Below are positions 1-64,000 of a stretch of DNA of 64,000 nt, piece after piece. The notes under the pieces are model-generated. The model ran no database searches and was not told the DNA's origin. It saw nothing but the letters and a program-made list of their open reading frames with translations. Position 1 is the first letter of the stretch. Each line of letters starts with the position of its first letter. The DNA is from Amycolatopsis thermophila (GTDB taxonomy: Bacteria; Actinomycetota; Actinomycetes; Mycobacteriales; Pseudonocardiaceae), in NCBI RefSeq assembly GCF_030814215.1, contig NZ_JAUSUT010000001.1:186001-250000 (forward strand), read 5' to 3'. The position numbers and the translations under genes were made by a program.

Positions 1-2
1 CG

Positions 3-1160
3 TTCGGCGACCTGTTCCTGGTGGTGGACGGCTGGGGCACGCTGCGCACCGAGTTCGACGACCTGGAACCCGACGTCGCCGAGGTGGTCAACCGCGGCCT
101 GGCCTTCGGCGTGCACGTCATCGCCGCCGCGAACCGCTGGATGGACCTGCGGATGAACCTGCGGGACATGTTCGGCAGCAGGATCGAGCTGCGCCTGGGC
201 GACCCGGTGGACTCGATGATCGGGCGCCGGCAGGCCGCCGGGGTGCCGGAGCAGGCGCCCGGCCGCGGCCTGGCGCCGGACGGCATGCACTTCCTGGCGG
301 CAGTGCCCCGGGTGGACGGCCGGGAGACCGCCGACGACCTGCCCGCCGGGATCGAGCACCTGGTCGAGACGGTCAACGCGGCATGGCCGGGCAAGCCGGC
401 GCCGCGGGTGCGGCTACTCCCGCCGATGCTGCCCTACACGGCGCTGCCCGCGCCGGACGAGCACGGCATCCCGATCGGGATCTCCGAGGCCGACCTGCAG
501 CCGGTCGCGCTGGACTTCACCACCGAGCCCCACCTGGTCCTCTTCGGCGACGTGGAGAGCGGCAAGAGCACGTTCCTGCGGGCGCTGGCCACGAGCATCA
601 TGGCCCGCTACACGCCCGACCAGGCGCAGATCGCCCTGGTCGACTTCCGCCGGAGCATGCTCGGGCTCGTCCCGGAGGAGTACTTGATCGGTTACGCGAC
701 CTCCAGCGGAACCGTGCAGCAGATGGTGCGTCTGACTGTTGACGCGATGCAGAAGCGACTGCCGGGAGGTGACATCACGCCGGAGCAGCTCCGCTCCCGC
801 AGCTGGTGGAGCGGACCGGAGCTGTTCATGCTGGTCGACGACTACGACCTGGTCGCGCCGAACCCGCACGACAACCCGCTGACGCCCCTGCTGGAGTACA
901 TGACGCAGGGCCGCGACATCGGCCTCCACCTGGTGGTCACCCGTCGCACCGGCGGTGCCGCGCGGGCCATGTTCGACCCGGTCATCTCCCGCATCCGGGA
1001 CCTGGCCTCGCCGGGGATCCTGATGTCGGGCAACCGCGAAGAAGGGCCGCTGCTGGGCAACATCAAGCCCCAGAAGTTGCCCCCGGGCCGCGGCTGGCTG
1101 ATCACCCGCGGCGCGGGCGCCCGGCTGGTCCAGCTCGCGGACCTGCCGCCGCAGGCCTGA
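3..1160 (+). CDS. eccC: Type VII (ESX) secretion ATPase EccC, C-terminal part
   Basis: The 5' end lies outside the window; 385 residues are visible. EccC is the membrane-anchored FtsK/SpoIIIE-type ATPase that recognises and drives export of ESX substrates. The fragment opens with FLVVDGW, the Walker B strand of the middle ATPase domain. A complete last ATPase domain follows: Walker A GDVESGKST at about nt 546-572 and a hydrophobic LFMLVDDYD Walker B near nt 820-850. The closing part (GRGWLITRG) matches the end of EccC proteins. No ATPase motif is missing in the visible part. The genes downstream are probable ESX substrates or partners. The family call is firm; which ESX system it belongs to cannot be told from here. 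Confidence 0.93.
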   Translation, partial: FGDLFLVVDGWGTLRTEFDDLEPDVAEVVNRGLAFGVHVIAAANRWMDLRMNLRDMFGSRIELRLGDPVDSMIGRRQAAGVPEQAPGRGLAPDGMHFLAAVPRVDGRETADDLPAGIEHLVETVNAAWPGKPAPRVRLLPPMLPYTALPAPDEHGIPIGISEADLQPVALDFTTEPHLVLFGDVESGKSTFLRALATSIMARYTPDQAQIALVDFRRSMLGLVPEEYLIGYATSSGTVQQMVRLTVDAMQKRLPGGDITPEQLRSRSWWSGPELFMLVDDYDLVAPNPHDNPLTPLLEYMTQGRDIGLHLVVTRRTGGAARAMFDPVISRIRDLASPGILMSGNREEGPLLGNIKPQKLPPGRGWLITRGAGARLVQLADLPPQA

Positions 1161-1289
1161 GGACAGGCGGACAACGAGCCACCGGGCTTGACACCCGGTG
1201 GTTAGCTGGGGTGTGCGGGGGTCTGCCGCCCCCTACCCCCGGCGGGCCCCCGCGACCCGCCGGCTCACACGACGTTTGGGAGGGACCTC

Positions 1290-2369
1290 GTGGCACCGAT
1301 ACCGGAGGACGACGGCGGCATCCCGACCCCGGACTGGGCGGCGCACGGTGCCGAGCTCGAACTCGACCCGACGAACTTCCGCAACTACGGGCGGAACATC
1401 GCGCAGGTCGGCAAGGACCTCAGCACGGACTCCATGTCCGCCAACTCGGCACTGCAGGGGCCTGGGCCGAAGGACATGCTGCTCAGCACGTCCTTCCAGC
1501 CGGGCCAGGACGTGCAGGCGGCCGCCACCCGCAACGCCCAGGAGGTCGGGCTGTTCGTCACCGACCTCACCAAGAACGTCACCGCGATCGCCTCGGTCGC
1601 CCTGCTCATGGGCGAGGTGTTCGAGAACATGGACGCCGGCAACGCCGCGATGGTGGACGCGGTCGAGTGGGCCTTCCTGATGAAGGGCGGCAAGAAGCCG
1701 GCCGGGCTGCCGTCCTGGGTCGACCCGAAGAAGACCGTCGCCGACACCTTCGCGGCGCCGGTGGGCTCGGGCATGACCAACACCACCGGCGACCATCTGA
1801 TCAACACCATCGTCGTGGGCAACATGACGATCACGACCTACCGGACCGCCGACGGCGGCACCCGGACGATCCAGTCCAACGGCGTCATCACCACGGAGTA
1901 CCTGGACGGCAAGGACGGCAAGCGCCGCTACGAGATCCGGACGACCAAGGAGGAGGGCCGCGACGAAACCGTCACGATCAACTACCTCAACGGCGAACCG
2001 ATCGGGCAGACGCGCCGCCTGACGACGACCAAGAAACTGGACCGGAACACCACCGACCAGGTCACCACGATCCAGCAGCTGGACAAGGACGGCAAGCCGC
2101 GCACCAGCGCGGCGGCCAAGCAGGAGGACCCGGGCACGCAGCACGTCGTCACCCACACCTACGCCGACGGCACCCACAGCCGCGAGTACTACACCGAGAA
2201 GAAGGTGACCGACACCGACGACGTCAACCACAACGGCAACCACACCGAGAAGGTGCCGGTCCGCACCGACGAGCGGACCATCGGGGTCCAGGCCGACCCG
2301 CCGTTCACGGTCGACGGCAGGACGATGAACGAGCGTCTCGAAGAAGCACGGCGCGCAGGGGGGTTGTGA
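1290..2369 (+). CDS. ESX-associated hypothetical protein, WXG-like helical N-terminus
   Basis: 359 residues, starting at GTG 1290 behind a GGGAGGGA ribosome site. Residues ~25-130 look like an all-helical hairpin of the kind found in ESX-exported proteins, rich in Ala, Asn and Asp and with no signal peptide. Residues ~165-330 are strand-rich and polar, with many Thr and repeated Y/T-x-x-DG turns. No known enzyme motif was recognised. It lies 129 bp after eccC and 4 bp before the proline-rich gene, so it is probably co-transcribed with them. Role as an exported substrate or a cell-surface partner of the ESX machine is inferred from position and composition only. Confidence 0.7.
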   Translation: MAPIPEDDGGIPTPDWAAHGAELELDPTNFRNYGRNIAQVGKDLSTDSMSANSALQGPGPKDMLLSTSFQPGQDVQAAATRNAQEVGLFVTDLTKNVTAIASVALLMGEVFENMDAGNAAMVDAVEWAFLMKGGKKPAGLPSWVDPKKTVADTFAAPVGSGMTNTTGDHLINTIVVGNMTITTYRTADGGTRTIQSNGVITTEYLDGKDGKRRYEIRTTKEEGRDETVTINYLNGEPIGQTRRLTTTKKLDRNTTDQVTTIQQLDKDGKPRTSAAAKQEDPGTQHVVTHTYADGTHSREYYTEKKVTDTDDVNHNGNHTEKVPVRTDERTIGVQADPPFTVDGRTMNERLEEARRAGGL

Positions 2370-2373
2370 CGGG

Positions 2374-4476
2374 ATGGCCGGCGACGACGACCCGACGTTC
2401 GGCTACGACCTGAAACCGGTCGGGGCCGGCGCCGCGGGTGCCTACTACACCGACGACAAGCTGGAGCACCGGGACTACGACTTCAAGAACCTGAGCATCG
2501 AGGACCTGCACCGGCAGATCGTGCAGGGCGAGCAGCCCGGCACCACAGCCGACCGCGCCCAGCAATGGCTCAACGTCGCGCTGATGCTCCAGACCGCCGC
2601 CGACGACCTGCACGACCAGACGCAGACCCTGGCCGACCACTGGAAGTCGCCGGCCGCGAAGAAGGTGTTCCTGGCCAAGGTCGGCATGACGCTGGCCCAC
2701 CTGCGGCAGTGGCAGGACGCCGCCCTGAACAACGGCACCGCCCTGTACGGCCTGTCGAACGTCATGTACGAGGCGCAGGCCGAGATGGACCACCTGTACC
2801 AGGAGTACAAGACCACGAAGGCCGACGCGGTGAAGAACGCGACCCGCGACCTCCCGGCCGCGGTCGAGTGGAAGAGCGGTCCGCTGCCGGGCACCGACAA
2901 GGACAAGGCCAAGGCGGCCATGAAGGTCGAGTCCGAGTACGACCAGAAGGCGCAGAAGCTGGCCGAGAAGATCGCCGGCGAATACGCGCCCTACATCGCG
3001 AAGATGCAGGCCGCGCACGCCCCGAAGCTCGAGGTCCTCAACGCGATCTGGCACCCGGAGGCCAACGGCACGCCCCGGCCGCCCACGCTGCCCCCGCCGG
3101 GCGCACCGGGCGGGCCCGGCGGCGCTCCTCCGGGTCCCGGCGGTGCCCCTCCGCCGCCGGGCAATGCGCCGAAACCGCCACCGACTAACGCGCCCGGGCC
3201 GCCGCCTCCGGGGGATGCGCCGAAGCCGCCGCCGAAGAACGCGCCGGGCCCGCCTCCAGGCGCGCCGCCACCCGCCCCGGGTACGCCTCCGCCGGCGCCC
3301 GCACCGTCGCCGGGTCCCGCACCCACGGCCCCGAACGGTTTCGCCGGCAGCCCGCCGCCGGGCAACGCCCCGAACCTGCCGCCGGCGCTCGCCGGTCTGG
3401 CGGCCGCGGGTCCCGCCCTGGCGCCGAACGGGTTCACCGGAAAGCCGCCCGCCCCACCGGGTTTCGGCGGCACGGGCCCGAACCTGTTCTCCGGCAACAA
3501 GGTGCCGACCGGGGTGCCGCCGACACTGGGTCTCGGCGCGGGTTCGCCGACGCCACCGCCGGCCGGGTTCTCCGGCGCGCCGCCGTCGGTCAACCAGAAC
3601 AGCCTGTACCCCCCGGGCACGATCACCCCGCCGCCGGGCAGCCAGCTGCCGCAGCAGCCGCCGGGCAAAGAGTTGGGCGGAAACCGTCCGGGTGCGCCGA
3701 CGTTCGGCACGTCGCTGCCGTTCGACGACCACTTGGATCTGGAGGCGAAGGCCGCGTACCAGCAGTACGCGCAGTCGGCGCCGCCCCCGCCGCCGGGTGG
3801 GCAGTCGGCGCCGCCGCTTCCGCCGGGCGCGCAGTCGCCCGTGGGCGGGGGCGTCCGGCAGCCCGGCTCGCGGCCCGGCGCGCCGCTGATGGGTGACCTC
3901 GCCGAGCAGTCCCCGGCGTTCCAGCCACCGCCGAGCACGACGCCCCCGGTGCTGGACAACGACCGGAAGCGCACCGCACGGGGCGGCAGCACGCAGGAAG
4001 CGCCGACGGGCACGCGGGACGGGTTGCCACCGGGGGTGGGTGCGCCGCCGGTGTTGTCCAATCCGCACCGGAAGGCACCGGCGAAGACGTTCAGCGAGTG
4101 GCAGGCCGAACGCCGGCGCCGTCGGCCGCAGCCCGGTGGGACGCCGCAGTCCGAGTTCACCGCGAACCTGCCCGCCAGTACCACGTCCGTCTTCGACGGG
4201 CGGATCTCGGCGGAGGAGTACCTGGTCGGCTCGGCCGGGGAGATCCCGTCGGTGCTGCGGGCGCCCACGCCCGTGGTGTCCGCCCCGGACCGGCACGCCA
4301 AGCCGGTCGTGCACGCCGACCGCGCGACGCGGGTGGCGAAGCCGGACGAGAAGGCGCCCGTCACGGATCAGTCGGTGTTCGAGGTCGAGACGCCGGGTGG
4401 TCCGGTGGTCGCGAACGGGGAGCCGGAGAAGCGGTACCGGCCGGCTGAACCGTCGGCTTTGAACGGACGGAACTGA
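2374..4476 (+). CDS. Proline-rich PPE/WXG100-like ESX protein
   Basis: 700 residues, ATG start 4 bp after the previous stop. Residues ~40-200 form a predicted helical hairpin with a W-x-S-P turn at Trp90, comparable with the WXG turn of ESX substrates. Residues ~229-500 are extreme low complexity, dominated by Pro, Gly and Ala (PPPG, GAPP, GNAP units). The last ~200 residues are basic and polar and hold a short EYLVGSAGEIPSVLR-like segment. No signal peptide is seen, which agrees with export by the ESX ATPase upstream. Likely function is a secreted or surface protein of the ESX system. The proline-rich block is repetitive DNA, so its length may vary between strains or assemblies. Confidence 0.75.
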   Translation: MAGDDDPTFGYDLKPVGAGAAGAYYTDDKLEHRDYDFKNLSIEDLHRQIVQGEQPGTTADRAQQWLNVALMLQTAADDLHDQTQTLADHWKSPAAKKVFLAKVGMTLAHLRQWQDAALNNGTALYGLSNVMYEAQAEMDHLYQEYKTTKADAVKNATRDLPAAVEWKSGPLPGTDKDKAKAAMKVESEYDQKAQKLAEKIAGEYAPYIAKMQAAHAPKLEVLNAIWHPEANGTPRPPTLPPPGAPGGPGGAPPGPGGAPPPPGNAPKPPPTNAPGPPPPGDAPKPPPKNAPGPPPGAPPPAPGTPPPAPAPSPGPAPTAPNGFAGSPPPGNAPNLPPALAGLAAAGPALAPNGFTGKPPAPPGFGGTGPNLFSGNKVPTGVPPTLGLGAGSPTPPPAGFSGAPPSVNQNSLYPPGTITPPPGSQLPQQPPGKELGGNRPGAPTFGTSLPFDDHLDLEAKAAYQQYAQSAPPPPPGGQSAPPLPPGAQSPVGGGVRQPGSRPGAPLMGDLAEQSPAFQPPPSTTPPVLDNDRKRTARGGSTQEAPTGTRDGLPPGVGAPPVLSNPHRKAPAKTFSEWQAERRRRRPQPGGTPQSEFTANLPASTTSVFDGRISAEEYLVGSAGEIPSVLRAPTPVVSAPDRHAKPVVHADRATRVAKPDEKAPVTDQSVFEVETPGGPVVANGEPEKRYRPAEPSALNGRN

Positions 4477-4482
4477 TCGCGG

Positions 4483-4545
4483 TTCCGGTGCGTCGGGCCC
4501 ACGGCAAGAACCCGCGAGGTCCGCTGTGGACCTGACGCACCGGAA
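4483..4545 (+). terminator. Long hairpin after the ESX genes
   Basis: Arms 4483-4502 and 4526-4545 pair at 18 of 20 positions (core TTCCGGTGCGTC with GACGCACCGGAA) around a 23-nt loop, starting 7 bp after the stop of the proline-rich gene. No T-tract follows, as is common in actinomycetes. Likely transcription terminator or 3' stabilising hairpin. Confidence 0.7.
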
Positions 4546-5195
4546 AGCGAGTTGTACCCCCTGTCAAGCATTGGACAACGTTGCCGGGGCGGACGACGCG
4601 TCCGCCTCGTCGCCGACCCTGGGTATGGCGAAGGCCGACGCGAAGTACGAGGGCTGCGACCTGTCCGCCGCCCCGGACGGCGCGGCGATCACCGGAGCCG
4701 AATACCACACCGACGACTACGACGACGCTCCTGTGGGCTGGACCAAGTAGGCGCCAGTCCCCTCCAGCCGGCTGTCACCGCACAGCGCCACCCAGGTGGC
4801 CGTCGATTTGCGGTGGCAACACCGCGCCCCCGATCCCCAGCCGCCGCTGATCGGCAACCGAACACTCCAACCGGAGGACGGGGGAGGTCGGCACCCGAGG
4901 CGACCAGCCGAGCGCCGAAGGCACCAACCGCCCGCGAAGCGGCGCTCCGGGCGGCAGGCACCGGATCGGGAAGCACGGGCAACACCATCCCTCTCACGCC
5001 AGCCCCACCAGGCCAAATGCGGCAGCAGCCACGTCTGCCCGCTCGCCGGCCGCGACGTACTGCCGCGGGCCAGCAGCGGCCGAACCCGGCCCGATGGCGG
5101 CAGCTGCGGGACCAGTAGCGGGCCCGGCAGGCCGAAACCGGCACAGCCGGAGGTAGAAGCGGCCGAACCCGGCCGGGACGCGGCGCCGCCCGGCG
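4546..5195. other. Gene-free stretch between convergent ESX genes
   Basis: About 650 bp between the plus-strand ESX genes and the minus-strand eccE pair. Short open frames are present (for example ATG 4625 to 4750), but none has a good ribosome site or a recognisable protein. It is G/C-rich with no clear repeat or mobile element. Nothing functional could be supported beyond the hairpin at its left edge. Confidence 0.5.
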
Positions 5196-6236
5196 TCAGT
5201 ACCGGCCCGGCCGGCCCAGCCGCTCGCGCTCCACCGGCCCCGGGTCCACCCACACGTAGTGGTTGGTCTCCCCCGCCAGCACAGCCAGCATGTCGTCGCG
5301 CAGCATCTGCAGCTGCTGCGACGTCCGCTGCGTCAGCCGGAGCGCGGGCGCCAGCAGTGACGCCTCGTTGGGCGTGAGGCGCTGCATCAGCACCAGATCC
5401 GAACCGGGCACCGCACCGATCCGTTCCGGTGTGAGGCGGCGGTGCAGCAGCACGCGCGTCTGCCACGCCTCCGGTTCGCTCTGGGTCTGGGGCGCGTCGT
5501 GCAGGCACAGCACCGGCGCGTCCGCGCTGGCGCTCACCGCGGGCGGCGATCCGGGCGCCACGACCGCGACCCGGTCGGTGCGCCCGGTCGCGGACTGCCC
5601 CAGCTGGACCCAGTCCGACGGGTGTTGCGAGAACACCAGCAACCGCGCACCTGCCCGCAAGGCGCGGAAGGCCATCAGGCGTGCCGCCCACGCGCCACCG
5701 ATCAGGCTCACCGACACCGGCTCCGGCCGGAACAGCGTCAGCGCCACCGGGAAACCGTTCTGGTCCCGGCCCAGCGGCAGCCCCACCGACGACGCGGACA
5801 CCTGCAGCAGCTCCAGCGCGGCGTCGGAGGCGTGGTGCGCGCCGATCCGCAGCCGCGGGATCGACCGGTGCCGCCGCGTGCGCCAGTCGCGGTGCCCGCG
5901 CGCCACGGCCGTCGCCGGTCCGGCGGGGCCCGGCCCGGGCGGGCCGGGTGGCATGGGCGTCGGGACGCCGACGGCGAGCGCCGGCCGCGCGACCTCGACG
6001 GTGGCCGCCGTCGCGACCGCTTGCGAACCGGCTTGCTGCTGCGCCTGCGCCGGGGCGGGCACGTTGACGACGGCCGGCGCCTGCGGCACGGCCGGGGCGC
6101 CCAGCACGGCCTGTCCCGGCGGAACCGGCGCCGGCGGTGGTGGCTGCGCCTGGGCCGGCGGGCCCGGCGGCGCCGGTCGTGGCATCGCCTGCGCGGGCGG
6201 CTGCGGCCGCGACGGCGGGTACTGTCCGGCGTTCAT
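5196..6236 (-). CDS. ESX-locus protein coupled to EccE, unknown function
   Basis: 346 residues. Its ATG at 6236 overlaps the eccE stop in an ATGA, so the two are translationally coupled. Residues 1-~110 are a flexible Pro/Ala/Gln-rich tail. Residues ~115-346 form a compact domain rich in short hydrophobic strands (RLLVFSQHP, RVAVVAPG, APVLCLHDAP, SDLVLMQRLT, HYVWVDPGP). No nucleotide-binding or catalytic motif was recognised, and there is no signal peptide or membrane segment. Genes of this kind sit beside eccE in related actinomycetes by my recollection, but I cannot name the family. A cytosolic role in ESX assembly or regulation is inferred from the coupling alone. Confidence 0.7.
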   Translation of the reverse strand: MNAGQYPPSRPQPPAQAMPRPAPPGPPAQAQPPPPAPVPPGQAVLGAPAVPQAPAVVNVPAPAQAQQQAGSQAVATAATVEVARPALAVGVPTPMPPGPPGPGPAGPATAVARGHRDWRTRRHRSIPRLRIGAHHASDAALELLQVSASSVGLPLGRDQNGFPVALTLFRPEPVSVSLIGGAWAARLMAFRALRAGARLLVFSQHPSDWVQLGQSATGRTDRVAVVAPGSPPAVSASADAPVLCLHDAPQTQSEPEAWQTRVLLHRRLTPERIGAVPGSDLVLMQRLTPNEASLLAPALRLTQRTSQQLQMLRDDMLAVLAGETNHYVWVDPGPVERERLGRPGRY

Positions 6237-7414
6237 CGTGCACCTCCCCCGCTCGGAGCCGAAGCATACACGGCCGGCGCGTGCTGACCGTCCAAACGGG
6301 ACACGCGGGCACCGTTGCGCTGCGCCAGGGTCCGGACCAGGTCGCAGACCTGCCCGTACCGCTGCGCCGTCGCACCCACCCGGACCAGGCAGCGCAGCAT
6401 GGTCCCGTCGTAGGACGGTTCGAGCAGCAGCGCGATGCTGACCAGGTCCGCGGGCAGCTCGCTGAGAGCGGCGAGCAGGCCGGTACCGCGGTCGGGATCC
6501 GGCCAGGACTGGATCCAGAAGCAGCCGTGCGACAGCCGCGCCGAGTGCCAGGCCTCCCAGGCCTCGTGCACTCGCGCCGGGCCGCCGCCGGGCAGCAGGT
6601 CGCAGGAGCGGGCGAGCGCGTCGACGACCTCGTCGGCGGTCAGCATCCGCGCCTCCAGGCCGCGCCGCCGCAGCATCCGTTCCGCGCGCCGGGTGATCTC
6701 GGCCAGGACGGTCGGCACGTCGAGGCGCCCGGCCGGGGAGTCGATCATCGACTCGGCGACCGCCTTGGCGTCCAGCCGCACCGCGACCCACAGGGCGCGG
6801 TCGCGCGTCCCCGCTTCCCGCCCGGGCACGGAGTGCGTCACGACCTGGATGACGACGCCGGCCTGTTCGGCTTCGGCCGCGGTGCGGGCCAGCGCGGCGA
6901 GCGGGACGGGCGGGGTGGCGACCCCGGCGCCACCACCGACTTCGAGCACGGCGAACCAGCCCGCCTCGTCGCTGCCCATGCCGAGCTTGGTGTCGCCGGG
7001 GCCGTCGATGTCCTCGACGACCAGGTCCGGCGCCAGCTCGCACAGCGCGGCGAGCCGCGGGTCGTCCCGCTGCTCGCCCGCGGTGCCGCGGCGCGACCGG
7101 AAGCCCATCCACAGCATCAGGCTCTCGGTCCACCAGCGGCCCTTCGAGCGCCCGAACATCAGCACGATCACGGCGAGACCGATCGCGCCCGCGACGATCA
7201 GCGCCCACATCTCCTGCACGCCGACGGCCGCGACGACCACGAGCACGACCTCGAACGCCAGCAGGCGCGCGAGGCTCACCACCCCGAGCCGCCCGCGCCC
7301 GCGAGCGGGACGGAACCACGCCTGCCCTCTGGACTGGGCGCGCAGCTCGGCGGAGCCGCCACCGCGCGCGTCGAACTGCGCGGCGGCCTGCGGCTGCTGG
7401 CCAGTCGTGATCAC
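6233..7414 (-). CDS. eccE: Type VII secretion protein EccE
   Basis: 393 residues. EccE is a peripheral subunit of the ESX membrane complex, anchored by two N-terminal transmembrane helices. Here residues ~38-85 give two hydrophobic segments, one LLAFEVVLVVVAAVGV and one ALIVAGAIGLAVIVLMF. They are followed by the usual soluble domain with the R-R-G-L-E-A-R and L-T-A-D-E-V-V-D-A-L segments typical of EccE. GTG 7414 was chosen because GGAAGGGG lies just upstream; an open frame continues further upstream, but its residues look non-coding. Length fits the family (about 400-500). It is on the opposite strand to eccC, so this ESX locus is split into two converging transcription units. Confidence 0.82.
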   Translation of the reverse strand: MITTGQQPQAAAQFDARGGGSAELRAQSRGQAWFRPARGRGRLGVVSLARLLAFEVVLVVVAAVGVQEMWALIVAGAIGLAVIVLMFGRSKGRWWTESLMLWMGFRSRRGTAGEQRDDPRLAALCELAPDLVVEDIDGPGDTKLGMGSDEAGWFAVLEVGGGAGVATPPVPLAALARTAAEAEQAGVVIQVVTHSVPGREAGTRDRALWVAVRLDAKAVAESMIDSPAGRLDVPTVLAEITRRAERMLRRRGLEARMLTADEVVDALARSCDLLPGGGPARVHEAWEAWHSARLSHGCFWIQSWPDPDRGTGLLAALSELPADLVSIALLLEPSYDGTMLRCLVRVGATAQRYGQVCDLVRTLAQRNGARVSRLDGQHAPAVYASAPSGGGAR

Positions 7415-7661
7415 CTGCGGAGCCCCTTCCACCAGCCAACGATATCGCCGGACCCGGCCATGATCACCGTACGAAAATCCGCGGCGCTCACGGCGGCCCC
7501 GTAGCCGACCCGCACCGTACCGCACTCCGGGGCGGCCGGGTTCGTGATGACCTGGCGTTTTTCCCTTGGACGCACGACGCCGCGCTGTCGGTTCCGTGCC
7601 AGGGCGATCAGCCACCCTGGTACAGGTAGCAGAATCTCCTGGCTGTCGGAGGCAACGGCAG

Positions 7662-8582
<921 letters not shown>

Positions 8583-8748
8583 CTCCACTGTGGACGCCCG
8601 CAGCGCCGCAGTGTCCCGGCCGTACCGCGGGCACTGACCTGCACCTTCGACCGCGCGTACGCGTCAGCCAAGCGGTCTCGATCCGCCAGCACGGCCGAGC
8701 ACACTGAACCCGGCAGTGACCGTCGAGGGGGAAGATGGGCAGGCTGAC

Positions 8749-8913
8749 ATGGCTGAGACGAGGACCCTCTGCCGCACGTGCGGGGACTCGGACGGCTGGA
8801 TCCTGGAGACCGACGTCGACCCGGTGACCGGTCTCGTGACGTCACGGGAAGCCCCGTGCCCGCGCTGCCGGCCGGCTTCGCGGCACCAGGACGATCTGTT
8901 CTCGCAGTTTTGA
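8749..8913 (+). CDS. Small zinc-ribbon-like protein
   Basis: 54 residues if it starts at ATG 8749 (GGGCAGG upstream); a GTG at 8716 would add 11 residues. Two CxxC pairs (CRTC near the N-terminus, CPRC about 25 residues later) give a typical four-cysteine zinc ribbon. The C-terminal tail is SRHQDDLFSQF. No catalytic motif. It may bind nucleic acid or RNA polymerase, but nothing in the sequence shows this. Codon use matches its neighbours. Confidence 0.6.
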   Translation: MAETRTLCRTCGDSDGWILETDVDPVTGLVTSREAPCPRCRPASRHQDDLFSQF

Positions 8914-8924
8914 CATCTGGAGCT

Positions 8925-8939
8925 CATGTGTAACACATG
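8925..8939. promoter_or_regulatory. Perfect 15-bp palindrome CATGTGTAACACATG
   Basis: Two 7-bp arms around a central A, 12 bp after the zinc-ribbon stop and upstream of the pxpC promoter. Its perfect symmetry and A/T content in a G/C-rich context suggest a repressor or activator site. The cognate protein is unknown. Confidence 0.45.
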
Positions 8940-8943
8940 ACTC

Positions 8944-8973
8944 TTGCAGGATCGTTCAACAATTCTGTACGGT
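8944..8973 (+). promoter_or_regulatory. Probable pxpC promoter with palindrome in the spacer
   Basis: TTGCAG at 8944-8949 and TACGGT at 8968-8973 are separated by 18 bp. The spacer carries GATCGTTCAACAATT (8950-8964), which matches 13 of 15 bases of the perfect palindrome at 21958-21972. A repressor bound there would block polymerase. Confidence 0.5.
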
Positions 8974-9001
8974 CGCGGCACCCGAACGAATCGGAGTTGC
9001 C

Positions 9002-9868
9002 ATGGCCGCCGTGCTCGAGGTCGTCGAGAGCGGACCGCTGTCGACCGTGCAGGACCTGGGCCGGCCCGGGTACGCCGACATCGGCGTGACCGGGTCCGGC
9101 GCCGCCGACCGCGCCTCGCTGAAGCTCGCGAACCGCTTGGCCGGCAACGGTGAGGGCGCGGCGGCGATCGAGGTGACCTTCGGCGGGTTCGCCGCCCGCG
9201 CGAGCCGGGACGTGATCGTCGCCGTGACGGGCGCGCCGTGCCCGATCACGGTCGACCGGATGGGCGCTCCGATGAACTCCCCGCTGCGGATCCCGGCCGG
9301 GACGGAGTTCCGGCTCGGCTGGCCAGACACCGGGTTGCGCAGTTACGTGGCCGTCCGCGGCGGCATCGCGGTGGAACCGGTCCTCGGCTCGCGGGCGACG
9401 GACCTGCTGTCCGGGCTGGGACCGGATCCCTTGCGGCGCGGGGTGGTTCTACCCCTGGGTGACCAGGTCGGTGACGCGTCCCCGGCCGGTTTCGCGCCGG
9501 TTTCCGCTCCCCCGTCGGACGAGTTGTCGCTGCGGGTGTTGCCGGGGCCCCGGGACGACTGGTTCACCGAGTCGGCGCTGCGCACGTTGCTCGGGCAGCC
9601 GTACGCGGTGACCTCGGAGAGCAACCGCGTCGGCATCCGGCTCGACGGGCCGGTGCTGCCGCGGGCGCGGCACGGCGAGCTCGTCAGCGAGGGCATGGTC
9701 ACCGGCGCGCTGCAGGTTCCGCCGTCGGGCAAGCCGACGCTCTTCCTGGCCGACCACCCGGTGACCGGCGGGTATCCGGTGATCGCGGTCGTGGTGGCCG
9801 AGGACGTCGACAAGGCCGCGCAGGCCCGCCCCGGCCTGCGCGTGCGGTTCGACCTGGCCGGCGTTTAG
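9002..9868 (+). CDS. PxpC/KipA-type biotin-dependent carboxyltransferase-domain protein
   Basis: 288 residues, ATG start. The family (5-oxoprolinase subunit C; also the C-terminal domain of urea amidolyase) works with PxpB and PxpA to open 5-oxoproline to glutamate using ATP. Family motifs seen are the N-terminal GPLSTVQDLGRPGY, GSGAADRASLKLAN, the middle SYVAVRGGI, and the C-terminal EGMVTGALQVPPSGKP with LFLADHPVTGGYP. Length is normal for a stand-alone PxpC. Oddly, neither PxpA nor PxpB is adjacent; the gene stands alone with a terminator-like hairpin behind it. It may pair with subunits elsewhere or act on a different cyclic amide. Confidence 0.85.
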   Translation: MAAVLEVVESGPLSTVQDLGRPGYADIGVTGSGAADRASLKLANRLAGNGEGAAAIEVTFGGFAARASRDVIVAVTGAPCPITVDRMGAPMNSPLRIPAGTEFRLGWPDTGLRSYVAVRGGIAVEPVLGSRATDLLSGLGPDPLRRGVVLPLGDQVGDASPAGFAPVSAPPSDELSLRVLPGPRDDWFTESALRTLLGQPYAVTSESNRVGIRLDGPVLPRARHGELVSEGMVTGALQVPPSGKPTLFLADHPVTGGYPVIAVVVAEDVDKAAQARPGLRVRFDLAGV

Positions 9869-9937
9869 GCCGAGAGTGTTCTAATTCACCTTTCCGGGTG
9901 TATATCGTTTCGTGATCGGGCGGGTGGGAAATCGGAT

Positions 9938-9971
9938 CGGGTTCCGGCTCGGGCCGGTGAGCCGGATCCCG
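9938..9971 (+). terminator. Strong hairpin between pxpC and the NlpC/P60 gene
   Basis: Arms CGGGTTCCGGCTC (9938-9950) and GAGCCGGATCCCG (9959-9971) pair at 12 of 13 positions with an 8-nt loop. It may terminate pxpC or form part of the ~150-nt leader of the next gene. No T-tract follows. Confidence 0.5.
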
Positions 9972-10017
9972 AATAGAAGAACCGCAATACCTTCGGTGAC
10001 TGAAGGAGGGTTCAACT

Positions 10018-10470
10018 GTGCCCACTCGAATACGCCGGCTGGTCGTTTTCCCGGTCGCCTGCGCGGTCGCGATGGCCGGGTTGCTGGGTCTGGCCACACC
10101 CGCCGGCGCGACGCAGCTCAGCACCGGTGACCGCATCGTGAACGCCGCTGCCGAGGAGGCCGGCACGCCGTACCGTTCCGGCGGTTCAGGGCCGAGTGGT
10201 TTCGACTGCTCGGGTCTGACGCAGTACGCGCACAAGAAGGTCGGAATCACCCTGCCGCGCACGGCGCGCGACCAGCGTGCGGCGGTGCGCAGCGTGCCGA
10301 AGTCGCAGATGCGGCCGGGCGACCTGGTGTTCTTCTCGAACGGCCGCAGCGTCTACCACGTCGGCATCTTCGCGGGCAACAACAAGATCTGGGCAGCCCC
10401 CGAGTCCGGCGACGTCGTCCGGTTGCAGACCATCTGGACGAATTCCTACACCGTGGGCCGGGCCTGGTGA
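10018..10470 (+). CDS. Secreted NlpC/P60 peptidoglycan endopeptidase
   Basis: 150 residues, GTG start with a strong GAAGGAGGG site. Residues 1-~31 are a Sec signal peptide (RIRR, hydrophobic core, cleavage after GA-rich PAGA). The remainder is a bare NlpC/P60 cysteine-peptidase domain that cuts stem-peptide bonds in peptidoglycan. Catalytic Cys64 lies in FDCSGL and His114 in VYHVGIF. There is no LysM, SH3 or coiled-coil region, so this is a minimal single-domain enzyme that must find the wall without an obvious anchor. A perfect terminator hairpin follows. The 149-nt leader contains a small hairpin just 5' of the ribosome site. Confidence 0.9.
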   Translation: MPTRIRRLVVFPVACAVAMAGLLGLATPAGATQLSTGDRIVNAAAEEAGTPYRSGGSGPSGFDCSGLTQYAHKKVGITLPRTARDQRAAVRSVPKSQMRPGDLVFFSNGRSVYHVGIFAGNNKIWAAPESGDVVRLQTIWTNSYTVGRAW

Positions 10471-10496
10471 CCCGGCCGCACTGACCGGCCATCCCG

Positions 10497-10528
10497 CCGC
10501 CGGGCGCTCGTTGACGAGCGCCCGGCGG
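10497..10528 (+). terminator. Perfect 14-bp terminator hairpin
   Basis: CCGCCGGGCGCTCG pairs perfectly with CGAGCGCCCGGCGG around a TTGA loop, 26 bp after the NlpC/P60 stop. No T-tract, as usual for actinomycete terminators. Confidence 0.85.
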
Positions 10529-10542
10529 ACTCGCGGCTGTCC

Positions 10543-10681
10543 CGGTCGCCTTGCGGGTCTCCCTGTCGCCTCGCGGGTCTCCCTGTCGCCTTGCGGGTGT
10601 TCCGGCGCGTCGCGGATGTTCCGGCCACATCGCGGGTCTCCCGGTCACCTCGCGGGTGTCCCGGCGGCCCCGCGGATGTCC
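10543..10681. repeat. Tandem 20-bp repeat, about seven units
   Basis: Seven head-to-tail units with consensus CGGTCGCCTCGCGGGTSTCC; units start near 10543, 10563, 10583, 10603 (19 bp), 10622, 10642 and 10662. They diverge by 1-6 bases and carry no conserved reading frame. There are no spacers, so this is not a CRISPR array. It lies in a gene-free region. Confidence 0.8.
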
Positions 10682-11175
10682 CCTCACGAATGGCACGTGC
10701 TCCGCCGACATCGCGGTGCGTTCCGGCGGCCTTGTCCTCGCGGCATCGCCTGTGTGCCGGCATCGCTGCCTTTCCTGCTGCGGCATTGCCTTTGGCCCTG
10801 CGGCATCGCTGGTGCCCTGACCACATCGCACTTCGCACTCGAAGCATCGCCTTGTTCCAGAGGCATCGCCTTCGGCCCGGCCTTTCGGAACGCGCCCGCA
10901 GACTTTCTGCCTTTTCCCTGGCCGGCTCGCGCGCGCCCAGCCTGCATCGGCTGCGCACTACCCCGCTCGTCCTTGTCCCCTGCCCGCCGCCCACCACCCA
11001 TCGACCCCCCGCCCGCAACTGCTCCCAGCCCATCCGGCCCACGCCCCCCGTCCCCGCCTCTCCAGCCCGCGCCCGGTGTCGGCGCGCCCCAGCCCAGTTC
11101 GCCCCCAGTCCGCGCATCCCGGCCCTCGCGCATCCCCTACCCGCATCCAGTCGCCGCCGCTACGGTGACCTCGGC
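10682..11175. other. Gene-free region with decayed GCATCGCC-type repeats
   Basis: About 500 bp without a credible gene. Between ~10735 and ~10890 a looser motif (GGCATCGCC plus 8-14 bases) recurs six or more times. The rest is C-rich filler with no hairpin or recognisable protein. Open frames in all six phases here have shadow-type composition. Confidence 0.5.
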
Positions 11176-11211
11176 TTGCAAATAGTCGTTTTCGACTGGT
11201 AGTTTTCGACC
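11176..11211 (+). promoter_or_regulatory. padR promoter with operator; probably leaderless
   Basis: TTGCAA (11176-11181) and TAGTTT (11200-11205) are separated by 18 bp. The spacer holds AGTCG-TTTT-CGACT (11184-11197), and a related half TAGTTTTCGA follows at 11200-11209. The ATG at 11212 is about 7 bp after the -10 and has no ribosome site, pointing to a leaderless mRNA. Autoregulation by PadR is likely. Confidence 0.55.
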
Positions 11212-11775
11212 ATGCCACGTCGAGTCCTGGAGAACCCGCTGGTCCTGGCCGTGATGGGCCTGTTGCTGGAGTCTCCGATGCACCCGTACCAGATGCTCGC
11301 CGAGTTGCGGGAGCGCAGCAAGAACCGGTCGGTCAACCGCGGCACGCTGTACGACGTCGTGGAGGCGCTGGTCGCCGCGGAATGGCTGGCTCCACAAGGA
11401 ACCGAGCGTGACGGCAATCGTCCGGAACGAACGGTGTACGCCCTGACCGGCGCGGGCCGGCACGAGCTGAAACGGCGGCTGGACAACCAGATCCGCGAGC
11501 CCCGGCGCGAGTTCACCGAGTTCCTGGGGGCGGTGAGCTACGTGGGGGCGCTCGGCCCGGACGGAGCGGTGGACGCGTTGACCGAGCGCGCGCGGCGGCT
11601 GGCCGAACGCATCGAGGCAGACCAGGCCCGGCTCGACGAGGCCCTGGACGGTGGCGTGCCGCGGTTGTACGTGATCGAGGCCGAGTACGCGCTCCACCTG
11701 TCCCGGGCCGAACTGGGGTGGGTGCGGAATCTGGTCGACGAGATTCGCGCCGGTTCCCTGGCCTGGCCGTCCTGA
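11212..11775 (+). CDS. PadR family transcriptional regulator
   Basis: 187 residues. Residues 1-~85 form the PadR winged helix (NPLVLAVMGLLLESPMHPYQM, then RGTLYDVVEALVAAEWL and the ERTVYALTGAGRHEL wing). Residues ~95-180 are the helical dimerisation domain of the longer (Vir_act_alpha_C) subfamily. PadR proteins repress neighbouring stress or efflux genes and release DNA on binding an aromatic or lipophilic ligand. An inverted repeat sits in its own promoter. The next gene begins 12 bp downstream with its own ribosome site, so the two are probably one operon. Confidence 0.9.
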   Translation: MPRRVLENPLVLAVMGLLLESPMHPYQMLAELRERSKNRSVNRGTLYDVVEALVAAEWLAPQGTERDGNRPERTVYALTGAGRHELKRRLDNQIREPRREFTEFLGAVSYVGALGPDGAVDALTERARRLAERIEADQARLDEALDGGVPRLYVIEAEYALHLSRAELGWVRNLVDEIRAGSLAWPS

Positions 11776-11787
11776 GAGAGGAGTTCT

Positions 11788-12753
11788 GTGCTTTTCGGTG
11801 TTTATCCCGGTGGTGTCACGGGCGACGACAGTGGCGGTTTGACCACTGGACCGCCGGACGATCCGGAACAGGTGAACCGCGCGATCGGCATGTTGCAGGG
11901 GCGTCCGGGTCGGCCGTTCCTGGTGCGGGCCTACCTCGGTTTCAGCGACACCACGTCGCCCAACGGTCCACACGAGACGGCCACGCCCGCAACGGCACTG
12001 CAGTACACCGGTGAGGGCCGCGCATTGGACCTCGTCGCCCAGTACCAGTCGGCGGCTGGGAACGTTCCGGGTTATGCCGCGTTCGTGCGACAGGTGGTCT
12101 CCCAGTACGGCGCCCAGACCGCGACGCTGCAGGTGACGGAGGAGCCGAACATGCCGGACAACCCGGTGCTGGACGGCTACTACCCGAAGGTCGTCGAGGC
12201 GCTGGTCGCCGGCGTATCCGCGGCGAAGGAGCGCGCCCGCGAGCTCGGTTTCGACCACCTGCGCGTCGGGTTCAACACCACACCCCTCTTCGGCCCGGGC
12301 GCGTCGTTCATCGCCGACCTGGTGCAGGCAGGCGGGCCGGCTTTCGTGTGCGACCTGGACTACATCGGCCTGGACTTCTTCCCGGACGTCTTCCGCCCGG
12401 TGCCGATCATCGAGTTGGCCGACGCAGTGACCGGCCTCCTACGCCACCACCGCGAGAACGTGCTGGCACCGGCCGGTCTCGGGGATGTCCCGCTGCACAT
12501 CACCGAGCACGGCTGGCCCACCGGCCCCGACCGTTCATCGGCGCGTCAGTCCGAAGTGGTCGAAACGGTGGTCCGCGCGCTCGCGGGGGCGGCTGCGCAA
12601 CTCAACATCACCACCTACACCCATTTCTCCCTTCGCGACGCGGACAGCTCCAACTCCGGCCTGTTCCACCAATTCGGCCTCCTGACAGATACCTACACGC
12701 CGAAACCCGCCTTCCACACCTACCGTGACTTGATCAACGAACTGGCCGGCTGA
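11788..12753 (+). CDS. Glycoside-hydrolase-like TIM-barrel protein
   Basis: 321 residues from GTG 11788, with GAGAGGAG upstream. There is no signal peptide, so it is probably cytoplasmic. The fold resembles clan GH-A glycosidases: a strand ending VTEEPN (Glu118/Glu119) would supply the acid/base, and a later strand ending HITEHGWP (Glu240) the nucleophile. YIGLDFFPD and TYTHFSLRDADSS suit barrel strands 6 and 8. The exact GH family was not identified. It is downstream of and probably controlled by the PadR gene. If it is not a hydrolase it may be a sugar-binding barrel, but both glutamates are present. Confidence 0.6.
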   Translation: MLFGVYPGGVTGDDSGGLTTGPPDDPEQVNRAIGMLQGRPGRPFLVRAYLGFSDTTSPNGPHETATPATALQYTGEGRALDLVAQYQSAAGNVPGYAAFVRQVVSQYGAQTATLQVTEEPNMPDNPVLDGYYPKVVEALVAGVSAAKERARELGFDHLRVGFNTTPLFGPGASFIADLVQAGGPAFVCDLDYIGLDFFPDVFRPVPIIELADAVTGLLRHHRENVLAPAGLGDVPLHITEHGWPTGPDRSSARQSEVVETVVRALAGAAAQLNITTYTHFSLRDADSSNSGLFHQFGLLTDTYTPKPAFHTYRDLINELAG

Positions 12754-12906
12754 CCGGCAGCGTCGGCTCCCCACTGTTCGACTCCCGCCGCACCCGCCGT
12801 GCTGGTCACCGACACCTGCCCACGCGCGGCGCCCACGGAGCCCCGTGCCCAGCCGCGCGCGCCACAACCACCTCCCTTACTCACTGGCCACCCGCCGGTC
12901 GAGCGC

Positions 12907-13512
12907 TCATCGACTCACCATCTGCGCCCGCGCCGCCGCGACGGCATCCCGCGCCGCGTCGTCCACCACCGCCGGGTCGGGTGGCTCCCGCAAGAGCACC
13001 AGGCGGTGGTAGATCGGCGCCGTCGCGGCCACCACCACCCGGTGCGCGTCCGTGCCTTCCGGGACCTCGCCGCGCGCCACCGCCCGGTCGATCACCACCT
13101 CGCAGCGCCGGTAGCGATCGCGCCAGAACTCGCGCAGCGCGGCGGCCGCCTGCGGGGATTGGAACGAGGCGTTGATCAGCGCGCGGGTGACCGATGTCTC
13201 CGCGTCCAGCGCCTCGTACACCTCGCGGTTGATCGCGGTCAGGTCGCCGAGCAGGGACCCGGTGTCGGCGGGCGCCCACTCGTCGTCGGTCGCCGCGTCG
13301 AACACGTCCGCCAGCAGGCCGCCGACATCGCGCCACCGGCGGTAGACCGTGGCGCGGTGCACGCCGGCCCGCTCGGCGACCGCGTCCATGTTGAGGCCGT
13401 CGTACTGGACCTCGACCAGCAACGACATCGCGGCGTCGATCACCATCTCCCGGTTCCGGGCGGTGCGCCCGCCAGGACGACGACGGGGAGTTGCGGATTC
13501 CGGCTCGGTCAT
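12907..13512 (-). CDS. TetR family repressor, divergent from streptogramin lyase
   Basis: 201 residues, ATG at 13512. The N-terminal helix-turn-helix covers residues ~20-65 (AVAERAGVHRATVYRRW). The C-terminal part resembles TetR_C-type ligand domains (ALINASFQSPQAAAALREFW). The gene is transcribed away from the streptogramin B lyase gene with only 47 bp between the two starts, and that gap holds a strong palindrome. The arrangement resembles antibiotic-induced resistance genes: the repressor would bind drug and free the lyase promoter. The ligand is not proven by sequence. Confidence 0.9.
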   Translation of the reverse strand: MTEPESATPRRRPGGRTARNREMVIDAAMSLLVEVQYDGLNMDAVAERAGVHRATVYRRWRDVGGLLADVFDAATDDEWAPADTGSLLGDLTAINREVYEALDAETSVTRALINASFQSPQAAAALREFWRDRYRRCEVVIDRAVARGEVPEGTDAHRVVVAATAPIYHRLVLLREPPDPAVVDDAARDAVAAARAQMVSR

Positions 13513-13521
13513 GCCATCATC

Positions 13522-13545
13522 TTACTGCGACATCCGTCGCATTAA
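13522..13545. promoter_or_regulatory. TetR operator between tetR and the lyase gene
   Basis: TGCGAC-ATCC-GTCGCA (13526-13541) is a perfect inverted repeat. Extending it by 4 bp on each side (TTAC...TTAA) adds 3 of 4 more pairs. It occupies the middle of the 47-bp divergent gap, so one bound dimer pair could close both promoters. Confidence 0.75.
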
Positions 13546-13559
13546 CAGAGGGGGCGGGG

Positions 13560-14417
13560 ATGAAATTCGACGAGATCGCGGTGACCGGCGCTCCGTACGG
13601 CGTCACGGCGGGGCCGGACGGACGGATGTGGGTGACGTCCGTCCACAGCGGACAGATCCTGCGCATCGGGGACGAGGTGTCGGTGTTCGACCTCGATCCG
13701 GGCTGCGGTCCGGCCGTCATCACCCCCGGGCCGGACGGTGCGCTCTGGTTCACCCGGCTGCACGACCACCGTATCGGCCGGATCGACGTCGATGGCGCCA
13801 GCACGTCGTTCGCCCTGCCCACTCCGGAAGCGGGCCCGTACGGGATGGCGGCCGGGCCGGACGGCGCGCTGTGGTTCACTGAGATGAACCTCGACCGCGT
13901 CGGGCGGATCACGGTGGACGGCGAGATCACCGAGATCCCGCTGGGCGTCGAGGGTTCCTACGCCTCGACGATCGTCACGGGCGCGGACGGCGCGCTGTGG
14001 GTCACGCTGAACCAGGCCCACGCCATAGCCCGGGTGACCGTGGACGGCAAGGTCACGGTGTTCGCCCTGCCGACCGAGAAGGCCGCACCGGTCGGCATCG
14101 CCCGGGGCGACGATGGCGCGGTTTGGTTCGTCGAGATCGGCGCGGGACAGGTTGGCCGGGTCACACCGGAGGGTGAGATCACAGAGTTTCCCCTGCCCCA
14201 ACGGGACGCGCGCCCCCACGCGATCGCCGCCGACGGCGCGGGTGGGTGCTGGTTCACCGAGTGGGGCGCGAACCGGGTCGGGCACGTGACCGCGAACGGG
14301 GAGTTCGAGCACTTCGCCCTGCCCACACCGGGTTCCGAGCCGCACGGGCTGGCGGTGGCGCCCGACGGAGCGGTGTGGGTGGCGCTCGAAGCCGGGAAGG
14401 TGGCGCGATTGCACTGA
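13560..14417 (+). CDS. vgb: Streptogramin B lyase (virginiamycin B lyase, Vgb-like)
   Basis: 285 residues from ATG 13560, preceded by GGGGGCGGGG. Vgb is a cytoplasmic seven-bladed beta-propeller that linearises streptogramin B antibiotics by a metal-dependent elimination at the ester bond. Six or seven blade repeats of the type GxDGALWFTE are visible. The residues shown to matter in staphylococcal Vgb (His228, Glu268, His270, Glu284) align with His220, Glu260, His262 and Glu277 here, after a constant offset of 8 and one indel. Length is close to Vgb (about 295). Retention of all four supports real lyase activity. The divergent TetR gene and operator suggest inducible control. Confidence 0.88.
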   Translation: MKFDEIAVTGAPYGVTAGPDGRMWVTSVHSGQILRIGDEVSVFDLDPGCGPAVITPGPDGALWFTRLHDHRIGRIDVDGASTSFALPTPEAGPYGMAAGPDGALWFTEMNLDRVGRITVDGEITEIPLGVEGSYASTIVTGADGALWVTLNQAHAIARVTVDGKVTVFALPTEKAAPVGIARGDDGAVWFVEIGAGQVGRVTPEGEITEFPLPQRDARPHAIAADGAGGCWFTEWGANRVGHVTANGEFEHFALPTPGSEPHGLAVAPDGAVWVALEAGKVARLH

Positions 14418-14594
14418 GACCTGTGACGAGCCCGCAGGCGACGGGGCTGGTTGCCACCACCGGGCAGAGTGGATGCGACGGGTCGGTACGGACGCCGGTG
14501 GGAGCGCACCCAGATTGGTGGGCACGCGGCTCGGTGCTCGAACCGGCCGGCGCGTAAACGGGTCGGTGGCGCGCCGGTGAGAGCGCACGCGGAT

Positions 14595-14750
14595 CGGTGC
14601 GCAAACGGGTCGGTGCGCGAGCTGGCCGGTACGCACGCACATCGGTGCGCAAACCCAGCCGGTGCGCGGGTCGGCACGCAAACGGGCCAGTGCGCAAACT
14701 GACCGGCGCGCACCCGGATCGGTGCACAAGCAGATCGGCGGGCGAACGGG
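14595..14750. repeat. Tandem 16-bp repeat, about ten units
   Basis: Units with the core CGGTGCGCAAACGGGT recur every 16 bp (one 17-bp and one 12-bp unit), some drifting to CGGTACGC, CAGTGCGC or CGGCGCGC. Weaker copies extend on both sides from ~14500 to ~14820. No reading frame is conserved. The array fills most of the gene-free gap (14418-14829) between the lyase and tctA. Confidence 0.75.
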
Positions 14751-14829
14751 CGGTGCGCGAGAGGGTCAGGGCGCGCGGCTCGACGGGCAACCGGATCGGT
14801 ACGCGAACGCGAACGGGCCGGTGCGTGAG

Positions 14830-14860
14830 CGGGAGGGCGGCCCCGCGGACCGCCCTCCCG
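14830..14860. terminator. Perfect hairpin between convergent genes
   Basis: CGGGAGGGCGG (14830-14840) pairs with CCGCCCTCCCG (14850-14860), and flanking GTGAG/CTCAC extend it. It is placed to terminate tctA from the minus strand and possibly the lyase transcript from the plus strand. Confidence 0.75.
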
Positions 14861-14910
14861 GATCTCACTCGCCCGGCGGCCGGCGGCATGTGTGCCGACA
14901 GCCCTGGGCG

Positions 14911-16404
14911 CTACACGGCGGCCGGATCGCGGCGGCGTACCAGCTTCCGCGCGAGGGGCCACACCAGCAGCACGGCGACCAGCACGTAGACCGCGATTGC
15001 GAGCGGGGAGTTGACCAGGCCGGACAGATCACCGTCGCTGATCTGCAGTGCGCGCCGCATCTGCTGTTCCGCGCTTGGGCCCAGGATGACCCCGATGATC
15101 GCGGGCAGGACGGGCAACCCGAAGCGCCGCATGACGAAACCGATCACGCCGATCACATAGAGGAGGATCAGATCGATCACGGAACCGCTCACGGCGTACG
15201 CGCCGACACTGGCGAAGAACAGGATCCCGGCATACAGGTAGGGCCGCGGGATCCGTAGCAGCTTCGCCCACACCGGTGCCATCGGCAGGTTGATCAGCAG
15301 CAACAGCACCAGCCCGACGAACAGGCTCGCGATCAGTGCCCACACCAGCGCGGACTCCCGCTGGAACAACAACGGGCCGGGCTGGATGCCGTACTGCTGG
15401 AACGCCGCCAGCATCACCGCGGCCACCGCAGTGGTCGGCAGACCGAGCGTCAGCATCGACACCAGCGTCCCGGCAGCCGAGGCGCTGGCCGTCGATTCGG
15501 GGCCGGCGACGCCCTCGATGGCGCCCTTGCCGAACTCCTCTTTCCTGCGGGACAAGCGCTTCTCGGTCACGTAGGACAGGAAGGTCGGGATCTCGGCCCC
15601 GCCCGCGGGGATCGCGCCGAACGGGAAACCGATCACCGGCCCGCGCAGCCACGGCTTCCAGGTCCGGCGCAGGTCGGAGCGCGACAGCCACGGCCGTCCG
15701 ACCGGTATCGCCTCGGCCTGGGTCTGCCGCAGGTGCGCCGCCACCCACAGCGACTCACCGACGGCGAACAGGCCCACGGCCACGATCACGACGTCGACGC
15801 CGTCCGCGAGGTGCAGTGAACCGAACGTCAGTCGCGACTGGCCGGTCATCTCGTCGAGCCCCACCAGGCCGATGGTCAGACCGATCAGCAACGACGCGTA
15901 GCCGCGAACCCGGGACCTGCCGAGCACCGACGTCACCGCGATGAACGCCAGCACCATGATCGCGAAGTAGTCGGGCGCGCCGATGTCCACCGCGAGGTCC
16001 GCGATCAACGGCGCCAGCAGCACCAGGGCGATGGTGCCGATGATGCCGCCGGTGAAGTGGCCGATCGCCGCCGCGGCGAGCGCCTGCGGACCACGGCCCT
16101 TGCGCGCCATCGGGTTGCCCTCGATCGCTGTGACGACCGCGGCGCTCTCCCCTGGCGTGTTCAGCAGGATCGACGTCGTCGAGCCGCCGAACATGCCGCC
16201 GTAGTAGATGCCGGCGAACATGATGAACGCCGCCGTCGGGTCGAGTCCGTAGGTCACCGGCAGCAGCAGCGCCACCGCCATCGCCGGGCCGATGCCCGGC
16301 AGCACCCCGATCGCGGTGCCGAGTAGGACACCGATCGCGGCGAACAACAGGTGCGACGGGGTCAGCGCGGTGCCGAAGCCCGCCCAGAGGTTCGACAGGT
16401 CCAT
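14911..16404 (-). CDS. tctA: Tripartite tricarboxylate transporter large permease TctA
   Basis: 497 residues, about 12 predicted membrane spans. Family motifs are [19 protein letters not shown] near the N-terminus, then [20 protein letters not shown] and [14 protein letters not shown]. TctA is the large subunit of a secondary, binding-protein-dependent transporter for citrate or related di/tricarboxylates. It follows tctB by 3 bp on the minus strand. The two-component system across the divergent promoter is of the CitA/CitB type, which fits a carboxylate substrate. The substrate itself cannot be read from sequence. Confidence 0.95.
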
Positions 16405-16407
16405 CGG

Positions 16408-16929
16408 TTACAGCACCCCCATCAGCGGGCCGCCGGGCAGCGGAACGCCCAGCAGGACGGTGAACACGAGCCACGTCACGAGCGACACCGCGGCCGAGAT
16501 CAGCGGGTCACGGACGGGGTGGCGGCTGCCCAGCGCGTAGGCCGCGCCCCAGAACATGATCGCCGACGACAGCGGGAAGCCGAGCGTGTCGATCAGTGCC
16601 GCGTTGGCCAGGAAGGCGCCCGACAGCAACAGGACCGTGCGCCAGTCGGCGGGGGCGTCCAGGTCGACGTCCTCCCCCGCCTCGGCCTCGCCGCGCCCAC
16701 CGCGGAGCACGTCGCGCGCAAGCAGCACGGCGACGAGCAGCAACAGCGACCCGACGAGGATCGGCACCGCCTTGGGGCCCACCGGTCCGCGCTGGGTGAA
16801 GTCCGCCGGGATGCGCAGGGCGTCGACGAGCACCAGGACACCGACGGCGAACAGGAAGGCGCAGACGCCCAGTTCGGAATGCGTGCGCCACCAGGACTTT
16901 GGTGGCGCCTCCTGCTCGAGCACGCTCAT
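16408..16929 (-). CDS. tctB: Tripartite tricarboxylate transporter small subunit TctB
   Basis: 173 residues, ATG 16929 with GGAGGAG at good spacing. Four predicted membrane helices (for example ELGVCAFLFAVGVLVLVDAL and VSLVTWLVFTVLLGVPLPGG) match the TctB family. It pairs with TctA in the membrane. An unusually long, repeat-filled gap of about 590 bp separates it from tctC, although all three usually lie close together. Confidence 0.92.
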   Translation of the reverse strand: MSVLEQEAPPKSWWRTHSELGVCAFLFAVGVLVLVDALRIPADFTQRGPVGPKAVPILVGSLLLLVAVLLARDVLRGGRGEAEAGEDVDLDAPADWRTVLLLSGAFLANAALIDTLGFPLSSAIMFWGAAYALGSRHPVRDPLISAAVSLVTWLVFTVLLGVPLPGGPLMGVL

Positions 16930-17127
16930 GCCAGCTCCTCCACGCCCCACCAAGGAACATCCAAGTCCGACTGCACACGCCGCCACCACGTCGACGGCGC
17001 CTCGCGCTCGCTCCTCGGGCCACCACGGCGCTCGATACGCGCGCCATCCGCGCGAGCGCACGAGTTCAACCAGGAGGGCGCAGGACACCACGAAGTCGAC
17101 GGCGACACGGCGCTCCTGCCGCACCGG

Positions 17128-17217
17128 CCATCCACAACGTCCCGACCGCCCACAACGTGCCAGCCGTCTACAACATGCAGGCCACGCACAACGCGGCAGC
17201 TGGCCACAAGGCGCCGG
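17128..17217. repeat. Tandem 18-bp repeat, five units
   Basis: Five contiguous 18-bp units (starts 17128, 17146, 17164, 17182, 17200) share the core CC-N4-ACAACG-N6. The minus strand would read as a 6-residue V-V-D-G-type repeat, but no start or coding context supports a protein. It is part of the 592-bp tctB-tctC gap (16930-17521). Confidence 0.8.
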
Positions 17218-17354
17218 GCAACCGGCCGTCGGGCACACCCTGTCCCGGGTGCGTGCGGCCGCGGCCTCGGCAACATCCGCTCCGCACTCAAACCGGCCCC
17301 ACTACGCGAGGCTGGGTAACCGCTCACGGCCGAGTCCGCCGGCACCTCCCGCCG

Positions 17355-17459
17355 GCCACCCACAACGCGCCCGCCGTCCACGACGCGCCGGCTTCCCGCG
17401 ACGCGCCCGTCCACGACGTCCCGGCCATCAACAACGTGCTGGCCGTCCACAACGCGCTG
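17355..17459. repeat. Second 18-bp tandem array of the same family
   Basis: Six units (18, 18, 18, 15, 18, 18 bp) with consensus GCCGTCCACAACGCGCTG, clearly related to the array at 17128. The ~135 bp between the two arrays and the remaining ends of this gap show no gene, hairpin or further repeat. Confidence 0.8.
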
Positions 17460-17521
17460 GCCAGCCGCTACCGGCGGATCATCCGCACGCCATCGGAGCG
17501 TTCGCGGGAACTTCGGCTCCT

Positions 17522-18508
17522 TCATGCCAGCCCCAGCTCCTTCAGCACCCCGGCCACCCGGTCGTTCTCCGATTTCAGGAACGCGGCGAAATCGTCCCCG
17601 GGCTGGAAGGCGGGTGTCCATCCGTTGCGTTGCAGGGCATCCCGCCACTGGGGCGTGTCCTGCAGCCGCGTGAAGAGGCCGATCAGCCGCTCGCGGTCGG
17701 GGTCCGACAGGCCCGGCGGCGCGACGATTCCGCGCCAGTTGGTGAACGAAACGTCCACACCGGACTCCCGCAGCGTGGGCGCGTCGATGCCCGGCACGCG
17801 TTGCGGTCCGGTCACCGCGAGCGCCCGCAGCGCACCCGACGCGATCTGGTCCCGCGTCTCGCCGATGCCGGACACCCCGAAGCCGACCTTGCCGCCCAGC
17901 ACGGACGCCATCAGCTCGCCCCCGCCGTCGAACGGGATGTAGTTCACCCGCGGCGGCGCGATCCCGGCGGCCTGCGCCATCAGCATCGGCGCGAGGTGGT
18001 CCGGCCCGCCGGGCGCGGACCCGCCACCGACCGGCACACTGCCCGGATCGGCCCGCCACGCCTCCACCAGCTGCTGGATCGTCTGGTACGGCGAGTCCTT
18101 GCTGACCACGATGATGTCGGACTCCTCGGTCAGCTTCGCGACCGCGGTGGTGTCCTGCAACGACGACGGCGACTTGTTGGTGTACACCGAACCCACCACG
18201 CCAAGCCCCATGGACATGGCGAGCTTGCCGTTGCCGCGCTCGTTCACCAGCCGTCCGAGGCCGACCGTGCCGCCGGCGCCGGGCAGGTTGAACACCTCGA
18301 TGTTGCCGTTGAGCCCGGCGTCCTCGATCGCCTTCACCGCCGTGCGGGCGGTGATGTCGTAGCCGCCGCCGGGCGAGTTGGGGACCATCATCCGCAGGCC
18401 CCGGATCTGGGGCCCGGTCTCCTCGCCGCCCGCCGACACCAGCGGGGGGATCAGGAGCAGTGCCGCGGCCGCGCCGAGAACGGCCAGCCACGCCTTGCGA
18501 TTCTTCAT
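17522..18508 (-). CDS. tctC: Tripartite tricarboxylate transporter binding protein TctC
   Basis: 328 residues from ATG 18508 (GAGG 8 nt upstream). Residues 1-~27 are a signal peptide (MKNRK, then a hydrophobic core). The mature part carries Bug/TctC features: MMVPNSPGGGYDITAR near the start, GDIxVFNLPGAGGTVGL, and a YNxxPSGGG-like stretch YIPFDGGGELMASVLGG. The extracytoplasmic protein delivers substrate to TctA-TctB. It is the first gene of the minus-strand unit and starts 139 bp from the divergent histidine kinase. Confidence 0.93.
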   Translation of the reverse strand: MKNRKAWLAVLGAAAALLLIPPLVSAGGEETGPQIRGLRMMVPNSPGGGYDITARTAVKAIEDAGLNGNIEVFNLPGAGGTVGLGRLVNERGNGKLAMSMGLGVVGSVYTNKSPSSLQDTTAVAKLTEESDIIVVSKDSPYQTIQQLVEAWRADPGSVPVGGGSAPGGPDHLAPMLMAQAAGIAPPRVNYIPFDGGGELMASVLGGKVGFGVSGIGETRDQIASGALRALAVTGPQRVPGIDAPTLRESGVDVSFTNWRGIVAPPGLSDPDRERLIGLFTRLQDTPQWRDALQRNGWTPAFQPGDDFAAFLKSENDRVAGVLKELGLA

Positions 18509-18592
18509 CAGCGCACCTCGTTGTGGACTTTCGTCGTGGCGCATCCTGCCGCCCGCCCACGCCGCTGTCACCCGTTGCGCACTTATCGATCC

Positions 18593-18610
18593 TTGTGGTC
18601 ATTGTGGTCA
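18593..18610. promoter_or_regulatory. Direct repeat TTGTGGTCA x2 in the tctC/kinase gap
   Basis: Two perfect 9-bp copies lie head to tail at 18593-18601 and 18602-18610, within the divergent promoter region. CitB/DcuR-type regulators bind repeated sites upstream of carboxylate transporters, so this is the best candidate for the site of the adjacent response regulator. Confidence 0.5.
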
Positions 18611-18647
18611 CGGGCCACACCGCGCCCGCGGATGCGATAGTGGGGGC

Positions 18648-20207
18648 GTGGGTGCGCAAGGATCGCTGGCCCGCCAGCTGCTGGGCTGGCAGCTGATCAT
18701 CGTGTTCGCCCTGCTCGCATGCGTGTTCGGCTACTCCGCCGTGCAGTCCGACCGCACCTTCACCGACACGCAGGGCCGCAAGCTCCTCGCCGTCGCCGAA
18801 CAGGTCGCCGCCACCGCCGGGGTGCGCGCGAGCCTCGCCGACCCGGTGCGCCGCGACGCGCTGCCGGCCTTCGCCGAGAGCGCGCGCACCCTCTCCGGAG
18901 CCGACTCGGTGATCATCGCCGCCCCGGACCGGCGCATCCTCACCTCGCCCGACCCGAACCAGCTGCGCACCGAACTCCCCCTCGGCGCCAGCACCGTGCT
19001 GCACGGCCGCGCGTGGGTCGGCGAGATCGGCGGACAGCTCGTCGCGCACGTGCCGGTGATCGGCGACGCGGGACAGACCCTCGGGATCGTCGCCGCCGGC
19101 ACCGAAACCCCCGGCTTCTTCGAGGGCGTCGCCAACTCCCCCGGCACCGCGCTGACCCTGCTGGCCATCGCCACGGTCGTCGGCGTCGCCGGGTCGCTGC
19201 TGCTCACCTGGCGCGTGAAACGGCAGACCCTGGGCATGGAGCCGCGCCAGATCACCGCGCTGGCCGAGCACCGCGAGGCGCTGCTGCACGGCATCAAGGA
19301 GGGCGTCCTCGGCCTGGACGAGCAGCACCGCGTCACCCTCGTCAACGACCAGGCCCGCGACCTGCTGGCCCTGCCCGAGGCCTGCGTGGGACGCCCGGTG
19401 ACGGAGCTGGGCCTCAACGAACGGCTCACCGACGTGCTCACCGGCCGCGCCCAGGGCGTCGACCAGATCGGTTTGCGGGCCGGCCGGGTGCTGGCGCTCA
19501 ACCGCATGCCGATCGCGCGCGGCGCGGTCGTCACGTTGCGGGACCGCACCGAACTGGCGACGCTGCGCGAAGAGCTCGAAGCGACCACCCGCGCCACCGA
19601 CACGCTGCGCGCGCAGGCCCACGAGTTCACCAACCGCCTGCACATCATCGCCGGGCTGATCGAACTGGGCGAGTACGACGAGGTGCGGCACTACGTCGAC
19701 CTGGTCAGCCAGGCGCACGAGAAGTGGCACGAGGAGGTGACCGCGCACATCGCCGACTCGGCCGTCGCGGCGCTGCTCGTCGCGAAGGCGAGCCTGGCCG
19801 CCGAACGCGGTGCCGGGCTGCGGCTGGCGCCCGGCACGCGACTGGACGATGTGGACGACCAGCTGTCCGCGGACCTGGTGACCGTCGTCGGCAACCTCGT
19901 GGACAACGCCCTCGACGCGCTCGCCGGCCGGGACGGGGACTGGATCGAGGTGGAGATCCGCCAGGATGGCGACGCGGTGTCGGTCGTGGTGCGCGACTCC
20001 GGGCCCGGGGTGGCGCCGGAGATCGCGACCGAGGTGTTCACCCACGGCTTCACCACGAAGGCCGCCGAGCACGGCGGACAGCGGGGGCTCGGCCTGGCGC
20101 TGACGCGGCAGACGTGCAAGCGCCGGGGCGGGTCGGTGGCCGTGCACAACGCCGACGGCGCGGTGTTCACCGCCGTCCTGCCCCGGCGGGCGGAGGTGCC
20201 GCGGTGA
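18648..20207 (+). CDS. CitA/DcuS-type sensor histidine kinase
   Basis: 519 residues from GTG 18648. A first membrane helix (~14-31) and a second (~165-190) enclose an extracytoplasmic PDC/Cache sensor domain that would read carboxylate levels. A cytoplasmic PAS domain follows, then the HisKA-type segment RAQAHEFTNRLHIIAGLI with the phospho-acceptor His. The ATPase domain has an N box (NLVDNALDAL), a G1 box (DSGPGVAP) and GLGLAL. Layout and length are standard for the CitA family. Its stop overlaps the response regulator start (GTGA). Confidence 0.93.
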   Translation: MGAQGSLARQLLGWQLIIVFALLACVFGYSAVQSDRTFTDTQGRKLLAVAEQVAATAGVRASLADPVRRDALPAFAESARTLSGADSVIIAAPDRRILTSPDPNQLRTELPLGASTVLHGRAWVGEIGGQLVAHVPVIGDAGQTLGIVAAGTETPGFFEGVANSPGTALTLLAIATVVGVAGSLLLTWRVKRQTLGMEPRQITALAEHREALLHGIKEGVLGLDEQHRVTLVNDQARDLLALPEACVGRPVTELGLNERLTDVLTGRAQGVDQIGLRAGRVLALNRMPIARGAVVTLRDRTELATLREELEATTRATDTLRAQAHEFTNRLHIIAGLIELGEYDEVRHYVDLVSQAHEKWHEEVTAHIADSAVAALLVAKASLAAERGAGLRLAPGTRLDDVDDQLSADLVTVVGNLVDNALDALAGRDGDWIEVEIRQDGDAVSVVVRDSGPGVAPEIATEVFTHGFTTKAAEHGGQRGLGLALTRQTCKRRGGSVAVHNADGAVFTAVLPRRAEVPR

Positions 20208-20881
20208 TCCGGGTCCTGGTGGTGGACGACGACTTCATGGTCGCGAAGGTCCACAGTGGATACGTGGCGCGGACGCCCGGCTTCGCGGTGGCCGGGGTCG
20301 CGCACACCGGCGCGGAGGCGCTGCGCGCTGCCCGCGAGCTCGCGCCCGACCTGGTGCTGCTGGACATCTACCTGCCGGACGTCGACGGCCTGGCGGTGCT
20401 GCGGCAGCTGCGCGCCGATCCGGGCACCCAGGACATCGACGTCCTGGTCATCACCGCGGCCCGGGACGTGGAGACCGTGCGGGGCGCGCTGCGCGGCGGG
20501 GCCCTGCACTACCTCATCAAGCCGTTCTCCTCGTCGGCGCTGCAGGCGCAGCTGGAGGAGTTCGCCGCGCGGCACCGGAAACTGCACCGCCTCGCGCAAC
20601 GCCACACCGCCGGGCAGGAGGACGTCGACGCGGTGTTCGGCGCCCGCACGCCGAAAGCGCTGCCCAAAGGTCTCACCGAGCAGACCGCCGAGCTGGTGCG
20701 GCAGGCCCTGCAGGCGCACCCGGACGGGTTGTCGGCCAGCGAGTGCGCGGGCGCCACGGACCTGTCCCGGCCCAGCGCCCGGCGGTACCTGGAGCACTTC
20801 GTCGCGGCCGGGCGGGCCGAAGTCCGCCTGCGCTACGGCGGGACCGGCCGGCCCGAGCGGCAATACCACTGGCGCGGCTGA
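20204..20881 (+). CDS. CitB/DcuR-type response regulator
   Basis: 225 residues, GTG start inside the kinase stop, so translation is coupled. The receiver domain has Asp8-Asp10, phospho-acceptor Asp54 (LVLLDIYLPD), Thr near 84 and the YLIKPF lysine near 105. The C-terminal part ends in a helix-turn-helix (GLSASECAGATDLSRPSARRYLEHF) typical of CitB/DcuR regulators. Expected role is activation of tctC-tctB-tctA when the kinase senses substrate. Confidence 0.93.
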   Translation: MIRVLVVDDDFMVAKVHSGYVARTPGFAVAGVAHTGAEALRAARELAPDLVLLDIYLPDVDGLAVLRQLRADPGTQDIDVLVITAARDVETVRGALRGGALHYLIKPFSSSALQAQLEEFAARHRKLHRLAQRHTAGQEDVDAVFGARTPKALPKGLTEQTAELVRQALQAHPDGLSASECAGATDLSRPSARRYLEHFVAAGRAEVRLRYGGTGRPERQYHWRG

Positions 20882-20902
20882 GTTCCCGTTAGGGTGCCGC
20901 CG

Positions 20903-21907
20903 GTGAGCACGCAGCCGATCCCCGTGGTCCTGGTCGCCGGTTACCTGGGCTCGGGCAAGACGACACTGGTCAACCACCTGCTGACGCACGCGCGCGACCA
21001 CCGCATCGGGGTGGTCGTCAACGACTTCGGCCGCATCAACGTGGACGCCCTGGCGGTCGCCGGGCAGGTCGATGCGATGCTGCCGATGGGCAACGGGTGC
21101 CTGTGCTGCGCGGTCGACTCCGCGGGCCTGGACCGGATGCTGGAACGGCTGACCGAGCCCGAACTGGGCATCGACGCGATCGTCATCGAGGCGAGCGGAC
21201 TGGCCGAGCCGCGGGACCTGGTGCGCATGTTGCTGGCCGGCGAGAACCCGCGGATCGCCTACGGCGGCCTGGTCGAGGTCGTGGACGCGGTCGAGTTCGA
21301 GGGCAACCGCGTGCGCCACCCCGAACTGGACGAGCACCTGCGCTTCGCCGACCTGGTGGTGCTGAACAAGACCGATCAGCGGGACGACGACGCACTCCTG
21401 GAACTGGTGCGCAAGGTCAGCGGGGGACGGCCCGTCGTGCGGGCGTCGTTCGGCGCGATCGATCCGGGCCTGCTGTTCGACCCGGGTGCGCCCGAGCCGG
21501 TGGCGCGGCAGCTGTCGTTCGACGACCTGCGGCACGAGGACGGCCACCACCACGCGCACCTGCACGAGGGCTACCGCACCGTCGAGTTCAGCACGGACAC
21601 GCCGATCCACCCGCGGCGGCTGCTGGCCTTCCTGACCGAGCGGCCGGCCGGGCTGTACCGGATGAAGGGGCCGGTGCACTTCGGCGTGCCCGGCCACGAC
21701 GACCGGTTCCTGCTGCAGACGGTCGGGCCGTACTTGCGGTTCCACCGCTCGCCGTGGGACGGCGAAACAGCCGGCACCCGGCTGGTGCTGATCGGGACCG
21801 GTCTCGACTCCGACGACCTGCTCACGCGCCTGGCGGCCTGCGCCGAACCCGATCCGGCGGCCCGCACCGAGCGGGCGATCCTGCCGGTGCTCAAGCACTG
21901 CGGCTAG
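20903..21907 (+). CDS. CobW/COG0523-family GTPase (metallochaperone)
   Basis: 334 residues from GTG 20903; a GTG 9 bp earlier is possible. Walker A GYLGSGKTT is at ~13-21. The metal-binding GCLCC motif is at 65-69, an IEASGLAEP switch follows, and LNKTDQ gives base specificity. Before the C-terminal domain there is a His-rich stretch HEDGHHHAHLH, a common metal reservoir in zinc-responsive members. These GTPases insert zinc, cobalt or iron into client enzymes. No client or metal-responsive site is recognisable nearby. A small hairpin follows. Confidence 0.9.
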   Translation: MSTQPIPVVLVAGYLGSGKTTLVNHLLTHARDHRIGVVVNDFGRINVDALAVAGQVDAMLPMGNGCLCCAVDSAGLDRMLERLTEPELGIDAIVIEASGLAEPRDLVRMLLAGENPRIAYGGLVEVVDAVEFEGNRVRHPELDEHLRFADLVVLNKTDQRDDDALLELVRKVSGGRPVVRASFGAIDPGLLFDPGAPEPVARQLSFDDLRHEDGHHHAHLHEGYRTVEFSTDTPIHPRRLLAFLTERPAGLYRMKGPVHFGVPGHDDRFLLQTVGPYLRFHRSPWDGETAGTRLVLIGTGLDSDDLLTRLAACAEPDPAARTERAILPVLKHCG

Positions 21908-21916
21908 GAATGCCGT

Positions 21917-21931
21917 CCCCGAGAATCGGGG
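21917..21931 (+). terminator. Short hairpin after the CobW-family gene
   Basis: CCCCGA-GAA-TCGGGG, 6-bp stem, 9 bp after the stop codon. Weak but well placed. Confidence 0.45.
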
Positions 21932-21957
21932 CCTACGATACCCGGAATCACTTGTGG

Positions 21958-21972
21958 GATTGTTCAACAATC
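21958..21972. promoter_or_regulatory. Perfect 15-bp palindrome GATTGTTCAACAATC
   Basis: Two 7-bp arms around a central C, 75-89 bp upstream of the secreted-protein ATG. Close relatives lie at 8950-8964 (13/15) and 25379-25393 (13/15), each also upstream of a gene. The pattern resembles GntR/FadR-type operators (TTGTnnAACAA). Confidence 0.55.
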
Positions 21973-22046
21973 GCTATCTTGTGATCCACATCGCCGGCAG
22001 ATCGGCGGTGGGTTCTGCCTCTCGAAACCGAAATGAGGTTCGTTCC

Positions 22047-22436
22047 ATGCACAAGCTCCAGGCGGCCGTCGTCGTCGCCGGTATCGCGGCGACCTGCGTG
22101 ATCGGCGGCACCGCCGAAGCGGCCGCAGCCGGGGTCACCTGCGGCGGCGTCTCCTACCAGGGCCTCAGCCGCGGCAACGCCTGCTACTACAGCGACGGTG
22201 ACAAGATCCTCGTCAGCGACGTCCGCAAGGACGGCTACTGGGTCTACGCCCATGTCGTCGACGAGCCGGTGAGCGCTCCGCACAACGACTACTACTGCAA
22301 CAACAAGAAGGGCGGCGGCACGACCGTCACCTGCGGCCGGAACGCGAAGGAGGGCGGCAAGGTGCGGTTCTCGATCACCGTCATGCGGGGCGACACCTTC
22401 CTGGCCAGCAGCGGCCCGATCTCCGCGAGGTCCTGA
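22047..22436 (+). CDS. Small secreted protein, four cysteines, unknown
   Basis: 129 residues, ATG with ATGAGG upstream. A clear Sec signal peptide covers residues 1-~29 (MHKLQ, hydrophobic core, AEAAAA). The mature ~100 residues contain four Cys (TCGG, ACYY, YYCNN, VTCGR), enough for two disulfides, and alternate polar and aromatic residues as in a small beta-domain. No family was recognised. It is monocistronic, with a perfect palindromic operator-like site upstream and a perfect terminator behind. Confidence 0.75.
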   Translation: MHKLQAAVVVAGIAATCVIGGTAEAAAAGVTCGGVSYQGLSRGNACYYSDGDKILVSDVRKDGYWVYAHVVDEPVSAPHNDYYCNNKKGGGTTVTCGRNAKEGGKVRFSITVMRGDTFLASSGPISARS

Positions 22437-22437
22437 G

Positions 22438-22465
22438 CCGGCCGGGTTCCGCGGAACCCGGCCGG
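22438..22465 (+). terminator. Perfect 13-bp terminator hairpin
   Basis: CCGGCCGGGTTCC pairs with GGAACCCGGCCGG across a 2-nt centre, immediately after the secreted-protein stop. Confidence 0.85.
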
Positions 22466-22521
22466 TAACCCCCCGGCGGTGGGGCGCGATAGGCGAAGCA
22501 ACCCGGCGAGGAGTGGTTCGC

Positions 22522-22728
22522 ATGCGCGCATCCGCGATCAGGTGGTTCTGGCCGGCCGTGGCACTGGCGTTCGCCGGCACCGCCGCCGTCGAGATCTACG
22601 TGGCCGTGACCATGGTCGCGACCTGGGCGTGGATGCTGGCGGCGGTGCTCGTCCTCGCCTCGGGTGGGTGCGCCGCGGCCGCCTTTCGCCGGGAACGGGT
22701 CAGCCCGCCGCGGGGCCCCGGAGTCTGA
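22522..22728 (+). CDS. Small membrane protein, unknown
   Basis: 68 residues from ATG 22522, with AGGAG upstream. Two hydrophobic helices (~8-28 and ~31-52) are followed by a short basic tail (FRRERV). There are no motifs. It precedes the GAF-ANTAR gene by 35 bp on the same strand and may be co-transcribed with it. Function unknown; small integral membrane proteins of this kind are hard to classify. Confidence 0.5.
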   Translation: MRASAIRWFWPAVALAFAGTAAVEIYVAVTMVATWAWMLAAVLVLASGGCAAAAFRRERVSPPRGPGV

Positions 22729-22763
22729 ACACGGCGGGCCCGGCTCTGTCGCCCCGGGCGCGC

Positions 22764-23498
22764 ATGGACAAGACTGTGCTGGTGACGGACGAACTCATCA
22801 GGCCCGCCGAAGGTGCCGAACTCGCGGATGCGCTGAGCGCGGTCGTGCGCACCCTCGAGCCGGAGCCGGACGTCGAGCGGACGGTGGCCAACATCGTGCG
22901 CGCCGTGGCCGCGACGGTGCCGGGCACCGAGGACGCGGGGGTCTCCCTGCTCGACTCGGGTGAGCTGAAGTCCGTCGCCCCGTCCAGCGAGCGGGTGTCG
23001 CGGCTGGACCAGTTGCAGCACAAGCTCGGCGAGGGCCCGTGCGTGGACGCGGTCTTCGAGGACCCGGTCTACCGCACCGGCGACATCGGGGCGGACAGGC
23101 GCTGGCCGCGGTTCGGTTCCGGTGCCGCCGAGCTGGGGATCCGCTCGATGCTCGCCGTCCGCCTGTTCACCGGCAAGACGTTGCTCGGGGCGCTGAACCT
23201 GTACGCCACCGAGCGCGACGCCTTCGACCAGTCGGCCGAGCACGTGGCCGGCCTGTTCGCCGCCCACGCGGCGGTCGCCCTGGCCGGTTCGCGGGCCCAG
23301 GCGCAGCTGCGCAACGCGCTGGGAACCCGCGACGTGATCTCGATGGCGAAGGGCATCCTGATGGAACGCCACCGCGTGACCGACGACCAGGCGTTCGACC
23401 TGCTGGTGCGCGCGTCGCAGAACTCGAACCGCAAGCTCTACGACGTCGCGCGCTGGCTGGTGACCGGGACCAACAACGCCATCAACGAGGGCAACTAG
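22764..23498 (+). CDS. GAF and ANTAR domain regulator
   Basis: 244 residues. ATG 22764 was chosen because the sequence upstream is low-complexity Arg/Gly. Residues ~35-170 form a GAF sensor domain (GVSLLDSGELKSVAPSS, LGEGPCVDAVFEDPVY, GALNLYATERDAFD). Residues ~180-240 are an ANTAR RNA-binding domain (RDVISMAKGILMERHRVTDD, then AFDLLVRASQNSNRKLYDVA). ANTAR proteins bind paired hexaloop RNA hairpins and prevent transcription termination. No target hairpins were recognised nearby, so its targets are probably elsewhere. Confidence 0.9.
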   Translation: MDKTVLVTDELIRPAEGAELADALSAVVRTLEPEPDVERTVANIVRAVAATVPGTEDAGVSLLDSGELKSVAPSSERVSRLDQLQHKLGEGPCVDAVFEDPVYRTGDIGADRRWPRFGSGAAELGIRSMLAVRLFTGKTLLGALNLYATERDAFDQSAEHVAGLFAAHAAVALAGSRAQAQLRNALGTRDVISMAKGILMERHRVTDDQAFDLLVRASQNSNRKLYDVARWLVTGTNNAINEGN

Positions 23499-23515
23499 GG
23501 GCCGCCCGGACGCCG

Positions 23516-23535
23516 CGCCCGCCCAGACGGGCGCT
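23516..23535 (+). terminator. Hairpin after the GAF-ANTAR gene
   Basis: GCGCCCG-CCCAGA-CGGGCGC, 7-bp perfect stem, 17 bp after the stop codon. Confidence 0.55.
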
Positions 23536-23623
23536 TGGCATGTCCGGCACCCGCTGCGGCCTGACGAGCAAACGCTCACTGACCGCCTACGGCCACCGAC
23601 ACCAACTTCACGGAATCACTCGT

Positions 23624-24394
23624 CTAGTCGAAAGAACCGCCGCGGCCGGCGCCGGCCGCGAAGCGTTGCGCTCCGCTCGCCGCGTCGGTGGCCAGTGAGG
23701 TCAGGCCGTGCCGCCATTCGTTGGCCATCGCGGCCGGCTCGTCGAGCCCGTCCTGTTCGAGCAGCGACAGCCGGTCCTCGCGGAGGCACGTCTGCGGGAA
23801 GCGCGCGAGGCCCGCGGCGAGTTCCTCGGCCGCGGCGCGCTCGGTGCCGGCCGGCACCACCCGGTTCGCCAGGCCCATCGCCAGTGCCTCCGGCGCGGGC
23901 ACCGGACGGCCGGTGAGCACCAGGTCCATCGCCCGGCTCTGCCCGATCAGCCGGGGCAACCGGACCGTCCCGCCGTCGATCAGCGGCACACCCCAGCGGC
24001 GGCAGAACACGCCGAAGACCGCGTCCTCCGCGGCCACCCGCAGATCGCACCACAGGGCCAGTTCCAGTCCGCCCGCCACGGCGTGACCGGCGACCGCGGC
24101 GATCACCGGCTTGCCCAGGCGCAGCCGCGTCGGGCCCATCGGGCCGGGACCGTCGTCGCTGACGCGGTTGCCGCGCTCGGTGCCCAGAGCCTTGAGGTCG
24201 GCACCGGCGCAGAACGTGCCGCCCTCGCCCCACAGCACGGCGACCGAGGCGGTCTCGTCGGCGTCGAACGTCTCGAAGGCCTCCAGCAGGGCCTGCGCGG
24301 TGGGGCCGTCGACGGCGTTGCGCGCGTGCGGCCGGGACAGGATCACGGTGTGGACCGGGCCGTTGCGCTCCACCCGGACGGCAGGTTCGACCAT
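23624..24394 (-). CDS. Enoyl-CoA hydratase/isomerase (crotonase) family protein
   Basis: 256 residues from ATG 24394; a GTG at 24412 would add six. Crotonase-fold features: oxyanion-hole segment GGTFCAGADLKAL, the second loop AVAGHAVAGGLELALWCDLR, and RRWGVPLIDGGTVRLPRLIG. The first Glu of a classical hydratase lies near ALWCDLRVAAEDAVFG, where the position is less typical, so hydratase versus isomerase activity is open. It stands alone, 44 bp from the MerR start-distal end, with no other beta-oxidation gene nearby. Confidence 0.85.
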   Translation of the reverse strand: MVEPAVRVERNGPVHTVILSRPHARNAVDGPTAQALLEAFETFDADETASVAVLWGEGGTFCAGADLKALGTERGNRVSDDGPGPMGPTRLRLGKPVIAAVAGHAVAGGLELALWCDLRVAAEDAVFGVFCRRWGVPLIDGGTVRLPRLIGQSRAMDLVLTGRPVPAPEALAMGLANRVVPAGTERAAAEELAAGLARFPQTCLREDRLSLLEQDGLDEPAAMANEWRHGLTSLATDAASGAQRFAAGAGRGGSFD

Positions 24395-24438
24395 GTGATC
24401 ACGTTTCCACACCGGCCATCGCCTGTCATCCGGCCCGC

Positions 24439-25323
24439 CTAGCTCAGTGCCTCCACCGCGTCCGGCAGGCTGGTCAGCCGGCGCGCGTCACCCGGGAGCG
24501 GGACGCCTTCCCAGCCGGGACCGGCCGCGTACAGGCGGGTGCCGGACAGTTCGCCGGCCGGGACCTGGCTCGCCAGCTCTGCCGAGTGGGCCCACACGAC
24601 CGTCGCCACGGGCTTGCGCGTCGTGACGGCCGTCAGCAGCGAGTGCGGCGGGACCCGCGCGCCGAGCGAGATGGTGCCCTTGCCGCGTTCGGCGAGCGCA
24701 TGGCGCAGCACCTCCAGCGGCAGCGAGTGCTGTTCGTCCGGGGCGCAGGCCAGCAGCACGGACGCCGGGCCGGTGTGGTTGCCCGCCGGGAGGGCGTGCA
24801 GCGCCGCGATGATGCCGTCGGTGGCCAGGTGCTCGACCTCGACCGGCCCGCCCGGCTCGGCGCACCGCTCACCGAGTTCCTGCAGGAACGGCACGAGCAG
24901 CTTCTGCCAGGTGTCGATCGTGCCGTGCCGGTCGAGGAACCCGACCACGATGCGGCGGAAGGCATCCGGGTCGAGCTTCTCGGCCGCGCCCCGCAGCGAC
25001 CGTCGCCGCCGGGACGCCACCCGGTCCGCCACGCGACCGGACACGATCGCGGGCGGAACGCCGCCCGCGCTGACGGTCGCGGCCGCGCTGGCCACCGGAA
25101 CGCCCTGCCGCACGAGGTGCACCACGCGTTCCAGGCGGCGCAGGTCGCCGACCGTGTAGCGGCGGTGCCGTCCGGGCTCCCGCGCGCTCGGGCCGAGGCC
25201 GTGCCTGCGGTCCCAGCTGCGCAGCGTCGCGACGGCGACACCGAGCCGGTCCGCCACCGCCGCGGGGGTCAGCACCGCCTCGGGCGGTACCGCTTCTCGC
25301 GCGGCCTGCCCCGTGCGGCTCAT
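24439..25323 (-). CDS. MerR family regulator with B12-binding-like domain
   Basis: 294 residues, ATG 25323. Residues ~18-85 form a MerR winged helix (AAVADRLGVAVATLRSWDRR, HRRYTVGDLRRLERV). The rest follows the LitR/CarH layout: a helical bundle, then a Rossmann B12 domain. In light sensors of this family a Trp nine residues before Glu-His caps adenosylcobalamin. Here Glu164-His165 are kept, but the Trp position is Cys154. The E-x-H ligand motif is kept as Glu197-Gln-His199. It may therefore bind a modified cobalamin or no longer sense light. A 15-bp near-palindrome lies 56-70 bp upstream of its start. Confidence 0.83.
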   Translation of the reverse strand: MSRTGQAAREAVPPEAVLTPAAVADRLGVAVATLRSWDRRHGLGPSAREPGRHRRYTVGDLRRLERVVHLVRQGVPVASAAATVSAGGVPPAIVSGRVADRVASRRRRSLRGAAEKLDPDAFRRIVVGFLDRHGTIDTWQKLLVPFLQELGERCAEPGGPVEVEHLATDGIIAALHALPAGNHTGPASVLLACAPDEQHSLPLEVLRHALAERGKGTISLGARVPPHSLLTAVTTRKPVATVVWAHSAELASQVPAGELSGTRLYAAGPGWEGVPLPGDARRLTSLPDAVEALS

Positions 25324-25378
25324 CCGTCCACGCCCCCCGATGACGTCCCACTACCACCCTTCCGGCGGTTCATCGTTA

Positions 25379-25393
25379 GATTGTGCAACATTC
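25379..25393. promoter_or_regulatory. Near-palindrome GATTGTGCAACATTC upstream of merR
   Basis: Matches 13 of 15 bases of the perfect palindrome at 21958. It sits 56-70 bp 5' of the MerR ATG, in the range of promoter or operator elements. Confidence 0.4.
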
Positions 25394-25454
25394 GCGAGGC
25401 AGATGGTTGATGATCGGCACGATGGGCGGGTCGGGCTCCGGTGCCCGGCCCGCC

Positions 25455-26443
25455 TCAGGTCCCGACCTGCACCACGTACTTGCCCCGTCCGAGCCCGCCG
25501 GCGAGAAGGTCGTGGACCGGCGCGACGGACCCGAGCGACTCGACAACGGTGATGTCGGGCCGGACGCTGCCCCTGGCGATCAGTTCGAAACCGTTGGTCA
25601 ACGCCTCGGCAGCGGCACGCGGGTTGCTCGCGGTGAGCCGGCTCATGCTGAACCCGATGATCCCCACGTTGCCCCCGATGAGGCGTCCCGCCTGCGGCAG
25701 CGGTGCCGGGGTGCCGCCGGCGGCGTTGCCGAACAGGACGACCCGTCCGCCAGGCGCCGCGAGGCTCAGGTCGAGGTCGAGCAACCCCGTTCCGGTGGGG
25801 TCGAGGATGACGTCGACGCCGCCGGGGGCGACCTTGTGAACCGCTTCGGCCAGGTCGTCGTCACGGGCGAACACGTCGTCCCAGCCCGCGGCGAGGCCGT
25901 CGGCGATCTTGCCGGCCCGGCCGACCGTGCCGATCCTGCGCCCGCTGCCGAGCGTCGCGGCCAGCTGGCTCACGACCGAGCCGAGGCCGCCGCTCGCCGA
26001 GTGCATGAGCACGGTCTCGCCGAGCCGAATGCGAGCCCGCTCGGTGAGCAGGAGCACAGCGGTCGACACGACCAGCGGTGCGGACGCCGCCGTCTCGAGC
26101 GGGATGCCGTCGGGCACGCTCACGGTGACCTCGGCATTCGCGAGGGCGACCTCCGCGAGACCGCCGCCGGGCGTGAACGCCGCCACCCGCTGGCCGACCT
26201 GCTTGTCAGTCACCCCGGCGCCGACCGCACGGACCGTGCCGGCCACCTCGCGTGGTCGAGGTGGCGACACCCGAGCCCGGCCCCGGTCAGGTGGCCATCG
26301 ACGTCGCCTACGCGGGCATCAACTTCATCGACGTCATGGCCCGCCGCGGAGATCCCGGTTACGCGTCCGCGTGGCCGTACGTCCCCGGCCTCGCTCGTCG
26401 CGCTGCCATCCGCCGCAGGTTCGGACATGAGCAAAGCTTTCAC
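25455..26443 (-). pseudogene. Quinone oxidoreductase (zinc-type ADH family) broken by internal inversion
   Basis: The minus strand encodes the first 16 codons (26443 down to 26396: MKALLMSEPAADGSAT) and the last ~264 codons (26248 down to 25455: VAGTVRAVGAGV through GKYVVQVGT, including the NADP-binding SASGGLGSVVSQLA). The missing piece (VVEVATPEPGPGQ through PYVPGL) is on the plus strand at 26249-26393. Flipping that block back and dropping two extra bases (26394-26395) gives 48 + 145 + 794 = 987 nt, exactly 328 codons plus stop and in frame throughout. The restored protein has the normal length of NADPH:quinone reductases. As it stands the gene cannot make the enzyme. Confidence 0.85.
26249..26393 (+). 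other. 145-bp inverted block inside the oxidoreductase gene
   Basis: Read on the plus strand it encodes the N-terminal strands of the same family (GQVAIDVAYAGINFIDVM and GDPGYASAWPYVPGL). At the left junction CCACCT meets CGCGTGG exactly as expected. At the right junction GGCCTCG is followed by an added CT before CGTCGCGCTG. There are no flanking inverted repeats long enough for site-specific flipping. Confidence 0.8.
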
Positions 26444-26476
26444 AACAGCTCCTGATTCACCATTCGTCGTACCTGG

Positions 26477-27331
26477 TCAGCTCTCGCCGGCGACGGTCAC
26501 CGGGCCGGGCACGGTGTCGCCGAGGATGCGGCCGACGTAACGACCGCGGTCCAGCACACCGGGATCGTCATGCGCGGGCACGACGAACCGGTACTGCCGC
26601 GCCGCCTTCGCCGCCGCCATCTCCTGCAACACCGAAGTCGTGAAGTTGTTCGTCAGCGCAGGATCGTCGATGGCCAGGTACGTCGGCTGCACTCCTGCGA
26701 CGAACCCGTCCCGCGGCTGGTTCCGGAGTGCGCCTTCCACGTCGTAGAACAGGTCGCCGCACAGATACGCCTCCCCTTCACCGGTGTCGACGACCACTCC
26801 GATGGAACCGGGGGTGTGCCCGCCGGACAGCCGGCAGGTGACGCCGGGGAACAACTCCTCACCCGCACCCGGGTGGTCCAGGTCCAGGAACCGCAGGGCA
26901 CCCGGCGTGTACAACCGGTCGATCAGGTGGTGGAGGTCGTCCTTCGCGTAGGCACGTCCCTGGATTCCGGTGCAGGCACCGCCGAGCTCGCTCCGGTTCA
27001 CCACCACCGGGACCGTCATCGGGACGCGGTGCAGGTGCCCGGCGTGGTCTCGATGCAGGTGGGTGAGGATGACGCAGGTGAGGTCGCCGGGTTCGAGCCC
27101 GTGCGCCCCGAGCTGCTCCTCGAAACCTTGCCCCGGTGCGATTTCGCCGCCTGCGCCGAGGACCGAGGGGTCCCGGTACCCGGCGTCGACGAGGATCGGC
27201 CCTGCCTCTCCCTCGAGCAGGAAACCCTGTGCGGGCACGGCGATGCGGTGTCCCGGCGCGATGCCGCGCAGGCGCATCGACTCGTCGATGACGACCGAGC
27301 CGAAGTTGAGCCGGTGGATCCGGTAGGTCAT
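26477..27331 (-). CDS. Metallo-beta-lactamase-fold hydrolase, lactonase-like
   Basis: 284 residues, ATG 27331 with GGAGG 7 nt upstream. The zinc motif is H91-x-H93-x-D95-H96 (THLHRDHAGH). Later ligands are LSGGHTPGS (His), CGDLF (Asp) and VPAHDD (His), as in the AHL-lactonase/GntR-associated MBL subgroup. The predicted reaction is hydrolysis of a lactone or similar ester in the cytoplasm. It is last in the operon cupin - MFS - DUF3870 - MBL, 1 bp after the DUF3870 stop. With an importer and a cupin in the same operon, catabolism of an imported lactone or organic acid is plausible. Confidence 0.85.
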   Translation of the reverse strand: MTYRIHRLNFGSVVIDESMRLRGIAPGHRIAVPAQGFLLEGEAGPILVDAGYRDPSVLGAGGEIAPGQGFEEQLGAHGLEPGDLTCVILTHLHRDHAGHLHRVPMTVPVVVNRSELGGACTGIQGRAYAKDDLHHLIDRLYTPGALRFLDLDHPGAGEELFPGVTCRLSGGHTPGSIGVVVDTGEGEAYLCGDLFYDVEGALRNQPRDGFVAGVQPTYLAIDDPALTNNFTTSVLQEMAAAKAARQYRFVVPAHDDPGVLDRGRYVGRILGDTVPGPVTVAGES

Positions 27332-27332
27332 C

Positions 27333-27704
27333 TCATCCCTCCGCGTGGCGCAGGTAGCGCCGGAATGCGTCGGCGACCGCCTGCCTGATCGCGCCTCCGC
27401 CCTGGCCGAGGTAGTTCTGTTCGATGGCGGTGAGCACTGGCGTGACGTCACCCCGGAGATCGAGGCCGAGCAGGAGCTCCGCGAGCCAGGACCGGACCAA
27501 GCCGGTCGCGGCCGTCGAGTCGACCTCGATCACGGTGCCGGTGCGCCGGTCGACCCGAAGGCAGACCGAGAACAGCTGGTGCACTCCGTGCGACGCGGAG
27601 GTCGCCGGCACCTTCGCATATCCGACGACGATGAGGTTGTCTGCCACTGTCATCGCCGGAGTCTGCCACGGCTGTGCCGCCGGCCGCGCCGCCGCGGCGA
27701 TCAC
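27333..27704 (-). CDS. DUF3870-family protein
   Basis: 123 residues from GTG 27704, which overlaps the MFS stop (GTGA). The conserved part begins NLIVVGYAKVP and continues with FSVCLRVDRRTGTVIEVDST and LLGLDLRGDVTPVLTAIEQNYLGQGGGAIRQAV, the pattern of DUF3870 proteins found beside catabolic operons. There is no enzyme motif. Translational coupling to an ACS-type transporter and an MBL hydrolase suggests a helper role in use of the same substrate. I know of no proven function. Confidence 0.82.
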   Translation of the reverse strand: MIAAAARPAAQPWQTPAMTVADNLIVVGYAKVPATSASHGVHQLFSVCLRVDRRTGTVIEVDSTAATGLVRSWLAELLLGLDLRGDVTPVLTAIEQNYLGQGGGAIRQAVADAFRRYLRHAEG

Positions 27705-28945
27705 GGTGAGACCTTCGCGGATTCGGGTGTCGGCGCGGTGACCGCCGGCCGGGCACGGGCCAGGCTCAGGCACACCGCACCGAGAAGCATGCCGGCCACC
27801 ATCGCGAGGAACACCGGGGTGAACGAACCGCTCACCTGGATGAGCCAGCCGATCAGCAACGGCCCGAGCAAACCGGCGAGCTGGGTGCCCATGTTGATGA
27901 ACCCGAGCCACGTGCCGACCTCGTGCGGCCGGACCACGTCCATCGGGACGGACCAGAACGGGCCCAGCCCCGAGTAGAGGAAGAACCCGGCCGCCGTCAG
28001 GAACACGCCGGAAAGGGTCGCGCCGGCCGCGAGCACCGTCAGCGCGATGAAGATCGCGGTGAGCAGATAGGTGGCCGCGACGAAGTACCGCCTCGAGTTG
28101 TTGAACCACCGCTGACACAGCCACGCGCCCGACAGCATGCCGACGGTCCCGGCCACGAACGGGAGGGTGGCGAACACCCCGGTCTTGGCCACGGTCAGCC
28201 CGCGATAGGTGAGCAGGTAGGTCGGCAACCACGTCATGAGCCCGTAGAGCACGAATCCGAAGAAGAAGAACGCCGCGAAGGTGAGCCAGATGTGCGGTAC
28301 CCACCACTGGCGCGGCTCGCGGGGACCACGGACCTCCGGCTCGGTGCGCAGGTTCCGCGTGCCCGGCCTGTCCCACATGAAGAACAGCACGAGCGGGACG
28401 CACAACACCCCGGGGATGATGGTGGCGTAGAAGACCCAGCGCCAGCCGAGGTGCGTGACGAGGGGGAAGGCGATCGACGGGGCCACGGCGGGACCGAGCG
28501 TCAACGCGGTGAGCATCAACGCCAGAGGCAGCGAACGCCGCCCGACCGGGAACCAGTTGGCGAGTGCGCGCCACAGTGGAGGCGCGTGGAACCCCTCACC
28601 CGCTCCCATGAGCAGACGCACCGCCAGCAACGCGGCGAGGCTCCCGGCGACCGCACCGGTGAGGACGCTGAACACGGTCCACCACGCGATCGCCGCCGCG
28701 ATCACGCGGCGCTGCCCGATCCGGTCGGACAACCGCCCGGCAGGAACCTGCACGATCGTGTAGCTGAGGAACAACGCGCCGGAGATCAGCCCGGCTGTGG
28801 ACGGCTTGATCCCCAGCTCGCGGGTGATGAACGGCAGTGCCGATCCGAGTGCGACGCGGTCGAAGTAGGAGACCAGCAGCGTCACCCACAGGATGCCCAG
28901 GACGATCCAGCGGTACCGCCCCGTGGAGGCCAGCTTCACCGTCAT
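27701..28945 (-). CDS. MFS transporter, anion:cation symporter-like
   Basis: 414 residues if it starts at ATG 28945 (GTG 28948 adds one). Twelve predicted helices; the N-terminal half has YFDRVALGSALPFI and the loop 2-3 motif GRLSDRIGQRRVI. Sequence type fits the ACS group that imports organic anions such as glucarate, tartrate or aromatic acids. The start overlaps the cupin stop (TGATG), and its stop overlaps the DUF3870 start, so it sits in the middle of a tightly coupled operon. Confidence 0.88.
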   Translation of the reverse strand: MTVKLASTGRYRWIVLGILWVTLLVSYFDRVALGSALPFITRELGIKPSTAGLISGALFLSYTIVQVPAGRLSDRIGQRRVIAAAIAWWTVFSVLTGAVAGSLAALLAVRLLMGAGEGFHAPPLWRALANWFPVGRRSLPLALMLTALTLGPAVAPSIAFPLVTHLGWRWVFYATIIPGVLCVPLVLFFMWDRPGTRNLRTEPEVRGPREPRQWWVPHIWLTFAAFFFFGFVLYGLMTWLPTYLLTYRGLTVAKTGVFATLPFVAGTVGMLSGAWLCQRWFNNSRRYFVAATYLLTAIFIALTVLAAGATLSGVFLTAAGFFLYSGLGPFWSVPMDVVRPHEVGTWLGFINMGTQLAGLLGPLLIGWLIQVSGSFTPVFLAMVAGMLLGAVCLSLARARPAVTAPTPESAKVSP

Positions 28946-29412
28946 CACCCGGCTTTCCGCTCGGCGACGGAAGGGTCGAACCCGGCCCCCTCGGGGAGGA
29001 ACTCGTTGACCGGCGAGCCGAGGAACTCCGGGACCTCGTCCTCATCGTGCAGACCGACCGCGAAGCTCTTGATCAGCGGGTCGTCCTGCAGGCCCGGGGT
29101 GTGGACCTCGAGCAGTGTGCATGGCGCTTCGGACTTGTTCCACGACCAGTGGACCTTGCCCGCGGGGATGCGCAGGAAATCCCCGGCCTCGAGGTGGAAC
29201 GCACGGTCTTCGACGAACACCCACAGTTCGCCGTCGCGCAGCCAGTTGAGCTGCTCGCAGTCGTGGGTGTGCGGGCGCGAGTGGTAGCCCGCCGGGCGGG
29301 TGGCGATCATGAGGGACGAGGAGTTCCCGAAGACCGCTTTCGTCGTGAACGACGTGGTGCCCATGTCGGCGGTCTCTTCCGGAACCGAATCGCCGCGAAC
29401 GTGGATCGGCAC
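28945..29412 (-). CDS. Cupin-domain protein
   Basis: 155 residues, GTG start with GGGAG upstream. The single conserved beta-barrel has motif 1 RPHTHDCEQLNWLRDGELWV with the metal-binding His pair and Glu, then motif 2 DFLRIPAGKVHWSWN with the final His. It could be a dioxygenase, isomerase or ligand-binding protein. It is first in the operon with an MFS importer, DUF3870 and an MBL hydrolase, so action on the same carbon source is likely. Substrate unknown. Confidence 0.85.
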   Translation of the reverse strand: MPIHVRGDSVPEETADMGTTSFTTKAVFGNSSSLMIATRPAGYHSRPHTHDCEQLNWLRDGELWVFVEDRAFHLEAGDFLRIPAGKVHWSWNKSEAPCTLLEVHTPGLQDDPLIKSFAVGLHDEDEVPEFLGSPVNEFLPEGAGFDPSVAERKAG

Positions 29413-29457
29413 AGCATCTCCCTTGACGCATTCGACTGGTGGCGCTTCGCGACACCT

Positions 29458-29472
29458 GTCAAGGGAGTTGAC
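29458..29472. promoter_or_regulatory. Inverted repeat GTCAA-GGGAG-TTGAC upstream of cupin operon
   Basis: 5-bp arms, 46-60 bp upstream of the cupin start. The left arm is also part of a TTGACA (minus-strand reading of 29457-29462), a consensus -35 for the operon. A regulator could act here; the adjacent TetR gene is broken. Confidence 0.4.
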
Positions 29473-29563
29473 GCGATACTCGGGGCGGCGTGGCTCGAGC
29501 TCTGCTCGTCAGTCACCGCTCCATCAGCGTCAGCTGTTGACCGGCGCAAGCGTAACCACGGGA

Positions 29564-29966
29564 GTGCCGGCAGGCAAGACGTTCAGGCTCAGGGACCGAG
29601 GCGCTGCACGCCGCGCTGGAGGTGTTCTGGCGGCAGGGCTACGAGGCCACCTCGATGCAGGACCTGGTCGACCACGTGGGCGTCAACTTGTACGCCACCT
29701 ACGGCAGCAAGCACGACCTCGGCCCGGCCCGGCCCTCGAGGCCGTCCGCGACTTCATCCGGTCCTACGTCGCCGATTCGCGTTCGGACAGCCGGGGTGGC
29801 CTAATCACCAACACCGCGACCGAACTGCTCCCGCACGACGCCAAGGCGGCCCGCCGGGCCGACATCGCGTTCGGCGAACTCGAGGCGCCACCGGCGGGCA
29901 CCCTCTCCCGCGCCCAGCAGGAGGGCGACCTCGCCGAGGGCAAGGACCCGCCCGCGCTCGCCCGGC
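29564..29966 (+). pseudogene. TetR regulator remnant, frameshifted
   Basis: Recognisable TetR pieces lie in two frames. The helix-turn-helix [19 protein letters not shown] with [14 protein letters not shown] ends near 29720. The ligand-domain piece [11 protein letters not shown], then NTATELLPHDAKAARRADIA, and AQQEGDLAEGKDPPALARR runs in another frame to 29966. The N-terminus is also out of frame with the helix-turn-helix near 29600. The C-terminal end is lost where MFS sequence begins. It was probably the regulator of one of the flanking operons before decay. Confidence 0.75.
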
Positions 29967-30567
29967 GTGTTCGCCGTGGTCACCAGCGAGTTCGTCGTCG
30001 CCGACCTGATGCCCCAGCTCCCGAAGACCGCGCTCATGACGCTGTTCGCGATCTTCCTGGCCGGCAACGTGCTGGCCGCGACCGCGAGCGGCTACAGCAC
30101 GATGATGACCGCCCGCATCGTCACCGGCGTCGCCGGGCAGGCGTTCTTCGGCACCGGCATCGCGCTGACCGCGCAGCTCACCCGCCCGGAGGTCCGCGGC
30201 CGCGCGATCGCGGTGGTCATGAACGGTCTCATGCTGGGCACCCTGCTCGGGCTGCCGCTCGCGACCGTCGTCGGCCGCGGCCACCGTGATCGGCAACCTG
30301 GTCGTCGGGCGGCTCGCCGACCGCCGCACCATCCCCGTGCTGGTCGCCGGTCTCGCACTGAACCTGGTCTTCCTCGTCGCGTTCGCGCTGCTCGCGGACC
30401 TGCCCGCGCCGGCGGTCGCGGCGATGCTCGGCATCGGGCTCACCGGCGTCACGATGAACCCGGCGATGGTGACGCGTGTGCAGCGCGCCGACAACGGCCT
30501 GGTGGGCCTGCTGCCCGAACTGGTGCGCCGTCGCGGGCACGCCCCGGTCATGCAGCCGTGCGCCTGA
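29967..30567 (+). pseudogene. MFS (DHA1-like) transporter remnant with internal deletions
   Basis: The first piece (29967-30290) reads SEFVVADLMPQ joined directly to LPKTALMTLFAIFLAGNVLA, skipping about 40 residues, and continues to MLGTLLGLPLATVVG. The second piece is in another frame (30286-30567): GNLVVGRLADRRTIPVLVAG through GIGLTGVTMNPAMVTRVQ; roughly 70 residues are missing at the join. Its 5' edge abuts the TetR remnant without a gap, indicating a deletion between two formerly separate genes. Confidence 0.75.
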
Positions 30568-31393
30568 CCTGGCCCGACAGGAAGGTCCACATCAGACCGG
30601 TCGCGCCGGCCGGCCAGGCGTGCGTGACCCCGGAGTACACGAGGGACTGCACGGCGGACCCGCCCGCGCACCCCGTCCACGTCGTGACCACCGCCGGTGA
30701 CACGCGCCGCGACGAGGACGCGGGCGGGCACGCGTCGAGCGTGCGCCAGGTCGCGGACGCGTGCTCGGCGACCTGGGCGCCGTGCCCGAGCACGCGGTCG
30801 CCGGTTCCGGCGGCGACGAGTGCGGACAGCCCCTTCGCGGCCGGGTTGGTGCACGGGGCAGGCGGCGCGGCACCGTAGGTCGCGAAGGCGGCGAACAGGC
30901 CGGGCGAGACGCACGCGAGGTGGAACGCGAGCCGGCCGCCGTTGCTGTAGCCGACGAGGTACACGCGGCGTGGGTCGGACGTGAACGCGTGGGCCGCGTC
31001 GGCGACGACCGCCGCGATGAACGAGGTGTCGTCGACCCGCTGCCGTGCCGCGATGCCGCAGCACCCGCTGCCCGCGTTCCACGATTGTCCGATTCCGGCC
31101 GGATACACGATATCGGCCAGTCCCTGTTCCGCATAACCCAGGAAACCGGTCTGCACCGCACCATTCCGGACATCGACACCACGGCCGTGCAGAACCACCA
31201 GCAACGGCAGTCCGGAATGAGCCTTTTCCGGCCGGACCGCCAGATAGGTCCGGCTGAGGTGACCGGCCGGCAGCGTGCGCGTCTCGATCGAGATGCCCTG
31301 CCCCGCCAGGGAATCCGCCTTCACCGGCGCGGCGCACCCGGCCAGCGCGACGCACAGCAGGAACACCGGGATCCCTCGTCGCCACCGCGCCAT
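30548..31393 (-). CDS. Lipoprotein alpha/beta-hydrolase, PHB-depolymerase/LpqC-like esterase
   Basis: 281 residues from ATG 31393, with AGGA upstream. The signal peptide ends in lipobox LAGC with Cys20, so the protein is probably membrane-anchored outside the cell. The hydrolase fold shows LLVVLHGRG, nucleophile Ser150 in GYSNGG, and a late His in GVTHAWP. The LpqC/depolymerase group cleaves short polyester or feruloyl-type esters. CysCys at 111-112 and other Cys may form disulfides. It is convergent with the MFS remnant, whose last bases overlap its 3' end by 20 bp. Confidence 0.82.
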   Translation of the reverse strand: MARWRRGIPVFLLCVALAGCAAPVKADSLAGQGISIETRTLPAGHLSRTYLAVRPEKAHSGLPLLVVLHGRGVDVRNGAVQTGFLGYAEQGLADIVYPAGIGQSWNAGSGCCGIAARQRVDDTSFIAAVVADAAHAFTSDPRRVYLVGYSNGGRLAFHLACVSPGLFAAFATYGAAPPAPCTNPAAKGLSALVAAGTGDRVLGHGAQVAEHASATWRTLDACPPASSSRRVSPAVVTTWTGCAGGSAVQSLVYSGVTHAWPAGATGLMWTFLSGQVRRTAA

Positions 31394-31531
31394 TCGTTCA
31401 TCCTGGACGATTGCGCGTCGGGTCACGGTGAGCGCGGTGATTTCTCAGGACGTTCTTAATGACCGCCCAGCGTCCGCCCAGAAACGGGAACGAGACTCGG
31501 CCCGGTCTTCCCTTTTCGACCGCCTGGAGGA

Positions 31532-33001
31532 ATGATGGCCGTGATTTCCCGGATGCTGCCGGTCCGTGCCCGCGAGCGTCCGGACGACGTGGCGTTCCTC
31601 GACGGCGCGGACGGACGGGACCTGACCTGGCGCGCCGTCGCCGCGCACGCGCAGCGGTGGCGGGAACTGGCCCGCGACCTGCCGCCCCGCACCCGCGTCG
31701 GCCTGGTCGCGGCCGACCCGCTGGTCTTCACCGCCTCCTACCTCGGGTGCCTCGATGCCGGCCTGACCGCGGTGCCCGTCGATCCGCGGCTGCCGGAGGC
31801 CGAACTGGCGACCACCCTGGCCCGGCTGCGCACCGGCCTCGTGGCGACCGACCGGCCGGACCTCGTGCCCGCGCGCCCGACGTGGCACGTCACCCTCGCC
31901 GGGCCGCGGCCGGTGCGGGCGGCGCGCGTCCGCCCGGACGGCTACGCGCTGCGGCCCGCGGTCCTGCTGACCAGTTCCGGCACCACCGGCGCGCCGAAGG
32001 GCATCCCGCTCAGCGAGTGGCAGCTGGTGCACACCGCCCGCCGCGTGGCCAGGCACCACCGGTTCGGCCGCGGCGAGCGCGGTTACACGCCGCTCCCCCT
32101 GTTCCACGTCAACGCGCAGGTCATGGGCCTGCTGGCGACCGTCATCAGCGGCGGCTCCCTGGTGCTCGACCGGCGGTTCAGTGCCGGCGAGTACTGGGAG
32201 CGCGTCCAACGCTGGAAGCCGACCTGGCTCAACACCGTGCCCGCGATCCTCGCGTCCCTGACCCGGCAGGCCGCCCCGCCGGACGAGGTCGCCCGCCGGA
32301 TCCGGTTCGCCCGCTCGGCGTCGGCACCCTTGTCGCCGGAGATCGCGCGCCGGTTCACCGCCCGCACCGGCATCGGGGTGCTGGAGACCTACGGCATGTC
32401 CGAGGCCGCCGGGCAGATCACCGCGAACCCGCTCGCACCGGCTCGCCGGCGCACCGGCTCGGTCGGCCTGCCGGTCGGGGTCGGGCTCGTCGTCGCCGCG
32501 CCGGACGGCACGGTCCTGCCGCCGGGCGAACGCGGCGAGGTGCGGCTGCGTGGCCGCCAGGTCGTCAGCCGCTACCTCGAACTGGACGGCCTGAGCGAGC
32601 GGATCCGGCCCGCCCGGACCTCGGACGGGTGGCTGCCGACCGGTGACGTGGGCGAGCTCGACGCGGACGGTTTCCTCACGCTCGCCGGCCGCGTGGACGA
32701 CGTCATCAACCGCGGCGGGGAGAAGATCTACCCGCAGGCGGTCGAGGACGTCCTGCTCGCGCACCCGGCGGTCACCGCGGTCGCGGTCGTCGCCGCTCCC
32801 GACGAGCGGCTGGGCCAGGTGCCGGTCGCGTTCGTCACCGGCCGTCCCGGAACCGGTCTGGAGGGGGCGCTGCGGGACTGGTGCGAACACCGGCTCGCCC
32901 GGTACCAGCGTCCGGCGGTGATCGAGGTGACACCGGCGCTGCCGCTCGGCCCGACCGGGAAGGTGCTGCGGCGCGCGCTGCGGGCCGAGGCGGGGCGGTG
33001 A
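31532..33001 (+). CDS. Acyl-CoA ligase / adenylate-forming enzyme, first gene of ComA operon
   Basis: 489 residues if it starts at ATG 31532. GGAGGA directly precedes it, so ATG 31535 or GTG 31541 may be the true start. ANL-superfamily motifs in order: LLTSSGTTGAPKG (P-loop), LETYGMSEAAGQ (A5), LPTGDVGELDADGFLTLAGR (A7/A8) and PTGKVLRRAL with the catalytic Lys. It activates a carboxylate to an acyl-AMP and then a thioester. The gene overlaps the acyltransferase gene by 4 bp. In this operon it may provide an acyl-CoA for transfer onto the product of the ComA-like enzyme; that link is inferred. Confidence 0.85.
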   Translation: MMAVISRMLPVRARERPDDVAFLDGADGRDLTWRAVAAHAQRWRELARDLPPRTRVGLVAADPLVFTASYLGCLDAGLTAVPVDPRLPEAELATTLARLRTGLVATDRPDLVPARPTWHVTLAGPRPVRAARVRPDGYALRPAVLLTSSGTTGAPKGIPLSEWQLVHTARRVARHHRFGRGERGYTPLPLFHVNAQVMGLLATVISGGSLVLDRRFSAGEYWERVQRWKPTWLNTVPAILASLTRQAAPPDEVARRIRFARSASAPLSPEIARRFTARTGIGVLETYGMSEAAGQITANPLAPARRRTGSVGLPVGVGLVVAAPDGTVLPPGERGEVRLRGRQVVSRYLELDGLSERIRPARTSDGWLPTGDVGELDADGFLTLAGRVDDVINRGGEKIYPQAVEDVLLAHPAVTAVAVVAAPDERLGQVPVAFVTGRPGTGLEGALRDWCEHRLARYQRPAVIEVTPALPLGPTGKVLRRALRAEAGR

Positions 33002-34134
33002 GCCCGCGTGGCGAACACCTGCACTACGTCGACCTGGTGCGCGTCCTGACCGTCGGGCTGGTGATCGGCCTGCACGTGCTGGCGCTGGCACCGTTCGCGC
33101 CGGGGGTGCCGATCGGGGCGCTGATCATCGTCTTCCACGTCAGCCGCGAGGTGTTCTTCCTGCTGACCGCGTTCGTCCTCACCCACAGCACGGCCCGCAG
33201 ACCGCGGTGGCCGGAGTTCTGGCGGCGGCGGTACCTGTTCGTCGTCGTGCCGTATCTGCTGTGGACGGTCGTGTACTTCCTCGCCGACGGCGGCCCGTAC
33301 TCGGTCGTGTCGTTCCGGACCGAGCTGCTCACCGGGACGGCGCGCTACCACCTGTACTTCCTGCTGGTGTCGATGCAGATCTACCTGGTGTGGCCGGTGA
33401 TCCGCGCGCTGATCGCCGCGACCCGCCGCCACCACCGGGCGCTGGCGGCGTTCGCCGTGGCCTACCAGCTGGTGTTCTCGCTCGCCGGGCAGCAGCAGTG
33501 GACCATCGGTGCCCTGTCCGGCTGGCTGCGCGCGCCGGACGCGTGGCTGCCCAGCTACCTCGGCTACGTCCTGGCCGGCGCACTGGCCGGCGCGCACCGC
33601 GAAGAGCTCGTGGCGTGGACCCGGCAGCACGTGCGGGTGGTCCTCGGCGGGTGCCTCGCGGCGCTGGCGCTGGGTGCCGGTGTCTACCTGGCACAGGTGT
33701 ACCTCGGCGGGCAGCCCCCGCTGGTGGCGAGCACCGTGTTCCAGCCGGTGGTCGCGGTGGAGAGTTTCGCCGTGGCGTGGGCGTTCCTCGCACTCGGTCT
33801 GGTGTGGACGGAGCGCGGCACACCGTGGCGCGGTCTGGTCCGCGCCACCTCCGACGCCTCCTTCGGCGTCTACCTGATCCACCCGCTCGTCCTGCAGTAC
33901 GTGCTCCTCGGGGTGACCGCGGCCGGGTTCACCGCGCGGCCGGTGCCGGACGCGGTGGCGCTGCCCGCGCTGGTGCTCGTGGTCGTCCCGTTCGTCTACC
34001 TCGTGTCCGGCCTGGTCACCGCGGCGGCGCGGCGCACCCCGGCCAGCCTCGCCCTCACCGGGCGGGCCCGGCGGCGGCGCAAACCCGCGCGGGTGCCCGA
34101 GCTCGCCCTCGTCCAGTCAGGAGGAACCCCATGA
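32998..34134 (+). CDS. Membrane acyltransferase, acyltransferase-3 family
   Basis: 378 residues, GTG start within the ligase stop (GTGA). About ten predicted helices. The first holds the family His (LTVGLVIGLHVLALAPF), and a later Arg-rich loop (FWRRRYLFVVVPYLLWTVVY) fits the OafA/acyltransferase-3 pattern. A basic tail RRRRKPAR follows the last helix. Such enzymes move acyl groups onto sugars or other small polar acceptors at the membrane. Coupled upstream to an acyl-CoA ligase and downstream (ATGA) to the ComA-like enzyme. Confidence 0.83.
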   Translation: MSPRGEHLHYVDLVRVLTVGLVIGLHVLALAPFAPGVPIGALIIVFHVSREVFFLLTAFVLTHSTARRPRWPEFWRRRYLFVVVPYLLWTVVYFLADGGPYSVVSFRTELLTGTARYHLYFLLVSMQIYLVWPVIRALIAATRRHHRALAAFAVAYQLVFSLAGQQQWTIGALSGWLRAPDAWLPSYLGYVLAGALAGAHREELVAWTRQHVRVVLGGCLAALALGAGVYLAQVYLGGQPPLVASTVFQPVVAVESFAVAWAFLALGLVWTERGTPWRGLVRATSDASFGVYLIHPLVLQYVLLGVTAAGFTARPVPDAVALPALVLVVVPFVYLVSGLVTAAARRTPASLALTGRARRRRKPARVPELALVQSGGTP

Positions 34135-34862
34135 ACACCGGTGTGACCATGGTGATCGATCCCGGCCTGCCGACCGGCGCGTTCACCGACCTGATCGCCA
34201 GCCACGGCGACCACATCGGCCTGCTCAAGTTCGGCTGGGGCACCGCGCTGGTCACCAAGGACCTGCACCGCAAGATCGCCGTGCTGTGCGAGGCCGGGAT
34301 CGGCTTCTACTTCGGCGGCACCCTGTTCGAACACCACCTGGTGCGGGACCGGCTCGACGACTACCTCGCGTTCGTCGAGTCGACCGGCGCCACGCACATC
34401 GAGGTGTCCAACGGCACGATCCCGTTGTCCCAGCACGACAAGGCGTCCTATGTGGAGCGGATGGCACGGTACCGGCCGGTGCTGGCCGAGGTCGGGTACA
34501 AGGACGCCGGGCGCTCGGCGTGCCTCGGCCCCGGCGACTGGGTCGGCGCGATCCTCGAGGACCTGGCCGCGGGAGCCGACTTCGTGATCACCGAGGCACG
34601 GGAGTCCGGCCGCAGCGGGCTCGCCCGGCCCGACGGGCACGTGCGCGAGGACGTGCTGCACGCGGTCATCTCGTCGGTCGACCACCGGCGGCTGCTGTTC
34701 GAGGCGCCCACGAAGGACCTGCAGGTCGAACTGATCCAGGCACTCGGGCCGTCGGTCAACCTCGGCAACATCGCCACCACCGACGTGCTCGGCGTGGAAA
34801 CCCTCCGGCGCGGGCTGCGCGCCGACACCCTCATCCAGCTCACCCCGGCCCCCGTGGCCTGA
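34131..34862 (+). CDS. Phosphosulfolactate synthase (ComA) family protein
   Basis: 243 residues, ATG overlapping the previous stop. ComA adds sulfite to phosphoenolpyruvate to give (R)-2-phospho-3-sulfolactate, the first step of coenzyme M synthesis in methanogens and of sulfolactate synthesis in some bacteria. Family signatures are LLKFGWGTALV, FYFGGTLFE, THIEVSNGT, VITEARESGRSG, LLFEAPTKDLQ and SVNLGNIATTDVLGVETLR. The TIM-barrel length is normal. No other coenzyme M gene is present, and an actinomycete has no need of that cofactor, so the product probably enters a different pathway with the co-operonic ligase, acyltransferase and phosphatase. Confidence 0.87.
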   Translation: MNTGVTMVIDPGLPTGAFTDLIASHGDHIGLLKFGWGTALVTKDLHRKIAVLCEAGIGFYFGGTLFEHHLVRDRLDDYLAFVESTGATHIEVSNGTIPLSQHDKASYVERMARYRPVLAEVGYKDAGRSACLGPGDWVGAILEDLAAGADFVITEARESGRSGLARPDGHVREDVLHAVISSVDHRRLLFEAPTKDLQVELIQALGPSVNLGNIATTDVLGVETLRRGLRADTLIQLTPAPVA

Positions 34863-34873
34863 ACGGAGTTCCC

Positions 34874-35272
34874 GTGCGTGACCCCCGAGACGCCTGCCAC
34901 GTCGCCATCCCGGCCCGCGACCTCGACGAGGCCGTCGAGTTCTACGTCCTCGGCCTCGGCGCGAAGATGGCCCGCCGCTACGACGACCGCGTGACGTTCG
35001 ACTTCTTCGGCGACCAGCTCGTGTGCCACCTGTCGGAGACCGTGCCCGCGGAGGCGGTGGCCTACCCGCGGCACTTCGGCGTGAGCTTCGCGCGCGCCGA
35101 GGACTTCGACCGGCTCGTGCGGGTGGTCGAGCACCGGAAGCTGCCGGTGCTGTCCGGGCCGTCGCTGCGGTTCGAGGGCACGGCCGAGCAGCACCGGACA
35201 CTGTTCCTGGTCGACCCGTCGAACAACGTGCTGGAGTTCAAGAACTACGACGACCCGCGGTTGCAGTACTGA
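34874..35272 (+). CDS. VOC-superfamily (glyoxalase/dioxygenase-like) protein
   Basis: 132 residues from GTG 34874, with GGAG upstream. Two beta-alpha-beta-beta-beta units: HVAIPARDLDEAVEFYVLGL opens the first, and LFLVDPSNNVLEFKNY closes the second. Metal ligand candidates are His9-type in CHVAIP, His near RHFGVSF and Glu in NNVLEF. VOC proteins include isomerases, epimerases and dioxygenases, so the reaction is open. Its stop overlaps the next ATG (TGATG). It lies between the ComA-like enzyme and a phosphatase. Confidence 0.85.
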   Translation: MRDPRDACHVAIPARDLDEAVEFYVLGLGAKMARRYDDRVTFDFFGDQLVCHLSETVPAEAVAYPRHFGVSFARAEDFDRLVRVVEHRKLPVLSGPSLRFEGTAEQHRTLFLVDPSNNVLEFKNYDDPRLQY

Positions 35273-35814
35273 TGGCCCTGCATCTGGTCCGGCACGGGCA
35301 GAGCGAGTGGAACGTGGCGGGCCGCGTGCAGGGGCAGTCGCCGCGCGCCGGCGGGCTGACCGCGCTCGGCCGGGAGCAGGCCGCGGCGGTCCGGGTGAAC
35401 GGGACGGCGATCGTGACGAGCGACCTGCCGCGCGCGCGGGAGACGGCCTCGATCATCGCGCGACGTCTGGGGCTGCCGGTGCTCGTCGAGGCCGGCTTGC
35501 GGGAGCAGCGGCTGGGCGCGCTGGAGGGCCGCCGCTTCGCCGACGTGCAGCCGGTGATCGACGGGCTGTGGGCCGATCCGCGGCGGCCTCCGCCCGGTGG
35601 CGGCGAAAGCATCGCCGACCTGCACCGGCGGGTGCACCGGGCCCTGGCCCGGCTGGCGGCGCGCCACCCACGGGAGGAGCTGATCGTGGTGACGCACGGC
35701 GGGCCGGTGCGGGTGGCGACGACGGCAGCCGACCCGGTGCTCGGCGAGGCGGTGCCGCGGGACGCGGTCGGGAATGCGACGGTGATCACTGTGCATCCGG
35801 GCGCGCCCGTCTAG
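35272..35814 (+). CDS. Histidine phosphatase (phosphoglycerate mutase-like)
   Basis: 180 residues, ATG overlapping the VOC stop. Catalytic motif LVRHGQSEWN at the N-terminus; the second motif is VTHGGPVRVA with the other His, and EQRLGALEGR carries the proton donor region. The protein is cytoplasmic. In methanogens phosphosulfolactate is dephosphorylated by ComB, which is a different fold. A histidine phosphatase directly coupled to a ComA homologue could serve the same step. That is inference; the enzyme may equally act on another phosphoester. Confidence 0.88.
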   Translation: MALHLVRHGQSEWNVAGRVQGQSPRAGGLTALGREQAAAVRVNGTAIVTSDLPRARETASIIARRLGLPVLVEAGLREQRLGALEGRRFADVQPVIDGLWADPRRPPPGGGESIADLHRRVHRALARLAARHPREELIVVTHGGPVRVATTAADPVLGEAVPRDAVGNATVITVHPGAPV

Positions 35815-35824
35815 CCTGCGGCGC

Positions 35825-36601
35825 GTGACTTCCCTCGTGCGCGTGGAACGCGACCCGTCCGGGCTGGCCGTGCTGACGATCGACGCCGGGCCGCTGAACC
35901 TGTACTCGCTGGAGTTGCACGCCGACTTCGACGCCGCGCTGGACGAGCTGGGCGAGGCACGGGCGCTGCTGATCCGGGCCGAGGGCAGGATCGTGAGCGG
36001 CGGGGTCGACGTGTCGCTGTTCGACGCGCAGGAGACGCCCGAGCAGGCGAAGGAGCTGTTCGACCGGATGCTGGCGCTGCCGGAGCGGGTGGCGGCGCTG
36101 GAGATCCCGACGGTGTTCGCGGCGCACGGGTTGTGCCTGACGTGGGCGTTCGAGCTCGCGGTGGCATGCGATCTGATCGTCGCGGCGGAGCGGGCGTCAT
36201 TCGGCCTGGTGGAGAAGGTCGTCGGGCTGACCCCGACGATGGGCGGCACGCAGCGGCTGGCGGCCCGTGCCGGTGTGGGCCGCGCGAAGGAGTTCGTCAT
36301 GACCGGCGACCGCTACCCGGCGGCGGTGCTGGAGCGGTGGGGCGTGGTGAACCGGGTCCTGCCCGACGACGGCTTCGACGACGCCGCTCGCGCGTTCGCG
36401 GCCGGTTTGGCCGCCGGCCCCACCCGTGCCCACGCGGCGACGAAGAAGGTGCTCGCCCACTTCGAACGCGGCGGCGTCCCGGAGGCGAACGCGCACATCA
36501 CGTCCCTGGCGGCGGAGTTGTACCGCACCGAGGACCTGCGCAACGCGATCCGGTCGTTCCTGACGGACGGCCCGGGGAAGGCGACGTTCACCGGGCGCTA
36601 G
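35825..36601 (+). CDS. Enoyl-CoA hydratase/isomerase family protein, last gene of ComA operon
   Basis: 258 residues, GTG start 10 bp after the phosphatase stop. Crotonase features: GRIVSGGVDVSLF in place of the usual A-G-A-D-L oxyanion loop, AAHGLCLTWAFELAVACDLI, and FGLVEKVVGLTPTMGGTQRLA. The Gly-Val-Asp variation suggests altered substrate. The last three bases of the stop region lie within the left end of the IS element, so the original C-terminus may have been changed slightly, although length is normal. Confidence 0.83.
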   Translation: MTSLVRVERDPSGLAVLTIDAGPLNLYSLELHADFDAALDELGEARALLIRAEGRIVSGGVDVSLFDAQETPEQAKELFDRMLALPERVAALEIPTVFAAHGLCLTWAFELAVACDLIVAAERASFGLVEKVVGLTPTMGGTQRLAARAGVGRAKEFVMTGDRYPAAVLERWGVVNRVLPDDGFDDAARAFAAGLAAGPTRAHAATKKVLAHFERGGVPEANAHITSLAAELYRTEDLRNAIRSFLTDGPGKATFTGR

Positions 36602-37192
36602 GACCTGTCCTCAAAGTGGGTTCGGTTGTTCTGCTTTGATCAACGGGATGTTGTTCAAGGGCAGGACGGAGGCGGCGTGGCGGGACCTGCCCGAGCGTTA
36701 GGGGCCGTGGAGGACGGTCTATCACCGGTTCTGGCGCTGGTCACGCAACGGCACCTCGAGCATGCTGGTGTCGACGGTGCGGGTGGTCGCCCACGCGATC
36801 GACGAGCTCGATCGTGAGGTGTCGATCGATTCCAGCGTCGTGCGTGCCCACCACCACGCCGCTGGTGCTCGCCGGACGAGCTCACACAGGGGGCGAGCGG
36901 ATCTTCCGGCGGCACAGCGAGCCAGGTGAGCATGCCCTCGATCGTTCGCGCGGGGGACCGACCACCACAATCCACCTCGCCTGTCACGGTCACCGCCGGC
37001 CCCTGCCGGTCGTGCTGACCGGCGGGAACATCAACGACTGCACCATGGTCAGCCGCAACGTGGTCGAACGCTGCTTCAACCGCCTCAAGCAGTCCCGCGC
37101 CATCGCCACCCGCTTCGACAAAACCGCCACCTCACACCACGGCATGATCGACCTGGCCACCCTGCTCATCTGGCTTTGAGGACACGCCCTAG
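36598..37192. mobile_element. Decayed IS5-family element with both terminal repeats
   Basis: About 595 bp. Left end CTAGGACCTGTCCTCAAA (36598-36615) and right end TTTGAGGACACGCCCTAG (37175-37192) are inverted copies with two mismatches. CTAG borders both sides and may include the target duplication. Typical actinobacterial IS5 elements are around 850 bp, so some internal sequence is gone. Confidence 0.8.
36648..37179 (+). pseudogene. IS5-type DDE transposase remnant
   Basis: Opening frame MLFKGRTEAAWRDLPER runs into an in-frame TAG at 36699, where related transposases have Tyr in RYGPWRTVY. The frame then continues through HRFWRWSRNG, DELDREVSIDSSVVRAHHHA (first catalytic Asp), shifts phase, resumes at RSRGGPTTTIHLACHG, and ends VERCFNRLKQSRAIATRFDKT. 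The stretch between the second Asp and the final Glu region is deleted. Not functional. Confidence 0.8.
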
Positions 37193-37287
37193 GGAGGTCC
37201 AGCGGCAGGGGGCGCCAGGAGCTGGTGACCGTGACGCGTGCGTTGTGATCATGATGTGACACGGGGACTTGTGGCGCGCGCCGCGAC

Positions 37288-37533
37288 GTGCCGACCGGAA
37301 CAGACGTGAGCTTTCGCAACTTCTGGGAGTTCGTGCTCGGGACCTTCGCACTGCCGAGCGCAGGCCGGTCGCCTTCCTGGTCCCATCTTCATCGCACACG
37401 GCCGGGCTCTTCGGAGTCCGAGCCGATCACCTGGATCACACTCCTGCTGAGCTGGACGATGTTCGGCTGGATAGCGGCTTTGGTGTGGGCGTTCAACTCC
37501 AAGCCCGCCGAGCAGGTGCAGGCCGCCACGTAG
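37288..37533 (+). CDS. Possible superinfection-immunity-like small membrane protein or remnant
   Basis: 81 residues from GTG 37288, without a convincing ribosome site. The last ~35 residues (TWITLLLSWTMFGWIAALVW) resemble the helix of superinfection-immunity/Imm membrane proteins, whose usual pattern is LLLGWTxxGWVxALVWA. The first half has no family likeness and may be unrelated sequence joined by the rearrangement next to the IS element. Treat as doubtful; it could be a 5'-truncated gene. Confidence 0.35.
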   Translation: MPTGTDVSFRNFWEFVLGTFALPSAGRSPSWSHLHRTRPGSSESEPITWITLLLSWTMFGWIAALVWAFNSKPAEQVQAAT

Positions 37534-37587
37534 CCGGCTCGTGGCCGTCCACCTCGACGTCGGCGACCTCGGTCACCACCGGCGTGA

Positions 37588-37619
37588 GGCACCCCCGGCG
37601 CGGTAGCGCCGGGGGTGCC
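37588..37619. terminator. Perfect 14-bp terminator hairpin after fahA
   Basis: GGCACCCCCGGCGC pairs with GCGCCGGGGGTGCC around a GGTA loop, 7 bp beyond the fahA stop on the minus strand. It ends the homogentisate operon. Confidence 0.85.
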
Positions 37620-37625
37620 CTCGCG

Positions 37626-38807
37626 TCAGCGCTTGGCTTCCGTGGCCGGGAGGATCCTCCCCCGCACCTCGCCGAAACCGATGCGTCCCTCGGCGCCGGG
37701 CGCGGTCGCCGAGATCGAGACCTCGTCGCCGTCCAGGAGGAAGGAACGTTCTTCCCCGTTGACCGTGACCGGCTCCTTGCCGCCCCAGGTCAGCTCGATG
37801 AAGGCGCCCCGCTGGTCCTTCTCCGGGCCGGAGATGGTGCCCGACGCGTACAGGTCACCGGTCCGCGAGCACGCGCCGTTGACCGTCATGTGCGCCAGCA
37901 TCTGCGCCGGCGACCAGTACATCTCGCGGTACGGCGGGCGGCTGACCTCCTGCCCGTTCCACGTCACCGACAAGTCGACATCGAGGCCCCACGGCTCATT
38001 TTCCCGCAGGTACGGCAACACCGGCGGATCCTGCACCGGCGTCGGGACGCGCGCGGCCTCCAGCGCGAGCAGCGGCACGACCCACGGGGAGATCGACGTC
38101 GCGAAGCTCTTGCCCAGGTTCGGGCCCAGCGGCACGTACTCCCAGGCCTGGATGTCCCGCGCCGACCAGTCGTTCACCAGCACCGCGCCGAACACGTGCC
38201 GCGTGAAGTCGGCCGTGGACACACCCGAACCGAGTGGCGAACCGACGCCGACGATGAACCCCAGTTCCGCCTCGATGTCCAGCCGCCGGGACTCACCGAA
38301 CGTCGGCGCGTCCTCGTCCGGCGCCTTCCGCTGCCCACAGGGCCGCACGATGTCCGTGCCGGACACGACCACCGTCCCGGACCGCCCGTGGTAGCCCACC
38401 GGCAGGTGCTTCCAGTTCGGCATCAGCGGCTCGGCATCCGGCCGGAACAGCCGCCCCAGGTTCGACGCGTGGTGCTCCGAGGCGTAGAAGTCGACGTAGT
38501 CGGCGACCTCGACCGGCAGGTGCAGCCGCACCTCGTCCACGCCGAACACCGCCGCGGCCGGCACGTCGCCCTGGACCAGCGAGACCAGACGCGACCGCAC
38601 CTCGACCCACCGGTCGTAGCCCTGCGCCATGAACGCGTTCAGCGACGGCTGGGCGAACACCTCGTCCCCCAGCGCCGCGGCCAGGTCCACCACGGAATCA
38701 CCGACCCGGACACCCACCCGTGGCGCGGTGCCGGGCGTGGAGAACACGCCGTAGGGCAGGTTGTCCAGCCCGAACAGCGACCCTTCGGGGATGTCGATCG
38801 TGGTCAC
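37626..38807 (-). CDS. fahA: Fumarylacetoacetase
   Basis: 393 residues from GTG 38807, overlapping the previous stop (GTGA). It hydrolyses fumarylacetoacetate to fumarate and acetoacetate, the last step of tyrosine/homogentisate catabolism. Features: N-terminal SH3-like domain (GLDNLPYGVF), DFYASEHHASNLGRLFRP (metal and catalytic His region), LPVGYHGRSGTVVVSG, LDIEAELGFIVG with metal Glu residues, and FGAVLVNDWSARDIQAWEYV. Length is slightly below eukaryotic FAH but normal for bacteria. It is last in the operon before a perfect terminator. Confidence 0.95.
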   Translation of the reverse strand: MTTIDIPEGSLFGLDNLPYGVFSTPGTAPRVGVRVGDSVVDLAAALGDEVFAQPSLNAFMAQGYDRWVEVRSRLVSLVQGDVPAAAVFGVDEVRLHLPVEVADYVDFYASEHHASNLGRLFRPDAEPLMPNWKHLPVGYHGRSGTVVVSGTDIVRPCGQRKAPDEDAPTFGESRRLDIEAELGFIVGVGSPLGSGVSTADFTRHVFGAVLVNDWSARDIQAWEYVPLGPNLGKSFATSISPWVVPLLALEAARVPTPVQDPPVLPYLRENEPWGLDVDLSVTWNGQEVSRPPYREMYWSPAQMLAHMTVNGACSRTGDLYASGTISGPEKDQRGAFIELTWGGKEPVTVNGEERSFLLDGDEVSISATAPGAEGRIGFGEVRGRILPATEAKR

Positions 38808-39637
38808 GCCGTCACTCCTCCTTCCAGCGCCGAAGCCGGGACCAGTCCCAGGTCCACCAGCTCCGCCACCGGCTCGTCGATGCTGCACGTCCCGAACGAG
38901 CGGAACACCGCGCGCGCCGGAACGTCCACTTCGGACACCAGCTCGGCCACCCGGGCGCCGTCCCGCTCGGCCAGCAGCGAAACCAGTTCGTCGACACCGG
39001 CCCCGCGCACCGCGGCCGCGGTGGCCAGCAACAGGTTCAGGAACCCGTGCTGCTCGAACCCGGTCGACGGATCGGTGTTGCGCACGGCGTGGTGCAGGCC
39101 GGCGGTGGCCTTGAACGGCACTTCCGCCCGCACCACGGCCAGCACGGCCTCGGCCAGCTCGGTCTCGCCGGGATACAGCTCGGCCTTCACGCCGCCGGTG
39201 CGGAACTTGGCCGCGTGCCCGGTCTTCGCGCAGGTGGCGATCACCTCGGCCCGGCGGGCGTCCCGCGGCACCTCGACGAACACCGGCACCTCACCGGCGA
39301 CCTCCAGACCGCGGAAGAACTCCGGCACCGGCAGATCGGCGGGGACCGCGACCTCGAACCCGGCCAGCCGCACCGGCAGGTCGGCGGCCCGGCCCAGAGC
39401 GTCCGGCAGCTGGGCCGGGCCGCCCGGCGCGGTGACGGCCAGGTCCAGCGGATCGGACACGACCGCGCCCAGTTCGGCGAGCGCGGGAGCCGCCAGGATC
39501 AGCGGCCCGACCAGCTCGCCGTAGCCGGAGGCCAGGTGCGCCGCGTGGTCCGGCACCGCCTGCGCCAGCGGCTTCAGGCCGGGCGGGAACACCGCCGCGT
39601 CGTCGAGGAAGCCGTCGAACAGGCTCGCGGCGGTCAC
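38804..39637 (-). CDS. Unrecognised protein coupled between hmgA and fahA
   Basis: 277 residues, GTG 39637 inside the hmgA stop and its own stop inside the fahA start, so it is translationally locked into the pathway. It appears to be an alpha/beta (perhaps barrel) cytoplasmic protein: FLDDAAVFPPGLKPLAQAV near the N-terminus, VPVFVEVPRD, TGHAAKFRTGG, VPFKATAGLHHAVRN, then QHGFLNLLLATAAAV and a short acidic tail. I know this motif set only from hypothetical actinobacterial proteins. Between the dioxygenase and the hydrolase the pathway needs maleylacetoacetate isomerase, and no GST-like isomerase is encoded nearby. That role is possible but unproven. Confidence 0.75.
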   Translation of the reverse strand: MTAASLFDGFLDDAAVFPPGLKPLAQAVPDHAAHLASGYGELVGPLILAAPALAELGAVVSDPLDLAVTAPGGPAQLPDALGRAADLPVRLAGFEVAVPADLPVPEFFRGLEVAGEVPVFVEVPRDARRAEVIATCAKTGHAAKFRTGGVKAELYPGETELAEAVLAVVRAEVPFKATAGLHHAVRNTDPSTGFEQHGFLNLLLATAAAVRGAGVDELVSLLAERDGARVAELVSEVDVPARAVFRSFGTCSIDEPVAELVDLGLVPASALEGGVTA

Positions 39638-40824
39638 TGCGGTCCCCGTCCGGCCCAGGTCCACGCGTAGTTCGGGTCCTCGGCCGCACGGCCGCCCTCG
39701 CCGAGCTCCAGCGGCCGGAACGTGTCGACCATGACGGCCAGCTCGTCGAAGAACTCGACGCCGATGCTGCGCTCGTAGGCGCCCGGCTGCGGCCCGTGCG
39801 AGTGGCCGCCCGGGTGCAGCGAGATCGAGCCCTGCCCGATGCCGGACCCCTTGCGCGCCTCGTAGTCGCCGCCGCAGTAGAACATGACCTCGTCGGAGTC
39901 CACATTGGAGTGGTAGTAGGGCACCGGGATGGACAGCGGGTGGTAGTCCACCTTGCGCGGCACGAAGTTGCAGACGACGAAGTTGTCGCCCTCGAACACC
40001 TGGTGCACGGGCGGCGGCTGGTGCACGCGGCCGGTGATCGGTTCGAAGTCGCTCACGTTGAACGTGTACGGGTAGAGGCAGCCGTCCCAGCCGACCACGT
40101 CGAACGGGTGCTGCGGGTACACGAACCGCGTTCCGACGATTCCCGTGCTGCCGCGGTGCTTGATCAGCACCTCGACATCGGTGCCCTCGGCGAGCAGCGG
40201 CTCGGCCGGCCCGTGCAGGTCGCGCTCGCAGTACGGCGCGTGCTCGAGCAGCTGGCCGTACTTCGACAGGTACCGCTTGGGCGGCGTGATGTGCGAGTTG
40301 GCCTCGATGGCGTAGGCGCGCACCGGCCCGTCCGGCACCCAGCGGTGCGTGGTGGCGCGCGGCAGGATCACGTAGTCGCCCTGGCGGAAGGGCAGCACGC
40401 CGAACACCGTCTCGACGGTGCCCTCGCCGGACTCGATGTAGACGCACTCGTCGCCGATCGAGTTGCGGTACAGCGGCGAGGTCTCGCCCGCCGCCACGTA
40501 CGAGATGCGCACGTCGCCGTTGCCCAGCACGAGCCGGCGCCCGGTGACGATGTCGTGGGACTTCCACTCCTCACCCGGGAACAGCTCGTGCAGCTTGAGG
40601 TGCCGCGGCCGCATCGGGTGGTTGGCCTCGGTGGTCAGGTCCGGGAGTTCCCAGACCGTCGAGTCGACGATCGCCGACGGGATGTTGCGGTGGTAGAGCA
40701 GCGAGGAGTCGCTGGAGAAGCCCTCCTCCCCCATCAGCTCCTCGTAGTACAGGCCGCCCTCGGGTGTGCGGTGCTGGGTGTGTCGCTTCGGGGGAACGGC
40801 ACCGACCTGCCGGTAGTACGCCAT
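39634..40824 (-). CDS. hmgA: Homogentisate 1,2-dioxygenase
   Basis: 396 residues, ATG 40824 with AAGGAGG upstream. It opens the homogentisate ring to maleylacetoacetate using Fe(II) and O2. Features: cupin-like barrel with GDYVILPRATTHRWVP, FDVVGWDGCLYPYTFNVSDF (family hallmark), then the iron-site region YYHSNVDSDEVMFY and SLHPGGHSHGPQPGAYE with His and Glu candidates. Shorter than the human enzyme (445), as is typical of the actinobacterial form. Palindrome 40850-40869 lies just upstream, so the MarR protein probably controls it. Confidence 0.94.
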   Translation of the reverse strand: MAYYRQVGAVPPKRHTQHRTPEGGLYYEELMGEEGFSSDSSLLYHRNIPSAIVDSTVWELPDLTTEANHPMRPRHLKLHELFPGEEWKSHDIVTGRRLVLGNGDVRISYVAAGETSPLYRNSIGDECVYIESGEGTVETVFGVLPFRQGDYVILPRATTHRWVPDGPVRAYAIEANSHITPPKRYLSKYGQLLEHAPYCERDLHGPAEPLLAEGTDVEVLIKHRGSTGIVGTRFVYPQHPFDVVGWDGCLYPYTFNVSDFEPITGRVHQPPPVHQVFEGDNFVVCNFVPRKVDYHPLSIPVPYYHSNVDSDEVMFYCGGDYEARKGSGIGQGSISLHPGGHSHGPQPGAYERSIGVEFFDELAVMVDTFRPLELGEGGRAAEDPNYAWTWAGRGPQ

Positions 40825-40849
40825 GACCTCGCCTCCTTGCCGGTCCGAT

Positions 40850-40869
40850 GTAGTTAATGTATGTACTAC
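40850..40869. promoter_or_regulatory. MarR operator-like site upstream of hmgA
   Basis: GTAGT-N10-ACTAC, 26-45 bp upstream of the hmgA ATG. It shares GTAGTTAAT...ACTAC with the site at 41447-41466, pointing to one regulator for both. Confidence 0.65.
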
Positions 40870-40887
40870 TTCGCCGGAGCGCAAGGG

Positions 40888-41421
40888 TCAGTTGCGGCCG
40901 CGCACGTCGAACTGGTCGCGGTTGGTGATCAGCTTGTCCAGCAACATGATCAGGATCCGCTGCTCGGCCTCGGTGAGCACGCTGGTCCACTCGTGCTCAC
41001 GCTCGTTCTGCGCGCGGAACACCTCGACCATCTCGGCGCGCCCGCGCTCGGTCAGCGACAGCAGCACCGAGCGGCCGTCGTGCTCACCGGGCGTGCGCTC
41101 CAGCATGCCGTCGGCGACCAGGGTCTTGGTCAGGTTCGACACCGCGGCCCGGCTCATGCCGGTCAGCTCGGCGGCCTTCTTGGCCTCCAGCGGCCCGGCC
41201 AGCCAGGTGACGAACAGCAGCCGGAACCCCGACCAGGACCGGCCGCGCGGACGGTGGACGCTGGACTCCAGGTCGTAGGTGACGATGTTGGACGCCCGGT
41301 TCAGGGTGAGCAGCACCTCGGTGGCCAACTGGTGCCGGAAGCCGAACTCGTCGGCGAGACGGCGGTTGGCGAGCTCGACGAAGGACCAGAAGTCGAGCCC
41401 GCTCACACCGCCGTCCGCCAT
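40888..41421 (-). CDS. MarR family regulator of the homogentisate operon
   Basis: 177 residues, ATG 41421. The winged helix covers residues ~60-130 (LEAKKAAELTGMSRAAVSNLTKTLVADGMLERTPGEHDGR, given here as its helix-turn-helix and DxR wing), flanked by dimerisation helices. Two near-identical palindromes, one just upstream of its own start and one upstream of hmgA, are probable binding sites. MarR proteins beside aromatic pathways usually repress until a pathway acid or CoA ester binds; homogentisate is the likely ligand here, by context. Confidence 0.9.
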   Translation of the reverse strand: MADGGVSGLDFWSFVELANRRLADEFGFRHQLATEVLLTLNRASNIVTYDLESSVHRPRGRSWSGFRLLFVTWLAGPLEAKKAAELTGMSRAAVSNLTKTLVADGMLERTPGEHDGRSVLLSLTERGRAEMVEVFRAQNEREHEWTSVLTEAEQRILIMLLDKLITNRDQFDVRGRN

Positions 41422-41446
41422 GACCGCAACCCTAACGTCCGAAGAA

Positions 41447-41466
41447 GTAGTTAATACCTAAACTAC
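41447..41466. promoter_or_regulatory. MarR operator-like site upstream of marR
   Basis: GTAGTT-N8-AACTAC, a perfect 6-bp inverted repeat, 26-45 bp upstream of the marR ATG and overlapping the stop codon of the MFS gene. Same consensus and same spacing to the start codon as the hmgA site. Confidence 0.65.
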
Positions 41467-42780
41467 CTCAGGGGTGCGCTCCACGCCACGCCGTTCCTTC
41501 GTCACCTTGAGGAAGCACAGCATCACCGCGCAGAGGACCAGGCAGCCGATCGGGAAGTACAGACCGACCGACACGTCGTCGGCGGTGGCGTTCTTGCCGA
41601 TGACGTAGGGCCCGAAGAACCCGCCCAGCGCGGCGATCGAGTTGATCGCCGCCAGACCGACCGCGGTGTGCTCCTTGGACAGCACGCGCGCCGCCAGCGC
41701 CCAGTAGGGCGCGAGGTAGCCGAGCACGCCGATCGCGACCAGCGACAGGCAGATCAGCGCGGCGACCGGGGTGTGCCGGAACTGGATGGTGCCGAGCAGG
41801 CCGATCGCGGCCAGCAGCATCATCGCGACGACGTGCCCGCGCCGTTCGCCGGTGCGGTCGGAGTTGCGGGCCACGATCAGCATGCCGAGGGCGCCGACGA
41901 TCCACGGGATCACGCCGAGGAAACCGATGTTGGTCGCCGAGTACGACGGGTCCATCTGCTTGACGATCTGCGGCACGAAGAAGGTGAACCCGTACAGGCC
42001 GCACGCGGCGAAGAGGTTCGCGAAGGCCATGTAGAGCACCCTGCGGTCCTTCATCACCCGCAGCTGGCCCAGGAAGGTCTCCTTCTGCTCCGGCGCGTAG
42101 TCCTTGTTGATCTCGGTCTCCAGCCAGTCCTTCTCCTCGGCGGACAGGAAGCTCGCCTGAGCGGGCTTGTTCGGCAGGTACACCAGCACGACCAGGCCGA
42201 CCAGCACCGCGGGCAGGCCCTGCAGGATGAACACCCAGCGCCAGCCGGACAGGCCGAACCAGTGCAGGTGGTCCAGGATCAGGCCGCCGGTCAGGCCGCC
42301 GAGGATCATCGCGACCGGCTGGGCGATCGCCAGTGTCGCGATCGCGCGGCCGCGTTCCTTGGGCCGGAACCACAGCGTCAGGTACAGCAGCAGGCCCGGG
42401 TACAGGCCGGCCTCGGCGACGCCGAGCACGATCCGCGCGATGTAGAGCTGCGGGATGTTCTGCACGAACCCGGTGATCGCGGTGACGATGCCCCAGCTGA
42501 TCGCGATGCGGGCGAGCCAGATCCGGGCGCCCACCTTCTTCATGATCATGTTGCTGGGGACCTCGAACACCACGTAGGCGAGGAAGAAGATCGCCGACGC
42601 GGTGCCGAACACGGCCGTGGTGATCGCCAGCTCGTGCTGCATGCCCAGCTGGGCGTAGCTGATGTTGGACCGGTCCATGTAGTTGAACACGTACAGCAGC
42701 GCGACCAGCGGCAGCACTCTGCGGCTGACCTTGCGGACCGTGCGGCTGCCGACGTCACCGGCAGTGGTGGTTTCGCTCAT
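41458..42780 (-). CDS. MFS transporter, ACS family (aromatic/organic acid)
   Basis: 440 residues, twelve predicted helices. RRVLPLVALLYVFNYMDRSNISYAQLGM is split between helix 1 and the D-R-x-N motif; WFRPKERGRAIATL and LGxxxAGLYPGLLLYLTLWF are typical of the anion:cation symporter group that imports tartrate, phthalate or 4-hydroxyphenylacetate. It follows the FAD dehydrogenase by 25 bp and precedes marR, so it could serve the IclR operon, the homogentisate pathway or both. Confidence 0.88.
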   Translation of the reverse strand: MSETTTAGDVGSRTVRKVSRRVLPLVALLYVFNYMDRSNISYAQLGMQHELAITTAVFGTASAIFFLAYVVFEVPSNMIMKKVGARIWLARIAISWGIVTAITGFVQNIPQLYIARIVLGVAEAGLYPGLLLYLTLWFRPKERGRAIATLAIAQPVAMILGGLTGGLILDHLHWFGLSGWRWVFILQGLPAVLVGLVVLVYLPNKPAQASFLSAEEKDWLETEINKDYAPEQKETFLGQLRVMKDRRVLYMAFANLFAACGLYGFTFFVPQIVKQMDPSYSATNIGFLGVIPWIVGALGMLIVARNSDRTGERRGHVVAMMLLAAIGLLGTIQFRHTPVAALICLSLVAIGVLGYLAPYWALAARVLSKEHTAVGLAAINSIAALGGFFGPYVIGKNATADDVSVGLYFPIGCLVLCAVMLCFLKVTKERRGVERTPEVV

Positions 42781-42805
42781 GTCTCTCCTCGTTGAGTTCG
42801 CGAAA

Positions 42806-44212
42806 TCAGGCCGCGGCGTTGATGCCGGCGAGGCGGCCCATGGTCAGGGCGTTGGCGACGGCGTTGCCGCCACCGACGTAGCGCTGCCCGAGCACTCCGG
42901 CTCCGGCCTCGCCCGCGGCGAAGAGGCCGTCGATGACCTCGCCACGCTCGTCGCGCACGGCCGCGCGTGCGTCGATCTCCAGTCCGGCGTGCGTGCACAC
43001 CAGCTCCGCGGGCAGCAGGCGCGCCGCGTAGAACGGGGGTTCGCCGATCGGGTCCGGGTGGCCCGTCGCGCCCTTGCTGGCGAGCGTGCGGTGCCGCAGG
43101 AACTCCGGGTCGTGCCCGGACGGCAGCTGCTCGTTCCAGCGGCGCACCGTCGCGACCAGCGCGTCGGCGGGGATCCCGGCCTTGCCGGCCAGTTCCTCGA
43201 GGCTACCCGCGCGCAGCGTGCGCCCGGCCTCGGCCTCCGCCAGGACGTGGCCCGCGTCCCAGTGCGCGTACCCGGCGGGCAGGCTGAGCCGGGCGCGCTC
43301 GTCGAAGACCGCCCACGCCGTGCCGCCCTGCCGCTCGATGACGCCGCTGGACACCGCGTAGGAGGCGTCCTCGTCCATGAACCGGCGGCCCGCGCCGTTG
43401 ACGTAGATCCGCGACTTCGGCGGGAACCCGGACTGCCAGTGGTGCAGCCGCTGGAAGTAGGCGGTGGGCAGCAGCAGGCCCCAGCCGTCACCGGTGACCC
43501 CGGCGCCGACCTGCTCGCCGAAGCGCAGGTGGTCGCCGCGGCTGCCGTCGGCGGCGACGACGAACAGGTCCTCGCCCGCCCGCAGCGCCGCCGGGTAGTA
43601 GCGCGCCAGCAGGTCCGGGTCCCGGGCGAACCCGCCGCTGGCGACCACGACCGCGCCGGCGCGCACCTCGATGCCGTCGGCGACCACCCCGGCGACCCGG
43701 CCGTCCTGCTCGATCAGGCGCTCGACCCGGGTGTTGAGGACGACCTCGGCACCGCGCGTGCGCGCGGCCCTGGCGAGCACCTGGACCACGCCGTAGCCCT
43801 GGTCCTTGGGCACGTGCCCGCGCCACACGTCCTCGACACCGGCCTGGCACAGCCCCGGCGTGTGCGCGTTGCCCGACACCTTCGCCGGGATCTCCACACC
43901 CAGGCCGATCAGCCACTCCAGCGTCGGCCCGGAGTGCTCGCAGAACGCGGCGATCAGGCCCGGGTTGAGCTGCCAGGAGTTGAGGTCCATGTAGTGCTGG
44001 AAGAACCGCTCGGCGGAGTCGTCCACGCCCAGCGCGGCCTGCACGCTCGTGCCGGCCGCGGTGAACATGCCCGCGGACAGCTGCGTGGAGCCGCCCAGCT
44101 CGGTTTCGGATTCGAACAGCAGCACCGAGGCGCCCCGCTCGGCGGCCGAGGTGGCCGCGGCGAGCCCGGCGCCGCCGCCACCGACGACCACGACGTCCCA
44201 GTCGTCACTCAC
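42806..44212 (-). CDS. FAD-dependent oxidoreductase, fumarate-reductase/KstD type
   Basis: 468 residues, GTG within the SDR stop (GTGA). Dinucleotide motif DVVVVGGGGAGLAAATSAAE with the acidic ribose contact ~20 residues on (LLFESETELGGSTQLS). The C-terminal FAD motif is DGLFAAGEAGAGVLGQRYVGGG. The substrate domain is like 3-ketosteroid dehydrogenases and flavocytochrome-type reductases, with YAAR in the active-site region (PPFYAARLLPAEL). It would introduce or remove a double bond next to a carbonyl. Neighbouring SDRs and an NTF2-like protein point to a hydroaromatic or alicyclic substrate; the actual compound is unknown. Confidence 0.87.
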   Translation of the reverse strand: MSDDWDVVVVGGGGAGLAAATSAAERGASVLLFESETELGGSTQLSAGMFTAAGTSVQAALGVDDSAERFFQHYMDLNSWQLNPGLIAAFCEHSGPTLEWLIGLGVEIPAKVSGNAHTPGLCQAGVEDVWRGHVPKDQGYGVVQVLARAARTRGAEVVLNTRVERLIEQDGRVAGVVADGIEVRAGAVVVASGGFARDPDLLARYYPAALRAGEDLFVVAADGSRGDHLRFGEQVGAGVTGDGWGLLLPTAYFQRLHHWQSGFPPKSRIYVNGAGRRFMDEDASYAVSSGVIERQGGTAWAVFDERARLSLPAGYAHWDAGHVLAEAEAGRTLRAGSLEELAGKAGIPADALVATVRRWNEQLPSGHDPEFLRHRTLASKGATGHPDPIGEPPFYAARLLPAELVCTHAGLEIDARAAVRDERGEVIDGLFAAGEAGAGVLGQRYVGGGNAVANALTMGRLAGINAAA

Positions 44213-44985
44213 TGCAGGTCCCCTCCGGTCTCGGCGATGATGCGGTGGTACAGGCCGTTGGACACCAGGCCGCCGTCCACGGTGACCTCGCTGCCGGTCA
44301 TGTAGCTCGACCGGTCCGACAGCAGGAACAGCACGGCCTCGGTGATCTCCGCGGGCTGGGCCGTGCGCCCGGCCGGGATGCTCGCCACGGCCGAGGTGAC
44401 GAACGAGTCCGCACCGGCCAGCAGCCCGGTGTCCACGAGCCCGGGGTGGACCGAGTTGACCCGGATCCCCCACTTCGCGAAGCCGCCCGCGGCCGATTTG
44501 GACAGCCCGGTCAGGCCCCACTTGCTGGAGCTGTACGCGGGCGAGAAGTAGCCGATCTGGCCGGAGATCGAGGAGATGTTGACGATCGACCCGCCGCCGG
44601 AGTCGCGCATCAGCCCGGCCACGGCCTTCATGCCGTAGAACGGGCCGGACAGGTTGATGCGCAGGACCTTCTCCCAGATCTCGTCGGTGGTGTCCAGGAA
44701 CTCCAGACGGCGGGAGACGCCGGCGTTGTTGACCAGGCCGGTGAGACGCCCGCGGGCCGCGCGGATCTCCTCGACGACCCGTGCCCACGCCTGTGGGTCG
44801 GTCACGTCCAGCTGGTGCGCCGACGCCGATCCGCCGTCGGATCGGATCTCCTCGACGATCGTCGCGGCGTCGGCGATGTCCGCGACACAGACGTGCGAGC
44901 CGTGGCGCGCGAGCGCGCGTGCGTGACTGGCACCCATGCCCGCCGCGGCGCCCGTGACGAGCACGGTGTCCGGGTACTCAGACAT
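44209..44985 (-). CDS. Short-chain dehydrogenase/reductase
   Basis: 258 residues, ATG 44985. Cofactor loop TGAAAGMGASHARAL, Asp in VADIADA (prefers NAD), NNAGVSR, catalytic Ser in NISSISGQIG, then YSSSKWG (Tyr and Lys) and PGLVDTGLL. Classical SDR of normal length. It overlaps the upstream SDR by 8 bp and the FAD dehydrogenase by 4 bp. Probable oxidation of a hydroxyl group in the same pathway. Confidence 0.9.
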   Translation of the reverse strand: MSEYPDTVLVTGAAAGMGASHARALARHGSHVCVADIADAATIVEEIRSDGGSASAHQLDVTDPQAWARVVEEIRAARGRLTGLVNNAGVSRRLEFLDTTDEIWEKVLRINLSGPFYGMKAVAGLMRDSGGGSIVNISSISGQIGYFSPAYSSSKWGLTGLSKSAAGGFAKWGIRVNSVHPGLVDTGLLAGADSFVTSAVASIPAGRTAQPAEITEAVLFLLSDRSSYMTGSEVTVDGGLVSNGLYHRIIAETGGDLQ

Positions 44986-45793
44986 GCCGCGACCCACCGT
45001 CGACGGCGATGCTGTGACCGGTCACGTAGCGGGCGCTGTCGGAGAGCAGGAACAGCAGCGGGCCGACGACCTCCTCCGGCGAGCCGAGGCGGTGCAGCGG
45101 CACGACGTCCAGCGCGTGCTGCAGCGCGGCCGGGTCTTCCTTGACCCAGCGCGTCATCTCGGTGTCGATGTAGCCCGGCGCGATCGAGTTGACCCGGATG
45201 CCCTTGTCGCCCAGCTCGACGGCGAGCGACTCGGTGAGGTGCGCGACGGCGGCCTTGGAGGTGCAGTATGCGCCGCGGCCCCGCCGGACCCGGATCGCCG
45301 ACACCGACGACATGTTCACGATCGCGCTGCCCGGCTCCATGTGCCGCGCGGCGGCCTGGGCGCCGTAGAGCACGCCCTCGACGTTGACCGACAGCGTCGC
45401 GTTGATCTGTTCCGGCGTGATCTCCTCGGCCAGGGCGAACGGGAAGATGCCGGCGTTGTTGACCCAGAAGTCGATGCGCCCGAACCGTTCCAGCGCCAGC
45501 TGTGCCACGGTTTCGTGGTCCTCGGGCTTGGTGACGTCGATGCGAGTGCCGACGACCTGGCCGGGCTTGCCGGCGATCGACGACGCGGTGACGGCCGCGT
45601 TGATCTCGGTCGCGGTGGCCAGCATCTGCTCTTCGTTGATGTCGGCTGCCACGACGTGGACCCCACGCGTGGCCAGCGCGGCGGTGAAGCGCGCGCCCAT
45701 CCCACGGGCCGCGCCGGTGACGACCGCGACCTTGCCCGGGAGCTCGGGGTGGACGGCCGTCATCGGCTCGTGCTGGGCGCGGGTGTCGCTCAT
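44978..45793 (-). CDS. Short-chain dehydrogenase/reductase
   Basis: 271 residues, ATG 45793 in an ATGA overlap with the NTF2-like gene. TGAARGMGARFTAAL cofactor loop, AADINEEQ (NAD-type Asp), NNAGIFP, catalytic MSSVSAIR, Tyr-x-x-x-Lys in AYCTSKAAV, and C-terminal GHSIAVDGG. A second SDR of the same operon but not a recent duplicate of its neighbour, so the pathway likely has two separate alcohol/ketone steps. Confidence 0.9.
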   Translation of the reverse strand: MSDTRAQHEPMTAVHPELPGKVAVVTGAARGMGARFTAALATRGVHVVAADINEEQMLATATEINAAVTASSIAGKPGQVVGTRIDVTKPEDHETVAQLALERFGRIDFWVNNAGIFPFALAEEITPEQINATLSVNVEGVLYGAQAAARHMEPGSAIVNMSSVSAIRVRRGRGAYCTSKAAVAHLTESLAVELGDKGIRVNSIAPGYIDTEMTRWVKEDPAALQHALDVVPLHRLGSPEEVVGPLLFLLSDSARYVTGHSIAVDGGSRHV

Positions 45794-46197
45794 CGGTTCT
45801 CCTTCATGTCGTCGCGGCGCACCGTGCGGCGGCGGATGCGCCAGGTGCCCGCGTGGCGGACCAGGTCGTCGGTGATCGTGGTCTGGCGCAGCAGCTCCGG
45901 CGGGCCGCCCGGCAGGGTGCGCACGATCTGCAGGTAGGCGCGGACGGTGAGGCCGCCGGCCGCCGGCGTGACGTGGACGTTGGTGAGGACGTGGCGGGTG
46001 ACGCCGTCCTGCCGCGCGAAATCCGCCGCGAATTTCGTGAGGGCCTCGGTACCGGCGACGGGAGCCGGGTAGCTGGGCGAGTGGAACTCCCCGTCCGGGG
46101 TGAACGTGGCGGCCCATTCGCGCGCGTGGCCCTCGTCGATGTAGTGGCTCTGCGCGCCGTACAGCTGCTGGACGAGCGCGAGCGTCTCCACGTCCAC
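45790..46197 (-). CDS. NTF2/SnoaL-like protein
   Basis: 135 residues if it starts at GTG 46197 with AGGAGG six bases upstream; a GTG at 46221 is possible but would place that site inside the gene. Cone-shaped NTF2 fold indicated by LVQQLYGAQSHYIDEGHAREWAATF read as helices 1-2, EFHSPSYPAPVAGTEAL, then RHVLTNVHVTP and AYLQIVRTLPGG strands. Members include ring-hydroxylase beta subunits, ketosteroid isomerases and BaiE-type dehydratases. First gene of the operon, divergent from iclR; probably an isomerase or dehydratase. Confidence 0.8.
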   Translation of the reverse strand: MDVETLALVQQLYGAQSHYIDEGHAREWAATFTPDGEFHSPSYPAPVAGTEALTKFAADFARQDGVTRHVLTNVHVTPAAGGLTVRAYLQIVRTLPGGPPELLRQTTITDDLVRHAGTWRIRRRTVRRDDMKENR

Positions 46198-46242
46198 GGT
46201 GACCTCCTGCGGGGTTTGCACGACCGACTTGGCGTGCTATTA

Positions 46243-46259
46243 TCGCACGCAGCGTGCGA
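46243..46259. promoter_or_regulatory. IclR operator, perfect 17-bp palindrome
   Basis: TCGCACGC-A-GCGTGCGA in the 113-bp gap between the NTF2-like operon and iclR. Perfect symmetry and position make it the likely IclR site controlling both directions. Confidence 0.7.
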
Positions 46260-46310
46260 ACTACGGAAACAGTAGGTCGCGGTCCGGCTCGTCGTCAAGG
46301 GGGTGCCCTC

Positions 46311-46982
46311 GTGTCCGAAGTCGACTCGGGGATGTCGAAAACGCTGCACAACGGGTTGCAGATCCTCGAACTGCTCGTCGCGCACCCGCAGGGGATGACG
46401 CTGACGGAGATCGCGGAGGGGGTCGGGGTGCACCGCACGGTGGCGCACCGGCTGGTGCGGACGCTGGAGGCGCACCGGTTGTGCCGGCGGGACCGGTTCA
46501 AGCGGATCTCGCTGGGCACCGGCCTGGTGCGGCTGGCCGAGCCGGTGGAACAGGACCTGCGCACGCTCGCGCGGCCCGTGCTGGAGGAGCTGACGGACCT
46601 GACCCAGGCGACGGCGCACCTGGTCGTGCGCGAGAACGCCGAGGAGGTGCGGATGCTGATGATCGTGGAGCCGCGGCAGGCGCGGATGCACGTGAGCTTC
46701 CGGCCCGGCCAGGTGGACCCGATCGACCGCGGCTCGGCGGGGCTGGCGCTGCTGGCGGCGGCGCCGCCCGTGCCGGGCGAGCGGGAAGAGGTGTCGCAGG
46801 CCCGCAAACGCGGATTCGCCGTGTCCTACGGGGAGATCGCGCCCTCGGTGATCGGGATTTCGGCGATCGTGCCCGGCCGCGAGGTGAGCATCGGCTTGTC
46901 ACTGTTCTCGGCGCCCGACGAGGAAGCGCTGGGCCGCACGGTGGTCGACGCCGCGCAGCGGCTGGCGTCCGTGCTGCGGTGA
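46311..46982 (+). CDS. IclR family regulator
   Basis: 223 residues from GTG 46311, with AAGGGGG upstream. The helix-turn-helix lies at ~15-65 (MTLTEIAEGVGVHRTVAHRL). The effector domain at ~75-220 has VRENAEEVRMLMIVEP, DRGSAGLALLAA and SVIGISAIVPGREVSIGLS, as in aromatic-acid-responsive IclR proteins. Divergent from the NTF2-SDR-SDR-FAD-MFS operon, with a perfect palindrome between. Activator or repressor mode cannot be told. Confidence 0.9.
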   Translation: MSEVDSGMSKTLHNGLQILELLVAHPQGMTLTEIAEGVGVHRTVAHRLVRTLEAHRLCRRDRFKRISLGTGLVRLAEPVEQDLRTLARPVLEELTDLTQATAHLVVRENAEEVRMLMIVEPRQARMHVSFRPGQVDPIDRGSAGLALLAAAPPVPGEREEVSQARKRGFAVSYGEIAPSVIGISAIVPGREVSIGLSLFSAPDEEALGRTVVDAAQRLASVLR

Positions 46983-47231
46983 CGCCGCGCGGGCTGCGGC
47001 ACCACACACGCGGCCCGGGCCGCCTCGACGCGGCGGGCCGCGGTCACGAGCGGCGGGACGATCGGACCACGCCGGCCGCAGGCTCGTCGGCCACAGCCGC
47101 TTCGCGGCCGAGCCATCGGACCCAGGGCACCGGGCCACGAGACGGCCGAGCGATCGGACCGCCGCGCGTGCGAGAGCCCTGGGCCGCGCCGTCATCCACG
47201 GCGGCCCAGCCCCTGAGTCCTCAGCGCGGAC

Positions 47232-47939
47232 CTACACCTGCGCCGTCGGGCGGAGGATGATCTCGTTGACGTCCACTTCGGCCGGTTGCGCGATGGCGTA
47301 CGCGATCGCGCGCGCGACCGCCGCGGCCGGGATCGTCTTCGCGCGGTAGGTGCGCATCCCCTCCGCGGCGTCGTCGTCGGTGATCGAGTCGGCCAGCTCG
47401 GATTCCGTCACGCCGGGCGACACGGTGGTCACCCGGATGTCCGGCCCGGCCTCCTGGCGCAGCCCCTCCGACAGCGCCCACACCGCGTACTTCGTCGCGC
47501 AGTAGACGGCCGCCGTCGGGCTCACCTGGTGCGCCCCGATCGACGCCACGTTCACGAAGTGCCCGCCGCCCTGCCGCCGCATCACCGGCAGCCCCGCCGC
47601 GATGCCGTGCAGCACGCCCCGGACGTTCACGTCGATCATCCGGTTCCACTCGTCCACCTTCAGGCGGTCCAAAGCGGACAGTGGCATGACACCGGCGTTG
47701 TTCACGATCACGTCGACCCGGCCGTGCGACGCCACCGCCCAGTCCACGAACCCCCGCACGTCCGCGGCGTCGGTGACGTCGAGCCGGCGGTAGGCGGCGT
47801 TGCCGATCTCCGACGCCAGCTCCCGCAACCGCTCCACGCGACGGGCACCCAGCACGACCTGGTGCCCCGCCCCGGCCAGCTCCCGCGCGGTGGCCGCCCC
47901 GATCCCGCTGCTCGCCCCGGTGATGACCACGACTGACAT
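47232..47939 (-). CDS. Short-chain dehydrogenase/reductase, YdfG-like
   Basis: 235 residues, ATG start. TGASSGIGAATARELA cofactor loop, GARRVERL with Arg residues favouring NADP, NNAGVMPLS, catalytic NVASIGAHQ, and YCATKYAVWALSEGLRQE. Length and C-terminal NEIILRPTAQV match the YdfG/serine-3-dehydrogenase-like group. Single gene; the 249 bp on its downstream side up to iclR hold nothing I could recognise. Confidence 0.9.
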   Translation of the reverse strand: MSVVVITGASSGIGAATARELAGAGHQVVLGARRVERLRELASEIGNAAYRRLDVTDAADVRGFVDWAVASHGRVDVIVNNAGVMPLSALDRLKVDEWNRMIDVNVRGVLHGIAAGLPVMRRQGGGHFVNVASIGAHQVSPTAAVYCATKYAVWALSEGLRQEAGPDIRVTTVSPGVTESELADSITDDDAAEGMRTYRAKTIPAAAVARAIAYAIAQPAEVDVNEIILRPTAQV

Positions 47940-48059
47940 GGTTTCTCCCTTCCGTCACCCCCAGTCTCGGAAGGTGCGCGGAGGGCCACCAGGCCGCGGC
48001 GTTCCGGGGTGCGGTGCACCCAGGCAGCCGAGCGAGCCGGAAGATCCTAAGCTCTTCAC

Positions 48060-48680
48060 ATGGCGAAGTACTTCGACGTGCACCCGGACAACCCCCAGCG
48101 TCGCGCGATCGGACAGATCGTCGACCTGCTGCGGCAGGACGGCCTGATCGCCTACCCCACCGACTCCGCCTACGCGCTGGGCTGCCAGCTCGGCAACCGG
48201 GACGGCCTGGACCGCATCCGGTCGATCCGCCACCTCGACGACCGGCACCACTTCACGCTCGTCTGCCGCGACTTCGCCCAGCTCGGCCAGTTCGTGCACG
48301 TCGACAACACGGTGTTCCGCGCCATCAAGGCCGCCACGCCCGGTAGTTACACGTTCATCCTCCCGGCCACGAAAGAAGTACCGCGGCGGCTGCTGCACCC
48401 GAAGAAGAAAACCGTCGGTGTGCGCATCCCCGACCACGTCGTCGTGCAGGCGCTGCTCGACGAGCTGGGCGAGCCGCTGGTGTCGAGCACCCTGCTGCTG
48501 CCCGACCACGCCGAGCCGCTGACGCAGGGCTGGGAGATCAAGGACGAGCTGGACCACGTGCTCGACGCCGTGGTCGACTCCGGCGACTGCGGCACCGAGC
48601 CCACCACGGTGATCGACTTCTCCGCGGGCGAGCCGGAGATCGTCCGAAAGGGTGCCGGCGACCCCGCACGTTTCGAATAG
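48060..48680 (+). CDS. YciO/Sua5/YrdC-family protein
   Basis: 206 residues, ATG start. The YrdC fold (binding ATP and threonine in tRNA t6A synthesis) is shown by LIAYPTDSAYALGCQLGN, LVCRDFAQLGQFV, ATPGSYTFILPAT, KKKTVGVRIPDH and SSTLLLPDH. The K-x-R/S-x-N set of true TsaC proteins is altered here, and length fits the YciO branch, whose role is unsettled. A full TsaC is expected elsewhere in the genome. Confidence 0.88.
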   Translation: MAKYFDVHPDNPQRRAIGQIVDLLRQDGLIAYPTDSAYALGCQLGNRDGLDRIRSIRHLDDRHHFTLVCRDFAQLGQFVHVDNTVFRAIKAATPGSYTFILPATKEVPRRLLHPKKKTVGVRIPDHVVVQALLDELGEPLVSSTLLLPDHAEPLTQGWEIKDELDHVLDAVVDSGDCGTEPTTVIDFSAGEPEIVRKGAGDPARFE

Positions 48681-48746
48681 CTCTGGACATCGCCGCGATG
48701 ACGGGTCACGCTGGAAAAACGCACCCTGATCCGCGAGGAGGCTGCG

Positions 48747-48884
48747 ATGAGACTGGGCCGGAAACTTGCCGTGGGCGTCGTCGAAGAATCCGAGGTCGAG
48801 GAGATCACGCCCGTCGAGGAGCCACGCGAGACCGCCGAGACCCCCGAGCCGGAGCGTCCCGCGCCCGTCACCGCCGATCGCTGA
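48747..48884 (+). CDS. 45-residue acidic peptide, unknown
   Basis: ATG 48747 with GAGGAGG at ideal spacing, stop at 48884, 3 bp before the next ATG. The sequence starts basic and hydrophobic (MRLGRKLAVGVV) and then becomes strongly acidic with Glu and Pro (EESEVEEITPVEEP...), ending VTADR. Codon use is typical. No family recognised. The good ribosome site and 3-bp link to the following Cys-rich gene argue that it is real and works with that product. Confidence 0.6.
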   Translation: MRLGRKLAVGVVEESEVEEITPVEEPRETAETPEPERPAPVTADR

Positions 48885-48887
48885 GCC

Positions 48888-49565
48888 ATGGCGGGCTGGC
48901 TGTCGTTGCGCCGCATGCCCCAGGAACGGCGCGACGCCCCGCTGCGCGGCTACAAGCTGGCGTACCCGATGATCTCGGCCGAGGGCACCGAGGCCGGGTT
49001 CACCGGGGTGTCGCTCGGCCGCGCCCACGCCTACCGGGTCGAGGCCGAGGCGAGGTGCGCGCAGAGCAGCAGGCACCCGAGCCCGTCCCGGCTGTGCGAC
49101 TGCGGGTTCTACTGCTTCCACGAGCTGGCCGACGCCCGCGCGCTCGCCTGCGATCCGCAGTACCAGCAGAGCGTGCTGCTGGAGGTGGACGCCGCCGGGC
49201 GCTACTTCCGCTACGAGCGGGGGCTGCGGTACTCGCGGCAGACCGTGCGGGCGGTGCACGCCGGGTTGTGCGCGTGCGGGTGGCCGGCGCAGGTGTTCGT
49301 GGCGACCGGCACCGGGGTGGTGGGCTGGCGGAAGCTGCTGCCGGTGTGCTCGACGTGCGCGGGCAACCGGCCGCCGCTGACGCTGGAGCACTTCAGCCGC
49401 CTCGCGGGGGTGCCGGTCCACCGGGACGACGGGGCGGTCGCGTTCACGACCGGCGCCGTGGCGGGGCCCGAGATGGTGCCGCTGCTGTCCGCGGAGGTGG
49501 CCCTGCTGCACGCCCGCCTCGACGAGCTGCAAACCCAGCTGGACCGCCTCACGCGGGGCACCTGA
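48888..49565 (+). CDS. Cys-rich cytoplasmic protein, unknown
   Basis: 225 residues, ATG. Three cysteine groups: CDCGFYCFHELADAR near residue 70, GLCACGW near 125 and VCSTCAG near 150, suggesting bound zinc or an iron-sulfur centre. Other conserved-looking parts are GFTGVSLGRAHAYRVEAEA and RYERGLRYSRQTVRAVH. The last ~30 residues form an amphipathic helix (ALLHARLDELQTQLDRL), possibly for oligomerisation. No signal peptide or membrane helix. I do not recognise a family. Followed by about 280 bp without a gene, where CGCGAGCACCCC-like words occur three times. Confidence 0.65.
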   Translation: MAGWLSLRRMPQERRDAPLRGYKLAYPMISAEGTEAGFTGVSLGRAHAYRVEAEARCAQSSRHPSPSRLCDCGFYCFHELADARALACDPQYQQSVLLEVDAAGRYFRYERGLRYSRQTVRAVHAGLCACGWPAQVFVATGTGVVGWRKLLPVCSTCAGNRPPLTLEHFSRLAGVPVHRDDGAVAFTTGAVAGPEMVPLLSAEVALLHARLDELQTQLDRLTRGT

Positions 49566-49843
49566 CGCGCATCCACCACCCGGCGGCGCGCGACCGGCGG
49601 GCCCACCTCACCAGGTGTCGCGGGTTCACCGCCCCACGCGAGCACCCCCAAGAGTCAGCCCCCAGCTCACCCGGGTTCAGGCCGACGGAGGGCCGACGCA
49701 TCGGCGCGGCCCGCGCCTGATCGCGGCCGCGCGCGTGAGCACCCCCCGGGGCAGCCGGTTCACCACCCCCTCGGGACCGCCGACCACCAGCGGCCCCCCC
49801 CCGGCCCACACCTCACCGCGGCCGCACGCGAGCACCCCGGAGG

Positions 49844-51151
49844 TCAGCCGCCGTCCAGGTAGCGCGGGTTGGCCACCAGCAGCCGGTCCGTGACGTCCTC
49901 CCGCACCGCGTTCAGCACCGTCTCGTCGAAGGGGTCCAGCCGCCCCGTGCGGAGCGCCGCGGCCAGCTCGGCGTGCGATCGGAACCCGAGCGCGGCCAGC
50001 CGCTCCCCGTGCCGGGCCTCCTGCGCCGCCCCCAGGCGCAACTCCCGCTCCACCACGCCCAGCACGTTCGCCGCCACCCGGGCCTGGAAGCTCAGCCGCC
50101 CCTCGGTTCCCGGCATGACCTCCGTCCGCAGGAACTCCGCCACCGCCTCGACCAGATCCACCGCGCTCGGCCGGCCGTGCAGGTCCGGCGTCGCGGCAGC
50201 CACCGCGTCCCCGGCGCCACCAGGCACCCCGAGCGCGCACAGCAGGTCGTGCTCCTGCTCGCACACCCGCCGTCCGATCGCCGCCAGCTCGACCGACCGC
50301 GTCCGCCCGCTCAGGTGCCGCTCCGCCTGGTGCAGGCACATCACGCCCCACCGCACGGTGCCGAACACCTCCCACCAGTGCAGCGCGGCCGGGTCCGGCC
50401 GGAACCCGGCGACCTCGGCGTACCCGTCCAGCAGCTCGTCCCGGCTGCCGAACCCGCCCGCGGGCAGCGGCGAACCGAACCGCCACGCCTTGACGCACAA
50501 CCAGCCCAGGTCCTCCAGCGGATCGCCCCGGTGCGCCAGCTCCCAGTCGAGCACCGCGGCGAGACCGCCGGGCGCGACGATCAGGTTCCCGGTCCGGAAG
50601 TCCCCGTGCACGACCGTGTCACCCGACGGCCCGGGGCGGTGGGCGCGCAGCCAGTGCAGCCCGATCTCCAGTGACGGCAGTGGCTGCCCCAGCGCGTCGT
50701 ACATCCGCACCACCGCGTCCAGCGGGTCCACTTCGGACAGTCCGGGCACGAGCGGCATCGCGTGGATCCGCGCCGCCACCCGGCCCAGTTCCGCGGCCAG
50801 CCCGGGCCGCACCCCGGCGAACTCCGGGTCCCGCAGCAGCCGCCGCGGGATCGTCTCGCCGTCGACGTGCGAGGTGATCAGGTACGGCGAACCGAGCACA
50901 CCGGTGTCCGTGCTGTGGTCCACCAGCCGCGGCACCGGAACGCCCGCCTCGCCGGCGGCCCGGATCAGCGCGGCCTCCAACGCCATCTCCTCCGGCCGCC
51001 CCTCCCCCGGCGGGTCGCGCCGCAGCACCAGCCGCCCGCCGGGGCGCGCCTCGAACGCCCAGGTCTCCCGGCTCGCGCCGCCGCTGAGCCGCCGCAGGCC
51101 GGTGATCTCCGCGCCCAGCCGCCGCCGCAGCGCCTCCGCCAGCTCGCTCAT
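49844..51151 (-). CDS. Phosphotransferase (APH) family protein of acyl-CoA pathway
   Basis: 435 residues, ATG 51151 overlapping the acyl-CoA dehydrogenase stop. Kinase-like fold: RRLSGGASRETWAFEA (nucleotide loop), LVLRRDPPGE (Lys position replaced by Arg), VVHGDFRTGNLIV (catalytic Asp loop) and VLDWELAHRGDPLEDLGWL (metal Asp). The ~100-residue C-terminal extension is helical. Proteins of this type are regularly paired with FadE enzymes in mycobacteria and relatives, probably phosphorylating a hydroxylated CoA-bound intermediate. The Arg at the usual Lys site is a notable difference. Confidence 0.85.
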   Translation of the reverse strand: MSELAEALRRRLGAEITGLRRLSGGASRETWAFEARPGGRLVLRRDPPGEGRPEEMALEAALIRAAGEAGVPVPRLVDHSTDTGVLGSPYLITSHVDGETIPRRLLRDPEFAGVRPGLAAELGRVAARIHAMPLVPGLSEVDPLDAVVRMYDALGQPLPSLEIGLHWLRAHRPGPSGDTVVHGDFRTGNLIVAPGGLAAVLDWELAHRGDPLEDLGWLCVKAWRFGSPLPAGGFGSRDELLDGYAEVAGFRPDPAALHWWEVFGTVRWGVMCLHQAERHLSGRTRSVELAAIGRRVCEQEHDLLCALGVPGGAGDAVAAATPDLHGRPSAVDLVEAVAEFLRTEVMPGTEGRLSFQARVAANVLGVVERELRLGAAQEARHGERLAALGFRSHAELAAALRTGRLDPFDETVLNAVREDVTDRLLVANPRYLDGG

Positions 51152-52401
51152 CGCTTGCCCGGCCCGGCGAACCCGAACAGGTACCCGGCGATCTTGCGCA
51201 TCTGGATCTCCTCGGCGCCTTCGGTGATGCGGTACCGCCGGTGGTGGCGGTAGATGTGCTCGAACGGCGTGTGCCGCGTGTAGCCGAGGCCGCCGTGCAC
51301 CTGCATCGCGCGGTCGGCGGCGTCGCACACCAGCCGGTTGGCGCGGTAGTTGCACATCGACACCTTGTCGCTGATCAGCATGTGGTCGGTGCGGTCGAGC
51401 TCCCACGCCGTCTTCCGCACCAGCGCGCGCACCAGTTCGGCCTCGGTGTGCAGCTCGACCAGCGGCCACTGGATCGCCTGCCGTTCCGCCAGCGGGCGGC
51501 CGAACGTGACCCGCTCCCGCGCGTACGCCACGCTCCGGTCGATGCAGTACTGCGCCGCGCCGACCCCGGACGCGGCCTGCCGGATCCGGTTCTCGTGCAC
51601 GAAGTGCTGCGCCAGCGCCAGCCCCTGCCCGACCTCGCCGAACACCGCTGTCGCCGGCACGCGGACGTCGCGCAACGTCACCTCCGCGTGGTCGGTGGGC
51701 ATGTTGAACGTCCACCAGTGGAAGTCGACGGAGAACCCCGGCGAGCCGGTCGGCACGACGAACGCGGTGATGCCGCGCGGGTCGCCGCCCTCACCGGACG
51801 TCCGGGCGAAGATCACGTCGTGCGTGGCCGAGTGCAGGCCGGAGTTGAACCGCTTGGCGCCGTTGAGGACCCAGTCGCCCCCGTCGCGCACGGCGGTCGT
51901 CTCCAGCCAGGTGGCGTCGCTGCCGTGGTCGGGTTCGGTCAGTCCGAACGCGACACGTTTCGTGCCGGTGATCATGCCCTCGACGAACTCCTCCTGCTGC
52001 TCGGCGGTGCCGAAGGCGAGGAACATGTGGACGAACGGGAAGTTCCCCACCACCGACGCCTCGTTCTGCAGGTCGTTGTGCAGGCCGAGGCCCTTGGCCG
52101 CGAGGTGCTCGCGGATCACGGCCATGTCGAGGTTCGAGCCGTCACCGCCGCCGACCGACTGGGGCAGCCCGTAGCGCAACCAGCCCGCGCGGTCGGCGCG
52201 GGCGGACATCTCCTCGAGCAGCGCCTCCCACTCCGGGCGCGGCGTGCCGCCGGCTTCGAAGTCGGTGCGCGCGAACTCCCGGCGGTGGTCGAAGAAGCGC
52301 TCGTTGTCGTCCTGCCGTTGCAGGGGCCAGATCTCGTCCTCGAGGAACTGGTCCAGTTCGGCGAGCCGCTGCCGCAACGGCGGGGGCAACTCGAAGTCCA
52401 T
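51148..52401 (-). CDS. Acyl-CoA dehydrogenase
   Basis: 417 residues from ATG 52401, with AAGGAG upstream. The FAD/substrate motifs are VAFGLTEPDHGSDATWLET and WVLNGAKRFNSG. The C-terminal ITEGAEEIQ keeps the Glu that serves as catalytic base in medium-chain enzymes (EGTxxIQ). RDVRVPATAVFGEVGQGLALAQ is the usual middle-domain exit. It oxidises an acyl-CoA to the 2-enoyl form. Coupled to the phosphotransferase, a frequent pair in actinobacterial alkyl or branched-chain degradation. Confidence 0.92.
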   Translation of the reverse strand: MDFELPPPLRQRLAELDQFLEDEIWPLQRQDDNERFFDHRREFARTDFEAGGTPRPEWEALLEEMSARADRAGWLRYGLPQSVGGGDGSNLDMAVIREHLAAKGLGLHNDLQNEASVVGNFPFVHMFLAFGTAEQQEEFVEGMITGTKRVAFGLTEPDHGSDATWLETTAVRDGGDWVLNGAKRFNSGLHSATHDVIFARTSGEGGDPRGITAFVVPTGSPGFSVDFHWWTFNMPTDHAEVTLRDVRVPATAVFGEVGQGLALAQHFVHENRIRQAASGVGAAQYCIDRSVAYARERVTFGRPLAERQAIQWPLVELHTEAELVRALVRKTAWELDRTDHMLISDKVSMCNYRANRLVCDAADRAMQVHGGLGYTRHTPFEHIYRHHRRYRITEGAEEIQMRKIAGYLFGFAGPGKR

Positions 52402-52447
52402 GGGCAACTCCTTGCGTGGGAATCGGGGCCTGGGGCACCATCCGGCC

Positions 52448-53215
52448 ATGACCAACCCGTTCGACCTCAGCGGACACGCGTCGGTGATCACCGGCGGCAA
52501 CTCGGGAATCGGCCTCGCGATGGCGCACGCGCTGGCCGCCGCCGGAGCCGGCGTCGCCATCTGGGGCACCAACGCCGAGCGCAACGACCAGGCCGTCGCC
52601 GAACTGTCCCGGCACGGCACCACAGTTCTCGCGGTCCGCTGCGACGTCGGCGACGAGGAGGCCGTCGACACCGCGATGGCGCAGAGCGTGGAAGCATTGG
52701 GAAGACTGGATTCCTGCTTCGTCAACGCCGGGCTCGCCGGGACGGGCACCCGCTTCACCGAGACGTCGCTGGAGGAGTTCCGCCGCGTCACCCGGGTCGA
52801 CCTGGACGGGGCCTTCCTCACCCTCCGCGCGGCCGCACGGGTGATGCTGGCGCAGGGCACGGGCGGCAGCCTGGTCGGCACGTCGAGCGTGGCGGCCGTG
52901 CAGGGCCAGCCGCGCGGGCAGGCGTACGCGGCGAGCAAGGCCGGGCTGACCGCGATGATCAAGTCGATCGCGATCGAGCTGGCCCGCCACGGCATCCGCG
53001 CCAACGCGGTCCTGCCCGGCTGGGTGCACACGCCGCTGGCCGCACCGGCGCTGGACTCCGAAGGGTTCCAGCGCCGCGTGCTGCCGCGGATGCCGGTCGG
53101 CCGCTGGGGCAGGCCGGACGACTTCGGCGCGCTCGCGGTGTACCTGGCGAGCCCGGCCAGCGCCTTCCACACCGCCGACACCATCACCGTCGACGGCGGC
53201 TACCTCAGCTTCTGA
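52448..53215 (+). CDS. Short-chain dehydrogenase/reductase
   Basis: 255 residues, ATG 52448. TGGNSGIGLAMAHALAAAG cofactor loop, Asn-Ala-Gly as VNAGLAG, catalytic TSSVAAVQG, AYAASKAGLTAMIKS (Tyr, Lys) and TITVDGGYLSF C-terminus. Divergent from the acyl-CoA dehydrogenase with 46 bp between starts, so a common regulatory region is likely. Probable 3-hydroxyacyl-CoA or related oxidoreductase by context only. Confidence 0.9.
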   Translation: MTNPFDLSGHASVITGGNSGIGLAMAHALAAAGAGVAIWGTNAERNDQAVAELSRHGTTVLAVRCDVGDEEAVDTAMAQSVEALGRLDSCFVNAGLAGTGTRFTETSLEEFRRVTRVDLDGAFLTLRAAARVMLAQGTGGSLVGTSSVAAVQGQPRGQAYAASKAGLTAMIKSIAIELARHGIRANAVLPGWVHTPLAAPALDSEGFQRRVLPRMPVGRWGRPDDFGALAVYLASPASAFHTADTITVDGGYLSF

Positions 53216-53226
53216 CCGGCTCCCGC

Positions 53227-54093
53227 TCACGGGGTCCCGGGGAAGGGCGGGACCCCGTCCGGGTAGTCGTCGCTGACCCGGCCGGGGAAGGCCGGCGAGC
53301 GCTTCTCCAGGAAGGCCATCACGCCTTCCCTCGCGTCCTTGCCCGCGCCCATCTGCAGCAGCGCGCGGGAGTCCGCGCGGTGGGCGTCCCACGGCGTCGG
53401 CGAGCCGAGCATGCCCCACAGCAGCTGCCGTGACACCGCCACGGAGACCGCCGAGGTGTTGTCGGCGACCTCCCGCGCGATCGCCGTCGCGGCCGGGATC
53501 AGCTCGTCCGCGGGCACGACCCGGGAGACCAGTCCCCCCTCACGCGCCTCGGCCGCGTCGAACACCCGCCCGGTCGCCACCCACTCCATCGCCTGCGAGA
53601 TGCCGACGACCCGCGGCAGGAACCACGACGACGCGGCCTCCAGGAGGATCCCGCGCCGAGCGAACACGAACCCGAACTTGGCGTTCTCACTGGCGATCCG
53701 GATGTCCATCGGCAGCGACATCGTCACGCCGACGCCCACCGCCGGGCCGTTGAACGCCCCGATCACGACCTTCTTGCACGCCGCGATCCGCAGCGCCACG
53801 GCGCCACCGGCGTCGCGCGGCACGCCGTCGATGTCGCCGAACCCCGTCACCTCGCCGATCTCGTCCTTGTTGAACGTACCGGCACCACGCTCGAGGTCCG
53901 CGCCCGCGCAGAACCCGCGCCCGGCGCCGGTCACCACGACGACGCGCACCGAGTCGTCGGCGTCCACCTCGTCGAACGCCGCCACCAGCTCGTGCGCCAT
54001 CTCCAGCGTGAACGCGTTCAGCCGTGACGGCCGGTTCAGCGTGATCGTGGCAATCCCGTCGGAGACCTGGTAGATGATCTCGTCGTAACTCAC
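53227..54093 (-). CDS. Enoyl-CoA hydratase/isomerase family protein
   Basis: 288 residues from GTG 54093, overlapping the previous stop. Crotonase motifs: GRGFCAGADLERG, GAFNGPAVGVGVTMSLPMDI and FVFARRGILLEAASSWFLPR, where the Glu in LLEAASSWFLP matches the second-Glu region of hydratases. A ~20-residue insertion after ADLERG (TFNKDEIGEVTGF) is unusual. Last gene of the minus-strand acyl-CoA operon. Confidence 0.88.
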   Translation of the reverse strand: MSYDEIIYQVSDGIATITLNRPSRLNAFTLEMAHELVAAFDEVDADDSVRVVVVTGAGRGFCAGADLERGAGTFNKDEIGEVTGFGDIDGVPRDAGGAVALRIAACKKVVIGAFNGPAVGVGVTMSLPMDIRIASENAKFGFVFARRGILLEAASSWFLPRVVGISQAMEWVATGRVFDAAEAREGGLVSRVVPADELIPAATAIAREVADNTSAVSVAVSRQLLWGMLGSPTPWDAHRADSRALLQMGAGKDAREGVMAFLEKRSPAFPGRVSDDYPDGVPPFPGTP

Positions 54094-54875
54094 CGCACCG
54101 CCCATCGTCCCGTGTACTTCGCTTCGGTCCTGCCGAGGAACGCCTCGAACGCGGCCGGCGCGTCCTCGGTCGCGAAGTTGACCGCCTGTGCCCGCGCCTC
54201 GCCCTCCAACGCTTCACGCAGCGTCCGGCTCGCCCCCTCTTCGAGGAGCTTCTTGCTCAGCGCCAGCGCGATCGGCGGCGCGGCCGCCAGCTCCGCCGCC
54301 AGTTCGTCCACAAAGGAGTCCAGCTCGCCCGCCGGTTTCACCCAGGTGACCAGCCCCAGCTCGCGCGCCTGCGCCGCGTCGATCATCTCGGCCCGCAGCG
54401 CGAGCCGTTTCGCCTGCTGCATCCCGACCAGCCGGGGCAGCAGCCACGACCCGCCGAAGTCCAGCGACAGCCCGCGCTTGGCGAAGATCTGGCTGAACCG
54501 CGCCCGCTCGGAGGCCACCACGAAGTCGCAGCCGAGCGCGAGGTTCCACCCCGCGCCGACCGCGACCCCGTCGACCTTCGCGATCGTCGGCTTGGTGATC
54601 TCGTTCAGCGCCAGTGCGACGTCGTTGACCCGGTGCATGGCGGTCAGCGGGTGGCCGCCGCGCTCCGCACCGAGGTCGGCGCCCGCGCTGAAGTCGCCGT
54701 CGGCACCGGTGACCACGACGACCCGGACGGCGTCGTCGCGCTCGGTCTCCCGGAACGCGTCGAGCAGCCCGTCCCAGGTCGCGAGGTCGATCGCGTTCTT
54801 CCGGTGCGGCCGGTTGATCGTCACGGTCGCCACCGCGCCCGCGCGGCTCACCAGGACCGGGTCCTCCTCGGTCAC
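54090..54875 (-). CDS. Enoyl-CoA hydratase/isomerase family protein
   Basis: 261 residues, GTG within the stop of the upstream acyl-CoA dehydrogenase (GTGA). GDFSAGADLGAER oxyanion loop; AKVDGVAVGAGWNLALGCDF; IFAKRGLSLDFGGSWLLPRL, where Asp replaces the Glu often seen before GGSW. Length normal. A second crotonase in the same operon suggests two different hydration or isomerisation steps in a multi-cycle breakdown. Confidence 0.89.
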   Translation of the reverse strand: MTEEDPVLVSRAGAVATVTINRPHRKNAIDLATWDGLLDAFRETERDDAVRVVVVTGADGDFSAGADLGAERGGHPLTAMHRVNDVALALNEITKPTIAKVDGVAVGAGWNLALGCDFVVASERARFSQIFAKRGLSLDFGGSWLLPRLVGMQQAKRLALRAEMIDAAQARELGLVTWVKPAGELDSFVDELAAELAAAPPIALALSKKLLEEGASRTLREALEGEARAQAVNFATEDAPAAFEAFLGRTEAKYTGRWAVR

Positions 54876-55936
54876 CGAACCTCCGCCAGCCGCCCGGCGA
54901 GCCGGGCCAGCTGCTCGTCCTGGCCGCCGAACAGCAGCTCGCTGCTCTTGGCCCGCTTGTAGTACAGGTGCGCGTCGTGTTCCCAGGTGTAGCCGATGCC
55001 GCCGTGCAGCTGCAGCCCGGAAGCCGCTGCCGCGAAGTACGCCGGTCCGGTGAACACCTGGGTGGTGGCCGCGGCCAGCGGCAGAGCCTCCGGCTCGTGG
55101 TCGGCCACCCAGGCCGCGTGGCGCAGCAGGGATTCGGCGCGTTCGCTCGTGCTGTAGAGGTCCGCGCACGCGTGCTTGACCGACTGGTACGACCCGATGG
55201 CGCGGCCGAACTGCACCCGCACCTTGGCGTACTCGACGGTCGTCTCCAGCACCTTCGCGATCCCGCCGACCTGCTCCGCCGCCAGGGCCACGGACGCGAG
55301 GTCGCGCACCTTCTCCAGCACCGCCGCCGGATCCGCCGTGTCGAGCCGGCGCGCCGGGGTGGCGGAGAACTCCAGCTTCGCCTGACCGCGCGTCGGGTCG
55401 AGCGTCGTCAGCGGTGTGCGCCGCGCGTCTTCGGCCACGAACCACCCGGACTCCGTGTAGACCACGAAGACGTCGGCGACGTCGCCGGAGATGACGAACG
55501 GTGCGGTCCCCTCCAGCACCCAGCCGCCGTCGCGCTCGGTGGCGGCCACCGGAGCCGGTCCCCACGAACCGTCCACACCGGACACGGCGACGGCCCCGAT
55601 CCTCTCGCCGGAGGCCAGCGCCGGCAGGAGTCCGGTGTCGCCCAGCGCCATCAGCGCGTCGACCGCCAGAACGGCGGAGGCGAGGAACGGCACCGGCGCC
55701 AGGGCACGGCCCAGTTCCTCGAGCACCAGGCACCGTTCGACGTGTCCCGCGCCGGCGCCGCCGTGCTCCTCCGGCACGACGAGCCCGGTCAACCCCAGCT
55801 CGGCCAGGTGCCGCCACAGCACGCGGTCGTAGCTCTCGTCACCGTCCACAACGGAACGGACGTGGTTGTGGTCGGCGAGCAGTTTGCGCACCGTCGACCG
55901 CAGTTGCTGCTGTTCGGTGTCGAGCACCAGCTGCAC
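54872..55936 (-). CDS. Acyl-CoA dehydrogenase, short subunit of a pair
   Basis: 354 residues, GTG start. N-terminal helical domain, EEHGGAGAGHVERCLVLEELG, and the C-terminal LQLHGGIGYTWEHDAHLYYKR. It lacks the EGTxxIQ Glu of single-subunit enzymes and is short, like FadE28-type partners of mycobacterial ChsE enzymes that form alpha2beta2 heterotetramers with a longer FadE. The longer partner gene ends 13 bp upstream. Confidence 0.9.
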   Translation of the reverse strand: MQLVLDTEQQQLRSTVRKLLADHNHVRSVVDGDESYDRVLWRHLAELGLTGLVVPEEHGGAGAGHVERCLVLEELGRALAPVPFLASAVLAVDALMALGDTGLLPALASGERIGAVAVSGVDGSWGPAPVAATERDGGWVLEGTAPFVISGDVADVFVVYTESGWFVAEDARRTPLTTLDPTRGQAKLEFSATPARRLDTADPAAVLEKVRDLASVALAAEQVGGIAKVLETTVEYAKVRVQFGRAIGSYQSVKHACADLYSTSERAESLLRHAAWVADHEPEALPLAAATTQVFTGPAYFAAAASGLQLHGGIGYTWEHDAHLYYKRAKSSELLFGGQDEQLARLAGRLAEVR

Positions 55937-55949
55937 GATCCCTCTCCTC

Positions 55950-57122
55950 TCAGGCGGGGCGCTGCGTGCCCACCCGCAGCTCGCGGAAGGGCACGTCCCG
56001 GTCGACGACGGGTTCGCGGGGCAGTCCGAGGATCCGGTCCCCGATGATCGTGCGCTGGATCTGGTCGGTGCCGCCGGCGATGCTCGACGACGGCGTCTGG
56101 TTGATCGCCAGCGCCAGTTCGTCGCCCGCCGGGTCGTCCGGGTCCCACGCGGCGACCCGTGGCCCGCCGATCAGCCCGGCGACCGCCACGGCCTGCTGCA
56201 TCAACTGGGCGCCGGCCAGCTTGGCGACCGAGCCGCGGGCGCCCGGCGGCGTGCCGGCGTCGGCCTCCTGCCGCAGCCGCGTGTTGAACAGCGCCAGCGC
56301 CCGCTCCGCCGCGTACAGCTTCGCCAGCTCGGCCTGGACGACCGGATCGGTGTCGCGGCCGTACTTGCGCGCGGTCTCGGCGAGGTTCGCGTGTGCCAGC
56401 GGGTCGTGCCGCTTGCGCACGAACCCGCCGATGGACACGCGCTCGTGGCCGAGCATCGTGACCGCGGCGAGCCAGCCCTGGCCGACCTGCCCGAGGACCG
56501 CGTCGGCCGGGACCCGGAGGTTCTCGAAGTACACCTCGTTGAACGGCGCGCGCCCGGTCATGTCCTTCAGGGGCCGCACGGTGACCGCCGGGTCGTGCAT
56601 GTCGATGAGGAACATGGTCAGGCCCTGGTGCTTGGGCACGTCCGGGTCGGTGCGGGCGAGCAGCGCGCCGAAATCGGCGAGGTGCGCGACCGTCGTCCAC
56701 ACCTTCTGCCCGTTGATCACCCACTCGTCCCCGTCCCGGACCGCGCGGGTCTGCAGGCTCGCGACGTCGGACCCGGCGCCCGGCTCGGAGAACAGCTGGC
56801 ACCAGATCTCGTCGCCGCGCAGCAGCGGCGGGATGTAGCGCGCCTTCTGCTCGGGCGTGCCCAGGTCGACGATCGTCGGACCGCACATGCCCATGCCGAT
56901 GCGGAACACCGAGGTGGGCAGGTCGTAGCGGGCCGACTCCTGATCGAAGATCTGCTGCTCGGCGGCGGTGAGACCCTGCCCGCCGAACTCCTCGGGCCAG
57001 GTGATGCCGGCGAATCCCGCGTCGTAGAGCGCGGTCTGGAACCGCTTGGCCGTCTCCAGCTCCTCGTCGCCCGGCACGTTGGCGGCGAGCCACGCCCGGA
57101 CCTTCTCACGGAACTCGCTCAT
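55950..57122 (-). CDS. Acyl-CoA dehydrogenase, long subunit of a pair
   Basis: 390 residues, ATG with AGGAGG. WPEEFGGQGLTAAEQQIF, QLFSEPGAGSDVASLQTRAV (flavin/substrate loop), WVINGQKVWTT and C-terminal AGGTDQIQRTIIGDRILGLP. The Glu of the EGT motif is Gly here, as in subunits of the ChsE type where the base lies elsewhere. Together with the 354-residue protein it should form a heteromeric dehydrogenase for a bulky or branched acyl-CoA such as a steroid or isoprenoid side chain; the substrate is inferred. Confidence 0.9.
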   Translation of the reverse strand: MSEFREKVRAWLAANVPGDEELETAKRFQTALYDAGFAGITWPEEFGGQGLTAAEQQIFDQESARYDLPTSVFRIGMGMCGPTIVDLGTPEQKARYIPPLLRGDEIWCQLFSEPGAGSDVASLQTRAVRDGDEWVINGQKVWTTVAHLADFGALLARTDPDVPKHQGLTMFLIDMHDPAVTVRPLKDMTGRAPFNEVYFENLRVPADAVLGQVGQGWLAAVTMLGHERVSIGGFVRKRHDPLAHANLAETARKYGRDTDPVVQAELAKLYAAERALALFNTRLRQEADAGTPPGARGSVAKLAGAQLMQQAVAVAGLIGGPRVAAWDPDDPAGDELALAINQTPSSSIAGGTDQIQRTIIGDRILGLPREPVVDRDVPFRELRVGTQRPA

Positions 57123-57162
57123 GCCGCCTCCTGTCCGCTCGATGATTCGCTCGCAAGCCCGC

Positions 57163-58296
57163 TCATGCGATCAGCTCCAGGATCGTGGCGTTGGCCTGCC
57201 CGCCGCCTTCGCACATGGTCTGCAGGCCGTAGCGGATGCCGGCCGCGCGCATGTGGTGCACGAGCGTGGTCATGATGCGCGCACCGCTCGCGCCGAGCGG
57301 GTGGCCGAGCGCGATCGCGCCGCCGTGCGGGTTGAGCGCCTTGGCGTCAGCGCCGGTCTCCGCGAGCCACGCCATCGGCACCGGCGCGAACGCCTCGTTG
57401 ACCTCGAACACGCCGATGTCGGAGATCGACAGACCGCTGCGCTGCAGGGCCTTCCGCGTGGCCGGGATGGGCGCGGTCAGCATGATCACCGGGTCGTCCC
57501 CGGCGAGCACGGCGGTGTGCACGCGGGCGATCGGCCGCAGCCCGAGCTGGGCCGCCTTCTCGCTGGTGGTCATCAGCAGCGCGGCCGCGCCGTCGCTGAT
57601 CTGCGAGCTGTTGCCCGCGGTGATGACGCCATCTTCGCGGAACGCGGGCTTGAGCTTGGCCAGCTTCTCCAGCGACCCGCCACGCCGCACGCCCTCGTCG
57701 GCCGTGACCCCGGCCAGCGGCAGCAGCTGCTCGTCGAACGCGCCCGAGTCCTGCGCGGCGGCCGCCTTCTCGTGCGAGGCCAGCGAGAACTCGTCGACCT
57801 GGGTGCGGGACAGGCCCCACCGTTCGACGATCATCTCCGCGCCGATGCCCTGGTTGGGCCGCACGTTGTCGTAGCGGGTCAGGACCTGCTCGCCCAGCGG
57901 GTTCTTCCCCTGCGCGGAAAAGCCCATCGGCACGCGGCTCATCGACTCGACCCCGCCGGCCACCACCACGTCGTAGTGGCCCGCGATCAGCCCGGCGGCG
58001 GCGAAGTGCACGCTCTGCTGCGACGAGCCGCACTGCCGGTCCACGGTCACGCCGGTGACGCTCTCCGGCCAGCCCGCGGCCAGCACCGCGTTGCGGCCGA
58101 TGTCGCCGGTCTGCTCACCGGCCTGGCTGACACAACCCCACACCACGTCCTCGACCTCGGCCGGGTCGATCCCGCTCCGCTCGGCGAGGCCGCGCAGCAC
58201 GTGCGCCGACAGGTCCACCGGGTGCACCCCGGACAGGCCGCCGTCCCGCTTGCCCACCGGCGTCCGCACCGCTTCCACGATCACCGCGTCCCGCAC
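57163..58296 (-). CDS. Acetyl-CoA acyltransferase (thiolase)
   Basis: 377 residues, GTG start. Catalytic Cys89 in VDRQCGSSQQ, NEAFAPVPMAW, GHPLGASGARI (His) and CEGGGQANA (second Cys). It belongs to the degradative FadA group and would release acetyl- or propionyl-CoA from the chain shortened by the neighbouring dehydrogenase pair and crotonases. It overlaps the upstream acyl-CoA ligase by 16 bp. Confidence 0.93.
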   Translation of the reverse strand: MRDAVIVEAVRTPVGKRDGGLSGVHPVDLSAHVLRGLAERSGIDPAEVEDVVWGCVSQAGEQTGDIGRNAVLAAGWPESVTGVTVDRQCGSSQQSVHFAAAGLIAGHYDVVVAGGVESMSRVPMGFSAQGKNPLGEQVLTRYDNVRPNQGIGAEMIVERWGLSRTQVDEFSLASHEKAAAAQDSGAFDEQLLPLAGVTADEGVRRGGSLEKLAKLKPAFREDGVITAGNSSQISDGAAALLMTTSEKAAQLGLRPIARVHTAVLAGDDPVIMLTAPIPATRKALQRSGLSISDIGVFEVNEAFAPVPMAWLAETGADAKALNPHGGAIALGHPLGASGARIMTTLVHHMRAAGIRYGLQTMCEGGGQANATILELIA

Positions 58297-59855
58297 GGCT
58301 CCTCCTCCTGGTTCGCCGCGGCCGGAGCCGCGTACTTCTCCTTGAGCCGCCGCTTCACCAGTTTCCCGGTGGGGGTGCGGGGCAACTCGTCCACGAAGTC
58401 CACGCTGCGGGGCGCCTTGTAGTGCGCGATCCGCTCGCGGACGTAGGCCAGCAGCTCGGCTTCCAGCTCGGGTCCCGGCGTCACGCCGGGCGCGGGCTGG
58501 ACGACGGCCTTGACCGCCTCCCCCATCTCCTCGTCCGGCACGCCGATCACGCCGACGTCGAACACCGCGGGGTGCAGCGCGAGCGCGTCCTCGACCTCTT
58601 GCGGATAGATGTTCACCCCGCCGGAAATGATCATGAACGCCTTGCGGTCGGTGAGGTAGAGGAAGCCGTCCTCGTCGAGGTAGCCGACGTCACCGGTGGT
58701 GGTCCACGTCGGGTGCTCGGGGTGCTGCGCCTCGCGGGTCTTGACCTCGTCGCCGTGGTAGGTGAACGGCACCTCGTCGCGTTCGAAGTAGACGGTTCCG
58801 ACTTCGCCCGTGGGCAGCAGCTTGCCCTCGTCGTCGCAGATCTTCGCGACGCCGACCACCGCGCGGCCCACCGATCCCGGCTTGGCCAGCCACTGCTCGC
58901 TGTCGATGAACGTCATGCCCGCGCCCTCGGTCGAGGCGTAGTACTCGTAGAGGACCGGCCCCCACCACTCGATCATCGCGCGCTTGACCTCGACCGGGCA
59001 CGGCGCGGCGGCGTGCACCGCCACGCGGTGGCTGGACAGGTCGTAGCGGGAGCGGACCTCGCCGGGCAGCTTGAGCATCCGGACGAACATCGTCGGCACC
59101 CACTGGCTGTGCGTGACGCGGTGGGTCTCGATGGCGCGCAGGGCCGCCTCGGCGTCGAAGCGCTCCATCATCACCACGGTGCCGCCGAGGCGGTGCACGG
59201 TGGCCCCGAACCGCAGCGGCGCGGCGTGGTAGACCGGCGCCGGCGACAGGTAGACCGCGTCCGGGCCGAAGCCGTACATGTGCTGCAGAACCGGGGACAG
59301 GACGTCACCCGGCTCGTCCACCTGGCGGTCGGGCAGCTCGACCTTGATGCCCTTCGGACGGCCGGTGGTGCCCGAGGAGTACAGCATGTCGGCGCCCGAG
59401 GGCTGGTCCGCGGGCCGCTCCGGCGAGCCGGTCGCCAGGAAGTCGTCGTAGTCCGCGTAGCCGTCGGCCTCGCCGCCGTAGACCAGCTTGACCGGCAGGT
59501 CCGGGAGCAGCTCGGCCACCGCGCGGGCCAGCGGGCCGAGCGCGGCCGAGACGATCAGCGCCTGCGCGCCGCTGTCGCGCACGATGTAGGCGACCTCGGG
59601 CGGCGCGAGGTGGCTGTTGACCGCCGCCACGTAGCGGCCGGACCGCATCGCCGCCCAGTAGACCTCGTAGGCCCGCACGGAGTTGTCGCTGAGCAGGGCG
59701 ACGGTGGCGCCACGGCCCAGACCGGCACCGGTCAGGGCGTCGGCCAGGCGGGTGGACCGCTCGTCGAGCTCGCCGTAGGTCAGCCGCTCCCCCGAGCCGG
59801 CCATGATGACGGCGGGTTTGTCGGGATCGGCGTCGGCGTGGGTACCCGGGTACAT
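58281..59855 (-). CDS. Acyl-CoA ligase (FadD-like)
   Basis: 524 residues, ATG 59855 with GGAGGAG. ADMLYSSGTTGRPKGIKVEL P-loop, YEYYASTEGAG, WTTTGDVGYLDEDGFLYLTD and PRTPTGKLVKRRLKEKY with the catalytic Lys. It activates a carboxylic acid for the beta-oxidation genes that follow. First gene of the minus-strand operon 59855-53227; its promoter shares a palindrome with the divergent TetR gene. Confidence 0.92.
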   Translation of the reverse strand: MYPGTHADADPDKPAVIMAGSGERLTYGELDERSTRLADALTGAGLGRGATVALLSDNSVRAYEVYWAAMRSGRYVAAVNSHLAPPEVAYIVRDSGAQALIVSAALGPLARAVAELLPDLPVKLVYGGEADGYADYDDFLATGSPERPADQPSGADMLYSSGTTGRPKGIKVELPDRQVDEPGDVLSPVLQHMYGFGPDAVYLSPAPVYHAAPLRFGATVHRLGGTVVMMERFDAEAALRAIETHRVTHSQWVPTMFVRMLKLPGEVRSRYDLSSHRVAVHAAAPCPVEVKRAMIEWWGPVLYEYYASTEGAGMTFIDSEQWLAKPGSVGRAVVGVAKICDDEGKLLPTGEVGTVYFERDEVPFTYHGDEVKTREAQHPEHPTWTTTGDVGYLDEDGFLYLTDRKAFMIISGGVNIYPQEVEDALALHPAVFDVGVIGVPDEEMGEAVKAVVQPAPGVTPGPELEAELLAYVRERIAHYKAPRSVDFVDELPRTPTGKLVKRRLKEKYAAPAAANQEEEPCGTR

Positions 59856-59907
59856 GCGGCTCCTCCTCGAACCGTGGACTCCCCTGCGAGAGTGCAAGGA
59901 TTCGGCG

Positions 59908-59929
59908 TAACAGTCAACACCGACTGTTA
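59908..59929. promoter_or_regulatory. TetR operator with back-to-back -10 boxes
   Basis: TAACAGTC-AACACC-GACTGTTA is a perfect 8-bp inverted repeat in the 81-bp divergent gap. Each GACTGTTA arm ends in a TGTTAA/TGTTAC -10-like hexamer, one for each direction, so binding would cover both promoters. The tetR ATG lies about 7 bp after its -10, suggesting a leaderless transcript. Confidence 0.75.
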
Positions 59930-59936
59930 ACGGGTT

Positions 59937-60578
59937 ATGGTGATCCTCGTGGTGACCGAAACCCGGAACCGGCAGGACCGCGCGGCCGGCACCCGGACGT
60001 TGATCCTGGACGCGGCCGTGGCGTGCCTGGTCGAGCTCGGCTACGCCGGCGCGTCCACTTTGGCCATCCAGGCCAAGGCCGGGGTGTCGCGCGGACGCCT
60101 CCTGCACCACTTCCCGTCGCGGGACGAGCTGCTGGTCGCGGCCACCCAGCACCTCACCTCGACCCGGCTGGCGCAGATCGAGGACCAGGTCGCCGAGCAG
60201 CTCGCCGGCGAGCCGGAGGGGCCGCGGCGGGTCGAGAAGTGCATCGAGCTGCTGTGGACGACCTTCCACGAGCCCGTGTTCTGGGCCGCGGTCGAGCTGT
60301 GGACCGCGGCGCGGACCAACCCGGCGCTGGCCGCGGCGCTGCGGCCGGAGGAGCGCGCGTTGCGGGACGCGATCCGCCGGGTCGGCGAGCGGATCTGGGG
60401 ACCGGCGGTGTGCGCGCACCCCAACTACCCCGAGCTGGGCGAACTGCTGTTCACCAGCATGCGGGGCGCGGCGCTGCCCTACGCGTTCGAGGACCGGCGC
60501 CGGCCCTTGACCGACCCGCACCTCGCGCTGTGGAAGTCGCTCGCGCGGCGCCTGCTCTTCACCGACGGTCAGTGTTGA
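59937..60578 (+). CDS. TetR family regulator of acyl-CoA genes
   Basis: 213 residues from ATG 59937 (GTG 59949 is an alternative). Helix-turn-helix ASTLAIQAKAGVSRGRLLHHF at ~35-60. The ligand domain (ELLWTTFHEPVFWAAVELWTAART) is like the AcnR/PsrA-type fatty-acid responders. Its own start region carries a perfect palindrome, and a related site overlaps its stop codon ahead of the second ligase. Acyl-CoA is the likely inducer. Confidence 0.9.
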   Translation: MVILVVTETRNRQDRAAGTRTLILDAAVACLVELGYAGASTLAIQAKAGVSRGRLLHHFPSRDELLVAATQHLTSTRLAQIEDQVAEQLAGEPEGPRRVEKCIELLWTTFHEPVFWAAVELWTAARTNPALAAALRPEERALRDAIRRVGERIWGPAVCAHPNYPELGELLFTSMRGAALPYAFEDRRRPLTDPHLALWKSLARRLLFTDGQC

Positions 60579-60583
60579 CTGTT
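60564..60583. promoter_or_regulatory. Second TetR operator-like site before acyl-CoA ligase
   Basis: On the minus strand it reads AACAGTCAACACTGACCGTC, matching 15 of the first 16 bases of the main operator and keeping its inverted half imperfectly. It overlaps the tetR stop and lies 60-79 bp upstream of the plus-strand ligase ATG. Confidence 0.6.
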
Positions 60584-60642
60584 TCCCCGGGCGCACGGTA
60601 GAAACGCGGTTACCCTGACCCACCGGATCGCCGAGGTTGCCG

Positions 60643-62229
60643 ATGTCCGGAGCTGTCGAAGTGCCCCGCCTGCTGGGGCGCGGGATGACCATGGGCGACC
60701 AGCTCGCCCGCCACGCACGCAAGCAGGGCGACGAGCCCGCCTACACCTTCGAAGGCGCCACCCTCACCTACCGGCAGTTCGACACGCGCGTGAGCCGGCT
60801 GGCCAACGCGCTGCGCGACCGGGGCGTCGGCTACGGCGACCGGGTCGTGGTGCTCGGGCTGAACACGCTGGAGGTGATCGAGGCCTACTTCGCCTCGACC
60901 CGGCTGGGCGCGATCTGCGTGCCGGTGAACTTCCGGCTGGTGGCGGACGAGATCGCCTACGTCCTCAACGACAGCGGAGCGCGGGCGAGCGTGGTCCACG
61001 CGGCGCTCGCTCCCGCGCTGGCCAAGGCCAGGGAGCAGGTCGAGGCGCCGGGCCCGTGCCTGGTGTTCGGCGGCGCGTTCGAGGGCATGGAGGACTACGA
61101 GGACGCGCTGGCCGGGGCCTCGCCGGAGTTCGACGAGATCGCGGTGGACGAGCAGGACCCCGCGTTCATCATGTACACCTCGGGCACCACGGGCCGGCCG
61201 AAGGGCGCCGTGCTCACGCACCACAACCTGCTCATGCACGCGTTCAGCAACATGGCCTCGCTCGAGACCGGGCCCGGCGACAAGGTGTGGCTCGCGGCGG
61301 CGCCCCTGTTCCACATCGCCGGGCTGTCCGGGATGCTGCCGAACCTCCTGCTCGGCGGGCGCACGGTGCTGCTGCCGAGCGGCCAGTTCGACCCGGTGGC
61401 GGTCGTGGACCTGATGGAGCGCGAGCGGGTGTCGTCGGTGTTCCTGGTGCCCGCGCAGTGGCAGGCGATCGTCAACGTGCCCGGGATCGCGGAGCGGGAC
61501 CTGTCGTGCCTGACGAAGATCTCGTGGGGTGCGGCACCCGCGTCGACGACCCTGCTGCGCACGTTGATCGACACGTTCCCGCAGGCCGAGGTGACCACGG
61601 CGTTCGGGCAGACCGAGTGCAGCCCGGTGACCACGCTGCTGCGCGGCGAGGACTCGATCCGCAAGATCGGGTCGGTCGGGACGCCGATGCTCAACGTCGA
61701 GGTGCGCGTGGTCGACGACGACATGAACGACGTCCCGCAGGGCGAGGTCGGCGAGATCGTCTACCGCAGCCCGATGGTGATGAAGGAGTACTGGAACAAG
61801 CCCGCCGAGACGGCCGAGGCCTTCCGCGGCGGGTGGTTCCACTCCGGTGACCTGGTGCGGCAGGACGAGGACGGCTACTACTTCGTGGTGGACCGCAAGA
61901 AGGACATGATCATCTCCGGCGGGGAGAACATCTACTGCGCCGAGGTGGAGAACGTCCTGGCGGCGCACCCGAAGATCGGGGAAGTCGCGTTGATCGGCAT
62001 GCCGGACGAGAAGTGGGGCGAGACACCGCTGGCGGTGATCGCGCCGCGCACGCCCGGTGACGCGCCCACCGCCGCCGAACTGGAGGAGTGGTGCCTCGAC
62101 CGGCTGGCGCGGTACAAGCGGCCGCGGAAGATCGCGGTGGTGCCGGCCCTGCCCCGGAATCCCAGCGGCAAGGTGCTGAAGACGCAGCTGCGGGCCGACC
62201 GGGAGGCCGGGAAGCTGCCGGTCGAGTAG
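60643..62229 (+). CDS. Acyl-CoA ligase (FadD-like)
   Basis: 528 residues, ATG 60643. AFIMYTSGTTGRPKGAVLTH P-loop, TTAFGQTECSPVTT, FHSGDLVRQDEDGYYFVVDR and PRNPSGKVLKTQLR. Similar in length to the 58281-59855 enzyme but clearly different in sequence, closer to long-chain or aromatic acid ligases. Preceded by a copy of the TetR site, so both ligases probably share one regulator. Ends 4 bp from the convergent HMG-CoA lyase gene. Confidence 0.92.
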   Translation: MSGAVEVPRLLGRGMTMGDQLARHARKQGDEPAYTFEGATLTYRQFDTRVSRLANALRDRGVGYGDRVVVLGLNTLEVIEAYFASTRLGAICVPVNFRLVADEIAYVLNDSGARASVVHAALAPALAKAREQVEAPGPCLVFGGAFEGMEDYEDALAGASPEFDEIAVDEQDPAFIMYTSGTTGRPKGAVLTHHNLLMHAFSNMASLETGPGDKVWLAAAPLFHIAGLSGMLPNLLLGGRTVLLPSGQFDPVAVVDLMERERVSSVFLVPAQWQAIVNVPGIAERDLSCLTKISWGAAPASTTLLRTLIDTFPQAEVTTAFGQTECSPVTTLLRGEDSIRKIGSVGTPMLNVEVRVVDDDMNDVPQGEVGEIVYRSPMVMKEYWNKPAETAEAFRGGWFHSGDLVRQDEDGYYFVVDRKKDMIISGGENIYCAEVENVLAAHPKIGEVALIGMPDEKWGETPLAVIAPRTPGDAPTAAELEEWCLDRLARYKRPRKIAVVPALPRNPSGKVLKTQLRADREAGKLPVE

Positions 62230-62233
62230 CCGG

Positions 62234-63169
62234 TCAGCCGCCGGTGAGGGCCTTCACGACGCGCGACGGGCTGGGGCGGCCGAGCTGCTGCGCCATCCAG
62301 GCGCTCGTCCGCACCAGCGCGTCGAGGTCGACGCCGTGGTCGATGCCGAGCCCGTCGAGCATCCACACCAGGTCCTCGGTGGCCAGGTTGCCCGTGGCGG
62401 CCTTCGCGTAGGGGCAGCCGCCGAGACCGCCGGCCGAAGAGTCCACTGTGGTCACTCCGGCCCGCAGGGCGGCGAGGGTGTTGGACAGCGCCTGACCGTA
62501 GGTGTCGTGGAAGTGCACGGCGAGCCGGGTGACGTCGTCGAAGGCTCCGAGGACGGCCTCGACGTGCCCCGGCGTGGCGACGCCGATGGTGTCGCCGAGG
62601 GAGAGCTGGAAGCAGCCCATGTCCAGTAGCCGGCGCCCGGCCGTGACGACCTGGTCGACGGCCACCGCGCCTTCCCAGGGGTCGCCGAAGCACATCGAGA
62701 GGTAGGCGCGCACTTCCAGGCCCTCGTGCCGGGCCCGCCGCACGACCGGCTCGAACATCGCGAACTGCTCGTCGAAGGAGCGGTTGAGGTTCTTCCGGGC
62801 GAACGTCTCGGTGGCACTGCCGAAGATCGCGATGGACTCCACACCCAGTGCCAGTGCCCGGTCGAGGCCGCGTTCGTTGGGGACGAGCACCGGGTACCGG
62901 ACGTTCTCACGCCGGTCCAGCTTGGCGAGGAGGTCGTCGGCGTCGGCGAGCTGCGGGACCCATTTGGGGTGCACGAAGCTGGTCGCCTCGAGCGTCCCCA
63001 GGCCCGCCGCGGCCAGCCGGTCGAGGAACTCGAGCTTGGTGCCGAGGCCGACGACGGTCTGTTCGTTCTGCAGCCCGTCGCGAGGCCCCACTTCCCAGAT
63101 CGTGACCCGCGACGGCAACTCCCCCCGCGACGGCTCCCGCTGGGGCAGGTTCAGATCTCGCACACTCAC
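62234..63169 (-). CDS. Hydroxymethylglutaryl-CoA lyase
   Basis: 311 residues, GTG start with GGAGGTGG upstream. It cleaves HMG-CoA to acetyl-CoA and acetoacetate at the end of leucine or isoprenoid breakdown. TIM-barrel motifs: WEVGPRDGLQNE, EATSFVHPKWVPQLADAD, YLSMCFGDPWEG, LGDTIGVATPGHV, VHFHDTYGQAL and the catalytic-Cys loop GLGGCPYAKAATGNLATED. With the acyl-CoA dehydrogenases nearby this points to branched-chain or terpenoid-like substrates. Confidence 0.93.
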   Translation of the reverse strand: MSVRDLNLPQREPSRGELPSRVTIWEVGPRDGLQNEQTVVGLGTKLEFLDRLAAAGLGTLEATSFVHPKWVPQLADADDLLAKLDRRENVRYPVLVPNERGLDRALALGVESIAIFGSATETFARKNLNRSFDEQFAMFEPVVRRARHEGLEVRAYLSMCFGDPWEGAVAVDQVVTAGRRLLDMGCFQLSLGDTIGVATPGHVEAVLGAFDDVTRLAVHFHDTYGQALSNTLAALRAGVTTVDSSAGGLGGCPYAKAATGNLATEDLVWMLDGLGIDHGVDLDALVRTSAWMAQQLGRPSPSRVVKALTGG

Positions 63170-63254
63170 CGATGTCCACCTCCACCCCTAGGTTAACGCT
63201 GACTAACGCAGGGCGCCAGGGGCGGTCGGCACGAGCGCCCTGCCCCAAAAAGGA

Positions 63255-63401
63255 GCTGGGTGGTCATCCCGTCGCCTGAGGCCGTCTCGATCACTGTGAG
63301 CCAGGCCCGCACCCCCGGCACCCGCGCGAGATGACATGCCAAGCTTGCGGGCCTGGCTCACAGTGATAGGCCTCAATCAGGCGACGGGATGACCACCCAG
63401 C
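63255..63401. repeat. 147-bp near-perfect palindrome, MITE-like
   Basis: Left arm 63255-63311 and right arm 63346-63401 are inverted copies. The outer 25-26 bp (GCTGGGTGGTCATCCCGTCG and on) and the inner 23-24 bp (ATCACTGTGAGCCAGGCCCG and on) match perfectly, with only a short mismatch zone between. The 34-nt loop is unpaired. No target duplication or coding sequence was seen. Confidence 0.8.
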
Positions 63402-63539
63402 GACCCCCCTGCATGAGGTGAGATGACTGCACTCCCCGGTCATCCCGGAGCCTGCCCGTCCGGCGAGGACATTCTTTTGATCTTTTTCTCTGGCCTTCGG
63501 CCCGGGGCGCCTACGGCGCCGAACGGTCGCCTTGGGCTC

Positions 63540-63666
63540 GACCTCCCCCGCCCCCTCCGGCTGGATGGTTTCGGTCGCCGAGCAGACGTGTCAAGGCGGG
63601 AAAGAGTACCTTGACACGCCTGGTCGGCGACCAAAGACGGGCTGGGGATCGGGGGCGGGGGAGGTC
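63540..63666. repeat. 127-nt nested hairpin
   Basis: Three stacked perfect stems share one axis: outer 16 bp (GACCTCCCCCGCCCCC, 63540-63555, with 63651-63666), middle 9 bp (GGTCGCCGA, 63573-63581, with 63624-63632) and inner 10 bp (CGTGTCAAGG, 63587-63596, with 63609-63618). The apical loop is 12 nt. It would fold strongly as RNA or extruded DNA. Confidence 0.75.
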
Positions 63667-63680
63667 TGGGGACGCCGTGT

Positions 63681-63807
63681 GTCGCCTCGCGTTGCCGGCC
63701 GCCTGGAGGGGTTTGGGGGAGGTCTGGGAAGGTCGCACCTCGCCTGGCGTCGCCGGGTTCCGGTTCGGGTTGTGGTCCCGCGTCACCTCGCGTTGCCGGG
63801 TGCCTGG
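63681..63807. repeat. Direct repeat pair, 26 bp, ~100 bp apart
   Basis: 63681-63706 and 63782-63807 share CTCGCGTTGCCGG plus flanks, 23 of 26 bases identical. GGAGGTCTGGG words also recur nearby (63660, 63729). The stretch 63402-63874 holds no credible gene. Confidence 0.6.
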
Positions 63808-63874
63808 GGGTGCAGGCTCCAGCCACTCTCCGCAACCCATCCCCGTCCCCAGCCACCCAAAAGACCTGGACACC

Positions 63875-63906
63875 GGCCGGGCGGCGCACTCCGGCGCCGC
63901 CCGGCC
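63875..63906 (-). terminator. Perfect 13-bp terminator hairpin
   Basis: GGCCGGGCGGCGC pairs with GCGCCGCCCGGCC around a 6-nt loop, 8 bp beyond the stop of the minus-strand dehydrogenase. Confidence 0.85.
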
Positions 63907-63914
63907 TGCAGCTC

Positions 63915-64000
63915 TCACTGGCCGTGCACCACCACGCCGCGGATGTTCTTGCCCGCCACCAGGTCCTCGTACCCCTGGTTCACGTCCTCCAGCCGGTACG
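63915..64000 (-). CDS. Zinc-type alcohol dehydrogenase, C-terminal end only
   Basis: Only the last 28 residues are inside the window (YRLEDVNQGYEDLVAGKNIR then GVVVHGQ and stop). The pattern L-E-D-V-N-x-G-Y-x-D-L-x-x-G-K-N-I-R-G-V-V-V-H matches the end of NDMA/NAD-dependent medium-chain alcohol dehydrogenases of actinomycetes. The 5' part lies beyond the right edge. Confidence 0.75.
   Translation of the reverse strand, partial: YRLEDVNQGYEDLVAGKNIRGVVVHGQ

Follow-up and report, generated by a model that had tools for sequence, protein, structure and literature searches.

We found that a quinone-oxidoreductase-like (QOR-like) gene within the analysed stretch of DNA (the window, 64,000 nucleotides, G000:C1:186001-250000) is split by a small internal inversion. 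The reading that we favour, to which we assign a probability of roughly 0.8, is that a recent, natural microinversion left by repair disabled this gene, probably via end-joining. The segment is reversed relative to intact orthologues while its flanks are collinear with them, and the changed state belongs to this genome. On this reading the gene is a pseudogene and is better annotated as such than as a 271-residue dehydrogenase; the frame that remains is missing the initial portion of the GroES-like domain and probably would not yield a working enzyme. The mutation is of an ordinary kind, unusually well resolved, and provides a base-resolved intragenic microinversion in a bacterium that lacks the inverted repeats to which events of this kind are usually attributed. 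Among the papers listed in literature searches, which leave absence unproven, none dealt with microinversions of bacterial genes that lack inverted repeats.

The broken gene is readable as two pieces of one protein. Most of an oxidoreductase of the MDR type, as judged by Pfam and NCBIfam, is encoded by a 271-codon open frame on the minus strand (25455-26270), and the N-terminal start of the same family is encoded by a plus-strand frame (26252-26392) that sits inside the minus-strand gene. On the TIGR02824 profile, the N-terminal piece occupies positions 18-63 (E 1.2e-4) and the C-terminal piece positions 64-324 (E 4.5e-37), which are consecutive. The original prediction held that re-inverting 145 bp and removing two bases would restore a 987-nt gene of 328 codons with a normal start. 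We reproduced this result: flipping 26249-26393 and dropping 26394-26395 gives 987 nt and one open 328-codon frame, for which the start codon is GTG. The restored protein is identical at 275 of 328 residues to the protein of genome G012 (locus L017), which also comprises 328 codons. Seven placements, with lengths of 139-145 nt, score equally against both relatives described below (breakpoint pairs 26244-26259 x 26383-26401), and the 145 nt used here is among them. The stretch is 2 nt longer than in the relatives (989 nt for the broken gene versus 987 nt for the restored one), and this addition is certain, whereas its position is not; flipping alone yielded an open frame for none of 550 placements. 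When 26200-26450 was compared with its own genome, the single match was the region itself, and we reject a duplicate copy as the source of the inverted piece.

Table 1. Positions of the broken gene, its junctions and its neighbours within the window.
Feature	Position	Strand	Remarks
Collinear 3' part of the broken QOR-like oxidoreductase gene	25455-26250	-	Still open, within the 271-codon frame
Inverted block, N-terminal residues of the same protein	26251-26393	+	143 nt; placement of each end uncertain by 1-2 nt
Net gain of 2 nt (CG), which may be read as a duplicated CG present at both junctions	26392-26393		Exact placement ambiguous
Gene 5' end, GTG start and first 16 codons	26394-26443	-	
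9-bp perfect hairpin over the left junction	26242-26265		One copy of the 9-bp direct repeat flipped
4.2-kb block with the broken gene and neighbours	25392-29600		G004 and G012 lack it at the syntenic site
Metallo-beta-lactamase (MBL)-fold hydrolase adjoining the broken gene	26477-27331	-	Start MTYRIH chosen; ORF to 27451
DUF3870 protein	27333-27710	-	
MFS transporter	27701-28948	-	
Cupin protein	28945-29412	-	
Relic of a TetR-type regulator and MFS transporter gene	29601-30570	+	Five large clean deletions

To place the inversion among relatives, the DNA of the gene was searched across the genus (19 genomes, its own included). Three of the 18 other genomes hold the gene over most of its length at an identity of at least 70%, with complete copies in G012 and G004 and a partial copy in G015 that is cut by contig ends and was set aside; the remaining genomes gave short matches or none. 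The orthologues in G012 (L017; 82% amino-acid identity, 328 codons) and G004 (L018; 78%, 327 codons) are both open and share the same start. The block at 26251-26393 aligns on the strand opposite to its flanks, with 90% identity over 143 nt to L017 (E 6e-53) and 88% over 143 nt to L018 (E 1e-48). The left flank aligns in one direction up to 26250, from 25443 (L017) or 25448 (L018), and the right flank returns to that first direction from 26388 (L017) or 26383 (L018). An opposite-strand block between collinear flanks in both loci bears out the claim that a small internal inversion splits an oxidoreductase gene, and the intact orthologues in G012 and G004 supply a collinear N-terminus of the kind that had been put forward as support. 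The N-terminal and C-terminal protein pieces were searched in 12 loci and were collinear on one strand in ten (L001, L002, L005, L009, L012, L014, L015, L020, L084 and L085), several of which are distant homologues with 31-35% identity. The uninverted order is that of two congeneric genomes with the full gene and eight more distant homologues. The gene is missing from the other two loci, L086 and L087, which represent syntenic sites, and a weak 30% match to the C-terminal piece at L086 was treated as a paralogue. This test of collinearity covered all of the first set of 15 loci but eight (L003, L004, L006-L008, L010, L011 and L013).

The best profile match of the intact orthologue L017 is TIGR02824 (E 3e-50), and L017 also matches the solved quinone oxidoreductases PDB 1yb5 and 1qor. 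These profile and structure matches liken it to the QOR and PIG3-like quinone oxidoreductases of the MDR superfamily, but its score of 171.1 bits lies under the family cut-off of 296.8, and L017 is a relative of the TIGR02824 family and not a member by that model. The ancestral gene would have been an intact, 328-codon gene for a quinone-oxidoreductase-like MDR enzyme that ended a minus-strand run in the order cupin, MFS, DUF3870, MBL and QOR; all five genes within the 4.2-kb block lie on the minus strand. From 26400 to approximately 29500, no other genome of the genus appeared among the matches listed at E 1e-15.

The TetR-MFS relic lies 3.3 kb from the broken gene. In G004 and G012, the same pair of genes has open frames. 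Its large deletions measure 64, 192, 111, 284 and 138 nt and are accompanied by losses of 9 and 6 nt, with junction microhomology of 0-3 nt at five junctions relative to G004 and at four relative to G012. A counterpart of the 284-nt gap is present in all nine other genomes that have both flanking pieces among the matches listed, measuring 284 nt in G001, G002, G004, G008, G010, G012, G015 and G017 when match ends are allowed for, and 266 nt in G013. Farther along the window, a stretch at approximately 36640-37200 is repeated elsewhere in the genome with up to 94% identity and is perhaps the remnant of a mobile element.

We also evaluated the age of the break from codon changes, using the leading 215 of the 264 codons in the C-terminal part together with 45 of the block's 47. 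The counts are unrooted, such that changes scored as window-specific include the branch common to the two relatives. Values of dN/dS against the two relatives were 0.20 and 0.31 for the C-terminal part and 0.055 and 0.059 for the inverted block, and the window-specific changes in the block comprised six synonymous and zero nonsynonymous ones. Third positions account for 45 of 78 window-specific changes in the QOR gene, compared with 87 of 137 in two neighbouring genes that are intact (p 0.47). Because the codon positions do not differ significantly from those of intact neighbours, the break looks recent, and the gene looks to have been under constraint until recently. The ratio of synonymous to nonsynonymous changes in the C-terminal part is 37.3:25.7 here versus 16:6 in L017 and 13:9 in L018, which leaves room for a mild relaxation of the QOR gene. 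In the TetR-MFS relic, codon positions are relaxed (41 of 96 at third positions versus the 87 of 137 in neighbours, p 0.002), and a direct comparison of the relic with the QOR gene gave p 0.067. Since the relic is relaxed and the QOR gene is not significantly so, the relic is probably the older wreck, and the data do not support one common catastrophe behind both the inversion and the deletions in the TetR-MFS pair.

How the segment came to be reversed can be weighed from its junctions. Among the causes offered by the original prediction, a repair error fits best and a recombinase fits least. In the latter case, a recombinase would flip the segment reversibly to switch the gene or generate isoforms. 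The block shares with bacterial invertons an inverted segment, which here lies within one coding sequence, and Chanin and colleagues reportedly described such intragenic invertons of bacteria in 2024. The resemblance ends there, as the block lacks flanking inverted repeats beyond chance and does not look reversible. Inverted matches at the junctions reach at most 3 nt in the closest 8 nt and at most 7 nt in the closest 25 nt, the latter a length reached by 28.6% of 2000 random pairs. Near the breakpoints of the collinear order they reach at most 5 nt, which is matched by 3594 of 5000 random pairs. The ends are thus without inverted repeats beyond chance, as had first been noted. Invertons carry inverted repeats of 10-40 nt on either side and are reversible (PMC11892184), and this block shows neither repeats of that kind nor, in the 550 flips above, an alternative coding state. 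Because flipping alone opens no frame and the ends lack inverted repeats, we reject a reversible switch. We also reject a serine recombinase as the agent, as PF00239 has no match in the genome whereas the control matches in 10 of 14, and the reading as a reversible inverton is very improbable.

An assembly fault, in which the chromosome would carry the uninverted gene and the contig would be wrong at this site, is improbable to a lesser degree. The absence of significant decay in the gene is what a fault would also show, and a second flipped segment in the same assembly, described below, could reflect a systematic fault. However, the genome is a single contig of 7.3 Mb that is 99.7% complete and 0.19% contaminated, single alignment blocks to G012 extend up to approximately 15 kb, and a fault would have to flip approximately 143 bp and also add 2 bp. 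Furthermore, the TetR-MFS relic, which has similar clean junctions, shows relaxed codon positions, which points to biology at that site. Given a real inversion, we lean towards end-joining as the mechanism, with odds slightly better than even, because the nearby deletion scars share its type of junction and inverted repeats that could guide the event are missing. Pseudogenes broken by end-joining scars have clean junctions with 0-3 nt of microhomology. The QOR gene resembles them in its clean junctions, where a 2-nt duplication is found with no long inverted match. Ku and LigD_N each have two matches in the genome that exceed the cut-off, and the same mechanism may have acted here. A piece of 141-143 bp that codes for N-terminal residues would have been released or copied and then rejoined back to front, after which CG would stand at both junctions. 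From two breaks, Ku/LigD end-joining would leave these junctions through back-to-front ligation, provided that a 2-nt 5' overhang (CG) was filled in at one cut and that the other cut was blunt. This scheme could account for every base and would make an untemplated base unnecessary.

Template switching during replication, with one jump to the complementary strand and one back, would fit nearly as well as end-joining, and we regard it as a possible, less probable origin of a real inversion. All bases would be templated, with 1 and 2 nt of microhomology at the jumps as determined by hand from the alignment, and the left breakpoint falls at CTCGAG in L017 and TTCGAG in L018. Against it, inverted repeats to guide the jumps are lacking, and the nearby deletions have junctions like those of end-joining. 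In one primate study, inverted repeats flanked every microinversion, and a pair of breaks only about 20 nt from each other was judged unlikely (PMC8755829). The segment studied here is similar to those primate microinversions in being short and precisely copied in reverse orientation, yet they measure 17-33 nt, all with flanking inverted repeats (PMC8755829), whereas the present segment is approximately 143 nt long, its inverted repeats do not exceed chance, and it shows a 9-bp direct repeat and 2 additional nt. The approximately 143 nt between the ends eases, and does not remove, the objection to two nearby breaks.

The direct repeat, GCCACCTCG, lies near both breakpoints in the collinear order. 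A 9-bp direct repeat arose by chance in 54 of 5000 random pairs and, in coding stretches, in 35 of 3000, with both comparisons made post hoc. By eye, the repeat derives from two stretches that code for Glu-Val-Ala, and the corresponding sites share exact matches of 5 nt (L017) and 4 nt (L018). The flip turns the repeat into a 9-bp hairpin over the left junction, and 20 such hairpins start within the window. Simple end-joining does not predict the repeat, which is a post hoc oddity for which we see no mechanism that would turn it into an inversion.

We determined a base rate for such scars by comparing 800 kb of this genome with 800 kb of G012. The alignment covered 446 kb, in 285 blocks, and contained 27 clean gaps of 20-1500 nt on the side of this genome and 15 on that of G012; these counts are unpolarised, and some gaps have repeats of at least 20 nt at their ends. 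As the gaps are partly clustered on both sides, such clustering is not special to this genome. One cluster of four clean gaps relative to G012 (368, 162, 339 and 114 nt) lies outside the window at G000:C1:258100-259580. Seven opposite-strand rows were detected in gaps, consisting of one that belongs to a large inversion, two rows at 369,053-369,126 of this genome and four rows of 24-37 nt. The rows at 369 kb correspond to a second microinversion (G000:C1:369053-369126; approximately 9053-9126 of L115) of approximately 50 nt, with deletions alongside. By eye, the segment looks like the 3' terminus of a gene for a sigma factor. In each of the eight other genomes that match it (G001, G002, G004, G009, G010, G012, G013 and G017), it is reversed with respect to one or both flanks. 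Because this genome is the changed one at the 369-kb site too, the QOR inversion is rare but not unique. The original description of an inversion without repeats as rare therefore stands in part and needs softening, given the second microinversion and the clean deletions in the same genome. In E. coli mutation-accumulation lines, inversions are among the rare classes, with one in the wild type and one in delta-mutS, and tandem duplications numbered zero in the wild type and one in delta-mutS (PMC10292909).

These sites hint, if only modestly, that the pattern extends more widely in this genome. We tentatively suggest, as a conjecture that may well prove wrong, that the dying genes of this actinobacterial lineage are cut by repeated short-range end-joining, which would yield clustered clean deletions of tens to hundreds of nucleotides and occasional fragments of 50-150 nt rejoined in inverted orientation. 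If so, the pieces of such genes would stay readable in order, and the inverted ones would document how short stretches of DNA break and are ligated again in the genome of a bacterium in nature. The inversion, the 369-kb site and the deletion clusters form a collection of scars on which the frequency of short-fragment rearrangement by bacterial end-joining could be tested. The genome itself is GC-rich. It has three rRNA operons, its 16S rRNA is 91.8% identical to that of Tsukamurella, and its matches to PPE (PF00823) score 35.9 bits at most; set against typical values, these features lead us to conclude that the organism is not a Mycobacterium. Speaking against this judgement, four of the seven PPE matches exceed the curated cut-off of 26 bits, compared with none in 14 control genomes.
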